A DNA stretch of 41,994 bases from a virus: positions 1-41,994 of the IMG/VR virus record IMGVR_UViG_3300046096_000342. One strand, written 5' to 3'. The position numbers and the translations under genes are program-made. The notes beneath the pieces were generated by a model that was given only the letters and a program-made list of their open reading frames with translations, was not told where the DNA came from and did no database searches. This document shows positions 1 to 41,994 of this stretch, piece by piece (within the stretch, counting starts at the first letter, position 1; the number at the start of each line of letters is the position of its first letter).

Positions 1-137
1 GGGCCCTTGCGGTAGTGCTTACCATCGACCCACTGGGCGCGGCGGATCTTTCCGCGGATGCCCGCCACCGACAGGCCTGTGACCTGGGTGGCGAGCTCGA
101 TGGTGACGAACCGAGAGGTCACCAGTGTATCGGTCAT
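1..137 (-). CDS. Excisionase-like DNA-binding protein, partial
   Basis: The reading frame opens with ATG at 137-135 on the minus strand and is still open at base 1, giving 45 visible residues. It begins MTDTLVTSRFVTIELA and continues with TQVTGLSVAGIRGKIRR and WVDGKHYRKGP. This is the pattern of small phage excisionases: a short N-terminal strand, a helix-turn-helix choosing the DNA site, and a W.(D/E)G..Y(R/V)K wing. Such proteins bend attachment-site DNA and direct integrase toward excision. The start lies one base after the stop of the upstream MazG-like gene, so the two are translationally linked. An integrase would be expected just beyond base 1 but cannot be seen. The assignment rests on partial sequence only. 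Confidence 0.65.
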   Translation of the reverse strand, partial: MTDTLVTSRFVTIELATQVTGLSVAGIRGKIRRAQWVDGKHYRKG

Positions 138-138
138 A

Positions 139-561
139 TCAGTACAACCCCGTGAGATCTGGCTTGACATAGTCGGGGCCTTTGTCAATCTTTCCGGTTG
201 GTGTGAAGACTGGCTGACCATCCACAAACTTGGACCAATTGGATGCATTGACGCGGGCACAGGCCTCGGTCACATCCATGCCGGCACAGTGGCCCACGCC
301 GGCCGCAGTCACGATCTGATCGGCCAGGCTGTCCAGCAGCTCGTTGCGGTCGGCAATCAGTGGGCGAATCTCTCCGGACTTGAGTGCATAGGCTAGTGAT
401 TTAACGGCTGCCAATGCATTGGATATGCGGGCGTCGTTCATGGCGAGTGCTTCGAGCATCTCTCCACACTCCTCGAAATGCACGCCAATTTGAACCCCTA
501 GATTTACATGGGTTGGGTTGGGCCTGGCACGGCGGTGCCACTCTGTTATTTGATCGATCAT
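139..561 (-). CDS. MazG-like nucleotide pyrophosphohydrolase
   Basis: 140 residues. The protein has the all-alpha NTP pyrophosphohydrolase pattern: an EECGE (EExxE-like) metal-binding helix near residue 31, then DSLADQIVTAAGVG near residue 76, matching the second (E/D)xxD metal motif. The C-terminal NASNWSKF / GKIDKGPDY segment is typical of phage members. The family hydrolyses (d)NTPs or related nucleotides to monophosphate and pyrophosphate, and in phages probably cleans or rebalances nucleotide pools. The start overlaps the previous gene's TGA by four bases, with an AGGAG ribosome site just upstream. Substrate cannot be read from sequence. Confidence 0.85.
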   Translation of the reverse strand: MIDQITEWHRRARPNPTHVNLGVQIGVHFEECGEMLEALAMNDARISNALAAVKSLAYALKSGEIRPLIADRNELLDSLADQIVTAAGVGHCAGMDVTEACARVNASNWSKFVDGQPVFTPTGKIDKGPDYVKPDLTGLY

Positions 562-797
562 GTTGATCTCCTAGTTGGAATTTGTTTCTTTAAAGAGCGA
601 TCAGCCAGGATCTGGTCTTCGATTTCTCGGCTTCGCTTGGGGAGTGGTGCCCAGCCTAAGCAGTGCTCCTGGTTCCATGGGCCCGTAGTTGCGATACAGC
701 CTTCGGTCAAGATGATTACTTTGGCGCCCCGGCTGGGCTCTGGGTCTCCGGCTCCAGGGTAGAAATAGGTCGGGCCCCCGGCTTGGTAATCTTTCAT
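558..797 (-). CDS. Small phage protein of unknown function
   Basis: 79 residues, using ATG at 797-795 because it overlaps the preceding stop (ATGA) as neighbouring genes do. The upstream extension of the frame would overlap the winged-helix gene and was discarded. A Gly/Pro-rich N-terminal half is followed by a GPWNQEHCLGWAPLPKR motif resembling the 'GWxPLP' segment of DUF551-like phage proteins, then a charged C-terminal helix. No function can be assigned. Confidence 0.6.
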   Translation of the reverse strand: MKDYQAGGPTYFYPGAGDPEPSRGAKVIILTEGCIATTGPWNQEHCLGWAPLPKRSREIEDQILADRSLKKQIPTRRST

Positions 798-1195
798 GAC
801 GATGAGCCTGCTGTGTGGACACGGCCACTGGGATAGTGCAAGCCATCCGACCGGCGACTGGGGAGTGCGAATGCATCCATCGCCCCCGGGCGGCCATCGA
901 ATGGGAGTAGCTCTTCCCCCTGGTACCACTGGGATTTCTCCTTGGCTTTGGGTTTGAGCGGCACCTTGGTGGATGCTGCGCCTATGGAACGCAGACCGGC
1001 ACCCGTGATGGAGATACGCTCTGAGTCGGCTTTGTCATGGCGAACCAGGCCGCGCTCAATGAGCTTGGTGATGGTGGCCTTGTTCATTCCGGTGACGGTG
1101 GAGTGCAGTTCTGTGCGAGTCTGCGCGCCGATGCGGTGCAGCAGCGCCAGGACGCTGCGCTCCACGGTAACAATGGGACTGGCGATATCGTTCAT
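794..1195 (-). CDS. Winged-helix DNA-binding protein
   Basis: 133 residues from ATG at 1195-1193, which overlaps the previous stop. Residues about 10-70 (VERSVLALLHRIGAQTRTEL, then MNKATITKLIERGLV and ISITGAGLRSI) read as a MarR/Lrp-like winged helix: helix, helix-turn-helix, then a wing. The C-terminal part contains RPGAMDAFALPSR, a segment often seen at the end of small phage proteins. It sits in the excisionase operon, so it may regulate that operon or lysogeny, but the target is unknown. Confidence 0.7.
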   Translation of the reverse strand: MNDIASPIVTVERSVLALLHRIGAQTRTELHSTVTGMNKATITKLIERGLVRHDKADSERISITGAGLRSIGAASTKVPLKPKAKEKSQWYQGEELLPFDGRPGAMDAFALPSRRSDGLHYPSGRVHTAGSSS

Positions 1196-1395
1196 GCGTA
1201 GTGTTGTCGTGCTTCGTTGAAAATAGAGGTGAGCTTCTCGCGTGACGGATGGGCCGTGTTGGCGATGCGGCTGGCCTTCTTGTGCCACTCCATAAATTCG
1301 CGCGTGGCTTTGATGCCGGCGTTATTGATCCTGGAGGGCGAACGCTTGAGCATCTCTTTGAGACGCCCATGCATCACAGCAAGGTCATCCGACAT
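1192..1395 (-). CDS. Small helical protein, unknown
   Basis: 67 residues, charged and predominantly helical (MSDDLAVMHGRLKEMLKR; EFMEWHKKASRIAN). It overlaps the winged-helix gene start by four bases and begins three bases after the end of the next upstream gene, so it is an integral member of the leftward operon driven from about 1725. No recognisable domain. Confidence 0.7.
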   Translation of the reverse strand: MSDDLAVMHGRLKEMLKRSPSRINNAGIKATREFMEWHKKASRIANTAHPSREKLTSIFNEARQHYA

Positions 1396-1398
1396 GGC

Positions 1399-1683
1399 TT
1401 AGGCGGGCTCGGTTTCAAGTGCACGCACTTCAGGCTCAGCGCTCTCCACCACCAAGTCCGTCTGCGCTACAGCATTGCGGGTCTCGTCGCTTATGGGTTC
1501 ATCGGTTGCGAGCTCGATTTCAATCCCGGCCTTGGCCATGGCAAAGATCTCGTGCTGAACGGGGATGTCAGCCTTGAACTCATTGCGGGCCAGGTAGGCG
1601 ATGGCAGAGCGTGGCGATGTGGCCTCCACGAGATGGGTTTTGGTGCTGGACTTCACGCGATAGAGGCGGGTTTTGGTGGCCAT
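1399..1683 (-). CDS. Small phage protein, first gene of excision operon
   Basis: 94 residues (MATKTRLYRVKSSTKTHLVEA). The N-terminal 50 residues look like a compact alpha/beta domain that many prophages carry next to regulatory genes; the C-terminal 40 residues are acidic and probably disordered. It is the first gene behind the promoter at 1732-1760, with a predicted leader of about 40 bases. Function unknown. Confidence 0.7.
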   Translation of the reverse strand: MATKTRLYRVKSSTKTHLVEATSPRSAIAYLARNEFKADIPVQHEIFAMAKAGIEIELATDEPISDETRNAVAQTDLVVESAEPEVRALETEPA

Positions 1684-1731
1684 AAAATTCCTGGTTGGTT
1701 GTGGTTAAAGCAATAAACAAAGTGAACTTAT

Positions 1732-1760
1732 ATTATGCCGTACAGCAAACAATAAGTCAA
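1732..1760 (-). promoter_or_regulatory. Leftward sigma70 promoter with embedded operator
   Basis: On the minus strand a TTGACT -35 (1760-1755) and CATAAT -10 (1737-1732) are exactly 17 bases apart. The spacer holds the phage's 16-base operator (1734-1749, minus-strand form TTTGCTGTACGGCATA). Repressor binding here would block RNA polymerase and keep the excision operon (1-1683) off in the lysogen. Confidence 0.85.
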
Positions 1761-1761
1761 C

Positions 1762-1791
1762 AAAAAAAGACGCTGGTGTTGCGTCTTTTTT
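1762..1791. terminator. Bidirectional rho-independent terminator
   Basis: A-run plus GACGC, a 7-base loop, then GCGTC plus T-run: an 11-base stem with U-tracts on both strands. It lies between the gene ending at 1809 and the promoter at 1732-1760, so it separates the long recombination operon from the excision operon. Confidence 0.85.
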
Positions 1792-1808
1792 AATAGGGTG
1801 CCGGGCGG

Positions 1809-2183
1809 CTAGTAGCTCAAGGCCGCAGCATCGATGATGTGCTTGGGTGCGTTAAGCATGGAGCGAATGATTTCCACATAGCGCGCCGGAACCTTGCGAA
1901 CACCATCGGCGTCAGGAATTACTTCGGACATGAGGCGTGCACTAAGTGCACGGATAGGGCGCATCACGATGACGGGGCGCGACTGCTTGCCCTGGTCCAC
2001 GGTCCACGGCCAGCTCGGTGTGGTGTAAGCACCCGGGGTGCGCTTGCGCTGCACCTTGAACTTGGGCTTGATCTTGGAGCGCTCGATGGCGGCAGCGTAG
2101 GCGCGCGCAATGATGACGCGGTCCTGGGGTGTAGCGCGATTCGCGTCTTGGCGGCGGAATGCGCGGGCTTTTTGTCCGTTCAT
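1809..2183 (-). CDS. Basic phage protein, unknown
   Basis: 124 residues, Arg/Lys-rich N-terminus (MNGQKARAFRRQDANRA), then a Pro-rich stretch and a helical C-terminus. It is the last gene of the leftward recombination operon, overlapping the KTSC gene by four bases. It contains one copy of the genome-wide palindrome (variant GTGCACTAAGTGCAC at 1937-1951). No domain recognised. Confidence 0.7.
   Translation of the reverse strand: MNGQKARAFRRQDANRATPQDRVIIARAYAAAIERSKIKPKFKVQRKRTPGAYTTPSWPWTVDQGKQSRPVIVMRPIRALSARLMSEVIPDADGVRKVPARYVEIIRSMLNAPKHIIDAAALSY
1937..1951. repeat. GTGCAC palindrome copy 1
   Basis: GTGCACTAAGTGCAC, a variant in the central triplet, inside the 1809-2183 gene. Confidence 0.8.
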
Positions 2184-2416
2184 GATTTTTCTTTCAGGTC
2201 AATGGTGGTGTGTTTGAATTTGCCGACGACTTTGGCGCCGATGAACTTGCCAATGGACTCGGCTTTGTGCAGCTCTTTATGGAGATCGCCCGGAACATCG
2301 GAGTAGTGGTAAACCTTCTTGCCATGCTTGAACTGCACAGCCAGGGTGTTGGTTGCTGGGTCGTAACCCGTGGCCTGAATGTTCGAGCTTTTACAGGGGG
2401 TGAGTGCAATGTTCAT
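2180..2416 (-). CDS. KTSC domain protein
   Basis: 78 residues. The pattern SSNIQATGYDP ... LAVQFKHGKKVYHYSDVP ... LHKAESIGKFIGAKV matches the KTSC fold first noted at the C-terminus of some lysyl-tRNA synthetases and widespread as a stand-alone phage protein. The domain is thought to bind nucleic acid, but its phage role is not established. It overlaps rdgC by four bases. Confidence 0.85.
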   Translation of the reverse strand: MNIALTPCKSSNIQATGYDPATNTLAVQFKHGKKVYHYSDVPGDLHKELHKAESIGKFIGAKVVGKFKHTTIDLKEKS

Positions 2417-3300
2417 GATGCCGCCTTGGGTTGATCAATCTTGACTTCTCCGCCGAGTGCTTCAATGAGGTGGTAGGTCATGAGGCGCAGGGTTTCTGTG
2501 GTGAGGATGACATCGGCATCGAAGGCGTCTGCATGCTCACCGTCGGCTTCGACATCGAGCAAGGTGACCTTCTGCAGTACGCCGGTATCGGTGAGCACGA
2601 AGGACACCTTGTTGTCCCAAGTCAAGGCCAGGCTAACTGGCAACTTGCCCTGCTGGATGTGTGCTCGCACCTCGGCAATGTCCACATCGTGATTGCTGTA
2701 CTTGACCGTGGCCTTGGACTCGTCGCCAGCCTTGAGCACGCAAGCACGGTCTGCGCTAAAGCCCACTGGGTACTCATCAGAGAGTAGCCAGTTAGTCATG
2801 GCTGTCACTGGCGACTGCACGGTGCTCAGCGGGAAGACGGCCAGGTCTTCAAATGCTGGGGCCAATGCGGTCAGGGCCAAGTCCGCCTTGGAACCCGTGG
2901 CATCCAGTGCCAAGATGCCTGCCATCGGATCAAACCACACCATCACCGAGCTGCGGGTGGCAAATGCCATAGGCAAGAGATCCAGCAGGACTTCTTCGGA
3001 CAGCTCGCGCCTTTCCTTCTTGCCTGGCTTGCGGCCGGTGGTCTGTTCAATGGCCGCCACGCGCTCTTCCAGTTTGCGCTTGAGCACATCAGATGGCACC
3101 TTCTTGGTCTCTATCACGAGCTTCAGAATTTGATGGCCGCCTATCGTCTCCATCAAAGGGCCGTATGCATGGCCGCGCGGCGGAACCCAGCCGACGGATT
3201 GTTTTTGCGTGGGGCCGCAGGGCTCGAAGGCCTGCAACACCCACTCTGCTTTTTGTGGAATGGGTAAGGTGTAGCGGTGAAGGGAGAGGGTTTGAAACAT
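2413..3300 (-). CDS. rdgC: RdgC-like recombination-associated protein
   Basis: 295 residues from ATG at 3300-3298 (a TTG 36 bases upstream is less likely). It matches RdgC along its length: FEPCGPTQKQSVGWVPP near the N-terminus, VPSDVLKRKLEERVAAIE, SEEVLLDLLPMAFATRS, MVWFDPMAG and a C-terminal FDADVILTTETLRLM then IEALGGE. RdgC forms a ring dimer around DNA and restrains RecA-promoted exchange. In this operon with SSB, YqaJ nuclease and Erf it probably tunes recombination during phage replication. A phage-borne copy is uncommon but known. Confidence 0.92.
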   Translation of the reverse strand: MFQTLSLHRYTLPIPQKAEWVLQAFEPCGPTQKQSVGWVPPRGHAYGPLMETIGGHQILKLVIETKKVPSDVLKRKLEERVAAIEQTTGRKPGKKERRELSEEVLLDLLPMAFATRSSVMVWFDPMAGILALDATGSKADLALTALAPAFEDLAVFPLSTVQSPVTAMTNWLLSDEYPVGFSADRACVLKAGDESKATVKYSNHDVDIAEVRAHIQQGKLPVSLALTWDNKVSFVLTDTGVLQKVTLLDVEADGEHADAFDADVILTTETLRLMTYHLIEALGGEVKIDQPKAAS

Positions 3301-3302
3301 GG

Positions 3303-3413
3303 TTAGGATTTCTGGTTGAGTTGTAGGTACTTGCAAAGCCGGTAGCCCGCATAAAGCATGGCTACCGACCAGGCACTAGCTCCTATCAGGAGCAGGGTGT
3401 TGATGACGATCAC
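3303..3413 (-). CDS. 36-residue membrane microprotein
   Basis: A GTG start at 3413-3411 overlaps the lipoprotein stop (GTGA). The frame ends with TAA five bases before the rdgC ATG, filling the gap exactly. The product begins VIVINTLLLIGASAWSVAML, one hydrophobic segment of about 20 residues, followed by a basic C-terminus. This predicts a single-span inner-membrane peptide, perhaps working with the neighbouring lipoprotein in superinfection exclusion. That role is inference. Confidence 0.55.
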   Translation of the reverse strand: MIVINTLLLIGASAWSVAMLYAGYRLCKYLQLNQKS

Positions 3414-3835
3414 TTCGCAATTTTTGGGATAGGCATGGGCACTTTGCTCACTGACTGACAGGCGCCGTCGTCCGATGCATAAGGCTTGGTCTGGAAGTCA
3501 GCTTGCGTCATACAGCCAACCGTGCCTGATACCGTGGAGCACTTGAGTGCCACCTTGGTATTGGGGTTCGCACGATCCACCAGCTTAGCGCTGGCCCAGC
3601 CATCACCTTGAGGACAGGTTGGCGACTGAGTCGAATCGCCCTGGACCTCAAGCGCGAAGTTTGCATAGGTCGAGTTGCTCGCACGGAATGCCTGGCTGTT
3701 GTACTCGGCGTTGGCTTTTGCGTTGGCCCGGTTGGTTTCCAGGGTGTCGAACGAGACCTCCTGTTTACTGCAAGCAGTCACCACGAGAGCGGCTGCAAAG
3801 ATTACAGAGAGGCGCGAGATGCTTGAGAATTTCAT
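3410..3835 (-). CDS. Predicted lipoprotein
   Basis: 141 residues. An N-terminal signal (MKFSSISRLSVIFAAALVV) ends in a lipobox TAC-S with the lipidated Cys at residue 22. The mature part is polar and contains four further Cys residues that could form two disulfides, so it is probably periplasmic and tethered to a membrane. Small phage lipoproteins often block superinfection (for example T5 Llp), but no family match is evident here. The 153 bases upstream to the SSB stop hold no convincing gene, only a weak GTG frame at 3968. Confidence 0.75.
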   Translation of the reverse strand: MKFSSISRLSVIFAAALVVTACSKQEVSFDTLETNRANAKANAEYNSQAFRASNSTYANFALEVQGDSTQSPTCPQGDGWASAKLVDRANPNTKVALKCSTVSGTVGCMTQADFQTKPYASDDGACQSVSKVPMPIPKIAK

Positions 3836-3988
3836 GGGTTTCCTTGGTTGATTGAGGCGGTAATGGGTGGGGCGGCTGGATTTGTTGTCCCGGCGTGTGG
3901 TGGTTCCTGTAGTCAGCTCTGCTAACGAACACCGAGGCTTTTTGCAAGGTGTCGCAGGTGCAATCCACTCGGCGTGCCGCCCCGTAAA

Positions 3989-4492
3989 TCAGAACGGAAT
4001 ATCGTCATCCATGTCATCAAAGCCGCTGGCTGGGCGCGGCGCCGCTTGACGCGGTGGCGGCTGCTGGCGCTGAGGCTGTGGTTGGCGCTGCTGCTGGTTG
4101 CCCTGTGGTGCGGCTTGGCGCTGGGGCTGTTGCGCATATCCACCCTGGTGCGCGGCACCCTGGTCGCCGTCGTTGCGTTGGCCACTGGAGATCAGCTCGA
4201 CATCGGTCACGCGCCCCACCAGCTTGGTGCCGGTGCCGTTCTTACCTTCGTAGGTCTCGATGTGGATGTCTTCAAGGTAAGCCACCACTTGCAAGCCCTT
4301 CAGAAGGAATGGTGCCAGGGTCTCTGCGCGCTGGCCGAACATTGATCCCTCTACCCATTGAGTGGGACGTTTGCCGTCTTCGCCCTTGCGGCCGTAGGTA
4401 AACGCCAAAGATAGGTTGATAACGGCATCACCCTTGGGGAGGTAGCGAACCTCAGCGTCGCGCCCGATGCGGGCAAGTCCTTGTGCTTTCAT
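3989..4492 (-). CDS. ssb: Single-stranded DNA-binding protein
   Basis: 167 residues. Residues 1-105 form an OB fold (LARIGRDAEVRYLPKGDAV, INLSLAF, TQWVEGSMFGQRAETL, LKGLQVVAYLEDI), followed by a Gln/Pro-rich flexible linker and an acidic DDDIPF tip, which docks repair and replication partners. It coats phage ssDNA and recruits the replication and recombination proteins encoded beside it. No oddities. Confidence 0.95.
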   Translation of the reverse strand: MKAQGLARIGRDAEVRYLPKGDAVINLSLAFTYGRKGEDGKRPTQWVEGSMFGQRAETLAPFLLKGLQVVAYLEDIHIETYEGKNGTGTKLVGRVTDVELISSGQRNDGDQGAAHQGGYAQQPQRQAAPQGNQQQRQPQPQRQQPPPRQAAPRPASGFDDMDDDIPF

Positions 4493-4517
4493 GTTTGTCT
4501 TTCAGAGTTGAGGAAAA

Positions 4518-6125
4518 TTAAGCGGCCAGTTGAAGGGCCTGGAGGTTCATGCCGCACAACCAGGCGACAACGGTGCGGCGGTCAGCGCCATAGACCCGGC
4601 ACAAGGCCTGGACGATTTGGTCATCTGTGGGGTGGCTTGTGTCCTGTAGCAAAGGGGTGGCAGTCAAGCCAATCACAGGCGCACGGGATATCACGGTGTG
4701 CGCTTCATCGATCACCAGCACTGTGGGTGCATTGGATACAGGGATCTCGACCGGCACCACCTTGGCGGCAGCTGCTGCTTCGATCTTGGCCAGCTCTTCC
4801 TTACGGATGGTCTCGCGCTCACGATCGAGGCGAGCCTCTTCAGCGGCCAGGTGATCACCAACCCGCAGGCGTACCGCGGCAGCGAAGTCTTCAGCCGGCT
4901 TGGTGCAGATGGCGGCCAGGTCGTTGAACAAGAAGGGGTACTCCGTGATCTCTGGCAGGGCGATGTTGGCGGCAATGCGGCCATACATCAGGGAGGCCTC
5001 GACCTTGGCGCGGGCCAGCTCATTGTTGGCGGCGGCGTTCTGCGTCTCCACGCTGCGCTTGCCTTTGATTGCCTCCTCGAAGTCGGACGGAATGACGGGC
5101 ATCAACGGACGCCCCAGCTTGTGGTTCAGTGCGTTGCAATGCGCGATCAGACTGGCCAGGGCGTTACTTACGATCTCGTCCTTAATCGTCTTTTTGTTTT
5201 TGCTGTCCGCTGCTTCAAGAGCCAGCCGCTTCTTACGAGCTTCCGTCGCAATCTCGTCCAGGGCAAGGTAGAGCTCGTTAATGTCTGTAGTCTGCGCCTG
5301 CGCATTAGCTTTTGCGGCCTTGACCCGGCTTTCAATCTCGGAGCACCACTTGATAGCCTTGGTGTTGTCAGCAAAATCCTGGTCAGTTTTCGGGTCAAGA
5401 TTAACTGACTGGATAGCGCCAAGCGCAGTAGCCTTGAACTCGGCGATGTTGCTGGCCGTCACCATCCCGGCAACCTCAACGCGTAAGGCTGGCAGAGATT
5501 CTGGTGCGTGTCCAACGACTTTAACTACCTCGGCCTGTGGTGCATAGGCGGCCAGGTCTTGAGCAAACTGCTTCCAACCTGCAATGAGACGCTCGCGGCG
5601 CTCGGGAACTGACTTGTAGTCGCATCCGTAGGTTTGGTCTTCCGTGCCATCGGAGGTGGTGAAGTACACGAGGTCTGCCCCAGTCACCGCCAGCTGATGT
5701 TCCAGCTGCCAGTAGTAGTGCGGGCCCAGGTCGTTGGTCTTGACGTCTGCAGCCAGGCTGCCATTTAGGATCTTGTTTTCCCAGATCAGTTTCTGGTCCA
5801 TGGTCAAGCCATCCAGCGACGCCAGGAGCTTGATGCCATCGACCGTGTTGATACAGGTGACTGGGTAGAGCTCTTCGCCCAGCATGGCTTCCACGATGGG
5901 GCGCGCCTTGGCTTCTGCTGCATGGCCGGAGTCGAAGATCTTTTGCTTGTAGCTGTCGACCTCTGGCTTGATGCCGGTGGCCTTGACTTTGAGAAGCTCA
6001 TCCCGGGTCTGGTATTTGCTGGCGCCCATCATGGCGGGCGCCTCGGAGGCGGTGCCCACCACGGTGGTGTCGTTGCGGGCAGCGTGCCAGGCTTCGCTGC
6101 CTTGGATCAGGTTGAGTACTTGCAT
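4518..6125 (-). CDS. YqaJ-family recombination exonuclease
   Basis: 535 residues. The N-terminal half is a PD-(D/E)XK nuclease of the YqaJ/lambda-Exo type: GSEAWHAARN and GTASEAPAMMGASKY at the start, FDSGHAAEAKARPIVEAM, then LLASLDG (catalytic Asp) and IWENKIL (E-x-K). Such enzymes resect dsDNA 5' ends for a partner annealing protein, here the Erf gene just upstream. The C-terminal 300 residues are long for the family, rich in coiled-coil (AARLRVG...RLDRERETIRKEEL) and end in an HTH-like segment. Their role is unknown. Confidence 0.88.
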   Translation of the reverse strand: MQVLNLIQGSEAWHAARNDTTVVGTASEAPAMMGASKYQTRDELLKVKATGIKPEVDSYKQKIFDSGHAAEAKARPIVEAMLGEELYPVTCINTVDGIKLLASLDGLTMDQKLIWENKILNGSLAADVKTNDLGPHYYWQLEHQLAVTGADLVYFTTSDGTEDQTYGCDYKSVPERRERLIAGWKQFAQDLAAYAPQAEVVKVVGHAPESLPALRVEVAGMVTASNIAEFKATALGAIQSVNLDPKTDQDFADNTKAIKWCSEIESRVKAAKANAQAQTTDINELYLALDEIATEARKKRLALEAADSKNKKTIKDEIVSNALASLIAHCNALNHKLGRPLMPVIPSDFEEAIKGKRSVETQNAAANNELARAKVEASLMYGRIAANIALPEITEYPFLFNDLAAICTKPAEDFAAAVRLRVGDHLAAEEARLDRERETIRKEELAKIEAAAAAKVVPVEIPVSNAPTVLVIDEAHTVISRAPVIGLTATPLLQDTSHPTDDQIVQALCRVYGADRRTVVAWLCGMNLQALQLAA

Positions 6126-6133
6126 GACGTCTC

Positions 6134-6943
6134 CTATTGAGTGAGTTGAGTGAGTTGCTTGATACGGTTGATCTGCGCCGGGCTGAGCGTGGCGCGTGAG
6201 CCAACCATCGAGATGACGCGCTCTGGTGTGGTACCGCCTTCCTGGACCATGGCCGACCAGGTGGGCAGGTTCTGGGCGAACTTGTCATCGGGGTATGGCG
6301 GCAGGCCGGGTGCCTGGGGTTGCTCTTGGCGCGGCGCTGCCTGGGCAGGGCTCTGCGCCTCGGGCTGGTCGTATCCAGCGCCGTCGTCGTCGGGCATATC
6401 TACAGCGGCCAGGCCAGTGGCTGCGAGCAGGGTGTAGCGGCTCAGGTAGGTGATGGACGAGGCCACCGACTGGATGGCGTTCTTTTTGCCAGACACGTCG
6501 GCACCAGCCTCCATGGTGGTGGACTCGCTGTGGCCAAGTCGGTGCGTGATCTTGCAGCTGACGGTGATTTGTCCGCCGGACTGCTTGGTCTCCCAGTTGT
6601 GAGAGAAGCCGTGCTTCGCCAACTCGGAAACTATGGCCTCCACCACTGCGCCCAGGGTGGCGTGAAAGTAGCCCGTGATGGAGCCATCACGATTTGCGTA
6701 GCCAACCAGTTTTTCCTTCAGGATCTGGGGAGGGTGCAGCTTGAAGGCGGCCATGTCGGACACGTAGGCCTTCCTGGCTTCATTACTCTCCCAATCTTTC
6801 TGCAATTCCATGATGCCGCGCAGGCTTTCAATGGTCATGCCCGCCTGCAGCGCGGCAATAGCATTGGCCATCGGACCCGCCGCAACTACGGCGTTTTGCG
6901 TGGCAGCTACCTCACGCGATTCGGCTGAAACAAGTGCGTTCAT
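6134..6943 (-). CDS. erf: Erf-family ssDNA annealing protein
   Basis: 269 residues. The region around residues 45-170 matches the Erf superfamily: FKLHPPQILKEKLVGYAN, GYFHATLGAVVEAIVSELAKH, SCKITHRLGHSESTTM, and NAIQSVASSITYLSRYTLLA, the last being the conserved 'Q..GSA.TY.RRY.L' signature. The C-terminus is Gln/Pro-rich and disordered. It anneals the single strands exposed by the YqaJ nuclease. It has its own operator-bearing promoter and a good AGGAGG ribosome site. Confidence 0.92.
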   Translation of the reverse strand: MNALVSAESREVAATQNAVVAAGPMANAIAALQAGMTIESLRGIMELQKDWESNEARKAYVSDMAAFKLHPPQILKEKLVGYANRDGSITGYFHATLGAVVEAIVSELAKHGFSHNWETKQSGGQITVSCKITHRLGHSESTTMEAGADVSGKKNAIQSVASSITYLSRYTLLAATGLAAVDMPDDDGAGYDQPEAQSPAQAAPRQEQPQAPGLPPYPDDKFAQNLPTWSAMVQEGGTTPERVISMVGSRATLSPAQINRIKQLTQLTQ

Positions 6944-6966
6944 AATGAACCTCCTAATGAAATGAT

Positions 6967-6995
6967 AGTTTACTGGACAGCAAACAAAATGTCAA
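6967..6995 (-). promoter_or_regulatory. Leftward promoter with operator, upstream of erf
   Basis: TTGACA -35 (6995-6990) and TAAACT -10 (6972-6967) with 17-base spacing on the minus strand. The 16-base operator TTTACTGGACAGCAAA (6969-6984) lies between. The predicted transcript starts near 6960, 17 bases before erf, making erf, the exonuclease, ssb and rdgC a repressor-controlled recombination operon. Confidence 0.82.
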
Positions 6996-7028
6996 GCAGT
7001 ACTAGACATTTTGGGCGAAGAAAAACGA

Positions 7029-7331
7029 TCAGGCTGGGCGAACAAGTCCGCGACCAAAGAGCTCGCCCATGGTTTTGCGATGCGCCTCTTCCCAGCGCTC
7101 GATGCGCTCGGCGCGCGACAGGTTTTTGCCGCTGTCGATTTCTACATGGCAATGTGGGCAGATGGCTGCCACACGCCAAGGGAACGACTTCAGCCCCATT
7201 CCCTTGCCATCGCGACTTTGGTTGGAGTGCGAGACTTGCACGCCATCCGCACTGCATAGTTGACAAGGCAGGGACGCGACCGCTGCGAAGAGTTTTTTCT
7301 GGTCGCTCGGGGTTGGCATTTGGTACTTCAT
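7029..7331 (-). CDS. YbcO/DUF1364-like nuclease
   Basis: 100 residues. The Cys/His arrangement CQLCSADGVQVSH ... CPHCHVEID, followed by a helical GELFGRGLVRPA end, resembles DUF1364/YbcO, a small zinc-binding ββα-metal (HNH-like) nuclease found in lambdoid nin regions beside NinB, and also the P1 Ref core. It probably acts in recombination or junction processing. It overlaps the HNH gene by four bases. Confidence 0.75.
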   Translation of the reverse strand: MKYQMPTPSDQKKLFAAVASLPCQLCSADGVQVSHSNQSRDGKGMGLKSFPWRVAAICPHCHVEIDSGKNLSRAERIERWEEAHRKTMGELFGRGLVRPA

Positions 7332-7981
7332 GCGTAAGCCGCTCCCTGCAAGGCAGAAATGATTTCTTCCTGAGAGTCGCCCTTCCAGCGCCTTGGCGTG
7401 GTTAGCGCCTTCTCATCCGTCCAGCCTTCTCGCAGTCGGCTGCAGATTACGTGGTGCGGCCACCCCAAAATCTCAGACCACTCTGCTGTTGGTTTTTTAA
7501 TACCCTCATACTCCACCAGACGGTTGCTCTCACGGTTCCGTGCTTGCGTCTTTTTGTCCGCCCATCGGCAGTTGCTCTTGCTGTACCCAGCGTTGTTGTC
7601 GATGCGGTCAAGCGACATGCCCTCCGGCTTTTCGCCCATGTCACTCAAAAAATTGTTGAATGACATCCACCTTTCATCAATCACTATTCCACGTCCGCCA
7701 TACCGGCTAAAGGCTTGAGAGGCTGGATTTGTGCACCGCGAGAGCATTGAGCCCCAAACCATGTAGGTTTTAGTTCTTTCTATGGCTGCACCACCAACGG
7801 TTCTGGTCGAGCATCCGCATGATTGTGACGCGCCGTTACGTAGAGTGCCGCCCCGGATGGACTTGACGTTTCCGCAATCACACTGGCAGTCCCATGCAAC
7901 ATCGCGCCCTAGTTTTTTGGTGCTTTTTTTGAAGACCACCAGCTTCCCAAAACGTACTCCAGTCAAATCAAGTAGCTTCAT
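7328..7981 (-). CDS. HNH homing-type endonuclease
   Basis: 217 residues. An N-terminal zinc-knuckle region (CQCDCGN ... SCGCSTR, residues about 33-58) precedes an HNH-type core: RYGGRGIVIDERW, FLSDMGEKPEGMSLDRIDNN and YSKSNCRWADKKTQARN, typical of free-standing phage HNH/AP2 endonucleases. The C-terminus has a DNA-binding repeat (EYEGIKKPTAEWSEILG). Such genes are selfish elements that nick related phage genomes. It is seamlessly fitted between ninB and the YbcO-like gene, overlapping both. Confidence 0.88.
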   Translation of the reverse strand: MKLLDLTGVRFGKLVVFKKSTKKLGRDVAWDCQCDCGNVKSIRGGTLRNGASQSCGCSTRTVGGAAIERTKTYMVWGSMLSRCTNPASQAFSRYGGRGIVIDERWMSFNNFLSDMGEKPEGMSLDRIDNNAGYSKSNCRWADKKTQARNRESNRLVEYEGIKKPTAEWSEILGWPHHVICSRLREGWTDEKALTTPRRWKGDSQEEIISALQGAAYA

Positions 7982-8417
7982 GAATCACCTCGCCAGTCTC
8001 CTCGTTAACCCACCTCGGAAGCATGATCCGACGGTGTGCCGCTGTCGCATACAAAAATTCAATCCACTCGGAGAATTGCTGCTTTGTAAAACGGCTTGTT
8101 CTTTGTCCAAGCATCACAAAGCCACCATCAAGACCCATAGCCATTTGTATGGTTTCTCGCTTAAAGGCTGCTGTTAGAACATCCTTCCAGTCATCGGGCT
8201 TCATAAACACCAGCTTGCCGTTTACTGGCCACTCAAGTTGCTTAGAAAATTCAGTAAGAATTGGCCACATGAGCCTGTTCTGGGCCTTGGTTCTGGTTTC
8301 AAGCTTTATAGACAGAATGAGTTTTTTTCCGTCATCAAATGCCTGGCGTAGAAACGGGAAAAGCTGTTCTTTAATTGCGATCCAGGCTTGTTTTTTATCT
8401 ACAAGGGTGAGTTCCAT
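7968..8417 (-). CDS. ninB: NinB (Orf) recombination mediator
   Basis: 149 residues matching NinB/lambda Orf: KLETRTKAQNRLMWPILTEF, the FMKPDDWKDVLTAAF core, and FTKQQFSEWIEFLYATAAHR near the end. The family binds ssDNA and SSB and can replace RecFOR in loading recombinase. Its presence fits the YqaJ/Erf/SSB recombination set downstream. Confidence 0.92.
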   Translation of the reverse strand: MELTLVDKKQAWIAIKEQLFPFLRQAFDDGKKLILSIKLETRTKAQNRLMWPILTEFSKQLEWPVNGKLVFMKPDDWKDVLTAAFKRETIQMAMGLDGGFVMLGQRTSRFTKQQFSEWIEFLYATAAHRRIMLPRWVNEETGEVIHEAT

Positions 8418-8429
8418 TAGTCGCGTTCC

Positions 8430-8729
8430 TTATCCTCGTGGTTGAAATTTTTCACACCGCTGAAGCATGGTCTTCACCGGCATGTAGTCTTTGCTGGCAC
8501 CGAGCTGTCGCGCTGCCCGGCAGTAGCCGTCTTGGCTTAGCCGGGTGCACTCCATGCATATGCGCCGGTCGTCGCCTGAGCCGGGCCTGTCCCGGTAGAG
8601 GAGACGCTCAGCCAGGTCTTCTGCATCATTTGGTTTAAGGCCTGCGTCTAGCAGCTTGTAAGCTCGGGCTCTAAAGCGGGCGATCTCTTCGTCGCTCCAC
8701 TCGCCACCGAATCTGTCGCATTCACGCAT
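8430..8729 (-). CDS. Four-cysteine small phage protein
   Basis: 99 residues. The N-terminal half is helical (DEEIARFRARAYKLLDAG); the C-terminal half carries CMECTRLSQDGYCRAARQ and LQRCEKF, a probable structural zinc site common in small proteins next to phage primases. The only good ATG places its first 82 bases inside the primase reading frame, an unusually long overlap. Function unknown. Confidence 0.65.
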   Translation of the reverse strand: MRECDRFGGEWSDEEIARFRARAYKLLDAGLKPNDAEDLAERLLYRDRPGSGDDRRICMECTRLSQDGYCRAARQLGASKDYMPVKTMLQRCEKFQPRG

Positions 8730-9598
8730 GTCGTCCTTTTCATCAGTAGTTTTTTGAGTTCTTGCGAGGCTTTGAACAAGCCGTGCCTCTGGTGGTAGTC
8801 GTTAAAGTCCATGCCCACTTCACCGGCGGACCAGAACGGCAGGCCCAGCTCGGTGGCGACCTTGATGCCCATGCCACCCGGCTCTGGGGCCTGGATGGTT
8901 TGCTTATCAAAATCGGCCACCACAAAACCCTGGCCGTGGGCCGATGCCACCTTGAGTAAGTTGCTGGCAGAGAAGCACACAAATAGCGTGTACCTGGCGC
9001 GCAGGGCCTGTAGGGCAGCCCGAACGCTGAGGCCTGTGGCATAGCCCTCGACAAACCACTTCGGGCCTTTGTTGTCGATGACGTACACCGCATCGCTGGT
9101 GCGCTGACCGTAGACAAATCTCTTGTCAAAGCCCGCACGGTCTGAGATAAGTTGGACACCTACAATCCGGCCGTCGATCCGCATGGGCAGGCAGAGCTTT
9201 TTGTCGCCGGCTTCCTCGTCGTCGTAGACGTTGGCAAACTCGTCCGGAAAGCCCTTGCTGGCTAGGTAGGGGTGGGTCAGCAGCTCGCAGTTGCGCAGGA
9301 GCCAGCCTGCTTTGGTGGCGGCGCGCTCCTGGTCTTTGCGGATCTGCTCTTTGGCAGCTTGGTTTCTTCGTGCTATGGCCTGGTGGTCGATCTGTTTAAC
9401 TTGATCTTCATCAGGCGTCCACAGTTCGGGCTCCAACATGGTGGCGTGGTCTTGACAGTGCCCGTGGGTACCGCAGTGCCTATACGCTCCATTCCTTTTT
9501 TTCGGATGTGCAGTGGTGGGCACCCGGTGCCAGCGGGCGTCCATAATCAGGTTGTTGATGATCAGCCCGTGGCATTTTGCAAAGTCTTGAAAATCCAT
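8648..9598 (-). CDS. TOPRIM-type DNA primase
   Basis: 316 residues. The central region has the phage primase pattern: a PYLASKGFPDEFANVY (CHC2-less primase core), LCLPMRIDGRIVGVQLIS, KWFVEGYATGLSVRAAL (TOPRIM acidic motif) and GFVVADFDKQT (DxD-like), ending DFNDYHQRHG, where TOPRIM domains chelate metal. The Cys/His cluster CGTHGHCQDH near residue 42 may be a degenerate zinc finger. It makes RNA primers and pairs with the helicase directly upstream. Confidence 0.85.
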   Translation of the reverse strand: MDFQDFAKCHGLIINNLIMDARWHRVPTTAHPKKRNGAYRHCGTHGHCQDHATMLEPELWTPDEDQVKQIDHQAIARRNQAAKEQIRKDQERAATKAGWLLRNCELLTHPYLASKGFPDEFANVYDDEEAGDKKLCLPMRIDGRIVGVQLISDRAGFDKRFVYGQRTSDAVYVIDNKGPKWFVEGYATGLSVRAALQALRARYTLFVCFSASNLLKVASAHGQGFVVADFDKQTIQAPEPGGMGIKVATELGLPFWSAGEVGMDFNDYHQRHGLFKASQELKKLLMKRTTCVNATDSVASGATKRSPALEPELTSC

Positions 9599-11077
9599 TT
9601 ATGCAGCCCTCTGTTTTGATTTAGCCCAGGCGATCTGGCGGGATTTGAGCCAACCAGAAACCTCTTTGGTAAGCGGAATCGCCACGTTGTCTAAGCCCCT
9701 TGGCCAGGCCCCAAACTTTTCCTTCATCTTGTGCGCCGTCCAGCCCTCGCTGTAGCCTTGGGTGCGCTGCACAGTCAGCAGTTGGGAATAAAAGTTCTGC
9801 TTGGTGTCCTTGGATGGCGCACCCTTGAGCTCGACCATCTCCCCAGGCACCTCGTCTACCAAGTTTCGGAAGGGTCGGTGATAGCCGCAGGCCACACAGT
9901 TGTCGGCCTTGCCGATCCACAGTGCACCGCACGCTGGGCACTTGGCCTGCTCTTTTTCAGCGTCTGACTTTTCCTTCTTGGCTTTTTCCTTACCATCTTT
10001 GAGCTCGTGCACGCCCTCGTGATAGAGCTCGTCCCAGTCTTCTTGGAAGCGGATGTAGTTGCCCGAGTGATCAAGCCAAATTGCGAAGTCTTTTCCGGGG
10101 TGGGCGCGCATGACGCGGCCCATTTGCTGCACATGGGACATGAAGGATTTGCTGAACGGCCGGGCGCTGACGCCGATCATTAGGTCCGGAATATCAAATC
10201 CTTTGGTTAACAAATCGGTCGCCACCAAGCCATGAATAGCAGTGTCCGGTTTTGCAAAATCTGCAATTGCATCTGCCTTAAATTCATCGGTGTCTTTGTA
10301 GCTGAGCGGCACAAAGTTGTAGCCCGCCTCAGCAAAGCGCTGCGCCAGGTCTGCACCATGGGCAACGCTGGAGCAAAACACTACAGTCTTGCGCGGACCA
10401 CCAAAGATCTCGGTGGTTTTCTTGACCCATTCGCTAACCACATCACCAGTGATTTGCATGGAGCGACTCGCAGCTTCGTCGGTAGACCATTCGCCTGCTA
10501 CCTTTTTTGCACCACTCATATCCACTTCCTTGGCAATGAAGACCCGCAAAGGCGTGAGGCGCTTGGCCTCTACCAGCTTGGCAGTAGTAGTGGCGGACAC
10601 CACCTTGGTGTAGGTGTTGCCCAAACCCTCCGCAAATGGAGATGCCGAGAGGCCAACGACGCGCACATCCTTGTTGTTTTTAATGAACTCGGTGGTTTGC
10701 TTGCGCTGGGCATGGGCCTCATCCACGATGAGTAGCTTCATGCCAGGCAAGCTGCCGCGCTTCTCCAGGGTCTGGGCGCTGCAGACCTGGATCTTTTCGT
10801 AGGGGCGGTGGCGCCAGTGGCCAGCTTGCAAAACACCGTGGTCGATGTGGTACTTGTCAAGCCTGGCGCTGGTCTGGTTGCACAGTACGATGCGATCCAG
10901 AATCATGGCCGCGGCGTTGTGCTTTTCTGCAGTGGCGCTGAGCATGGAGATCGCGCATTCAGTCTTGCCAAATCCGGTGGGCCCATAGAGCATGACCCGA
11001 GAGTGCCCCGCCAAAAAGGCTTCTCGCACCAGATTCAGGACGTTCTTTTGGTCCTCAAATAAAACCATTTCAGACAT
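9599..11077 (-). CDS. SF2 DNA/RNA helicase
   Basis: 492 residues from ATG at 11077-11075. Walker A GPTGFGKT at residues 32-39, DEAH box at 119-122, motif III LSASP, and motif VI QMGRVMRAHPG are all intact. A zinc ribbon (CPACGALW ... CVACGYH) sits at about residue 375, and a helical tail may bind partners. This is a RecQ/UvsW-like SF2 helicase as found in many temperate phages with a stand-alone primase and no DnaB. It probably unwinds DNA at replication initiation. Confidence 0.92.
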   Translation of the reverse strand: MSEMVLFEDQKNVLNLVREAFLAGHSRVMLYGPTGFGKTECAISMLSATAEKHNAAAMILDRIVLCNQTSARLDKYHIDHGVLQAGHWRHRPYEKIQVCSAQTLEKRGSLPGMKLLIVDEAHAQRKQTTEFIKNNKDVRVVGLSASPFAEGLGNTYTKVVSATTTAKLVEAKRLTPLRVFIAKEVDMSGAKKVAGEWSTDEAASRSMQITGDVVSEWVKKTTEIFGGPRKTVVFCSSVAHGADLAQRFAEAGYNFVPLSYKDTDEFKADAIADFAKPDTAIHGLVATDLLTKGFDIPDLMIGVSARPFSKSFMSHVQQMGRVMRAHPGKDFAIWLDHSGNYIRFQEDWDELYHEGVHELKDGKEKAKKEKSDAEKEQAKCPACGALWIGKADNCVACGYHRPFRNLVDEVPGEMVELKGAPSKDTKQNFYSQLLTVQRTQGYSEGWTAHKMKEKFGAWPRGLDNVAIPLTKEVSGWLKSRQIAWAKSKQRAA

Positions 11078-11090
11078 GTTGAGTCCTGAT

Positions 11091-11966
11091 TCAAAATGCC
11101 TCCGTAGACCGGGAGGTGTCGGCATGTTTCTGCAATTTGTCGATCTGCTTGCGGTTGCTGACGCACTGCTTTTTGAGCTCACCCACTTCGCGCATGTAGC
11201 TATCCCGGGAAGACTTGACTGCACCGAGCTCGGCCGTAAGTGACCGGACCTGGGAGCGCAGATCTGCAATGAGCTCTTCCGCCAGCTGGCGCTCCTCTGG
11301 GGTAGCCTCCATGGCGGCCACGGCCAGGCGGGAGTTGAGCCGGTCGTTCTCTTCGCTCAGGATCTCGACCGCGGTGGGGCCGTGGTCTTCGGGCTCGCCA
11401 CCGGTCTCATATTCCTTGGGGGCAGACTTTGTCAAAGGCTTGTCGATAGCGGCGTCCTGCTGATCCTTGGGTAGCTGGGCGATTTGGGCGGCTTTGACTA
11501 AGCCAATAGCGCCAGACTCAATGGCCGCTTTGACTTTTGGTGTGGCCTTGCGGTCCACCTTCTTGGCTTGGTCAATGGTTCGTCTGCTGACGTGCTCCAT
11601 ATCCGCCAGCTCTTGGCTAGTCTTTTTTGGACGGTGTGCACTCAGTGCACTTTTTGGGCGACTGTCGTGCCAGTCATAAATGGCAACGATGGCCATGGCG
11701 CGCTGAGCCACTGTGAGGTTGCGGCGTGCGCCCTGGCTACGGGCGAAGTCCTGCGGGTCTACATCGTCGGGGAGCTCAACAAACGGGTAGGCCATGCCGA
11801 GCTGGGTGGCAGCACGATAGCGGTGCCAGCCATCGATCACCATGCCGTCGTACAGCGTGATAGGGGACTGAATGCCGATGACTTCGACCGAGTCGAGCAG
11901 GGACTGAAACTCATCCGCGCTCATGGATGGATACGCGGCCGAAAGCGGGTGCTGCTGCAGTGTCAT
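11091..11966 (-). CDS. ParB/Srx-fold DNA-binding protein
   Basis: 291 residues. A ParB N-terminal domain (HPLSAAYPSMSADEF, SPITLYDGMVIDGWHRYRAA, RSQGARRNLTVAQRAM) is followed by a KorB-like helix-turn-helix (TSQELADMEHVSRRTIDQAK, residues about 113-133) and a C-terminal coiled coil (about 215-285). The arginine-rich SQGARRNLT box is the usual nucleotide-binding patch. It may act in replication or as a site-specific organiser of phage DNA. The gene itself contains a perfect copy of the GTGCACTCAGTGCAC palindrome, which makes that palindrome a candidate target. Confidence 0.85.
   Translation of the reverse strand: MTLQQHPLSAAYPSMSADEFQSLLDSVEVIGIQSPITLYDGMVIDGWHRYRAATQLGMAYPFVELPDDVDPQDFARSQGARRNLTVAQRAMAIVAIYDWHDSRPKSALSAHRPKKTSQELADMEHVSRRTIDQAKKVDRKATPKVKAAIESGAIGLVKAAQIAQLPKDQQDAAIDKPLTKSAPKEYETGGEPEDHGPTAVEILSEENDRLNSRLAVAAMEATPEERQLAEELIADLRSQVRSLTAELGAVKSSRDSYMREVGELKKQCVSNRKQIDKLQKHADTSRSTEAF
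11636..11650. repeat. GTGCAC palindrome copy 2
   Basis: Perfect GTGCACTCAGTGCAC inside the ParB-like gene, just at its HTH region. Confidence 0.9.
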
Positions 11967-11970
11967 ATTG

Positions 11971-11986
11971 TTTGCCCAGAGTTAAA
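11971..11986. promoter_or_regulatory. Operator-like site between ParB gene and 11996 gene
   Basis: TTTGCCCAGAGTTAAA matches the 16-base operator family at about 11 positions, most like the erf site. It lies directly upstream of the divergent ParB-like gene (ATG 11966) and the rightward gene at 11996. No strong -35 is visible, so it may be a weak promoter or an auxiliary repressor site. Confidence 0.5.
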
Positions 11987-11995
11987 CTGCGATCT

Positions 11996-12277
11996 ATGAA
12001 AGAGAACGCAGAAGAGATTGAATTTTTGAGAGCTGAGTACCGAGCCCTGGTCGGTCGAATCGGGGTGCTGTCAAGCCTGTCACTGAGCCTGATGGAGCTG
12101 GTTCTGGCGCAGAAGCCCGAGCTGGCAGATGTGCTGCTTGAGTCGATGCGTGAGAAGCTGGAGTACAAGCGCTACTCGGGAGATCCAGAGGTTGCGCATG
12201 CCACACTGGCGTACGAACGCCGCACTTTCGAAGAAGAGATTGCACCCTTCCTGGAAAGAATTTCCACAAAAGCGTGA
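11996..12277 (+). CDS. Small helical protein encoded opposite the early operon
   Basis: 93 residues (MKENAEEIEFLRAEYRALVG; EEEIAPFLERI). Codon use resembles its neighbours and the product is an amphipathic helical protein, so it looks genuine, although it is transcribed against the leftward early operon. Its position beside operators and its orientation shared with the repressor suggest expression in the lysogen. It could be an immunity or regulatory accessory, but this is unproven. Confidence 0.65.
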   Translation: MKENAEEIEFLRAEYRALVGRIGVLSSLSLSLMELVLAQKPELADVLLESMREKLEYKRYSGDPEVAHATLAYERRTFEEEIAPFLERISTKA

Positions 12278-12353
12278 TTTTTGTCACGGTGTTAGCTACC
12301 GCACACATCCTGAATGCATTTGTCACAAAGACTACGTTGCAAAATCAATAATG

Positions 12354-12369
12354 TTTGCTAGACTGCAAA
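12354..12369. promoter_or_regulatory. Operator overlapping the cro-like stop
   Basis: TTTGCTAGACTGCAAA is a nearly perfect palindrome of the operator family (10 of 12 half-site positions symmetric). It lies immediately downstream of, and touching, the Cro-like stop codon and about 250 bases from the repressor/Cro promoter operator. No good -35/-10 pair accompanies it, so it may be an auxiliary site for repressor looping or a transcriptional roadblock. Confidence 0.65.
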
Positions 12370-12600
12370 CTATGAATACGCCGGTAGTTTCCGTTTTGAT
12401 GCCTTGTTACGGGCTCGGACCATCTTCTCAATGGAGAGACGACCCTTGGACAGGTCATGGATTGTGGGCATCCAGCTGGTAGGTATAAGGATGCGCTCAT
12501 GTTTAGCGTTGCTAATCATGGTGGCATTGATACCTAAAGCTGTGTGGAGTCGGGTGGCCATGCCCCGGTTTTCGTCTAGCCATTCGCGGAATTCTTTCAT
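12370..12600 (-). CDS. Cro/YdaS-like repressor
   Basis: 76 residues from ATG at 12600-12598 (MKEFREWLDENRGMATRLHT, then ALGINATMISNAKHERILIP). The pattern matches YdaS/Cro-type HTH proteins: a short helix, 'RG.a..La..lGi....iS', then a conserved proline region. It is divergent from the S24 repressor and opens the leftward early operon, as Cro does. The promoter's predicted start coincides with the ATG, so its mRNA may be leaderless. Confidence 0.8.
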   Translation of the reverse strand: MKEFREWLDENRGMATRLHTALGINATMISNAKHERILIPTSWMPTIHDLSKGRLSIEKMVRARNKASKRKLPAYS

Positions 12601-12606
12601 GTGTGT

Positions 12607-12635
12607 ATTTTGCCGTACGCACAACAAATTGTAAA
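12607..12635 (-). promoter_or_regulatory. Leftward early promoter (PR-like) with operator
   Basis: TTTACA -35 (12635-12630) and CAAAAT -10 (12612-12607) are separated by 17 bases on the minus strand. The operator TTTGCCGTACGCACAA (12609-12624) overlaps the -10. Transcription would start about at the cro ATG. Confidence 0.78.
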
Positions 12636-12637
12636 TA
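12609..12637 (+). promoter_or_regulatory. Repressor-maintenance promoter facing the cro promoter
   Basis: On the plus strand TTTGCC (12609-12614) and TAAATA (12632-12637) form a weak -35/-10 pair with 17-base spacing. It occupies the same DNA as the leftward cro promoter, so the two are mutually exclusive. The -35 is part of the operator, allowing repressor autoregulation. A GGAG ribosome site at 12654 precedes the repressor ATG. Confidence 0.6.
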
Positions 12638-12664
12638 GCACTGTTAATTTATCGGAGTAACCTC

Positions 12665-13351
12665 ATGCATGAAACTGCTGAACTTGCGCCGCTGCGGCGG
12701 AAGAATCTCCTGAAATGGATGGCAGACAACGGGCTAAGCCGCACAGACCTGGCCAACCGGCTAGGTGTAGGGAGGGCTTACGTTTCCCTATTGTTCAAAC
12801 CCGACCGGTACTTTGGCGAAAAGAGTGCCAGGTCTATGGAGAAGAAGCTGCACCTACCAACGGGATACCTGGACTCGGATGGTCCCGAGGCGCCCATTTC
12901 TGTGGCCGAGTGGGAGACACCTTCTGAATTGCCGGATGGCATGTTTGCCATGGTGCCCCGGGTGTCTGTGCAATTAGCTGCTGGCGCTGGCCAGGTGCCA
13001 GACGCCGAGAGCAAGCTACCACCCCTGGCCTTTCGCAAGAATTGGCTGAATAAGAAGCTGGTGACCTCACGCAAGAACCTGCGCATTGCCGGGGTAACGG
13101 GCGATAGCATGGCCCCGTTTATCCAGGACGGTGACATTGTCTTGATTGACGTGGGCCAGCAGGATCTGCAGGAGATGCAGGTGTACGCCATCAACTACGG
13201 TGGCGAGGTGCGCATCAAGCGCTTGGCCCGCCGGTTTGATGGTGGCCTGCGCATTGCGTCGGACAACCCCGCGTATCCAGAGGAGTCGCTATCACCTGGT
13301 GAGGCTGAGCATGTCAGCATTCTGGGTAGGATGCTCTGGAGGGCCGGGTAG
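12665..13351 (+). CDS. CI-like S24 repressor
   Basis: 228 residues. An N-terminal helix-turn-helix (SRTDLANRLGVGRAYVSLLF, residues 25-44) is joined to a LexA/S24 autopeptidase. The cleavage region is VQLAAGAGQ (about 103-110), the nucleophile is Ser148 in GDSMAPF and the general base is Lys185 in VRIKRL. RecA filaments formed on DNA damage would trigger self-cleavage and prophage induction. It is the likely binder of the 16-base operators found at early promoters throughout the window. Confidence 0.93.
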   Translation: MHETAELAPLRRKNLLKWMADNGLSRTDLANRLGVGRAYVSLLFKPDRYFGEKSARSMEKKLHLPTGYLDSDGPEAPISVAEWETPSELPDGMFAMVPRVSVQLAAGAGQVPDAESKLPPLAFRKNWLNKKLVTSRKNLRIAGVTGDSMAPFIQDGDIVLIDVGQQDLQEMQVYAINYGGEVRIKRLARRFDGGLRIASDNPAYPEESLSPGEAEHVSILGRMLWRAG

Positions 13352-13558
13352 CAACTGGCCCATGAGTGAATGCGACTCAACCCGCAAGGCAATGTATTTC
13401 ATGACCAGCTCTGGGGCGCCCGTCTTTTCCCACCGTGCATAGTTTCTCAGGGAAGTACACAGCTCTTGCGCCATGCGCTCCTGAGTCAGCTTGAGGCTCA
13501 CGCAGCGCGCGATCTTCAGGGGCAAGGTGTTATTCGTGGGGGAAGCTGTTGCGGACAT
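13292..13558 (-). CDS. Small XRE-type HTH protein
   Basis: 88 residues. LKLTQERMAQELCTSLRNYA and RWEKTGAPELVMKYIAL fit a short XRE helix-turn-helix of the type that recognises 'TQE.mA..L..S.r.. .wE.G', often seen in prophage and restriction-linked regulators. The last 60 bases run into the 3' end of the repressor gene on the other strand, so the two transcripts are antisense to each other there. It closes the 13.3-19 kb leftward operon. Confidence 0.72.
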   Translation of the reverse strand: MSATASPTNNTLPLKIARCVSLKLTQERMAQELCTSLRNYARWEKTGAPELVMKYIALRVESHSLMGQLLPGPPEHPTQNADMLSLTR

Positions 13559-13856
13559 ATTGAAGTCTTTCTCGCTCTGCGAGCGTGGCGGCTAAAAAGC
13601 ACAGCCAAAGGTTTTGGGTATGGGAACTGGGGTAAACAGCGCCCGGGGCCGGTGTGCCCTGGTGGTGGATGTTCCAGCCGTTGTCCTTGAGGTACTGGTG
13701 GAAGGCGGAGCGGATGGGTGTATCGCGCTCCAGGTTCTCCAGGTCCGCAACTATGCGGGCCTTGCGATCTTCCGCAGCCCTGGCAAGGCGTTGCTCGCGA
13801 GTTAGGCCGTGGAGTGGGTCGGGTCCGAAGTCTGGGTAGGGATCTTCGATGGGCAT
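13530..13856 (-). CDS. Phage protein, unknown
   Basis: 108 residues from ATG at 13856-13854. It has an acidic Pro-rich start (MPIEDPYPDFGPDPLHGLT), a helical middle and a C-terminal TQNLWLCFLAATLAERERL helix of a kind common in small Burkholderiales phage proteins. It overlaps the deacetylase gene by 55 bases and the next HTH gene by 29. No function known. Confidence 0.65.
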   Translation of the reverse strand: MPIEDPYPDFGPDPLHGLTREQRLARAAEDRKARIVADLENLERDTPIRSAFHQYLKDNGWNIHHQGTPAPGAVYPSSHTQNLWLCFLAATLAERERLQYVRNSFPHE

Positions 13857-14737
13857 GCGGCCTCCTTGAAAAAGTGTTTGCGGATAGGGATGCTGGCCTC
13901 GGCTGCGCGGATGGTGTCTAGGTGAATGCGCAGGACGGGGTCGGTGTGGATGGTGCCACCTGGGTTTGCCTGATAGCCACCGGCAAGGTTGAAACAAATT
14001 GGGGCGCGGGTGCCATCGAATACGGCTTTATCACGGTGATAAATTTCCGCACTGGTAAGTAGGCCGCCCAGCGGGTCATTGATATGTGGGTCAGCACCAG
14101 CCTGGTAGAGCACGACGTCTGGCTGAAAGTCGTTGAGCTTGCGGATCTGATTGGTCAGCCAAATCGCGAACTGCTTGCCATCATCACCAGGTTCAAAGTA
14201 GGGGCCCTGGGTGATGTGCTTGACCTGGCCTTGGAGGGCGTCATGCTTGGCGAGGATGGCTTGTGTGCCATCGCCTGTGTGCATGTCGCAATCCAAAATG
14301 CCTATTCTGATGCCTGGGTTCTCGCGAATGAGGATGGCCGATACCACCGCCAGGCCGTTGAACGTGCAGAAGCCCCCTCCATACGATGCGTGCGCATGGT
14401 GAAACCCAGAGGTGGGCGAGAGTACGGGAATGGGAGGGTTGGCGATGGCGTAGCGCGCCGCGGCCAGTAGGCTGCCGATGGTCCACAGGCATGCCTCAGG
14501 CACCCGGGGGTCATTGTTCTCAAAGCCGTTTAGTACGACGCGAGAGAAGATGCCATCGATGTAGCCTGGGGTATGGACCAGGGCCAGGTCTGCACGGGTG
14601 ATGGGCTCGAAGGACGAGACATTATCAAAGCCATAGCGTGCAGCCAGCGCAACCAGGCGCTCGGGCTTGCCGGCGCTGGGGCTATAGCTTTCAATGCCCG
14701 CCACACTTTGGCGTTGGTCGTAGAAAATTTTGGTCAT
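13802..14737 (-). CDS. Histone deacetylase-family hydrolase (HDAC / acetylpolyamine amidohydrolase)
   Basis: 311 residues from ATG at 14737-14735. All active-site parts of the HDAC arginase fold are present: the His pair at 113-114 (SGFHHAHASYGGGFCTFN), zinc ligands Asp151 and His153 in ILDCDMHTGDGTQ, the third ligand Asp221 in GADPHINDPLGG, and the catalytic Tyr255 in LAGGYQ. Length fits bacterial class-II-like enzymes. The family removes acetyl or acyl groups from lysines, polyamines or related amines. A lytic or lysogenic phage could use it on host proteins, polyamines or an acetylation-based defence; the substrate is unknown. It lies in an operon of small accessory genes. Confidence 0.9.
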   Translation of the reverse strand: MTKIFYDQRQSVAGIESYSPSAGKPERLVALAARYGFDNVSSFEPITRADLALVHTPGYIDGIFSRVVLNGFENNDPRVPEACLWTIGSLLAAARYAIANPPIPVLSPTSGFHHAHASYGGGFCTFNGLAVVSAILIRENPGIRIGILDCDMHTGDGTQAILAKHDALQGQVKHITQGPYFEPGDDGKQFAIWLTNQIRKLNDFQPDVVLYQAGADPHINDPLGGLLTSAEIYHRDKAVFDGTRAPICFNLAGGYQANPGGTIHTDPVLRIHLDTIRAAEASIPIRKHFFKEAACPSKIPTQTSDPTHSTA

Positions 14738-14741
14738 GGTG

Positions 14742-14885
14742 TTACCGGTTGAGCTTAAAGGAAAGTACCGCCAGAACGGCCGCAAAGGCCAGGCAGTGGT
14801 ACTGGTGGGGGTTGGCATCGTTGACGCCCGCAAGCACCAGCGCAATGGCCGCCACGGCCAGGAGATCAGACGTGGCTTGCTTCAT
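14742..14885 (-). CDS. 47-residue membrane protein
   Basis: Starts at ATG 14885-14883 (MKQATSDLLAVAAIALVLAG) and contains two hydrophobic segments (about 8-20 and 31-44), predicting a two-span inner-membrane protein. It ends five bases before the deacetylase ATG and overlaps the preceding gene by 20 bases. The longer upstream frame looks non-coding. Function unknown. Confidence 0.6.
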   Translation of the reverse strand: MKQATSDLLAVAAIALVLAGVNDANPHQYHCLAFAAVLAVLSFKLNR

Positions 14886-15099
14886 TCTTGTGTGCACTGG
14901 GTGCATAAATATTCCAGATATCAAAGTAGGGGTCAACCGTGGGCTGCAGGGCCCTGAGCTGGCCCATCGAGACCGACCCTGCCATGAATGCGCGGTGGTC
15001 GTCGGCATAGTTAAACTCCCAGTCATGGCGGGCCAGGAGCTGGTGGTACTGCTGCATTTGCGGCGTCACCTGGTAGGGCGCTTCTTGGACTTGGCTCAT
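14866..15099 (-). CDS. Phage protein, unknown
   Basis: 77 residues. ATG at 15099-15097 is preferred to one 12 bases upstream because it overlaps the stop of the 31-residue gene (ATGA). The product (MSQVQEAPYQVTPQMQQYHQ; WEFNYADDHRAFMAG) is soluble with an aromatic middle. Its C-terminal codons include a mismatched copy of the genome-wide palindrome at 14892-14906. Confidence 0.65.
   Translation of the reverse strand: MSQVQEAPYQVTPQMQQYHQLLARHDWEFNYADDHRAFMAGSVSMGQLRALQPTVDPYFDIWNIYAPSAHKNEASHV
14892..14906. repeat. GTGCAC palindrome copy 3 (degenerate)
   Basis: GTGCACTGGGTGCAT, two mismatches, inside the 14866-15099 gene. Confidence 0.5.
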
Positions 15100-15191
15100 A
15101 CGATTCTCCATAGGTAAATGTCGAGCAGCAGAATGAGAAAAGCCGTGATGTACACGGCGCCGAGGATGAGGTTGAGGGTGCGATGATTCAT
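15096..15191 (-). CDS. 31-residue membrane microprotein
   Basis: ATG at 15191-15189 overlaps the previous TGA and its own TGA overlaps the next ATG, so it fits the operon's overlap chain on both sides. The product (MNHRTLNLILGAVYITAFLI, then LLLDIYLWRIV) is essentially one transmembrane helix. Tight coupling on both sides argues that it is translated. Function unknown. Confidence 0.6.
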   Translation of the reverse strand: MNHRTLNLILGAVYITAFLILLLDIYLWRIV

Positions 15192-15382
15192 AGCGTCACC
15201 CGGCTGGCCAAGCGCTCACCCAAGGCGCCTTCACGCTGTAGGTGATCCACGAAGTCACAAAACGCCACCCTCACATCCGCGGGGTAGTCGTTCTGCGTTT
15301 GCTTACCCCTGCGGCGGAACTGGGGGTGATGCTCCCAGAATGCATCGCGCACCTGGGTACGGGTGGTGATGGTGTAGGCCAT
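15188..15382 (-). CDS. Small conserved-looking phage protein
   Basis: 64 residues. The pattern AFWEHHPQFRRRGKQTQNDY, VRVAFCDFVDHLQREG, LASRVTL is recognisable as a small protein common in Burkholderiales and pseudomonad prophages, of unknown role. It may bind a partner or nucleic acid through its basic N-terminal half. Confidence 0.7.
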   Translation of the reverse strand: MAYTITTRTQVRDAFWEHHPQFRRRGKQTQNDYPADVRVAFCDFVDHLQREGALGERLASRVTL

Positions 15383-15383
15383 T

Positions 15384-15761
15384 TCAGTACTCCGTGAGCA
15401 GAATCATTTTGTAAGTTCCACCCTCATCGGCAGCGTGGAATTGCCACTTGCCTTCGGGTAGGTCCGTGTACTCAATGCGCTTGGTCCAGCCTGGCTTTCC
15501 ATCTTCAAACTCGGCAACGATGGTGGCCTTGCTGTTCTTGGATTTGACGGTGAGCGAGCAGGTGTTTGACACGTCTTCGAACTTGCGGAACTTGGCAGGA
15601 AGCTCGGTGGCCAGGACATCTAACAGCCAGTAGCAGCCTGTGGCGGCCAGATCCCGCACACCGTCGGAGTACTGAAAGCTGCGCACCATGGGGTGAAAGT
15701 AAAACTCGTTGCAGCCGTTGCGGACTGCGTTGTAAACCAGCTTGAAAAGTGCGGCGTTCAT
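15384..15761 (-). CDS. DUF6876-like protein
   Basis: 125 residues from ATG at 15761-15759, which overlaps the previous stop. The signatures FYFHPMVRSFQYSDGVRDLA, GCYWLLDVLATELP and an alternating-strand C-terminal half match DUF6876, a small family in phages and mobile elements with no established function. Confidence 0.75.
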   Translation of the reverse strand: MNAALFKLVYNAVRNGCNEFYFHPMVRSFQYSDGVRDLAATGCYWLLDVLATELPAKFRKFEDVSNTCSLTVKSKNSKATIVAEFEDGKPGWTKRIEYTDLPEGKWQFHAADEGGTYKMILLTEY

Positions 15762-16153
15762 TCGATGCTCCATTCGGCTTTGTCATACCCAGGCAATGCC
15801 TGGACAGCGGAGCGCTGAATGTCTCGGATGATTTTTTGAGCAGCACTGCCTTCAAAGCCCTCCCATTCATCGCACTGGTAGCCAAAGCTATCGCAAAGCT
15901 TGATGATTTCGATGGGTTTGTAAATGGCTACGCTTGGGTCGTAGGTGCAGCCATGCTCTGGCTCCGACTCGCCATACCGGGCGTTGACGCTTTTGACATT
16001 GGCCGCATACAGAATATCTACGGCAGCTTGCTCTTCGCCGGGGCTGTAGGCATAGCGACCGGGGTTGCTGTGCCATCCGAGCCGCAGGTTGGCGCGGCAG
16101 GCGAAGGCTACGATGGCGCTGATTTGTTTGCTGGAGCAGATAAAGCAACTCAT
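15758..16153 (-). CDS. Phage protein, unknown
   Basis: 131 residues. Two Cys near the N-terminus (MSCFICSSKQ) plus later Cys/His residues could hold a metal. The C-terminal half is helical (IIKLCDSFGYQCDEWEGFEG). It overlaps both neighbours by four bases. No domain recognised. Confidence 0.65.
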   Translation of the reverse strand: MSCFICSSKQISAIVAFACRANLRLGWHSNPGRYAYSPGEEQAAVDILYAANVKSVNARYGESEPEHGCTYDPSVAIYKPIEIIKLCDSFGYQCDEWEGFEGSAAQKIIRDIQRSAVQALPGYDKAEWSIE

Positions 16154-16437
16154 GATTGAACTCCTGTGGCCCGGGCAATAACTGCGCGGGCTGATTGCAA
16201 AATTTGACGCTTCTCTGCGTCGTCAAGGGCGTGGTGGGTGGCCAGGTGGCACATGGCTTGGAGTGACTCCAAAAGATCTGGAGCACAAGCAATCAAGTCG
16301 CAATTGGCTTCTATCTCTTCAGATGTGAGCCCCACGGATATGACCCTGGCGACATGTGTGTTGCGCCCGGCAAAGATGACGGGGTAGTGCGCAGCTGGTT
16401 TGATGTTGCGGCCCCAGCCGCCTTTGGTGTAGCTCAT
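16150..16437 (-). CDS. Phage 'ANCDLIACAPDLLESL' family protein
   Basis: 95 residues. The EIEANCDLIACAPDLLESL motif (usually 'EANArLIaaAPelLeaL') near residue 44 marks a very common small phage protein family of unknown function; the N-terminal part is a beta-rich domain with VIFAGRNTHVARVIS. It starts 15 bases downstream of a strong leftward terminator, so its expression from upstream needs readthrough or antitermination. Confidence 0.75.
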   Translation of the reverse strand: MSYTKGGWGRNIKPAAHYPVIFAGRNTHVARVISVGLTSEEIEANCDLIACAPDLLESLQAMCHLATHHALDDAEKRQILQSARAVIARATGVQS

Positions 16438-16662
16438 AAAATTCCAGACGTTAAAAAACCCGCACTAGGCGGGGTGGTTGAATTGGTGCTGGTTACGTTT
16501 CCAGCGGGTCAGCGACAGACCCCGCGAGTACCTGTATGTTGGATCACACCCCGGTGCCTAGCTGGTAGCGAGAAGACTGTTTGGATGGAGGCCCCTGCTA
16601 TGCCTCACACACTTATCGTTGGTGCCACGTTGAAGCCGGGATGCGCCCGGCGCGCTGCGCTG
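16438..16662 (-). ncRNA. Structured non-coding interval ending in a terminator
   Basis: 225 bases with no plausible reading frame, in an operon where genes otherwise overlap. The leftward RNA would form GCCGGG-CGCAT-CCCGGC (about 16630-16646), GGGTC-TGTCGCT-GACCC (about 16511-16527), GCTGG-AAACGTAA-CCAGC (about 16489-16506) and the terminator. The second and third compete for bases, as in attenuators. It could be a leader-type switch or a processed small RNA. Confidence 0.45.
16453..16473 (-). terminator. Leftward rho-independent terminator
   Basis: CCCGC-CTAGT-GCGGG followed by TTTTTT on the minus strand, a compact textbook terminator lying in mid-operon just before the gene at 16150-16437. 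Confidence 0.85.
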
Positions 16663-16893
16663 TCACACGCGATTTGCCATGCCCTTCAATGCGCTGTCCT
16701 TGGCATCGGCCAGGGTGTTGTGCCAGTCAACACGGCCGGTCACCCAGAGCACAGCCCAGTCGCCAGCGACATTGGGGCTGCACTTGCGGCTGGTCTTGCG
16801 GTGATCGGCAATTGTGGCTATTAGCTTGTCGCCGTTGTAGACGCAGCGGTTGATGGTCCAACCGTCATATTTAATCTGTTCGATGCGGATCAT
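16663..16893 (-). CDS. Small phage protein, unknown
   Basis: 76 residues, beta-rich (MIRIEQIKYDGWTINRCVYN; WAVLWVTGRVDWHNTL). It overlaps the preceding gene by four bases and is the last gene before the structured interval and terminator. No known domain. Confidence 0.65.
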   Translation of the reverse strand: MIRIEQIKYDGWTINRCVYNGDKLIATIADHRKTSRKCSPNVAGDWAVLWVTGRVDWHNTLADAKDSALKGMANRV

Positions 16894-17072
16894 GATGCGC
16901 CACCTTTGGATTTATAGAAAGTGCAAACACGGTCCTTGGATACGGGGGCTGCGTGCTTTGCGCAATGCGGTATCTGCGTTTTCTCAATGAATTTGAAATA
17001 GGCACAGTTGCTACATCGCTTTGATGCTCCGTATCCAGCATTAGCAAGGCGCTTCTTTGCTTCAATTGTCAT
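16890..17072 (-). CDS. Small zinc-ribbon-like protein
   Basis: 60 residues with CSNCAYFKF ... HCAKHAAPVSKDRVC, a four-cysteine arrangement typical of tiny phage metal-binding proteins. The basic N-terminus (MTIEAKKRLANAGYGASKR) could contact nucleic acid. It overlaps both neighbours by four bases. Confidence 0.7.
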   Translation of the reverse strand: MTIEAKKRLANAGYGASKRCSNCAYFKFIEKTQIPHCAKHAAPVSKDRVCTFYKSKGGAS

Positions 17073-17299
17073 GTCAGCTCCTCATGGCAATCGCCACAGT
17101 GGGTAAAGTCGTGTTCCATGATGTCGTATATCGGGAATGGCGCGTTGCCTTCACGATCAACCAGGTCGTATGCAAGCCCATGCTCGTCGGTGTCCATAAC
17201 CAATGGAGGCTTGCGGGTCAGCAGTCCCACAGCAGCGTCTTCCCTGGTGCATGCGGGGCAATGAATGTCGGCACAGTACGTGTACCCAATGATTCTCAT
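17069..17299 (-). CDS. Small Cys-rich phage protein
   Basis: 76 residues with CADIHCPAC at the N-terminus and HCGDCHEEL at the C-terminus, a split zinc-binding pattern around an acidic middle. This layout recurs in Burkholderiales phage small proteins of unknown role. It overlaps both neighbours by four bases. Confidence 0.7.
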   Translation of the reverse strand: MRIIGYTYCADIHCPACTREDAAVGLLTRKPPLVMDTDEHGLAYDLVDREGNAPFPIYDIMEHDFTHCGDCHEELT

Positions 17300-17409
17300 A
17301 GCGCATCCACTGCAGCGATGTTGCCGGTGCGCCGATAGATCAGCGCGGCATAGTCGAGCGCATCCTGCAGCTCTGCAAACCTGCGGCGTCCGTTAACTAT
17401 GTATCTCAT
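17296..17409 (-). CDS. 37-residue small protein
   Basis: ATG at 17409-17407 and TGA at 17298-17296 overlap the neighbours' stop and start by four bases each, so the frame fits exactly between them. The product (MRYIVNGRRRFAELQDALDY, then AALIYRRTGNIAAVDAL) is basic then helical. It is supported mainly by its perfect fit in the overlap chain. Confidence 0.6.
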   Translation of the reverse strand: MRYIVNGRRRFAELQDALDYAALIYRRTGNIAAVDAL

Positions 17410-17729
17410 GTCACCTCCACGTAATCTTGAATGTCTTTGAACTGGGTTATAGGGAAGACCTTGGTGCGGCGGATGGAGCAGTTGCCGCGCTGCTGCCAGG
17501 TGGTGACCTCAATGGCAGAGTCATCGGTCAGCTTGGCCGATTGAAAATCACCGTCATTGCAGACGTTGCCAATCAGGTGGCGCAGAGATCCGCCGCGGGC
17601 GGGTACCAAGCGCTCCCGTTCGCGGGTGAGGTCGACCTTGACTTGCTTGGTGCACTCGACTGCGGGCAGCCAGATGGTACCGGTGAGGGTGCCGTGCAGG
17701 ACGGCGCGGGTGTTTTGGTTGGTGACCAT
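17406..17729 (-). CDS. Phage protein, unknown
   Basis: 107 residues, beta-rich (TRAVLHGTLTGTIWLPAVEC; SAIEVTTWQQRGNCSI) with a ribosome site AAGGA seven bases before ATG. No domain recognised. It may be a small structural or nucleic-acid-binding domain. Confidence 0.65.
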   Translation of the reverse strand: MVTNQNTRAVLHGTLTGTIWLPAVECTKQVKVDLTRERERLVPARGGSLRHLIGNVCNDGDFQSAKLTDDSAIEVTTWQQRGNCSIRRTKVFPITQFKDIQDYVEVT

Positions 17730-17732
17730 AAT

Positions 17733-17921
17733 TTATCCTTGCTGATTGGATTTACTAGACTCTGCTTCCACCTGATTAACGACGCCCAGGAAGGTATGAA
17801 TCTCGTCGGCCTGCGACACGTCAAGAGCATTGGCACCCTTAGCAGGCTTTGCGGAAACCGTGTTTGCTGGGCACGGTTGATCACACTGGATAGCACCGGC
17901 TCGCGGCGCTATGCGGTTTGA
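17733..17921 (-). other. Open frame continuing past a TGA stop
   Basis: After the TGA of the next gene (17924-17922) the same frame stays open for 62 codons to TAA at 17735-17733. Its second half looks coding (SQADEIHTFLGVVNQVEAE) but there is no ATG; a GTG about 28 codons from the end lacks a ribosome site. Possibilities are stop-codon readthrough, a recent nonsense mutation, or chance. A 7-base inverted repeat (AACCGTG/CACGGTT, about 17858-17880) also lies here. Confidence 0.35.
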
Positions 17922-18149
17922 TCAGGTCAGACTGGTGTAGTAGCTTTCTGGAAAATCAAAGTACGGATCGCCGTCATTGGGCTCTACGATGATCTTGCCA
18001 GTGGAGGTCAGCTCAATAATGGCTTCCAGGAAACAGGACTCGCTATACGGCACTGCCTGGGTGCGGCATTCGCGGCGCAACTCTGCTTTGTCTTGCGGGC
18101 CAGAGCTGGATATCAAATCAATGATGCACTCAGTGCACGGGTAAGCCAT
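17922..18149 (-). CDS. Small phage protein, unknown
   Basis: 75 residues with three Cys in the first third (MAYPCTECIIDLI ... RRECRTQ) and an acidic aromatic tail. The reading frame is preceded by GGAG. Codons 5-9 contain a copy of the genome-wide palindrome (ATGCACTCAGTGCAC, 18124-18138). The frame may extend through its TGA. Confidence 0.65.
   Translation of the reverse strand: MAYPCTECIIDLISSSGPQDKAELRRECRTQAVPYSESCFLEAIIELTSTGKIIVEPNDGDPYFDFPESYYTSLT
18124..18138. repeat. GTGCAC palindrome copy 4
   Basis: ATGCACTCAGTGCAC, near the start of the 17922-18149 gene. Confidence 0.8.
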
Positions 18150-18218
18150 AGCAATCTCCTAAAAGTGGTTCAACAATTCCCGGTCATGCGCATAAATCAT
18201 GCGCATTGGCTGGATCTG

Positions 18219-18431
18219 TCAGTGGCTGCAAAAACTATCGAGCGCTTTGAGGGCAGCGGCGAACTGAACGGCGCCCGTGTAGCTGTTGAAGAGCGACTCT
18301 TCACCCGCGGGCTCCAGCACGCCGTATTGGCTGACGCCGTTGGTGGATTTGACAAATACAACGTAGGGGTAAATGCCTCCGGCGCTGTGACGTTGAATGC
18401 TGCTGCCGTCTGGCATATGGCCTTGGTACAT
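18219..18431 (-). CDS. Small phage protein, unknown
   Basis: 70 residues from ATG at 18431-18429 behind a GGAG ribosome site (MYQGHMPDGSSIQRHSAGGI, beta-rich middle, helical end). It is spaced from both neighbours by ordinary short gaps. No domain recognised. Confidence 0.65.
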   Translation of the reverse strand: MYQGHMPDGSSIQRHSAGGIYPYVVFVKSTNGVSQYGVLEPAGEESLFNSYTGAVQFAAALKALDSFCSH

Positions 18432-18444
18432 GTGGATCTCCTGT

Positions 18445-18618
18445 TTAGCTGCGGGCATCAATGAAACGAAAAACCTGGTCGACTGCAACGGTGCGGTGCT
18501 CGTACTCAATGCGAGTACCGCCGCGGCCAAAGCAATGCACCGGGTCGTTGACTACAACGAAGCCGGGCTTGGTGGGGTGCGAGTTGGCTGCGTCACGCAC
18601 TTGAGCTTGTTGGGACAT
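18445..18618 (-). CDS. 57-residue phage protein
   Basis: ATG at 18618-18616 is preceded by CAGGAGATTGCC. The product (MSQQAQVRDAANSHPTKPGF; CFGRGGTRIEYEHRTVAVDQ) is compact and mixed alpha/beta. The start sequence and spacing match those of the next gene upstream, supporting both. Function unknown. Confidence 0.65.
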   Translation of the reverse strand: MSQQAQVRDAANSHPTKPGFVVVNDPVHCFGRGGTRIEYEHRTVAVDQVFRFIDARS

Positions 18619-18633
18619 GGCAATCTCCTGGGG

Positions 18634-18807
18634 TTAAAGGAAGGCGATGCGGGTGGACAGGCCGCACTCTGTGGCGACTGTCTTGAGGTACGCTGCCTGG
18701 CGGCTGCTGGCCACGCTGCGGGCGGCGATGTCATATTCAAGCTGGGCAAGCTTCTTGTCGATCTGGGCCAGCTTGCGAATGCGGGTGGCTTGTTGGCCGA
18801 GGGTCAT
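18634..18807 (-). CDS. 57-residue coiled-coil protein, first in operon
   Basis: ATG at 18807-18805 behind CAGGAG. The product (MTLGQQATRIRKLAQIDKKL; AQLEYDIAARSVASSRQ) is one long amphipathic helix likely to form a coiled coil. It is the first gene after the promoter at 19266-19295, separated from it by an exceptionally long non-coding leader of about 450 bases. Confidence 0.65.
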   Translation of the reverse strand: MTLGQQATRIRKLAQIDKKLAQLEYDIAARSVASSRQAAYLKTVATECGLSTRIAFL

Positions 18808-19258
18808 GGTGCATCTCCTGGTTAATCTGAAGAGAATGATGTGACGCTAGGTCCGGTGCGCTACCCCGGCTCCCCTAGAGGCTGGCTGACGTGAAGACCT
18901 GCGATTTAAGTTCATTGCCGCGAGGCGAACAGCACAGGTCGGTACAGCGTTTACTAGGCGTTGGATTTTGCGATTGCTCGCTGGTATACAGCGTTACATC
19001 ATTCTCTTCAGCTCACTCTTGCGAATGGGCTTGGGCTTTGTTTGTCTTGGCATCCCGGTTTGCCTCAACGCTGTATTTGGACCCCGGCGTATGGGTTTAG
19101 CGAGGCTTCCCCAGTACGTTGCCAGTTGTCTGGCCTCTTACCGCTGATCCCATCCGGGGCGGCTTTGTGTGGGTACACGTCGACAGTCTTTTGTATTTCC
19201 GCGTGCTGTCTGCGGGTCGGCTTCTTTGGCTGCCTACCGAATCAGTGATCTGTTTCGA
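18808..19258 (-). ncRNA. Roughly 450-base non-coding leader
   Basis: Between the predicted start near 19259 and the first ORF at 18807 no coding frame is convincing. The DNA holds many inverted repeats: the 21-base pair at 18827-18847/18991-19011; CTAGG..CCTAG enclosing CCGG..CCGG (about 18847-18881); GACCTG..CAGGTC (about 18897-18941); GCGA-GCAA-TCGC (about 18970-18981); GCCAG-ACAA-CTGGC (about 19120-19133). A regulatory leader or a stable structured RNA is likely. Class unknown. Confidence 0.5.
18827..19011. repeat. 21-base inverted repeats bounding 143 bases
   Basis: Arms at 18827-18847 and 18991-19011 are reverse complements with one mismatch. As plus-strand RNA the mismatch is a G-U wobble; as minus-strand RNA it is A x C. 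Besides an RNA closing stem, the layout (185 bases, 21-base terminal repeats) would suit a MITE-like insertion, though no clear target duplication flanks it. Confidence 0.8.
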
Positions 19259-19265
19259 TGACTGA

Positions 19266-19295
19266 ATTATGCCTGACGGCAAACAAAGATGTCAA
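19266..19295 (-). promoter_or_regulatory. Leftward promoter with operator
   Basis: Consensus TTGACA -35 (19295-19290) and CATAAT -10 (19271-19266), 18 bases apart on the minus strand. Operator TATGCCTGACGGCAAA (19268-19283) fills the spacer. It drives the 13.3-18.8 kb accessory operon, including the deacetylase, under repressor control. Confidence 0.85.
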
Positions 19296-19345
19296 CATGT
19301 CATGTCACGGTGTCATGTTTTTAGTGCGTTTCTCCAATGAGAAGT

Positions 19346-19361
19346 GGTGCTGAACGGCATA
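19346..19361. promoter_or_regulatory. Operator-like site
   Basis: GGTGCTGAACGGCATA keeps one good half-site (CGGCATA) and a degenerate other half, about 80 bases upstream of the 19.28 kb operator. No -35 is visible. It may be an auxiliary repressor site. Confidence 0.4.
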
Positions 19362-19362
19362 C

Positions 19363-19388
19363 AAATAAAGACCCTCAGCAATTGAGGG
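19363..19388 (-). terminator. Leftward rho-independent terminator
   Basis: CCCTCA-ATTGC-TGAGGG followed by TCTTTATTT on the minus strand. It ends any transcript from the 20.13 kb promoter, just upstream of the next promoter at 19.28 kb. Confidence 0.8.
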
Positions 19389-19780
19389 GTATTGTTGAAG
19401 TTGTGCACTGAGTGCACAGTTTTCAGTGGATTAAAGCGATTGCCCATAGGTCGAGCCACCACCAGATGACCACCCCGTATTGGAGATTTGCCTCTGTTGG
19501 TTCCCCGATCCAGCCAGGGCCAGATCCAGGTTCGGTTCGGTCTGCAAAAATACGCATTCCTCTGCCGTGTGCTCTTGTTATCCAGGTGGTGCTTTTCGGT
19601 ACACCTTGCCGCCTCCGGCTTACCCCTACGTCTTACATGCTTAACCTGGTTTTCAACGCGACTCGCACAACTTTCGCATCCACCCGGCTCGACTAAAGGG
19701 TGGCCACTTGACCCCGTGGCGGTGTTCATTCTGGGTGCGGGAGATTTCTGCCCCGTTAGCTGACGCGCCCTGACGCCGAA
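19389..19780 (-). ncRNA. Roughly 390-base non-coding RNA candidate
   Basis: The interval lies between the HTH gene stop (19781) and a terminator, with no credible coding frame; a 138-residue minus-strand frame is rich in Arg, Trp and Cys and looks accidental. The leftward RNA has CCACCC..GGGTGG (about 19680-19705), GCCAC..GTGGC, GCCG-GAGG-CGGC (about 19606-19617), and a long-range CCAGGTT/AACCTGG pairing bounding about 120 bases. The palindrome GTGCACTGAGTGCAC (19403-19417) sits just before the terminator. No known RNA class recognised. Confidence 0.45.
19403..19417. repeat. GTGCAC palindrome copy 5
   Basis: GTGCACTGAGTGCAC with flanking T and A making 17 symmetric bases, non-coding, 15 bases from a terminator. 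Confidence 0.9.
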
Positions 19781-19993
19781 TCACATTACTGTTTTCAGCT
19801 CAGCTTCAATCAGTAGCTTGGTGCGGTTGGCAGTCTTCTGGGGCTCTATGCGAGTGGCAAGATCCTGAATGCGCTCACGCACCGTGGCTACGGTGAGGCC
19901 GAACTTACGAGCCAGGTCCGATTGCTCGCTTTGCGTAACGCAGTAACCCGCAGGGCGGGTCGTCATGGGTAGGTAAAGCTTAGTGCTGATCAT
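19781..19993 (-). CDS. Small HTH regulator
   Basis: 70 residues. TQSEQSDLARKFGLTVATVR is a clear helix-turn-helix (residues about 20-39), followed by a helical tail. An ATG at 19966 would give 61 residues; neither start has an evident ribosome site. It lies downstream of an attenuator, between the 20.13 kb promoter and a non-coding RNA candidate, so it may be an early regulator whose expression depends on terminator readthrough. Confidence 0.65.
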   Translation of the reverse strand: MISTKLYLPMTTRPAGYCVTQSEQSDLARKFGLTVATVRERIQDLATRIEPQKTANRTKLLIEAELKTVM

Positions 19994-20023
19994 CTGTGGC
20001 TTTTCGGTTGTGCCGCCAGAAAG

Positions 20024-20102
20024 AAAAAACCCTTAAGTTCTGACTCTCCGGGCCGCCACCCTGTCCACTAAAGGACGGAAGAGTCAAGACTTAAGGGTCT
20101 TG
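20024..20102 (-). terminator. Attenuator with alternative antiterminator hairpin
   Basis: On the minus strand an 18-base stem (CCCTTAAGT and TGACTCT pairing with AGAGTCA and ACTTAAGGG, 20030-20097) is followed by TTTTTT (20029-20024). The 5' side can instead form CAAGAC-CCTTAA-GTCTTG (20102-20085), which disrupts the terminator. With a start near 20127 this yields an RNA of about 100 bases or readthrough into the HTH gene. Confidence 0.75.
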
Positions 20103-20133
20103 GTTATCAATGTAGCGGCATCGACCTGGATAT

Positions 20134-20162
20134 TGTATACCGAACAGCATACACAAGGTCAA
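20134..20162 (-). promoter_or_regulatory. Leftward promoter with operator
   Basis: TTGACC -35 (20162-20157) and TATACA -10 (20139-20134), 17 bases apart on the minus strand, with operator TATACCGAACAGCATA (20136-20151) in between. It diverges from the rightward promoter at 20192-20220. Confidence 0.82.
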
Positions 20163-20191
20163 TAGTCTTGACGCTAAAACAGCAAAAAGAC

Positions 20192-20220
20192 TTTTCAATC
20201 CATTTGCCGTACGGCATAAT
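20192..20220 (+). promoter_or_regulatory. Rightward promoter with operator
   Basis: TTTTCA -35 (20192-20197) and CATAAT -10 (20215-20220), 17 bases apart, with operator TTTGCCGTACGGCATA (20203-20218), the most symmetric copy. The predicted start (about 20227) coincides with the ATG of the VRR-NUC gene. Operator centres of the two divergent promoters are 67 bases apart. Confidence 0.75.
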
Positions 20221-20226
20221 CTGGGG

Positions 20227-20631
20227 ATGCCTTTAGCACCCAAAACACCCATCATTCCCACTGAACATGAAGAACAGGTTTGCTTATTTGTCTGGGCTCG
20301 ACTGGCCAGCAAGGCTCGCCCCGAGCTGTGGGGCCTGGTAGCCATACCCAATGGCGGCAAGCGCCCCAGGCGCGTGGCGGTGCAGCTGCAGTCTGAGGGT
20401 GTCAAAAAAGGCAGCCTGGACATCCAGCTGCTCACACCCCGCGGTGGGTACCACGGGTTACTCATCGAGCTCAAGCGCACACAGAAGTCGACCACATCTC
20501 CCGAGCAAAAGGAATGGGTCAAGTGGCACCTGGACCAGGGCTACTACGCCGTGGTGTGCAAGGGCTGGGTCGTGGCCAAGTCCGTGATCGAAGACTACCT
20601 GGATGGAAAGCTCAATGCCAACACTCTCTGA
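20227..20631 (+). CDS. VRR-NUC domain nuclease
   Basis: 134 residues. The VRR-NUC PD-(D/E)XK pattern is complete: Glu15/16 (TEHEEQ), AIPNGGKR at 39-46, SEGVKKGSLD with catalytic Asp65, and LLIELKR with Glu81-x-Lys83, then a GYYAVVCKGW strand. Stand-alone phage VRR-NUC proteins cleave branched DNA and may resolve Holliday junctions; no RusA or RuvC-like gene is seen elsewhere. Its mRNA may be leaderless. Confidence 0.9.
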   Translation: MPLAPKTPIIPTEHEEQVCLFVWARLASKARPELWGLVAIPNGGKRPRRVAVQLQSEGVKKGSLDIQLLTPRGGYHGLLIELKRTQKSTTSPEQKEWVKWHLDQGYYAVVCKGWVVAKSVIEDYLDGKLNANTL

Positions 20632-20929
20632 CCGCAATCTACCCATTGATTCCGAGAAATGTGCACTCAGTGCACACCAACTGCAATCATCCGCGACGCT
20701 GTCGCTCAAGCTGGCAAAAAAAGAAATGGTGGGCGGTACGCACTATCTTGATATGGGCATCCAGCCCTGGGACGTGATAGACACCTGGACCCAGGAGCAA
20801 CGCATTGGATTTCATCGCGGAAATAGCTTGAAATATTTAATGAGGCTTGGATCAAAAGACGAGCAGTTGCAGGAGGCCAAGAAGGCCCGGCACTACATTG
20901 ACAAATTGATTGAGGTGCTTTCAGAGTGA
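20615..20929 (+). CDS. DUF3310 protein
   Basis: 104 residues from ATG 20615 (20603 would add four residues and overlap more of VRR-NUC). The HYLDMGIQPWDVIDTW, FHRGNSLKYLMRLGSKDE and LQEAKKARHYIDKLIE motifs are the DUF3310/SaV signature, a small nucleotide-kinase-linked phage family of unclear role. The N-terminal linker holds a palindrome copy (20661-20675), read as CALSAH. Confidence 0.85.
   Translation: MPTLSDRNLPIDSEKCALSAHQLQSSATLSLKLAKKEMVGGTHYLDMGIQPWDVIDTWTQEQRIGFHRGNSLKYLMRLGSKDEQLQEAKKARHYIDKLIEVLSE
20661..20675. repeat. GTGCAC palindrome copy 6
   Basis: Perfect, within the DUF3310 gene, in the frame reading as C-A-L-S-A-H. Confidence 0.9.
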
Positions 20930-21174
20930 AGCGCACCACTGCAGACCGGGCACCCTCCACCGAGGAGCGCTACCTATCCTCTCAGCGTGGCAGTAATTTG
21001 CGCACTACCGCAGACCGGGTGACCGACGCTGATGCCTTGATTGCGGCCGGCTTAGTGTCAGGTGCGGACCCGAAGATGAATGTGGCGCTGGCAGTGTATG
21101 GGGTTGGCGATGAGCTACAAGCTGGCCAACCGGTCCAACCGAGGCGCGCGCATCAAGCGCATCGAGGCCTATGA
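20926..21174 (+). CDS. Small phage protein, unknown
   Basis: 82 residues from GTG 20926, overlapping the DUF3310 stop. It has a duplicated TTADR element (TTADRAPSTEERY and TTADRVTDADAL), then MNVALAVYGVGDEL. The final 20 residues are in the overlap with the next gene and look unselected, so the real product may matter mainly in its first 65 residues. Confidence 0.5.
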   Translation: MKRTTADRAPSTEERYLSSQRGSNLRTTADRVTDADALIAAGLVSGADPKMNVALAVYGVGDELQAGQPVQPRRAHQAHRGL

Positions 21175-21454
21175 CCTGGCGATGCTGCTCTTAAAAGTCT
21201 GGCACAAGCGCACCTGCCCCGAGTGCAGCGGCCGCGGGCACCCACTTTTATCCGACACGCCAGTGATGGATGAGTCGATAGATTGCCCGCACTGCCATGG
21301 CATGGGCCAGATACCCCTGGAGAGGATCTTTGGCGCGCACCGGGTCGAGCACGCACGCTGGCTTGAGAACGAGATCAACACTTTGAACAGCCTGATTTTT
21401 GCCGTCATGGCGAAGAAGCTCAGCACACAGATGGATTTAACACCCCAACGATAG
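21110..21454 (+). CDS. DnaJ-type zinc-ribbon protein, possible Q-like antiterminator
   Basis: 114 residues from ATG 21110. CPECSGRGHPLL ... CPHCHGMG (residues about 39-65) is a CxxCxGxG pair as in DnaJ and in lambdoid Antiterm/Q proteins. The flanking helices (IKRIEAYDLAMLLLKVW; HARWLENEINTLNSL) fit a small nucleic-acid or polymerase-binding protein. Given its place in the middle of the rightward operon and several terminators between late genes, a late antiterminator role is plausible but not proven. Confidence 0.65.
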   Translation: MSYKLANRSNRGARIKRIEAYDLAMLLLKVWHKRTCPECSGRGHPLLSDTPVMDESIDCPHCHGMGQIPLERIFGAHRVEHARWLENEINTLNSLIFAVMAKKLSTQMDLTPQR

Positions 21455-21583
21455 CCACGCCACCATGTGTGAGGCCCGGGGGCAATCGGGCTTCGATCTC
21501 CGAGAAAGTGATGCCGACGCTGAAATGGTGGAACCTCGGCAGGACACCCCGGAAAGACGGGGACTAATTTACCAAGGAGCCTC
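21455..21583 (+). ncRNA. Structured 129-base intergenic RNA candidate
   Basis: Three consecutive plus-strand hairpins: GCCCG..CGGGC (21474-21491), TGCCGA..TCGGCA (21512-21541, enclosing a GGT-GGA-ACC mini-hairpin) and CCCCG-GAAAGA-CGGGG (21547-21562), then an AAGGAG ribosome site. The surrounding operon is otherwise densely packed. It could be a 5' regulatory element or RNA processing site for the 21584 gene. tRNA folds were tried and fail. Confidence 0.45.
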
Positions 21584-22135
21584 ATGACGTTTTTTGATTC
21601 CATCTTGAATTACCTGGGTCTGCGCACCCAGGAGTCCTACCAGGTAATGGTGGCCAAGCTTAGCGAGCACCGCGACGCATTTGAAGAGCAAGTCTACGAT
21701 GTCAAGTGGCGCCTCGAGCAAGTTCAAGAAGAGCTGACTCAGGCAGCAACTCGCATCTGCACGATGCAGGTGGCCCATGAAGATGCACTCGATCTTGTGC
21801 ACTCAGTGCACACCAAGGAAATGCGCGACGCCGGCCGGGCCCTGGATCAACTGCAAGAGCTGCGCCGGTCGATTTGCGAGCACGGCGAAATACAGCTGGA
21901 AATGGATGAGCTGCGTGTCAGCCTGGCCACCGAGCTGGACTACGCAAATCTCACGATTCGCAAAATGCGCGAACAAGAGCGAGCCCTGGAGCGCAGCCAC
22001 TACGAGAAAGAGCGCGCACTCAAGCAGGCATCAGGCTCGTTGGCCATAGCCAAGGAAGACCTGAAGGATGCGCAGCAGTACAAGCCACTGTACTTCTCAG
22101 CCCTGGAGGATCTCAAAAAGCTGCGTGCAAAGTAG
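21584..22135 (+). CDS. Coiled-coil protein, unknown
   Basis: 183 residues, almost entirely heptad-like helix (LRTQESYQVMVAKLSEHRDA; DELRVSLATELDY; EQERALERSHYEKERALKQA). It contains one perfect palindrome copy (21797-21811), read as LVHSVHT, a different frame from the DUF3310 copy. It may be a scaffold or a partner-binding protein in replication. No known family. Confidence 0.65.
   Translation: MTFFDSILNYLGLRTQESYQVMVAKLSEHRDAFEEQVYDVKWRLEQVQEELTQAATRICTMQVAHEDALDLVHSVHTKEMRDAGRALDQLQELRRSICEHGEIQLEMDELRVSLATELDYANLTIRKMREQERALERSHYEKERALKQASGSLAIAKEDLKDAQQYKPLYFSALEDLKKLRAK
21797..21811. repeat. GTGCAC palindrome copy 7
   Basis: Perfect, within the coiled-coil gene, in the frame reading as V-H-S-V-H. 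Confidence 0.9.
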
Positions 22136-22155
22136 GGGTCCAGACTGAGTTTTAC

Positions 22156-22184
22156 TTGACGTGATGTTTGCCTTACGGCATAAT
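22156..22184 (+). promoter_or_regulatory. Rightward promoter with operator
   Basis: TTGACG -35 (22156-22161) and CATAAT -10 (22179-22184), 17 bases apart, with operator TTTGCCTTACGGCATA (22167-22182). The leader to the 22219 ATG is about 28 bases with GGAG at 22203. It drives the second half of the small-gene block. Confidence 0.85.
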
Positions 22185-22218
22185 ATACAGATACTTCAAC
22201 TCGGAGAAACGGACCACT

Positions 22219-22671
22219 ATGAAGAAGCGAAGCAGCTACCGGCCTAAGCCCGTGGTGTTTGATGTGATGTCAATGGTGAAGCGCGCTATGACGCCGCTGA
22301 CTGCGGTTAAAGAGGCGGACAACAACCTGCGCAGGACTACCAGGGATGCGTTCTACCGGGTGTCCAGTGGCCTAGGGACCAGTCATCACATCGGTCTTCT
22401 TGCGGCTTGCTCTAACGTGGCGATGGCTCTAGCCAGGGATGGCAAGGGCAAGGACTGGGGTCCAGAGATCCGCCTCGGCGCGGACTCCATTGAAGCCATC
22501 CAGGTCCGCCACAAAAAGTGGGGCAAGGTGCAGATGACTCCTGCAGAACGGGACTCCATCTGGCACTTGATTGAGATCCACGAGGCCCAGCTCGATGCCA
22601 CGAATCTCAAAGAGCTCGACAAGGCCGGAAACATCGCCCACATGGCCATCTACGGGGAGCCTATGCAATGA
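22219..22671 (+). CDS. Phage protein, unknown
   Basis: 150 residues from ATG 22219, the first after the promoter. It has a basic start (MKKRSSYRPKPVVFDVMS), then helices (MVKRAMTPLTAVKEADNN, IGLLAACSNVAMALAR, ERDSIWHLIEIHEAQLDA). This helical layout resembles a small phage family found near late regulators in Burkholderiales phages, but no function is known. Confidence 0.7.
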   Translation: MKKRSSYRPKPVVFDVMSMVKRAMTPLTAVKEADNNLRRTTRDAFYRVSSGLGTSHHIGLLAACSNVAMALARDGKGKDWGPEIRLGADSIEAIQVRHKKWGKVQMTPAERDSIWHLIEIHEAQLDATNLKELDKAGNIAHMAIYGEPMQ

Positions 22672-22775
22672 CACACATGGATGGTGGGCCGCTGACCGCA
22701 GGTCGGTGCATTGGATGGGCATTGGCAATACTGTTTTTTATTGCATTGTCAGTTTGGATCGGAGGTGTTTTGTGA
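22668..22775 (+). CDS. 35-residue membrane microprotein
   Basis: ATG at 22668 overlaps the previous TGA and its own TGA overlaps a GTG, so the frame fits the overlap chain. A short polar start (MTHMDGGPLTAGR) precedes a transmembrane helix (CIGWALAILFFIALSVWIGG). Function unknown. Confidence 0.55.
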   Translation: MTHMDGGPLTAGRCIGWALAILFFIALSVWIGGVL

Positions 22776-23305
22776 CCGAAGTTAAACACACGCCTGGATG
22801 CACAGGAGGAATGATGGCCTACAAAGAAATACTTAAAATGGCCCAGCATCTAGGTGATTTGCGAGTCATGGCAGCAACGGGTCGATGCGTTACATCTGAC
22901 GAGGTTAATGATGCCCACATAGCTTTGGTTTACGCCATCGAAGCCCTGCAAGCGCGGGTGAAGGAGCTTGAAGCAGAGCTAGGCCAGTACCCAGAGATAC
23001 AAGCGGAAGTAATGGCGCAGAACAAAGCCCTCGCGGCAAAGCTGGCTGCGCTGGAGGGGCAGAAGCCGGTTGCTTGGGCTCACAAAGGGCCGCTTGGCTA
23101 TGCTTTTGGAGAGAAGCAGAATGAAGCCTATTCAATACCGCTTTACTGCGCGCCTATGACGATGGATCAAAACTTCATACAAATACCGGTTGCGTATCAA
23201 TACGTTTACCCAGATGGTGAGTGGCGATGCTCTTACGGCGACCCGATCAACGGAAGCAGGCCAATTACATCACGCGCACTTTACGCACGAAAGGATGGTA
23301 AGTAA
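22772..23305 (+). CDS. Phage protein with C-terminal substrate-like tail motif
   Basis: 177 residues from GTG 22772 (overlapping the previous stop), or 163 from ATG 22814, which has a better ribosome site (AGGAGG). A helical coiled-coil half (VNDAHIALVYAIEALQARVK) is followed by PVAWAHKGPLGYAFGEKQ, YSIPLYCAPM and RPITSRALYARKDGK, motifs shared by many variable small phage proteins in this position. No function known. Confidence 0.65.
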   Translation: MTEVKHTPGCTGGMMAYKEILKMAQHLGDLRVMAATGRCVTSDEVNDAHIALVYAIEALQARVKELEAELGQYPEIQAEVMAQNKALAAKLAALEGQKPVAWAHKGPLGYAFGEKQNEAYSIPLYCAPMTMDQNFIQIPVAYQYVYPDGEWRCSYGDPINGSRPITSRALYARKDGK

Positions 23306-23763
23306 TGGACATTCTCAAACGCATTGACTTGGCCCAACAATTTTGCAAACAGTATGCAGATGGTGCGTGGTCAATAGAAAAAGACAAATGGGATTATCAC
23401 GTCACGCCAGAATTCATTGAGGACATTCGCCAAAACATTGAGTCACTGCATCTGAAGTTGATGTACTTGCAAACCCAGCAAGCAAAGCGAGAAGTGTGCG
23501 AGAGCGAATCCTACGACATGATTGATCGCTATCTGCGGAACAACCTGTATGACGATGACTACGAATCGTACTCAGATGCGCTTGATGAGGTCGCAGCCGG
23601 TGCGCAAGCACAGCCGCTTACCGACGAGCAGATTGAAGCAATGTTCCTAGCTCACAAGAAAGCGATTTGTCAACTTCCATCGGGGACTGAGGGAGTAGAC
23701 GAATACCGACGCTATCTGGTTCGCATGATCGAAGCAGCTCACGGCATCGGGGGCAGCGTATGA
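23305..23763 (+). CDS. Phage protein, unknown
   Basis: 152 residues. A helical, acidic N-terminal half is followed by LTDEQIEAMFLAHKKAICQL and RYLVRMIEAAHGI, a C-terminal module shared by many accessory proteins in enteric and Burkholderiales phages. The module is often carried by unrelated N-termini, suggesting shuffling. Function unknown. Confidence 0.65.
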   Translation: MDILKRIDLAQQFCKQYADGAWSIEKDKWDYHVTPEFIEDIRQNIESLHLKLMYLQTQQAKREVCESESYDMIDRYLRNNLYDDDYESYSDALDEVAAGAQAQPLTDEQIEAMFLAHKKAICQLPSGTEGVDEYRRYLVRMIEAAHGIGGSV

Positions 23764-23975
23764 AGCTACCTGAGCCAGCAGTCCCAGCCTCATCACTTAT
23801 TACACGCGATGGCGTATGGGGAAACCTCTACACCGAAACGCAGCTAAAGCAAGCCGTGAGAGATGCGCTGGAAGCTGCGGCGAAGGTGTGCTCCGACGAG
23901 TGCATAAACTGGGACTTTAACAAAGGATTGTTTCATGCGGAATCAAAAATACTAAAACTTATGGAGGGCGTATGA
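23760..23975 (+). CDS. Small phage protein, unknown
   Basis: 71 residues. YTETQLKQAVRDALEAAAKV is a helix common in the same family of accessory phage proteins, followed by a CxxEC pair and a short helical end. It overlaps both neighbours by four bases. Confidence 0.62.
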   Translation: MKLPEPAVPASSLITRDGVWGNLYTETQLKQAVRDALEAAAKVCSDECINWDFNKGLFHAESKILKLMEGV

Positions 23976-24268
23976 ACTACATCCCGCAAGAGACTGCGCA
24001 GTTAATCGAGGCTTGTAAAGCACTGTCCGACTACGTTCATGCAGAGCAGTCATCGACTGATGGACAGGTGACTTACAGCACCAGCACTATCAACCACCAT
24101 GTTTTCCAGATACGCGCAGCACTGGCGCAACCAGCCAAGCCGGTGAGGATTATGGAAGAACAGCCGCCATCAGGCACTCTGACAAATCCAGAGGTTGCTC
24201 GGAGCGCACTTAAAGCTGTGTTTAGCGATATACCAGATTACTTCAAGACCGCAAAGGAGCGGACATGA
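23972..24268 (+). CDS. Small phage protein, unknown
   Basis: 98 residues, helical then acidic and Pro-rich (QETAQLIEACKALSDYVHAE; HHVFQIRAALAQPAKPVRI). It overlaps both neighbours by four bases. No domain recognised. Confidence 0.6.
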   Translation: MNYIPQETAQLIEACKALSDYVHAEQSSTDGQVTYSTSTINHHVFQIRAALAQPAKPVRIMEEQPPSGTLTNPEVARSALKAVFSDIPDYFKTAKERT

Positions 24269-24552
24269 AGGGTACTGACACACAACCCACGGACGCATTG
24301 TCAATAGCTAAGGAACTGCTAGAGCCAGTCGAGGGGTTCCCCGAGCCGACACGCCTTGAGGTAATGGCCGCAGAACAATTGTGGCTGCAACACGCTCACA
24401 TACTGAGGTTGGAGTCTGCGCTGAATAACGCGCAGCCCGACTGCCGGACTTGCCACTACTTCAGAGACTTGGAGTGCATCAATGAGATTGACTGCACCAA
24501 CGGCGACAAATATCAACCCGCACCCAAGGTGGTGCTATGGAGGACGGAATGA
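24265..24552 (+). CDS. Small Cys-containing phage protein
   Basis: 95 residues. The C-terminal part CRTCHYFRDLECINEIDC with a following aromatic segment is a typical minimal zinc-binding module of accessory phage proteins. The N-terminal half is helical (TRLEVMAAEQLWLQHAHILR). Overlaps both neighbours. Confidence 0.62.
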   Translation: MKGTDTQPTDALSIAKELLEPVEGFPEPTRLEVMAAEQLWLQHAHILRLESALNNAQPDCRTCHYFRDLECINEIDCTNGDKYQPAPKVVLWRTE

Positions 24553-24839
24553 GCCAAGCACTAGAGCGAGTAATCGCAGAACAGCAGACAAGGATTGACC
24601 AGCTAACAGCAGAAGTCACTCGCGGCCATGAAACGCTAAACACGGTCTGGACCAAGCACAACGATCTGTTTGATAACTTTGCGCGGCTCGTTGATGCCAA
24701 CATCCCCAAAGACGACGAGCTATTAAAGATCGACTCCTACCGCAAGCTGCGCCATGCCTGCCGATTACAAATGCTGGAAGCTGGCTACTGCATGACTTGC
24801 TACAACTTTAATTGTGAATGTGAGGGTCAATATGACTAG
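24549..24839 (+). CDS. Coiled-coil protein with Cys tail
   Basis: 96 residues from ATG 24549, which overlaps the previous stop. A coiled-coil helix (QALERVIAEQQTRIDQLTAE) is followed by a helical middle and a CMTCYNFNCEC tail that may bind a metal. No domain name can be assigned. Confidence 0.62.
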   Translation: MSQALERVIAEQQTRIDQLTAEVTRGHETLNTVWTKHNDLFDNFARLVDANIPKDDELLKIDSYRKLRHACRLQMLEAGYCMTCYNFNCECEGQYD

Positions 24840-25176
24840 CTTATTACCGGCGATCCCTGAAGGTCTAAAAGTATTGCGAAACGCGCATGGTTTCAATCAC
24901 TATTTCACACACCTGCAAATGGATAAATACGGGCGGGATTGCTACGAGGTAGGACGCGAGGACCGAGCACATGTTGAACCCATGAACGACGTTGCCATCA
25001 AATACGCCCACCGCCTAGCGCTGGAGCTTGAGTGTGTTTTGGCTGACCGCAACGCCAACTGGGACAGGGCCATGAATCTAATTAATGAGTACCGCAGCGC
25101 GATGAATGCAATCCACGAACAGCACAGCCCGACGTTTATGGGGGAGCCTTTGATAGCACAGGAGCCAAAGCCATGA
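24832..25176 (+). CDS. Phage protein, unknown
   Basis: 114 residues from ATG 24832. A beta-rich N-terminus (PAIPEGLKVLRNAHGFNHYF) precedes a helical half with HRLALELECVLADRNANWD, then a Pro-rich tail. It overlaps the previous gene by eight bases. Function unknown. Confidence 0.6.
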   Translation: MTSLLPAIPEGLKVLRNAHGFNHYFTHLQMDKYGRDCYEVGREDRAHVEPMNDVAIKYAHRLALELECVLADRNANWDRAMNLINEYRSAMNAIHEQHSPTFMGEPLIAQEPKP

Positions 25177-25352
25177 CTTACCCATTACCAAAGGCCGAAC
25201 AAGATCGTGCAGCGGCCCTTGCCAAGAAGATGCTCGCATTAGCGAAAGGTGAAAGTCCTGAAGTCACCGCGCTGGCTGGCAAGTTAATCATTGACATTGT
25301 TGTGTTTATGCACGAAGCGGGGAGAACTAAAAAGAAGGAGCCAAAGCAATGA
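25173..25352 (+). CDS. 59-residue small protein
   Basis: ATG 25173 and TGA 25352 overlap the neighbours by four bases each. The product (MTYPLPKAEQDRAAALAKKM; LAGKLIIDIVVFMHEAG) is a charged two-helix protein with a Lys-rich end. It is supported by its exact fit in the chain. Confidence 0.6.
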   Translation: MTYPLPKAEQDRAAALAKKMLALAKGESPEVTALAGKLIIDIVVFMHEAGRTKKKEPKQ

Positions 25353-25561
25353 AAGTCTTGCACGAAAAAGTATTGAAAGACGGGCGCATCAATGTGCTGA
25401 TACAGCTTAGCCCAACAGAAGCATTTCCCATTACACCAGTGACGGAGGATGCGTTCTACCGCCTCAACTACCCGCATGACGAAATTGTGCAGGGTTACCA
25501 CCTTAAAGACCCTCAACGAGTTTACTGGGACACGTTATCGCAAGAATGGAGAGAATCATGA
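25349..25561 (+). CDS. Small phage protein, unknown
   Basis: 70 residues (MKVLHEKVLKDGRINVLIQL; TEAFPITPVTEDAFYRLNYP), beta-rich. It overlaps both neighbours by four bases. No known domain. Confidence 0.6.
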   Translation: MKVLHEKVLKDGRINVLIQLSPTEAFPITPVTEDAFYRLNYPHDEIVQGYHLKDPQRVYWDTLSQEWRES

Positions 25562-25839
25562 CCCGCCTATTCATGATGACCAAACAGCAGCACGCGCAGA
25601 TTGTGGAAGCGCTGGAATTGCCCAGCCTCAAAACCGTATCAATGCTGATGCAGCGCGATGCAGCACTCGCAATGCTCAAAGCCATGCAGCCTGTGTCGGA
25701 ATGTGCTTGGGCCGTTTTTGGTGAAGGGGGGTACGACAGATTAGACGGTCACAAGCAGTTCATAGGGCTATCAATACAGAAGCCAGTTGTGTTCATGTAT
25801 TCAACAGCAGTACCGCTTTACACACCGGAGGCTAAATGA
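25558..25839 (+). CDS. Small phage protein with PLY tail
   Basis: 93 residues from ATG 25558. A helical start (RLFMMTKQQHAQIVEALELP) leads to a C-terminal KPVVFMYSTAVPLYTPEAK, similar to the PLY tail of the 22772 gene. The shared tail suggests module exchange between accessory genes. Confidence 0.6.
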   Translation: MTRLFMMTKQQHAQIVEALELPSLKTVSMLMQRDAALAMLKAMQPVSECAWAVFGEGGYDRLDGHKQFIGLSIQKPVVFMYSTAVPLYTPEAK

Positions 25840-26138
25840 CCGACTTATCAAATGCGGCAATATTTATCGGCAGCATAGCAATGGCAGCAGGTGGTCTCGG
25901 GATCGTTGCCGCATTGCTTTTTTCGGCGGCATGGATTGTTGGTGCGCTGACGTGGCGAGTACAAAAGCACTTGATGGGCATCACACGAGCCACAACAGCG
26001 GTTTATTGGGTGAAGCGAATGGAACGTGAAGGGTTGACTATGCCCATGCACGATTACCGGAGGATGGTTGCAGAGCAAAATCCAAAAACGGTAGCTGACT
26101 ACCAAGAAGTTGACCGCAAATGGAGTGCCAGCAAATGA
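25836..26138 (+). CDS. Membrane-anchored small protein
   Basis: 100 residues. Two hydrophobic stretches (about residues 7-23 and 25-40) form either one long or two short transmembrane segments, followed by a basic cytoplasmic-looking tail of 55 residues. It might serve in exclusion or lysis timing, but nothing specific is visible. Confidence 0.65.
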   Translation: MTDLSNAAIFIGSIAMAAGGLGIVAALLFSAAWIVGALTWRVQKHLMGITRATTAVYWVKRMEREGLTMPMHDYRRMVAEQNPKTVADYQEVDRKWSASK

Positions 26139-26335
26139 CCCGTTCCGACTCCCCGTGCATAGCAATCTGTGACACCCTCTATCAACCCACCCACTGCTCA
26201 GGCTGCGGCCGCACTATCGGTGAGGTTGCCAACTGGGTCGGCATGACCGAGGACGAGAAAGACGCTGCGTGGCTGCGTATTGAGACTCAGGGCACGGCCA
26301 AGAGGTTTACGACTTACAAAGAGAGGGCGCAATGA
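26135..26335 (+). CDS. DUF1289 protein
   Basis: 66 residues from ATG 26135. DSPCIAICDTLYQP ... HCSGCGRTIGEVANW with a four-Cys site is the DUF1289 signature, a small predicted Fe-S or zinc protein usually found in bacterial chromosomes. Its presence in a phage small-gene block suggests host origin. Role unknown. Confidence 0.85.
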   Translation: MTRSDSPCIAICDTLYQPTHCSGCGRTIGEVANWVGMTEDEKDAAWLRIETQGTAKRFTTYKERAQ

Positions 26336-26466
26336 CATCGCCATTCGACACACGCGGCCCGTCGCAACTAGGCCAGCTATTCAAACCCCGCAACGACAAA
26401 CCCGGCAAATTGCCACCCATCGTTTTGCCTGGGACACCGAAGTGGCAAGCACCAACCAAGCAATAG
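26332..26466 (+). CDS. 44-residue Pro-rich protein
   Basis: ATG 26332 overlaps the DUF1289 stop. The product (MTSPFDTRGPSQLGQLFKPR; LPPIVLPGTPKWQAPTKQ) is basic and proline-rich, probably unstructured. A longer frame in another phase overlaps it but looks less natural upstream of the 26475 start. Confidence 0.5.
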   Translation: MTSPFDTRGPSQLGQLFKPRNDKPGKLPPIVLPGTPKWQAPTKQ

Positions 26467-26474
26467 GGAGCCTG

Positions 26475-26732
26475 ATGGACCGCGAGTATCTGGAAGAGAA
26501 CAACCCCGAGGTTTTGATCCTTGAGCCACCGTCGCTTGACGCGGCCATTCTTGGCCTGGTGGACCTGGGGGACAAGGAGGTGCTGCTGTACAGCACCAGG
26601 AAGCTGATCGAGTGCTTTGAGAAGGAGGGCATGAGCTACGACGAAGCGGTGGAGTGGGTGGACTTCAATGTGCTCGGCGCCTACATGGGGCCGTACACAC
26701 CTAAGTTCTTGACGGTGGAGTGGGGGGACTAG
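26475..26732 (+). CDS. Small acidic phage protein
   Basis: 85 residues from ATG 26475 behind GGGAG. It is acidic with a hydrophobic core (NPEVLILEPPSLDAAILGLV; KEVLLYSTRKLIECFEKEG; AVEWVDFNVLGAYMGP). The C-terminal 'E.A.EwvdfN..gAy.G..TP' pattern is a common small phage protein. Its stop overlaps a palindrome copy (26732-26746). Confidence 0.7.
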   Translation: MDREYLEENNPEVLILEPPSLDAAILGLVDLGDKEVLLYSTRKLIECFEKEGMSYDEAVEWVDFNVLGAYMGPYTPKFLTVEWGD

Positions 26733-26746
26733 TGCACTCAGTGCAC
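26732..26746. repeat. GTGCAC palindrome copy 8
   Basis: Perfect, touching the last gene's stop codon at the left edge of the late control region. Confidence 0.9.
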
Positions 26747-27360
26747 AGTGAAAAAAGTTACCTAACAGTAGACACAATGTATTCTGTTTGATCTACAATG
26801 CCGGTAGCGACAAATACGGACAGACAGCCCCGTAAAAACAATATGTGATCTTTTGGGGGGGTAGGTGCCTCTGAAAGGTCCAAACGCATGCTTACTGATG
26901 GGTGGATTGGTCGATCCTCCATGACTGCAGGCCTCCAAGGGCAGCATCAGTCTTCAGTCGTTTGAGAGCTCAAGAAGACTGGATGACGTCATCATTCAAG
27001 ACGGTCTCTAAATGTCCACGAATGGTCGATTGGTGCACGCAAGCACTCGTGATGTCCTGGTAACAGGCCCATCATGAAAACGTAGGGTTCGATACCCGCA
27101 GCGCGAAGTCCTGGAGTGGCCAGGTACGTTTTTATGATGGTGTTATTGCGCAGACTGATGCGCTATGAAGATCGACGCAACACTGCCAAACCAACCCCCC
27201 AACTTCTGGCGGGCCTGTTGAAATACAGGCAGCAGCAAGCAATCCGGAGATCAGTACCGGCCCCATCACGCAATTCGCAGTGCCCACCCCAGGCGGTGGC
27301 GCCCACTTAATTGCTGGGCTGTAGTCGGCTCAAATCCGGTTGCATTGCACCCAACACACC
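26747..27360 (+). ncRNA. Non-coding control region with long hairpins before the late genes
   Basis: About 615 bases with no credible gene. Strong plus-strand stems: CAGTCTTC/GAAGACTG (26948-26981) with an inner TTGAG/CTCAA; palindrome GATGACGTCATC (26982-26993); CGTGATG/CATCATG (27048-27076) around CCTG-GTAA-CAGG; and a 16-base stem (27069-27084/27125-27140) with one G-U. The last two share bases, so they are alternatives. Two hairpins (GGGT-TCGAT-ACCC; CCTGG-AGTGG-CCAGG) sit inside the 16-base stem. Further: GCGCA..TGCGC (27149-27164), GCCTGT..ACAGGC (27212-27229). It may be a late-control leader, packaging site or stable RNA. Confidence 0.5.
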
Positions 27361-27389
27361 GCCACCCAGGGCAACCTCGGTGGCTTTTT
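27361..27389 (+). terminator. Rightward rho-independent terminator
   Basis: GCCACC and GGTGGC stem extended by AGG-GCAA-CCT (GNRA loop), followed by TTTTT. It separates the early small genes and the non-coding region from the packaging genes. Confidence 0.85.
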
Positions 27390-27423
27390 CATTGGCCTCC
27401 TGCCAGGAAGGCAAGGAGATCAC

Positions 27424-27906
27424 ATGGCCGCAGCTAAGAAAGAAGTCGACTGGAAAGTCGTAGAGCGAGAGTACCGAGCAGGGGTTAAGACCATGCGCAA
27501 GCTGGCAGACGAGCATGGCATCAGTCACGCAGCAGTCGGCAAGCGCGCCAAGCGGGATGGCTGGACGAGAACTGCAGTGCTCGCAACCCCAGAAAAGTCA
27601 GCGGTAGTGCTCACCCCATTAGATGAGATGAGCTCCGATGGGTTTTTGTATGTCATCTACCTTGATTCCGGCAGTGAGCGCTTCTACAAGATTGGAATGT
27701 CCAAGCGATTTGGATCAAGGCTTGAGCAGCATCAATGCGCCTCGCCTTTCGACATTTGTGTGGCTATCTGCTACTTCACCGGCAATATGCGCAATGAAGA
27801 GCGTGCTCTGCATCAGAGATTTGCAGCCCAGAATGTTCGGGGCGAGTGGTTTCGGTTGAGTGACGACGATCTGGCTGAGATCGCCTTGAGGGCGAAACTG
27901 GTATGA
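27424..27906 (+). CDS. TerS-HTH / GIY-YIG (MUG113-T5orf172) fusion nuclease
   Basis: 160 residues from ATG 27424 (ribosome site AAGGAGAT). Residues 9-49 (VDWKVVEREYRAGVKTMRKL, AKRDGWTR) are closely similar to residues 8-48 of the TerS gene directly after it (IDWKPVEKDYRAGIRPLRDI, AKRDGWTR). The rest is a MUG113/T5orf172 GIY-YIG nuclease: FLYVIYLDSG, FYKIGMSKRFGSRLEQH, NEERALHQRF and GEWFRLSDDDL. It looks like a selfish endonuclease that captured a duplicate of the TerS DNA-binding head and now targets the packaging region. Confidence 0.85.
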   Translation: MAAAKKEVDWKVVEREYRAGVKTMRKLADEHGISHAAVGKRAKRDGWTRTAVLATPEKSAVVLTPLDEMSSDGFLYVIYLDSGSERFYKIGMSKRFGSRLEQHQCASPFDICVAICYFTGNMRNEERALHQRFAAQNVRGEWFRLSDDDLAEIALRAKLV

Positions 27907-28529
27907 GCGAGACCGCCGCAATCGACTGGAAGCCGGTAGAGAAGGATTACCGCGCAGGCATACGACCACTGCGTGACATCGCCAAAGACAACGGCATCTC
28001 CGAAGGCGCTATTCGGAAGCGCGCCAAAAGGGATGGATGGACGCGAGACCTCACTGACCGCATTAGGTCAAAGGCCGTAGAGAAGGTACGCAAAGCAGAG
28101 GTACGCAGCGCTGGTACGCAAAAAAACGTACTTAGCACGGCTACCGAGAAACAGGTGGTGGATGCCAACTCTGACATCCTCGCAAGCGCTGACCTGATCA
28201 ACCGCAAGGATGTTCTGCTGGCGCTGGATGTGTCCCGCTCGCAGCTGGAAGAGGTTGCATCGCTCTGTGATCCACTGTTCAGGGGTGACCTGGATCGACT
28301 AGGTGATTTGATGGACCAGTCAACTCCTGGAAAGCCTGATCGAGCTGCAGAGATGTATCGCTACATCATCAGCCTTGCTGGCCGCATCAAGATGGGAAAG
28401 GATGTTGCTGCCACGCACGGTGTTTACATCCCGATGCAGCGCAAGATCCTCAAGCTCGATGAAGAGGGCGACCGCAACCAGTCCAACCTGGATGCGTTGC
28501 TGGCCAAGATCAACGCGGCAGCCGACTGA
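27903..28529 (+). CDS. terS: Terminase small subunit
   Basis: 208 residues. An N-terminal HTH (LRDIAKDNGISEGAIRKRAK, residues about 27-46) precedes a helical oligomerisation region and a charged C-terminal tail. The family recognises the packaging start site and stimulates TerL. It overlaps the upstream gene by four bases and the TerL start by one base. Recognition rests on the HTH pattern and position. Confidence 0.85.
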   Translation: MSETAAIDWKPVEKDYRAGIRPLRDIAKDNGISEGAIRKRAKRDGWTRDLTDRIRSKAVEKVRKAEVRSAGTQKNVLSTATEKQVVDANSDILASADLINRKDVLLALDVSRSQLEEVASLCDPLFRGDLDRLGDLMDQSTPGKPDRAAEMYRYIISLAGRIKMGKDVAATHGVYIPMQRKILKLDEEGDRNQSNLDALLAKINAAAD

Positions 28530-30052
28530 TGGCAATGACCGACGAGGATCGCGAGCTGGCCCTGCGCAGGGTTCGCGACAACCTGGAGGTGCATGCGTCG
28601 TTCTGCGCAAAGATCAAAGACAAGGGTGGGCGCATTGTGCCGTTCACCTTCAACAAGGCGCAGCGCTATGTGCACGCCTTGCTGGAGCAACAGAAAGCCC
28701 AGACGGGCAAGGTTCGGGCGCTGATCCTCAAGGGTCGGCAGCAGGGCATATCGACTTACGTGGGCGAGCGCTACTACCACCAGGTGTCGACCCGGGGCAA
28801 GAGTGCGTTCATCGTGGCGCATGAAGACAAGGCCACGTCCAATCTCTATGAGATGGTGAAGCGCTACCAGGATAACAATCCTTTGGCGCCGAGCACACGG
28901 GCATCGAATGCCAAGGAGCTGCTGTTTGCAGCCCTGGACTGTGGCTACAAGCTTGCCACCGCGGGCACAAAGGATGTGGGCCGAGGAAACACGGCGCAAC
29001 TTCTGCACGCATCCGAGTTCGGCTTTTGGTCCAACGCCCAAAGCCACTTGGCTGGATTGGGCAACACGATTGCCGAGATGGATGGCACAGAGATCATTCT
29101 GGAGTCCACGGCCAACGGTATTGGAAATGCGTTTCACTTGATGTGGTCGGCGGCCGAGGCTGGGATGAGTGAGTACATCGCGATTTTTGTGCCATGGTTT
29201 TGGCAAGAAGAGTACCGCGCAGAGGTCAAGCCAGACTTTCAGTTGTCCCATGAGGACCGGGAGTATCAAGCGGCCTATGGATTGGATCTGCACCAGATGC
29301 AGTGGCGGGCCAACAAGATTTCAACCTACGGTGTCGGCTTTGAGTGGTTGTTCTCACAGGAGTACCCGGGCACTGCCTCGGAAGCCTTCCAGACAAGCAC
29401 TCAGAACCCACTGATCAGCCCGGCACATGTGATGGCTGCGGTGAATAGTTTGTACCGCGATGAGGGTGCGCCGCTAATCATTGGCTGTGACCCGGCGGGT
29501 GACGGCGTGAACGATGCCGACCGCACGGCGATTGCCTTCCGCAGGGGCCGCATGGTCTTCCGGTTGGAGTATCACCAGGGCCTGACCACGATGCAGATCG
29601 CGGGCAAGCTGGCTGAGTACAACCGGGACATGCAGCCCGACATGATTTTTGTAGACAAGGGCGGCCTTGGTGCTGGTGTGTATGACCGCCTGGTGGAGCT
29701 TGGGATTACGGTGATCGGCGTGAATAGCGCCACGATGGCCACTGACTCCGAGCGCTTTGAGAACAAGCGGGCTGAGATGTGGTGGAACATGCGCGACTGG
29801 TTCATCAATGGACCAAACCGTATTCCCAACAACCCGGCACTGATCTCTGACCTGACGGCTCCTCAGCCCAAGGTGAGCTCCAACGGCCGCAAGTTGCTGG
29901 AGAAGAAGGACGACATGAAGAAGCGCCAGGTGCGCAGCCCGGATGGTGGTGATGCAGTGGCACTGACCTTTGCAGATCCTGTAAGCCATCGGGTGCATGT
30001 GATGGGGTACCAGGCGCCCAACAGGCCTGCGACGACATCGGCCGGATATTAA
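28529..30052 (+). CDS. terL: Terminase large subunit
   Basis: 507 residues. The N-terminal ATPase has Walker A KGRQQGIST near residue 69 and a Walker-B-like QLLHASEFGFW. The C-terminal RNase H-like nuclease shows IIGCDPAGDG, MIFVDKGGLGAGVYD and SPDGGDAVAL, carrying the three conserved Asp. It pumps DNA into the capsid and cuts it. The length is usual. Confidence 0.95.
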   Translation: MAMTDEDRELALRRVRDNLEVHASFCAKIKDKGGRIVPFTFNKAQRYVHALLEQQKAQTGKVRALILKGRQQGISTYVGERYYHQVSTRGKSAFIVAHEDKATSNLYEMVKRYQDNNPLAPSTRASNAKELLFAALDCGYKLATAGTKDVGRGNTAQLLHASEFGFWSNAQSHLAGLGNTIAEMDGTEIILESTANGIGNAFHLMWSAAEAGMSEYIAIFVPWFWQEEYRAEVKPDFQLSHEDREYQAAYGLDLHQMQWRANKISTYGVGFEWLFSQEYPGTASEAFQTSTQNPLISPAHVMAAVNSLYRDEGAPLIIGCDPAGDGVNDADRTAIAFRRGRMVFRLEYHQGLTTMQIAGKLAEYNRDMQPDMIFVDKGGLGAGVYDRLVELGITVIGVNSATMATDSERFENKRAEMWWNMRDWFINGPNRIPNNPALISDLTAPQPKVSSNGRKLLEKKDDMKKRQVRSPDGGDAVALTFADPVSHRVHVMGYQAPNRPATTSAGY

Positions 30053-30058
30053 CGAAAT

Positions 30059-30073
30059 GTGCACTCAGTGCAC
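30059..30073. repeat. GTGCAC palindrome copy 9
   Basis: Perfect with symmetric T/A flanks, in the 41-base gap between TerL and the next gene. Confidence 0.9.
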
Positions 30074-30093
30074 ACTTTCCCACAAGGACCAAC

Positions 30094-30390
30094 ATGAACG
30101 ATACAAGCTACGAAGCCGCATGGGCTGACGAAGAAAAAGCTGTTGCCCCGGCTGAGAAGCCCATGGGTAAGCAAGAAGAAAAACCTGGTGCTTCCGCGCC
30201 AGCTCCAGCAGTGGCTGAGGCTGCAGCGGCTTCCAATGCTGCGCCTGCTGGGGGGCCGCCCCTGGTTGCCGTTGTGGCTGCCGTGGAGCCCATGAGCGGA
30301 CCCGAGGCCAAGGCCAAGCACGAGGCTGCCATGGCGAGTGACGCCGAGGAGTTCCAGAAGGCTTTTGCCGAAACGCCTGACGTCAAGTAA
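30094..30390 (+). CDS. Ala/Pro/Glu-rich small protein
   Basis: 98 residues of low complexity (AVAPAEKPMGKQEEKPGASA style, then PAPAVAEAAAASNAAPAGG), probably disordered with short helical ends. It lies between TerL and portal, preceded by a perfect palindrome copy at 30059-30073. It may be a virion linker or a portal accessory. Function unknown. Confidence 0.6.
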   Translation: MNDTSYEAAWADEEKAVAPAEKPMGKQEEKPGASAPAPAVAEAAAASNAAPAGGPPLVAVVAAVEPMSGPEAKAKHEAAMASDAEEFQKAFAETPDVK

Positions 30391-32606
30391 TGAGCGAAGA
30401 ACTTCAGTACGCGCTGGCCGCCAAAGAGGCATTTTTAAACGACGGGGATACTGCCGTCTTGGCTGCCCTGGGCCCGCGCTTGCTGATTGAGTTTGCAGAG
30501 GCGCAAGAGGCTAGGCGTACGACCGAAGAGCGTTGGCTCAAGGATTTACGCCAGTTCAAGGGGCAGTACGACCCCGAGGTGCTTGAACTGATCGGGCCCA
30601 AGCGCTCGCGTGCATTCGTGCGCAAGACCCGCGTGAAGGTGAAGACGGCCAACAGCCGTGTGCAGGATCTGCTATTCCCCGCGGGCAGTGATAAAAACTG
30701 GGACGTGGACAGCACCGCGATCCCGAGCGTGTCGCCTGAGCTGCGTGCACAGGTGCTGCAGATGTTGCGCCAGGTGGCCCAGCAGCAGAAGATTTCCCTG
30801 ACGCAGGAGATGGTCGACAAGGCCGTTGCAGAGCACTGCAAGCAGGCATCCAAGGGCATGGCCACGGCTATCGAGGACCAGCTCTCCGAGGTCCGCTACA
30901 AAGAGATTTGCAAGCAGGTGATCCACTCGGGTCATCTGTATGGCACTGGTGTGCTCAAGGGCCCGCTGGTGGAGCGCCGGGTGCGTTCGCGCTTTGTGCT
31001 CGAGGGTGGCAAGTGGTGCGAGAAGAGCGAGGCCTATGTGGTCCCGTTCATCGACTACGTGCCGCTGTGGCGCCTGTACCCCGACATGGGTGCGGAGACG
31101 GTCGCCAAGTGCCGCTACATCTACGAGCGCCATCAGATGATGCACTCGGATCTGGCTGAGCTGGCCGAGCGCAAGTCTTTCCGTCGCGACATCATCATCA
31201 GCTACTTGAAGTCTCACCCGCGCGGCGAGCTCAACATCAAGCTGGTTGACAACGAGCTCAAGATCATTGGCGATCGCTCTGAGAAGCAGGGCAGCGTTGA
31301 TGGCAAATACGAGGTGCTGGAGCGCTGGGGTTGGCTGACTGGCACGGATCTGAAAGAGGCAGGCCTGGAGGTTCCAGAAGACCGCATGCACGAGAGCTTC
31401 TTCAGCAACGTGTGGCTATTGCCCAATGGCGAGGTGATCAAGGCCGTACTGCAGCCCATCAACGGTGTGACCTGGCCGTACCACTTCTACTACTTCGACA
31501 AGGACGAGACATCGATCTTTGGCGAGGGCTTGTCTAGCGTGATGCGCGATGACCAGACCATGCTGAACGCGGCAACCCGCCTGATGCTGGACAATGGCGC
31601 AATCACATCAGGTGCGATGCTCGAGGTGTCTCAAGGCTTGCTGTCGACCATGGAGTCGGGCGAGATTGAACCCTGGAAGATTTTTAAGCGCAACGACAAG
31701 AGCCCAGGCACACCGGCGGTGCGGGCCATTGAGATTCCATCCAAGTTGGCCGAGCTGTCCGGCCTGGCCGATCGCTTCGAGAACAACGCCGATGAGGTGA
31801 GTGCGATACCGCGCTACATGACTGGCGAGAACGTGAGCCAGGGTGCTGCAGGTACCGCGGCCGGCATGTCGATGCTGATGGGTGCAAGCAACATCATGAT
31901 CAAGGATTTGATCAGCAGCTGGGATGAGGGCATCACGGTGCCATTCATCAAGGCGATGTATCGCTGGAACATGCAGTTCAATCCGGACCCCAAGATCAAG
32001 GGCGACTTTGATGTCAAGGCCCGGGGGTCTTCGAGCCTGGTGGCGCGTGAAGTGCGTGCACAGCAGCTCGATATGTTCAGCCAGGCTGTGGCCAATCCGA
32101 TGGACGCTCCATTCATCAAGCGTGACAAGTTGCTGCGCCAGCGGGCTGAGGCCCACGAGCTCTCCGACATTGTGAAGACCGAGGAAGAAGTCCTGGCCGA
32201 GCAAAACACCGAGGCTACCCAAATGCAGCAGCAGATGGCGATGCAGATGGCCCAGGCCCAGGTACAGGAGCTGATGCAGAAGGTGGCCCTACTGACAGCC
32301 CAGGCTGCCAAGGCTATGGCCGAGGTGGAGCTGGTCCAGGCTAAGGCTATTGAGTCCAAGGTGGGTGCTGTGTACAGCGCACTCCAGGCAGGCGGGACTG
32401 TGACCCAGAGCCCCTACATTGCCCCAGCTGGCGACGAGATCCTGCGCAGCGCTGGCTGGACGGATAAGACGCCTGACCCGAGCATCGCCCAGCTGGGTGG
32501 TCCACCGGTTCAGGATGGTGGGATGCAGATGCCCGAGCAGATTCAACCCATGCAGACGCCTGGCCAAGGGATGCAGGCTGGCATTGAGACGGCAGAGATT
32601 GAATGA
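30390..32606 (+). CDS. Portal protein
   Basis: 738 residues, typical of large portals in short-tailed phages with N4-type capsids. The N-terminal region (RTTEERWLKDLRQFKGQYDP), the central wing/stem (YVPLWRLYPDMGAETVAKCR; HFYYFDKDETSIFGEGLSS; DDQTMLNAATRLMLDNGAI) and a Gln/Met-rich C-terminal barrel region (TQMQQQMAMQMAQAQVQELM) are all present. It forms the dodecameric DNA gate at one capsid vertex. Start TAATG overlaps the previous stop. Confidence 0.93.
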   Translation: MSEELQYALAAKEAFLNDGDTAVLAALGPRLLIEFAEAQEARRTTEERWLKDLRQFKGQYDPEVLELIGPKRSRAFVRKTRVKVKTANSRVQDLLFPAGSDKNWDVDSTAIPSVSPELRAQVLQMLRQVAQQQKISLTQEMVDKAVAEHCKQASKGMATAIEDQLSEVRYKEICKQVIHSGHLYGTGVLKGPLVERRVRSRFVLEGGKWCEKSEAYVVPFIDYVPLWRLYPDMGAETVAKCRYIYERHQMMHSDLAELAERKSFRRDIIISYLKSHPRGELNIKLVDNELKIIGDRSEKQGSVDGKYEVLERWGWLTGTDLKEAGLEVPEDRMHESFFSNVWLLPNGEVIKAVLQPINGVTWPYHFYYFDKDETSIFGEGLSSVMRDDQTMLNAATRLMLDNGAITSGAMLEVSQGLLSTMESGEIEPWKIFKRNDKSPGTPAVRAIEIPSKLAELSGLADRFENNADEVSAIPRYMTGENVSQGAAGTAAGMSMLMGASNIMIKDLISSWDEGITVPFIKAMYRWNMQFNPDPKIKGDFDVKARGSSSLVAREVRAQQLDMFSQAVANPMDAPFIKRDKLLRQRAEAHELSDIVKTEEEVLAEQNTEATQMQQQMAMQMAQAQVQELMQKVALLTAQAAKAMAEVELVQAKAIESKVGAVYSALQAGGTVTQSPYIAPAGDEILRSAGWTDKTPDPSIAQLGGPPVQDGGMQMPEQIQPMQTPGQGMQAGIETAEIE

Positions 32607-32854
32607 TAAGACCCGACCTTAGCAGCATCGTGCACGCCGAGCTGGTAGGCGCAACCGAGGTGGTGCGCGCCTATTCAGAGTCTGATGGCTCCAAGGCCAT
32701 GGTGAAGATGCTAGACGCCCTGGCCCAGGGTTACGCGATGGACATCGTGGATTGCACCGTGAACGAACTGGTGCACCTTCAAAGCTGCATCAAGCAGATC
32801 TATGCACTTCGTGCAGTGATCAGCAACGAGACTCAGAACATACCCAAGATCTGA
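32603..32854 (+). CDS. Small helical protein after portal
   Basis: 83 residues (IRPDLSSIVHAELVGATEVV; LVHLQSCIKQIYALRAVIS). It starts inside the portal stop. It is probably a head-assembly accessory, but nothing specific can be read. Confidence 0.65.
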   Translation: MIRPDLSSIVHAELVGATEVVRAYSESDGSKAMVKMLDALAQGYAMDIVDCTVNELVHLQSCIKQIYALRAVISNETQNIPKI

Positions 32855-32883
32855 GAAAAGATTCTTAGCCCCAGGCAACAACG

Positions 32884-32906
32884 AGCCCCTTCATTGGGGC
32901 TTTTTT
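32884..32906 (+). terminator. Rightward rho-independent terminator
   Basis: AGCCCC-TTCATT-GGGGCT plus TTTTT. It lies between portal and scaffold genes. Confidence 0.85.
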
Positions 32907-32964
32907 ACGTCTGGACAGTTAGGCCGGTATCACCGGCAGTACGCCAGTGAAAAGGAAAACCACC

Positions 32965-33942
32965 ATGGCAATGAAGACCCCAGAACAGGCAAAGATGGAT
33001 GCAGATGAGTTTGCAGCCGGATATGCCGAAGACCAACCCAAGACGGCGGAGATGTCTGAGGACGAGGCTTTTGGCCTTGCTCCTGAAGCGCCTGCAGCAC
33101 CTGAGCCTGCTGTTGCAGAGGCTGCCGCTGAGCCCGTGGCTGAAGCCATGCCGCCCGAGGCGCCTGCCGTAGCGGATGCTGAGAGCGCCTCTGCGGGTGG
33201 TGCAGCTGTCGATGAAGCGCCTGGCGAGGACATGCCTACCGATCCAGCCGAGCTGCAGCGCATGAAGTCCTGGGAGGGCCGCCTGCGGGCGCGTGAGGCT
33301 GAGCTCAAGGCGATGGAAGCCTCTATGAAAGGTGGCGCCACAGAAGCCGCTGCCGAGGGCGAGACACCCGCCATGGAAGCTGCTGAGCCTGCCTCTGCCG
33401 AGAAGATTGAAAACGTGGCTGAGCAAGTGCAGTCCGGTGACCTGACGATGGAGCAGGCCATGAAGGTATTGGCCAGCGACTTTGGCGAAGACTTCACCAA
33501 GATGCTGGACGTGTTGATCACGGCCAAGGCCTCCGAGATTGCAGGCAAGACGGCCGACGAGAAGGTGTCTGGTGTCAGCAGCAAGCTCGATAGCGTGGTG
33601 GAGGACATGACCAAGGACCGCCTCGATACGCACTTCGAGTCCATCGAAGACGCGCACCCTGATTTCCGTGAAATTGGCGCGAGCCAGGAGTTCCGGGACT
33701 GGGTGGAAGGCATGCCGGCCACGGAAAAAGAGATGGCTATCAACACCATCAACGGTGGTCGCTCGCGCGCCATCACCAAGCTGCTCACCAGCTACAAGGA
33801 CTCGATGAAGGCGCCCGCACAGGATACGCCAGACGAGAGCGCCATGGACGCAGCTGAAGGTGTGCGTGGCAAAAGCTCTTTGAAGCTTCCTGACCCGGTC
33901 GCCAAAGGCGAAGGCTACGAAGAGGCCTGGAGCCAGTTCTGA
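32965..33942 (+). CDS. Capsid scaffold protein
   Basis: 325 residues from ATG 32965 (ribosome site AAAGGAAA). An acidic Ala/Glu/Pro-rich first half is followed by charged helices with coiled-coil character (MKSWEGRLRAREAELKAME) and a folded C-terminal part (HFESIEDAHPDFREIGASQE, YEEAWSQF). Composition and location just before the capsid gene identify it as the internal scaffold. The stop forms part of the structured leader that follows. Confidence 0.8.
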   Translation: MAMKTPEQAKMDADEFAAGYAEDQPKTAEMSEDEAFGLAPEAPAAPEPAVAEAAAEPVAEAMPPEAPAVADAESASAGGAAVDEAPGEDMPTDPAELQRMKSWEGRLRAREAELKAMEASMKGGATEAAAEGETPAMEAAEPASAEKIENVAEQVQSGDLTMEQAMKVLASDFGEDFTKMLDVLITAKASEIAGKTADEKVSGVSSKLDSVVEDMTKDRLDTHFESIEDAHPDFREIGASQEFRDWVEGMPATEKEMAINTINGGRSRAITKLLTSYKDSMKAPAQDTPDESAMDAAEGVRGKSSLKLPDPVAKGEGYEEAWSQF

Positions 33943-34179
33943 TGATTTAGGTCGCAAGACCAAACCCTTGACGGTTGGTTACCTGTCCGCCTTGCCTAGT
34001 GGGCGTCATCACTGGGCAACTTTGAGCACGACACCAGTCGCGCTGGCCAGGCATCGGGATAAGTCGCAAGACTCCCCAGAAGGATGTCGTCGGCCTGCAT
34101 ACGGCAATCGCGTCATTCGCTCTTTTTGATTTGTCCCGCAAGGGGCTTTGTATTTCTCAATCCATCAAAAGGAAACAAC
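33943..34179 (+). ncRNA. Structured leader of the major capsid gene
   Basis: 237 bases with multiple stems: GGTC-GCAA-GACC (33950-33961), TTGCCTAGTG/CACTGGGCAA (33992-34019, ten pairs), ACGACA/TGTCGT (34028-34090) enclosing CCAG..CTGG (34034-34046) and AGTC-GCAA-GACT (34062-34073), then GTCCC-GCAA-GGGGC (34133-34146). The exact 10-mer GTCGCAAGAC occurs in two of the stems and three loops are GNRA (GCAA). This density suggests a folded RNA, perhaps boosting stability or translation of the most abundant protein. Confidence 0.55.
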
Positions 34180-35163
34180 ATGGCAACAGTAGCTTACGGC
34201 GATATATCGCCACGCACAGCCGCGTATGCAGAAAAAGAACTTCTGAAGCGCGGTATCCCTTATCTGGTTCTGGAGAAGTTTGGTCAAGCCAAGAGCTTGC
34301 CAAGCAACTCTACCAAGGTAGAAAAATTCCGCCGCTACAACGCGCTGTCTAACACCCCAGTGACTATCACTGAAGGTATTACGCCAGCATCGCAAGCATT
34401 GACAGTGACTGACGTCACCGCCACCTTGCAGCAGTACGGCGGCCTGGTTCAGGTCTCTGACATCATCTTGGACACCCATGAAGATGCTACCCTGAACGAA
34501 GCGATCAACCTGCTGGGCGAGCAAGCCGCGCAGATGATCGAGAAGATGCGTTTCGGCATCGTCAAGGCCGGCACCAACGTGCTTTACGCCAACGGCGCTG
34601 CACGCAATGCGGTCAATACCGTGATCTCCACGGCCAATCAGCGTAAAGCTGTTCGTGCACTGAAGCGTCAGAACGCGCGCCCGATCACATCGATCGTTCG
34701 CTCCACTGCTGCTTACGGCACCGACAACGTGGCGCCTGGCTTTGTGGGTCTGTGCCACCCCGATATGGAAGGCGATATCCGCCTGATGACGGGCTTCACG
34801 CCTGCTGAAGACTACGGCTCAATCTCCCCATGGGAGAACGAGTTGGGCAAGGTGGACGATGTGCGCTACGTGACCAGCACGATCTTTGAGCCATGGACCG
34901 ATGCAGGTGGCGCCAAGGGTGCGATGTTGTCTACGTCTGGCGTCAACGCCGACGTGTACCCCGTCATCTACCTGGGACGCGATGCCTACGGGATCATCGC
35001 CCTCAAGGGTCAGTACGCGGTCACGCCAATGGTGTCTAACGCCAAGCCTTCGGATTCCGATCCTTTGGCGCAGCGTGCGTCCGTGGCCTGGAAGGCGCTG
35101 CAAACCTGCGTGATCTTGAATGACGCATGGATGGCTCGCATGGAATGTGCCGCTACTGCCTAA
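34180..35163 (+). CDS. Major capsid protein, N4-gp56 family
   Basis: 327 residues from ATG 34180 (ribosome site AAAGGAAA). The N-terminal YGDISPRTAAYAEKELLKRG and YLVLEKFGQ, the FRRYNALSNTPVTITEG region, MIEKMRFGIVKAGTNVLYAN and VYPVIYLGRDAYGIIALKG match the N4 gp56-type HK97-fold capsid. It builds the icosahedral shell around the scaffold. The strong conservation makes this one of the surest calls. Confidence 0.95.
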   Translation: MATVAYGDISPRTAAYAEKELLKRGIPYLVLEKFGQAKSLPSNSTKVEKFRRYNALSNTPVTITEGITPASQALTVTDVTATLQQYGGLVQVSDIILDTHEDATLNEAINLLGEQAAQMIEKMRFGIVKAGTNVLYANGAARNAVNTVISTANQRKAVRALKRQNARPITSIVRSTAAYGTDNVAPGFVGLCHPDMEGDIRLMTGFTPAEDYGSISPWENELGKVDDVRYVTSTIFEPWTDAGGAKGAMLSTSGVNADVYPVIYLGRDAYGIIALKGQYAVTPMVSNAKPSDSDPLAQRASVAWKALQTCVILNDAWMARMECAATA

Positions 35164-35180
35164 CAGCGTTTAGCTGATTC

Positions 35181-35211
35181 AAAACAGCCACCCTAACCCG
35201 GTGGCTGTTTT
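35181..35211 (+). terminator. Rightward terminator after the capsid gene
   Basis: AAAACAGCCACC pairs with GGTGGCTGTTTT, a 12-base stem with a T-run, straight after the capsid gene. It may limit downstream expression relative to capsid. Confidence 0.85.
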
Positions 35212-35243
35212 GCTTTCCGAAACCATTTTCTTGAAAGAAAACC

Positions 35244-35762
35244 ATGTCAAAACTCTCTGACTTAACGAGCCAAGCTGTCATCGACTTGCTGGGTAATATG
35301 AACTACACCCGGGCCGCCTTGGCCATCGGCACTGTGAAGTCTGGCTTCAACACAACTAACGCAATCACCTACACAGTGAATGGCGTGCAGTACTCGTTGG
35401 CAGCCCAGACATCCACAGCGCTGACTGTGACCCACACCGACAACGGAAACGTCGTTGGTGGCGGCTACGTGCAGCCCGTGTTGACCACCGCCTATTACAC
35501 GCTTGGCGTGAATGCGGCCGGCACGATTTGCGTTGTGCAAGGTACCTACCTGGGTCAGGCGATGCCTTTGTCCCAGGCTGGAACCTCCTCTGTAGGTACG
35601 GGTGCTGTTCCTACAGCTCCTGATGGCTACACATCTTTTGGCGTGATCAAGGTCGCGCTGGCTGGCGCTGCCACCTTCACACCTAACACCACTTTGCTGG
35701 ATGCGGCCAACGTGACCGCAACCTACTTCAACATTGGTGTGTTCCCCGCCGGCCTGCTGTAA
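35244..35762 (+). CDS. Virion structural protein, unknown
   Basis: 172 residues of beta-rich, Gly/Thr-rich sequence (YTVNGVQYSLAAQTSTALTV; VGVNAAGTICVVQGTYLG-like repeats), typical of decoration or minor head proteins that follow capsid genes. No family recognised. Confidence 0.65.
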   Translation: MSKLSDLTSQAVIDLLGNMNYTRAALAIGTVKSGFNTTNAITYTVNGVQYSLAAQTSTALTVTHTDNGNVVGGGYVQPVLTTAYYTLGVNAAGTICVVQGTYLGQAMPLSQAGTSSVGTGAVPTAPDGYTSFGVIKVALAGAATFTPNTTLLDAANVTATYFNIGVFPAGLL

Positions 35763-35779
35763 AGCACGTCGCGCCTTGA

Positions 35780-35813
35780 GGCCCTGCGCAGAAATGCCCA
35801 GGGCCTTTTTTTC
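35780..35813 (+). terminator. Rightward rho-independent terminator
   Basis: AGGCCCTG and CAGGGCCT (8-base stem) followed by a run of T. It is the third terminator in the head gene cluster, consistent with an antitermination mechanism. Confidence 0.85.
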
Positions 35814-35839
35814 GTCTGCCATTTTTTACAGGTAACCCC

Positions 35840-36205
35840 ATGACAACCAAAAATGAAACCAAATCCCAGTCCCAGGTGACGACGCTGGATGACGCACCTA
35901 AGGTGACGATCCCAGTTGAAGTGACGATGCCTGGCAATGCCAACGGCAACCCAGACTTCAGCGGCAAGATGGAAGTGATCACCATTCACAGCAGCGACGG
36001 CGAGGCCGGGGGTGATGCGGTGTTTTTGGGCCACAACGGCTACGCCTACCAGATCCCGCGCGACAAGCCGTTCCCAGTTCCTGCCGAGGTAGCGCAGATC
36101 CTGCGTGACGCCAAGGTCTCTACCTACGTGACGGGTGAGGGCGGCGTGGTGACCGAGCGCCATCGTCCTCGCTATGCGTTCAGCTCCGAAGCCGTTGCGG
36201 CCTAA
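35840..36205 (+). CDS. Phage head-region protein, unknown
   Basis: 121 residues (TIPVEVTMPGNANGNPDFSG; AYQIPRDKPFPVPAEVAQIL). The pattern 'Y.IPR..P..VP..V...L.da' is typical of small head-completion or virion proteins in podovirus-like genomes. Function unknown. Confidence 0.7.
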   Translation: MTTKNETKSQSQVTTLDDAPKVTIPVEVTMPGNANGNPDFSGKMEVITIHSSDGEAGGDAVFLGHNGYAYQIPRDKPFPVPAEVAQILRDAKVSTYVTGEGGVVTERHRPRYAFSSEAVAA

Positions 36206-36208
36206 GCC

Positions 36209-41994: not shown

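What the first reader, a model, noticed from the sequence alone, without database searches (positions are those of the whole stretch)
13802..14737. Phage-encoded HDAC-family deacetylase with intact active site
His113/114, Asp151, His153, Asp221 and Tyr255 are all present, so the enzyme should be active. Deacetylases are rare in phages. In a lysogen-controlled operon of small accessory genes it may act as a counter-defence (for example reversing acetylation of proteins or tRNA by GNAT toxins), a host-takeover tool acting on acetylated proteins, or a polyamine deacetylase aiding DNA packaging.
Basis: partly seen in the sequence, partly recalled or inferred. Interest (0 to 1): 0.8.

Follow-up and report, generated by a model that had tools for sequence, protein, structure and literature searches.

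The report
Phage zinc deacylase of HDAC superfamily
This phage carries an apparently working zinc enzyme related to histone deacetylases, one of a large, previously unlisted family of phage enzymes that look more like fatty-acyl removers than acetyl removers and that in other phages sit inside gene sets for making altered DNA building blocks.

Summary
The gene is real. It lies on the minus strand (14737 to 13802, 311 aa), matches Pfam Hist_deacetyl (1.5e-30), and gives an AlphaFold2 model of pLDDT 93.5 with the HDAC fold. His113, His114, Asp151, His153 and Tyr255 are catalytic. The enzyme is not an isolated oddity. It belongs to a diverse clade mostly on uncultivated phage contigs (53 IMG/VR loci in one scan), absent from PHROGs. 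All 66 aligned members keep the active site, and close pairs show dN/dS of about 0.05-0.2. The nearest solved structures are V. cholerae HdaH (de-decanoylase) and Leptospira HDAC11. The foot pocket reads TSGFHH rather than RPPxHH, and Leu replaces the HDAC10 gatekeeper Glu. This makes a polyamine deacetylase unlikely and favours removal of acyl groups longer than acetyl. CI control, GNAT-toxin reversal and counter-defence are unsupported. The substrate is not shown. An unexpected link: relatives occupy a fixed place in the 2-aminoadenine operon (Pol-PurZ-MazZ-DatZ-zinc ribbon-HDAC) in 43 of 45 zinc-ribbon-bearing Z-type phage contigs, and follow MazG, thymidylate synthase and dCMP deaminase genes elsewhere. 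The window record itself lacks PurZ.

The parts
13802..14737 (-). HDAC-superfamily Zn-dependent acyl-amine hydrolase, 311 aa, ATG at 14737, stop at 13804-13802
   Evidence: PF00850 1.5e-30; AF2 model pLDDT 93.5; best PDB folds VcHdaH Z 35.3 and Leptospira HDAC11 Z 34.4; catalytic core invariant in 66/66
14396..14413 (-). foot-pocket motif T109-S-G-F112-H113-H114: catalytic His pair and Phe gatekeeper; replaces the RPPxHH of acetyl-specific enzymes
   Evidence: translation; alignment; motif meaning from PMC11532494 and PMC13325672
14279..14293 (-). D149-C-D151-M-H153: DxDxH motif with two of the three zinc ligands (D151, H153)
14071..14092 (-). D216 (third zinc ligand) to D221-P-L223: Leu223 stands where HDAC10 has its gatekeeper Glu
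   Evidence: gatekeeper described in PMC11532494; placement of Leu223 is by sequence alignment
13973..13984 (-). A252-G-G-Y255: catalytic tyrosine motif
13530..13856 (-). small helical protein (108 aa) directly downstream, overlapping the HDAC 3' end by 55 nt, with AAGGAGG before its ATG; found only beside this HDAC (4 of 4 hits)
13292..13558 (-). HTH-like protein (weak PF01381, below cut-off), conserved beside the HDAC in L004, L005 and L006
12665..13351 (+). CI-like repressor (S24/UmuD-like C-terminus), convergent with the HDAC operon
   Evidence: phrog_4, 8.1e-38
14742..14885 (-). possible 47-aa hydrophobic ORF ending 4 nt before the HDAC start (possible translational coupling)
   Evidence: sequence; no relative tested

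Best explanation
The gene encodes an active, Zn2+-dependent acyl-amine hydrolase of the HDAC (arginase/deacetylase) superfamily that works like class IV / 'cluster 5' deacylases. D151, H153 and D216 hold zinc, the metal-activated water attacks the acyl carbonyl with H113/H114 as acid/base, and Y255 polarises the carbonyl. An open foot pocket (TSGFHH, AGGY) probably accepts acyl groups longer than acetyl. Inferred, not shown: the phage uses it during infection to strip acyl groups from lysines of host or phage enzymes, or from a small acyl-amine, so as to reset metabolism for phage DNA synthesis. Shown: fold, intact catalytic residues, conservation, purifying selection, stable place in a phage lineage. 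Inferred: acyl preference, protein substrate, timing, benefit.
For: PF00850; pLDDT 93.5; VcHdaH with decanoic acid (Z 35.3) and Leptospira HDAC11 with dodecenoic acid (Z 34.4) stand clear of all acetyl-type HDACs and APAHs (Z 30.4 or less); profile-to-PDB top match is also VcHdaH. The RPPxHH motif of robust deacetylases is absent, as in VcHdaH (SGGYHH) and HDAC11 (GGGFHH); the Phe gatekeeper needed for HDAC11 clade B activity is present; Leu rather than Glu at the HDAC10 gatekeeper position. Catalytic residues invariant in 66/66 clade members and in 43/43 Z-phage relatives; dN/dS 0.05-0.20 in close pairs; conserved placement next to CI in the window lineage. Relatives in dNTP-metabolism operons.
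Against: No activity was measured. The HPFD motif of active HDAC11 clade B is absent (SPSA here). Clade A HDAC11s lack detectable deacylase activity on peptides, and their small-molecule substrates are unknown (PMC13325672), so a protein substrate is not assured. Identity to the nearest solved enzyme is only 20-27 percent, too low to carry over an acyl preference.
Confidence: 0.5

Rival explanations
1. Nucleotide-pathway enzyme: the phage clade hydrolyses an acylated nucleotide, nucleoside or cofactor, or deacylates an enzyme of dNTP synthesis, and was co-opted for building phage genomes.
For: Fixed order Pol-PurZ-MazZ-DatZ-Zn ribbon-HDAC in 43 of 45 PurZ contigs that carry the ribbon, with PurZ, DatZ and MazZ confirmed by PDB matches to PurZ, DatZ and MazZ; MazG - thymidylate synthase - dCMP deaminase - HDAC in a sister group; dCMP deaminase 1.2 kb downstream in L031.
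Against: The window record has no PurZ and its HDAC sits by CI, not by nucleotide genes; the known Z pathway is complete without an amidohydrolase; other relatives lie beside tail, ligase or RtcB-like genes. Operon neighbours in one lineage can be co-inherited without sharing a pathway.
Confidence: 0.2
2. Acetylpolyamine amidohydrolase that frees spermidine from N-acetylspermidine for phage growth, as giant-virus APAHs do.
For: Same superfamily; APAH structures are among the fold matches at Z about 29.5; functional viral APAHs exist (PMC9992855).
Against: No RPPGHH motif, which cluster 4 enzymes have, and no Glu at the HDAC10-type gatekeeper position; structurally nearer to VcHdaH/HDAC11 by about 5 Z.
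Confidence: 0.1
3. Counter-defence enzyme that reverses protein or tRNA acylation by a host toxin or defence system.
For: Lies among small accessory genes near the immunity region, a common place for such genes (general knowledge).
Against: No defence or GNAT link: PADLOC scan empty, GNAT in 2 of 44 HDAC contigs. The clade's spread over unrelated contexts does not point to one defence system.
Confidence: 0.1
4. Passenger: a captured bacterial metabolic gene with no selected role in the phage.
For: Bacterial chromosomes (Myxococcota, Verrucomicrobiota, Methylococcaceae MAGs) hold clade members.
Against: Purifying selection, 66/66 intact active sites, and long residence in one phage lineage with a shared position.
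Confidence: 0.07

Closest known systems
Vibrio cholerae HdaH (cluster 5b lysine de-decanoylase; PDB 9gky, 9gkv)
   Same: Best structural match (Z 35.3, rmsd 1.9 over 271 residues) and best profile match; non-RPP foot-pocket motif; GGY with catalytic Tyr; shared 'xRDr' helix
   Different: About 23 percent identity; S/TSGFHH instead of SGGYHH; Thr or Tyr in place of the second His of HHG; phage-borne
Leptospira interrogans HDAC11 / class IV clade B (PDB 9gz5)
   Same: Second-best fold (Z 34.4, 27 percent identity); Phe gatekeeper before HH; similar length
   Different: Lacks the HPFD loop-1 motif (SPSA instead)
Acetylpolyamine amidohydrolases (cluster 4; giant-virus APAHs of PMC9992855)
   Same: Superfamily, zinc site, viral carriage
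   Different: No RPPGHH motif; lower structural similarity
Rhodococcus phage E3 gp202, Microbacterium phage Magritte gp204, megaphage LR7565xx proteins
   Same: Phage-encoded Hist_deacetyl proteins of the same broad branch
   Different: 25-35 percent identity, long branches, unrelated neighbours
Pseudomonas phage Y10 HDAC (L071)
   Same: Phage-encoded HDAC
   Different: RPPGHH canonical type grouping with bacterial HDACs: a separate acquisition

Membership tests
HDAC superfamily (PF00850) | Profile match above curated cut-off | tested here: met
   107 bits against cut-off 27.9
HDAC superfamily (PF00850) | His pair, Asp-His-Asp zinc ligands, catalytic Tyr | tested here: met
   H113/H114, D151/H153/D216, Y255; 66/66 conserved
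HDAC superfamily (PF00850) | Zn-dependent deacylase activity | not testable with these tools
   needs an assay
Class IV (HDAC11) / cluster 5 deacylases | Closest fold among solved HDACs | tested here: met
   VcHdaH and liHDAC11 Z 35.3 and 34.4, next 30.4
Class IV (HDAC11) / cluster 5 deacylases | No RPPxHH; Gly-rich foot-pocket motif with XGGY | tested here: met
   TSGFHH and AGGY (motif definitions in PMC11532494)
Class IV (HDAC11) / cluster 5 deacylases | Phe/Tyr foot-pocket gatekeeper (clade B) | tested here: met
   F112, at least 90 percent conserved in A2; PMC13325672
HDAC11 clade B proper | HPFD motif in loop 1 | tested here: not met
   loop 1 reads ...SFSPSAGKP-type; so it is not filed as an HDAC11 clade B member
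HDAC11 clade B proper | Acidic residue equivalent to Glu94 in loop 2 | tested here: inconclusive
   E73 or D76 may correspond, but loop 2 could not be aligned reliably
Acetylpolyamine amidohydrolase (cluster 4) | RPPGHH motif | tested here: not met
   PTSGFHH
Acetylpolyamine amidohydrolase (cluster 4) | Head-to-head dimer through an extended L2 loop | not tested
   no multimer prediction run
HDAC10-type polyamine deacetylase | Glu gatekeeper (PEG motif) | tested here: not met
   P222-L223-G224, placed by sequence alignment
Z-genome (2-aminoadenine) gene cluster | PurZ in the same genome | tested here: not met
   no PF00709 match in the 41,994-base window record; met for L030, L033-L035, L045-L047, L050, L051, L058

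The most novel reading that the evidence does not exclude
Phages carry a distinct clade of class IV-like HDAC deacylases, undescribed in the databases and papers searched, that works in dNTP and genome-base-substitution programmes and is a standing, overlooked component of the 2-aminoadenine (Z-genome) operon; the window enzyme would be a version used in a temperate-like, non-Z phage lineage.
Probability: 0.25. Interest if true: 0.8.

Novelty: new variant of a known kind. Interest (0 to 1): 0.52.

Why it matters
Acylation control by phages is poorly known: sirtuins and one GNAT (Rac) have been discussed, and viral polyamine amidohydrolases were found in giant viruses. A widespread phage clade of HDAC-type deacylases, with intact active sites and class IV-like pockets, would add a zinc-based way for phages to alter host protein acylation. 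Its fixed place behind DatZ in Z-genome phages makes a concrete question testable: what does an amide hydrolase do for phages that replace adenine by 2-aminoadenine?

Tried and rejected
PHROGs: no family for the protein or for any of 42 relatives. NCBIfam: only one spurious weak match among 42. PADLOC: nothing. Rfam: nothing in the window. GNAT partner: PF00583 in 2 of 44 contigs. CI control: no operator-like repeat shared between the CI/Cro gap and other places, and no promoter excess over shuffles. Integrase: no PF00589 match in the window record, so temperate life rests on the CI/Cro-like genes only (the record may be a fragment). BFVD viral fold search: only giant-virus HDACs and one 113-residue phage fragment. 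Downstream ORF: no match in 50,697 phage records, predicted three-helix protein (pLDDT 78), not searched further. Papers: no mention of a phage HDAC clade found; two Z-genome papers searched do not mention a deacetylase.

Full report
Observation. The reading frame runs from ATG at 14737 to the stop at 13802 on the minus strand (311 aa); the plus strand of the same span is closed by several stops. Pfam places it in Hist_deacetyl at 1.5e-30. D221 belongs to the following DPLGG motif and is also invariant. The second His of the usual HHG is Thr154 here and mostly Tyr in relatives.

Relatives. Among 50,697 phage records only 10 matched at E up to 1e-5, all below 36 percent identity, including Rhodococcus phage E3 gp202 and megaphages. 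IMG/VR gave three loci at 52-57 percent identity and 53 loci with a small alignment; 12 loci came from GTDB genomes. The patterns used favour sequences with GG[FY]CTFN or ILDCDM, so the counts are lower bounds, and conservation of those short words is partly by selection. The catalytic residues outside those words (H113, H114, H153, D216, Y255) are invariant in all 66 aligned proteins. Close pairs have dN/dS of 0.05-0.20. No PHROG family matched any of 42 members.

Tree. A quick tree (SH-aLRT only) puts the window in a starred clade with five other IMG/VR phages and two betaproteobacterial MAG contigs, inside a larger starred branch of phage and MAG sequences separate from the RPP-type bacterial HDACs of the same genomes. 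Several deep joins are weak and some long branches meet, so order within the clade should not be trusted. Pseudomonas phage Y10 carries an RPP-type HDAC instead and is a separate case.

Neighbourhood. In the window lineage the order HDAC - small ORF - (HTH) - CI on the opposite strand - Cro recurs in L003, L004 and L005, with partial versions in L006 and L008. The small downstream ORF was found only beside this HDAC (4 of 4 contigs). The HDAC operon is read toward the 3' end of CI, so it is not driven from the CI/Cro gap; no shared operator was found. The 'lysogen-controlled' claim is therefore unproven. No integrase matched in the window record.

Structure and likely chemistry. The AlphaFold2 model is confident (pLDDT 93.5, pTM 0.90). 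V. cholerae HdaH with decanoic acid (Z 35.3) and Leptospira HDAC11 with dodecenoic acid (Z 34.4) stand about five Z above HdaH/KDAC, APAH and HDAC6 structures. Graf et al. (PMC11532494) tie RPPxHH to acetyl-only activity and a Gly-rich motif in its place to longer acyl chains; the window has TSGFHH and AGGY. The HDAC11 study (PMC13325672) finds that a Phe gatekeeper is needed for clade B activity; F112 fits. The HPFD loop of clade B is missing (SPSA), so I call it class IV-like and do not file it as HDAC11. The polyamine reading is weakened by the missing RPP motif and by Leu223 in place of the HDAC10 Glu. All of this is inference from sequence and model; no substrate is shown.

A lead outside the window. 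One subgroup of relatives lies directly behind PurZ, MazZ, DatZ and a NrdR-like zinc ribbon, whose identities were checked against PDB entries named PurZ, DatZ and MazZ. A scan with PurZ gave 56 contigs. Of the 45 that have the zinc ribbon, 43 have the HDAC in the same order; none of the seven that lack the ribbon and have enough sequence do; four are truncated. The 43 HDACs form 19 clusters at 90 percent identity, go down to 44 percent pairwise identity, and all keep the active site. A sister group has MazG - (small gene) - thymidylate synthase - dCMP deaminase - HDAC. This may be co-inheritance within lineages or a real functional link; no background rate of such neighbours was computed. The window record itself has no PurZ.

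Verdict. A real, almost certainly functional enzyme of a known superfamily, in a phage clade that the searched databases do not list, with class IV-like features.

Noticed in passing
L094-L149 (PurZ contigs), e.g. L035:2383-5831: An HDAC-like deacylase gene is a near-constant member of the 2-aminoadenine operon: Pol-PurZ-MazZ-DatZ-zinc ribbon-HDAC in 43 of 45 ribbon-bearing contigs, 0 of 7 without the ribbon.
   Followed up: partly
L052, L053, L055, L056: HDAC follows a MazG - thymidylate synthase - dCMP deaminase module in a sister group (the MazG and deaminase clusters were recovered in L052, L055 and L056).
   Followed up: partly
window 13530-13856: A small three-helix protein overlapping the HDAC 3' end occurs only next to this HDAC (4 of 4 IMG/VR hits); possible partner.
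   Followed up: partly
L071 (Pseudomonas phage Y10, about 46.0-46.6 kb of OQ572411.1): A canonical RPPGHH-type HDAC in an otherwise unannotated P. aeruginosa phage; separate acquisition.
   Followed up: partly
L062, L066, L070: In Myxococcota MAGs the clade member sits about 0.9 kb from a divergent LysR-type regulator, suggesting a regulated metabolic role in bacteria.
   Followed up: no
L091 (LR756511.1): The megaphage HDAC-like gene matches in two pieces and its longest ORF is only 172 aa; possibly frameshifted or a sequencing error.
   Followed up: no
window 139-561: MazG-like nucleotide pyrophosphohydrolase (phrog_671, 1.4e-29), far from the HDAC.
   Followed up: no

Follow-up and report, generated by a model that had tools for sequence, protein, structure and literature searches.

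A probable modular structured RNA of phages with a conserved pseudoknot and overlapping tRNA-like folds

The viral DNA analyzed here, IMG/VR record IMGVR_UViG_3300046096_000342 at its full length of 41,994 nt (henceforth, the window), contains a noncoding interval that we consider likely to encode a modular, structured phage RNA, whose strands can enter two overlapping folds and whose action would be that of a tRNA mimic in trans. Within the interval, the RNA most likely occupies about positions 26940-27390. Its elements, their covariation, the relation among three of its strands (A, B, and C), and its nearness to tRNA genes are established by comparison of sequences, and the identity and anatomy of the RNA are much firmer than its function, for which tRNA mimicry is our preferred, and tentative, guess. 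Two of the principal elements, a pseudoknot at 26974-27040 and a tRNA-like domain at 27135-27270, had gone unnoticed in an initial annotation of the region.

The interval comprises 691 bases between the end of an open reading frame (ORF) at 26732 and an ATG at 27424, and the ORF list offers no convincing ORF within it (26733-27423), which bears out the earlier description of some 690 noncoding bases ahead of the packaging genes. Fold z-scores are −2.4 for 26747-27400 and −3.2 for 26940-27392, and neither ARAGORN nor RF00005 detects a tRNA or tmRNA in the window. The features of the interval are as follows:

26733-27423, plus strand: noncoding interval from the last small ORF to the TerS-like gene (ORF list, sequence)
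26974-27040, plus strand: H-type pseudoknot core (covariance model R1, 72.7 bits, the window itself being in the seed)
26976-26979/27004-27007, plus strand: helix P1 of the core
26991-26997/27020-27026, plus strand: helix P2 of the core
27048-27054, plus strand: strand B0 (CGTGATG), the 5′ arm of the 7-bp stem of the initial annotation (minimum-free-energy structure)
27056-27067, plus strand: hairpin CCUG-GUAA-CAGG with a GNRA loop, kept in relative L035 and occupying the site at which other members have an CCGGAAAGACGG hairpin
27069-27084, plus strand: strand A, the 5′ arm of the 16-bp stem
27085-27124, plus strand: loop closed by the A-B stem; contains two hairpins (GGGTTCGATACCC and CCTGGAGTGGCCAGG)
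27125-27142, plus strand: strand B, of which 27125-27140 pairs with A
27135-27270, plus strand: tRNA-like domain
27148-27163, plus strand: D-arm-like hairpin GCGC-AGACTGAT-GCGC, with compensatory D-stem types among relatives
27244-27260, plus strand: T-arm-like hairpin CCGG-AGATCAGTA-CCGG
27261-27270, plus strand: strand C (CCCCATCACG), the 3′ acceptor strand, matching B at 7 of 8 pairs
27361-27389, plus strand: probable intrinsic terminator, GCCACC..AGG-GCAA-CCU..GGTGGC followed by TTTTT (sequence, predicted hairpin)

The stem that first drew attention to the region is present as described: CCATCATGAAAACGTA (27069-27084) and TACGTTTTTATGATGG (27125-27140) form 16 pairs, including one G-T, with a pair probability of about 1 in the thermodynamic ensemble. 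This is the longest helix in 26747-27389; a helix of 16 pairs was reached in 5 of 200 dinucleotide shuffles, such that the stem, taken alone, is only modestly unusual (about p 0.025). A competing 7-bp stem, CGTGATG/CATCATG (27048-27054/27070-27076, 7 pairs including one G-T), had been proposed as the other half of a switch. Mutual exclusion itself is supported, between the pairings A-B and B-C described below, but the named rival is not: its pair probability is about 0, and L035, the closest of the divergent relatives, retains just 4 of its pairs. When 27030-27290 is folded, the best predicted structure has its 5′ arm (B0) forming a perfect 7-bp helix with 27264-27270 of strand C. The terminator claimed for the end of the region is plausible, consisting of a hairpin followed by TTTTT; it is absent from the output of a consensus terminator scan, probably on account of its inner mismatch. 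An alternative helix joining the 5′ strand of helix P1 to the upstream hairpin (26948-26954/26975-26981 in the window) was found in 10/61 cases, versus 6.1 ± 2.2 by chance, and was rejected as a family feature.

The pseudoknot core was recognized when window positions 26600-27500 were compared with phage records in a sensitive search. Five records, all from Schitoviridae (RiverRider, Paxi, PB119), share 50 to 58 bases around 26975-27032, and the match falls within a 600- to 800-base gap in a tRNA cluster, unannotated except for one small ORF call. Pattern scans for the core extended the set to about 70 contigs of viruses and five from bacterial genomes. After the removal of chance matches to degenerate patterns (L037, L038, L043, L045, L050, L055, L056, L066, L069, L070, L081-L084, L087, and L094), 79 loci remained, representing 60 distinct cores from viral contigs, Schitoviridae tRNA clusters, an Escherichia coli prophage, and a few MAGs. 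The window core is 88.6% identical to that of L035 over 105 nt. Two crossing helices are laid out as xxxxC-UGGAUGAC-yyyyUUC-AAGACG-Gx'x'x'x'-n-AAAUGUC(C/U)-nnn-AAy'y'y'y', with near-invariant linkers (UGGAUGAC, AAGACG, and AAAUGUCCAC).

Covariation across homologous phages, the check originally suggested for the region, proved to be strong. Among the 60 cores, pairs 1 to 4 of helix P1 are intact in 238 of 240 cells and show as many as four Watson-Crick types (four at pair 2); overall, 262 of 299 cells in this helix are paired, versus 198 ± 5 when its arms are dealt among sequences. Helix P2 has a covariation score of 0.464, versus 0.120 ± 0.017 when dealt and 0.05 to 0.12 when slid, and its G-T pairs clearly outnumber A-C. 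In random bacterial genome samples, centres aside, the core occurred in 0/368, 1/384, and 1/296, a rarity as expected of a mobile element. With filters off, the core model found no core in phages P1, HK620, mEp460, and others. P1 (L178, 1085-1180) and HK620 (L397, 2238-2300) do share the series GCGACTTTGCGG..TTTAGAAACTGA..TAAATGCAAACGA, which to the eye, and without a model score, resembles a degenerate pseudoknot core and can serve as a lead.

The second element is marked in relatives by two conserved hairpins, GCGC-AGGCUGAU-GCGC and GCCGG-AGAUCAGCA-CCGGC. Strand C lies directly 3′ of the GCCGG hairpin and is complementary to strand B, which precedes the GCGC hairpin. The resulting order (strand B, AAU, D-like hairpin, variable part, T-like hairpin, strand C) is, as read from these sequences, the topology of a tRNA, including an acceptor 3′ strand placed directly after the T-stem. 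In family terms, the domain has an acceptor of 7 to 9 bp, an AAU linker in most members, a 4-bp D-arm-like hairpin, and a 5-bp T-arm-like hairpin; the window deviates in having one mismatch in its acceptor (7 of 8 pairs, 27135-27142 with 27261-27268), a 5-nt linker, and a 4-bp T-stem.

A strict descriptor of the domain returned nine tRNA-like units, with none in 2.25 Mb of background, and two hairpin pattern scans raised the number of distinct units to at least 135, among which there are 8 D-stem and 11 T-stem types. The acceptor was assessed on 120 nonredundant units chosen without regard to it, which contain 75 distinct acceptors: B and C are paired at 90.2% with 225 double changes, versus 63.2% and 69 double changes (maximum, 89) after redistribution of the C strands over the units. 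G-T and A-C hardly differ in this helix (31 versus 27). Over about 6 bases, the D-like and T-like loops are complementary to each other, and they show compensating variants, usually GCUGAU/AUCAGC but ACUGAU/AUCAGU in the window (where T-loop ATCAGT can pair with D-loop ACTGAT), GGUGAU/AUCACC in L334, and GCGAU/AUCGC in L035; conservation of the loops is in part by construction, units having been selected on conserved loop sequences. These are not canonical tRNA loops, as the T-loop has 9 nt and the contact is a Watson-Crick kissing interaction, and the mimicry could be one of topology only.

The two folds meet in strand B: 27125-27140 pairs with A in the 16-bp stem, and the overlapping segment 27135-27142 (TGATGGTG) is the 5′ half of the acceptor in the tRNA-like domain. 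A helix of 15 to 22 bp lies downstream of the core in many members, its distal sequence being unrelated among them, and in the L009 group and L034 this helix encloses tRNA-type D- and T-arm sequences; in L009-type relatives, a tRNA-like sequence thus fills the A-B loop that corresponds to 27085-27124 in the window. Long upstream A-B helices (score ≥12) that overlap the acceptor strand are present in 35 of 109 units, versus 1 of 109 with shuffled upstream sequence. Both being complementary to B, A and C carry one common word, which differs between phages (CACAAC, CCATCA, CACCAACA, CCACAGG, or ACTATCA). A, B, and C change in concert, and A-B and B-C are mutually exclusive within one molecule. 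Mutually exclusive helices kept by covariation are what riboswitches and attenuators would display, but a fixed position before one kind of regulated gene is not found here, as the neighboring genes are diverse. In the window, A-B greatly exceeds B-C in stability and prevails in the predicted ensemble; by this prediction, B-C may be limited to processed RNA or to contacts between molecules.

Judging by their distribution, core and domain belong to one kind of RNA as separable modules. In 1.8 Mb of loci retrieved through the tRNA-like hairpins, the core model gave just two hits, both of them ~240 to 390 nt upstream of a tRNA-like domain, on the same strand and with A and B in between. Conversely, 7 of 60 cores have a nearby tRNA-like domain according to a relaxed descriptor that misses the window itself, and a few more do so by eye. 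Most tRNA-like domains have no detectable core, and phages P1 and HK620 carry the domain alone. What we treat as one RNA may accordingly be two modules that travel together.

The tRNA-like domain is far commoner than the core: it turns up in 126 phage records, among them those of HK620, HK633, mEp460, and numerous phages of Klebsiella and Pseudomonas. In phage P1, the stretch from the ban promoter to tciA contains at least three A/B/C units, situated around tRNA-Asn and tRNA-Thr, and the P1-type piece is present in 864 plasmid records. The P1 units are antisense to the annotated plp and upl (L178, NC_005856, 1673-2242), which may not be real genes and are probably spurious annotations. In E. 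coli prophage 21AR0133, the core, an CCGGAAAGAC hairpin, and A-B stems lie between the repressor and ParB genes; in a Sashavirus, one unit separates head from tail genes; in Salmonella phage STGO-35-1, the flanking genes on either side run antisense to the domain and to a tRNA-Met; and in HK620, the domain sits between the late promoter pR′/qut and the terminator tQ. The CCGGAAAGACGG type of hairpin, which the window replaces, is found at the corresponding position (27056-27067) in 19 other members. Overall, relatives adjoin integrase, ParB, primase, exonuclease, sigma-factor, capsid, terminase, or tRNA genes.

tRNA genes are found within 1.5 kb on the same strand in 16 of 104 units and on the opposite strand in none, compared with 0 of 68 control windows from the same contigs; near cores, they occur at 28 of 79 loci. 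They stand directly before, after, or inside units. Some loops near A-B stems in the enterobacterial group read GGG-CUCAUAA-CCC, which we take to be the sequence of the initiator tRNA anticodon arm, and A-B-adjacent loops in L042, L064, L078, and L178 (1955 and 2234) carry GGG-NNCAUA(A/U)-CCC. On a P1-like plasmid (L096, 2657-2785), RefSeq lists a 129-nt “tRNA-Met” that is tRNA-like with a long insertion and starts at the end of a B strand. At +240 to +656 from the core of L025, ARAGORN calls a permuted tmRNA, which may be genuine or another tRNA-like unit.

In the window, the RNA interval precedes TerS, TerL, and portal genes. The gene run before it includes a small DUF1289 protein (26120-26335), and two successive TerS-like genes come after it (27424-27906 and 27903-28529). 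The second of these is a full TerS; in the first, the TerS N-terminal DNA-binding part is fused to a GIY-YIG-type MUG113/T5orf172 domain, an arrangement that resembles a homing-endonuclease gene having acquired the DNA-binding domain of a terminase. This fusion has relatives in L100-L106.

No Rfam 15 family matches the RNA by cmscan, permissive thresholds yielding only chance snoRNA and miRNA hits, and no description of it was found in the open-access literature, although the unnamed candidate lists of PMC8040213 could contain pieces. This widespread family is thus absent from Rfam and apparently undescribed, whereas large structured phage RNAs near tRNAs are known as a general kind. In L026 (8590-8672), Proteo-phage-1 RNA (RF03044) follows the core on the same strand at a distance of ~0.3 kb, and it is again near the core and on the same strand in the contigs of L060 and L025; it differs in being a separate 82-nt motif that is missing from the window and from most members, and it is probably a neighboring module, though it may itself belong to these RNAs as an additional module. 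With tmRNA and viral tRNA-like structures, the RNA shares an acceptor/D/T topology like that of tRNA, set within a larger RNA that has a pseudoknot (two loci have weak, sub-threshold tmRNA scores), but it has no mRNA-like tag, its loops are noncanonical, and its acceptor strand is common to a second fold.

The main rival to tRNA mimicry is a large “ornate” RNA of the GOLLD or ROOL kind, abundant during infection and forming homo-oligomers through complementary loops and the A/B/C strands, a reading that we regard as possible and on the whole rather improbable. Both ROOL and GOLLD, which are found in phages near tRNA islands, assemble into nanocages (PMC12286853), and the niche is the same: at the sequence level, the window RNA is a structured phage RNA of several hundred nucleotides from a family associated with tRNA islands. 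Like GOLLD, it belongs to phages and prophages, adjoins or contains tRNAs, and combines pseudoknots with loop-loop contacts (PMC12286853); like ROOL, it is of similar size and has pseudoknots and kissing loops (PMC12286853). The tendency of all A-, B-, and C-type strands of a given RNA to carry one common word would also allow swaps between copies. Against this, the conserved core is another one, joined here to modular tRNA-like units, and sequence and architecture differ from those of ROOL. Covariance models of GOLLD (RF02032) and ROOL (RF03087) do not match at gathering score or, on the region, at E up to 10; a search of 11 records for both families was likewise negative, which counts for little, as the positive controls were silent too. 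Furthermore, the units differ in number between the window (one) and P1 (several), which is unlike a fixed cage subunit. An unlikely alternative is a tRNA-processing or maturation cassette, in which A-B stems are RNase III sites, tRNA-like domains guide the cutting of tRNA precursors, and lone copies are remnants. The tRNAs found directly before, after, or inside units would suit such a cassette, as would the A-B stems that are continuous with a tRNA-like acceptor stem in L009-type relatives, but 88 of 104 units have no tRNA within 1.5 kb, and yet their acceptor and loops covary.

It is similarly doubtful that the RNA is a cis-acting late leader controlling read-through into the packaging genes, whether by Q/qut-like or put-like antitermination or by A-B/B-C attenuation. 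The initial annotation had cast the interval as a late control region, and its place ahead of TerS, TerL, and portal genes, its terminator, and its mutually exclusive pairings are all in keeping with that role, as is the late-leader position of the HK620 domain, which is comparable to that of the lambdoid pR′-tR′ leader (6S RNA) and the HK022 put RNAs. Most relatives, however, lie elsewhere in the genome, among the diverse neighbors and tRNA clusters described above, and the STGO-35-1 unit is antisense to both of its neighbors, which speaks against a dedicated late switch. Nor does the window resemble a lambda-type late (Q) region: no plus-strand sigma70-type promoter match precedes the RNA, and the only weakly Q-like protein, the product at 21080-21454 once named as a candidate regulator (the “21110 protein”), stands 5 kb away, its Q-like profile match (E, 0.0056) being equaled or exceeded by zinc-ribbon-type profiles. 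Least probable by far is a DNA element, such as a pac/cos or recombination site. The position directly upstream of TerS would suit the earlier suggestion of a packaging initiation site, which the relatives do not support: they keep no conserved position at terS, most are not near it, and no core was found with the nearest relatives of the downstream TerS-like gene (L100-L106). The excess of G-T over A-C in helix P2 (hardly present in the acceptor) is as expected of an RNA read from this strand, nearby tRNAs are on the same strand only, and terminators come after the RNA in both the window and HK620. Taken together, the diversity of positions, the unit that runs antisense to its neighbors, and the terminators speak for an RNA that would work mainly in its own right and not as a leader tied to packaging.

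tRNA mimicry is our leading guess because of the tRNA-like topology, the tRNA neighbors, and the embedded tRNA arms. The RNA would be transcribed, probably as far as the terminator at 27361-27389, with a conserved H-type pseudoknot in its 5′ part and, in its 3′ part, a tRNA-like domain whose loops would be joined by ~6 Watson-Crick pairs. Strand B would close either a long hairpin with A or the tRNA-like domain with C, one strand thereby serving two folds, and in some relatives, A-B would be the acceptor stem of another tRNA-like sequence. We infer that the RNA acts mainly in trans, mimicking tRNA toward the tRNA-handling machinery, with processing enzymes, tRNA-cutting defenses, or the ribosome as candidate targets, and the choice between A-B and B-C would set which mimic is present.

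Possibly, then, these RNAs form a widespread class in phages, prophages, and phage-plasmids, P1 included, that act in trans as bistable tRNA mimics against or through the host tRNA machinery. Should the overlapping tRNA-like folds prove to be genuine switches, they would constitute a new RNA architecture and could explain the noncoding padding in some phage tRNA regions. In P1, plp and upl, and in RefSeq the 129-nt “tRNA-Met,” suggest that the RNA also misleads annotation. The hundreds of natural variants, the strong covariation, and the copy in phage P1 make these proposals directly testable in a classic laboratory system.
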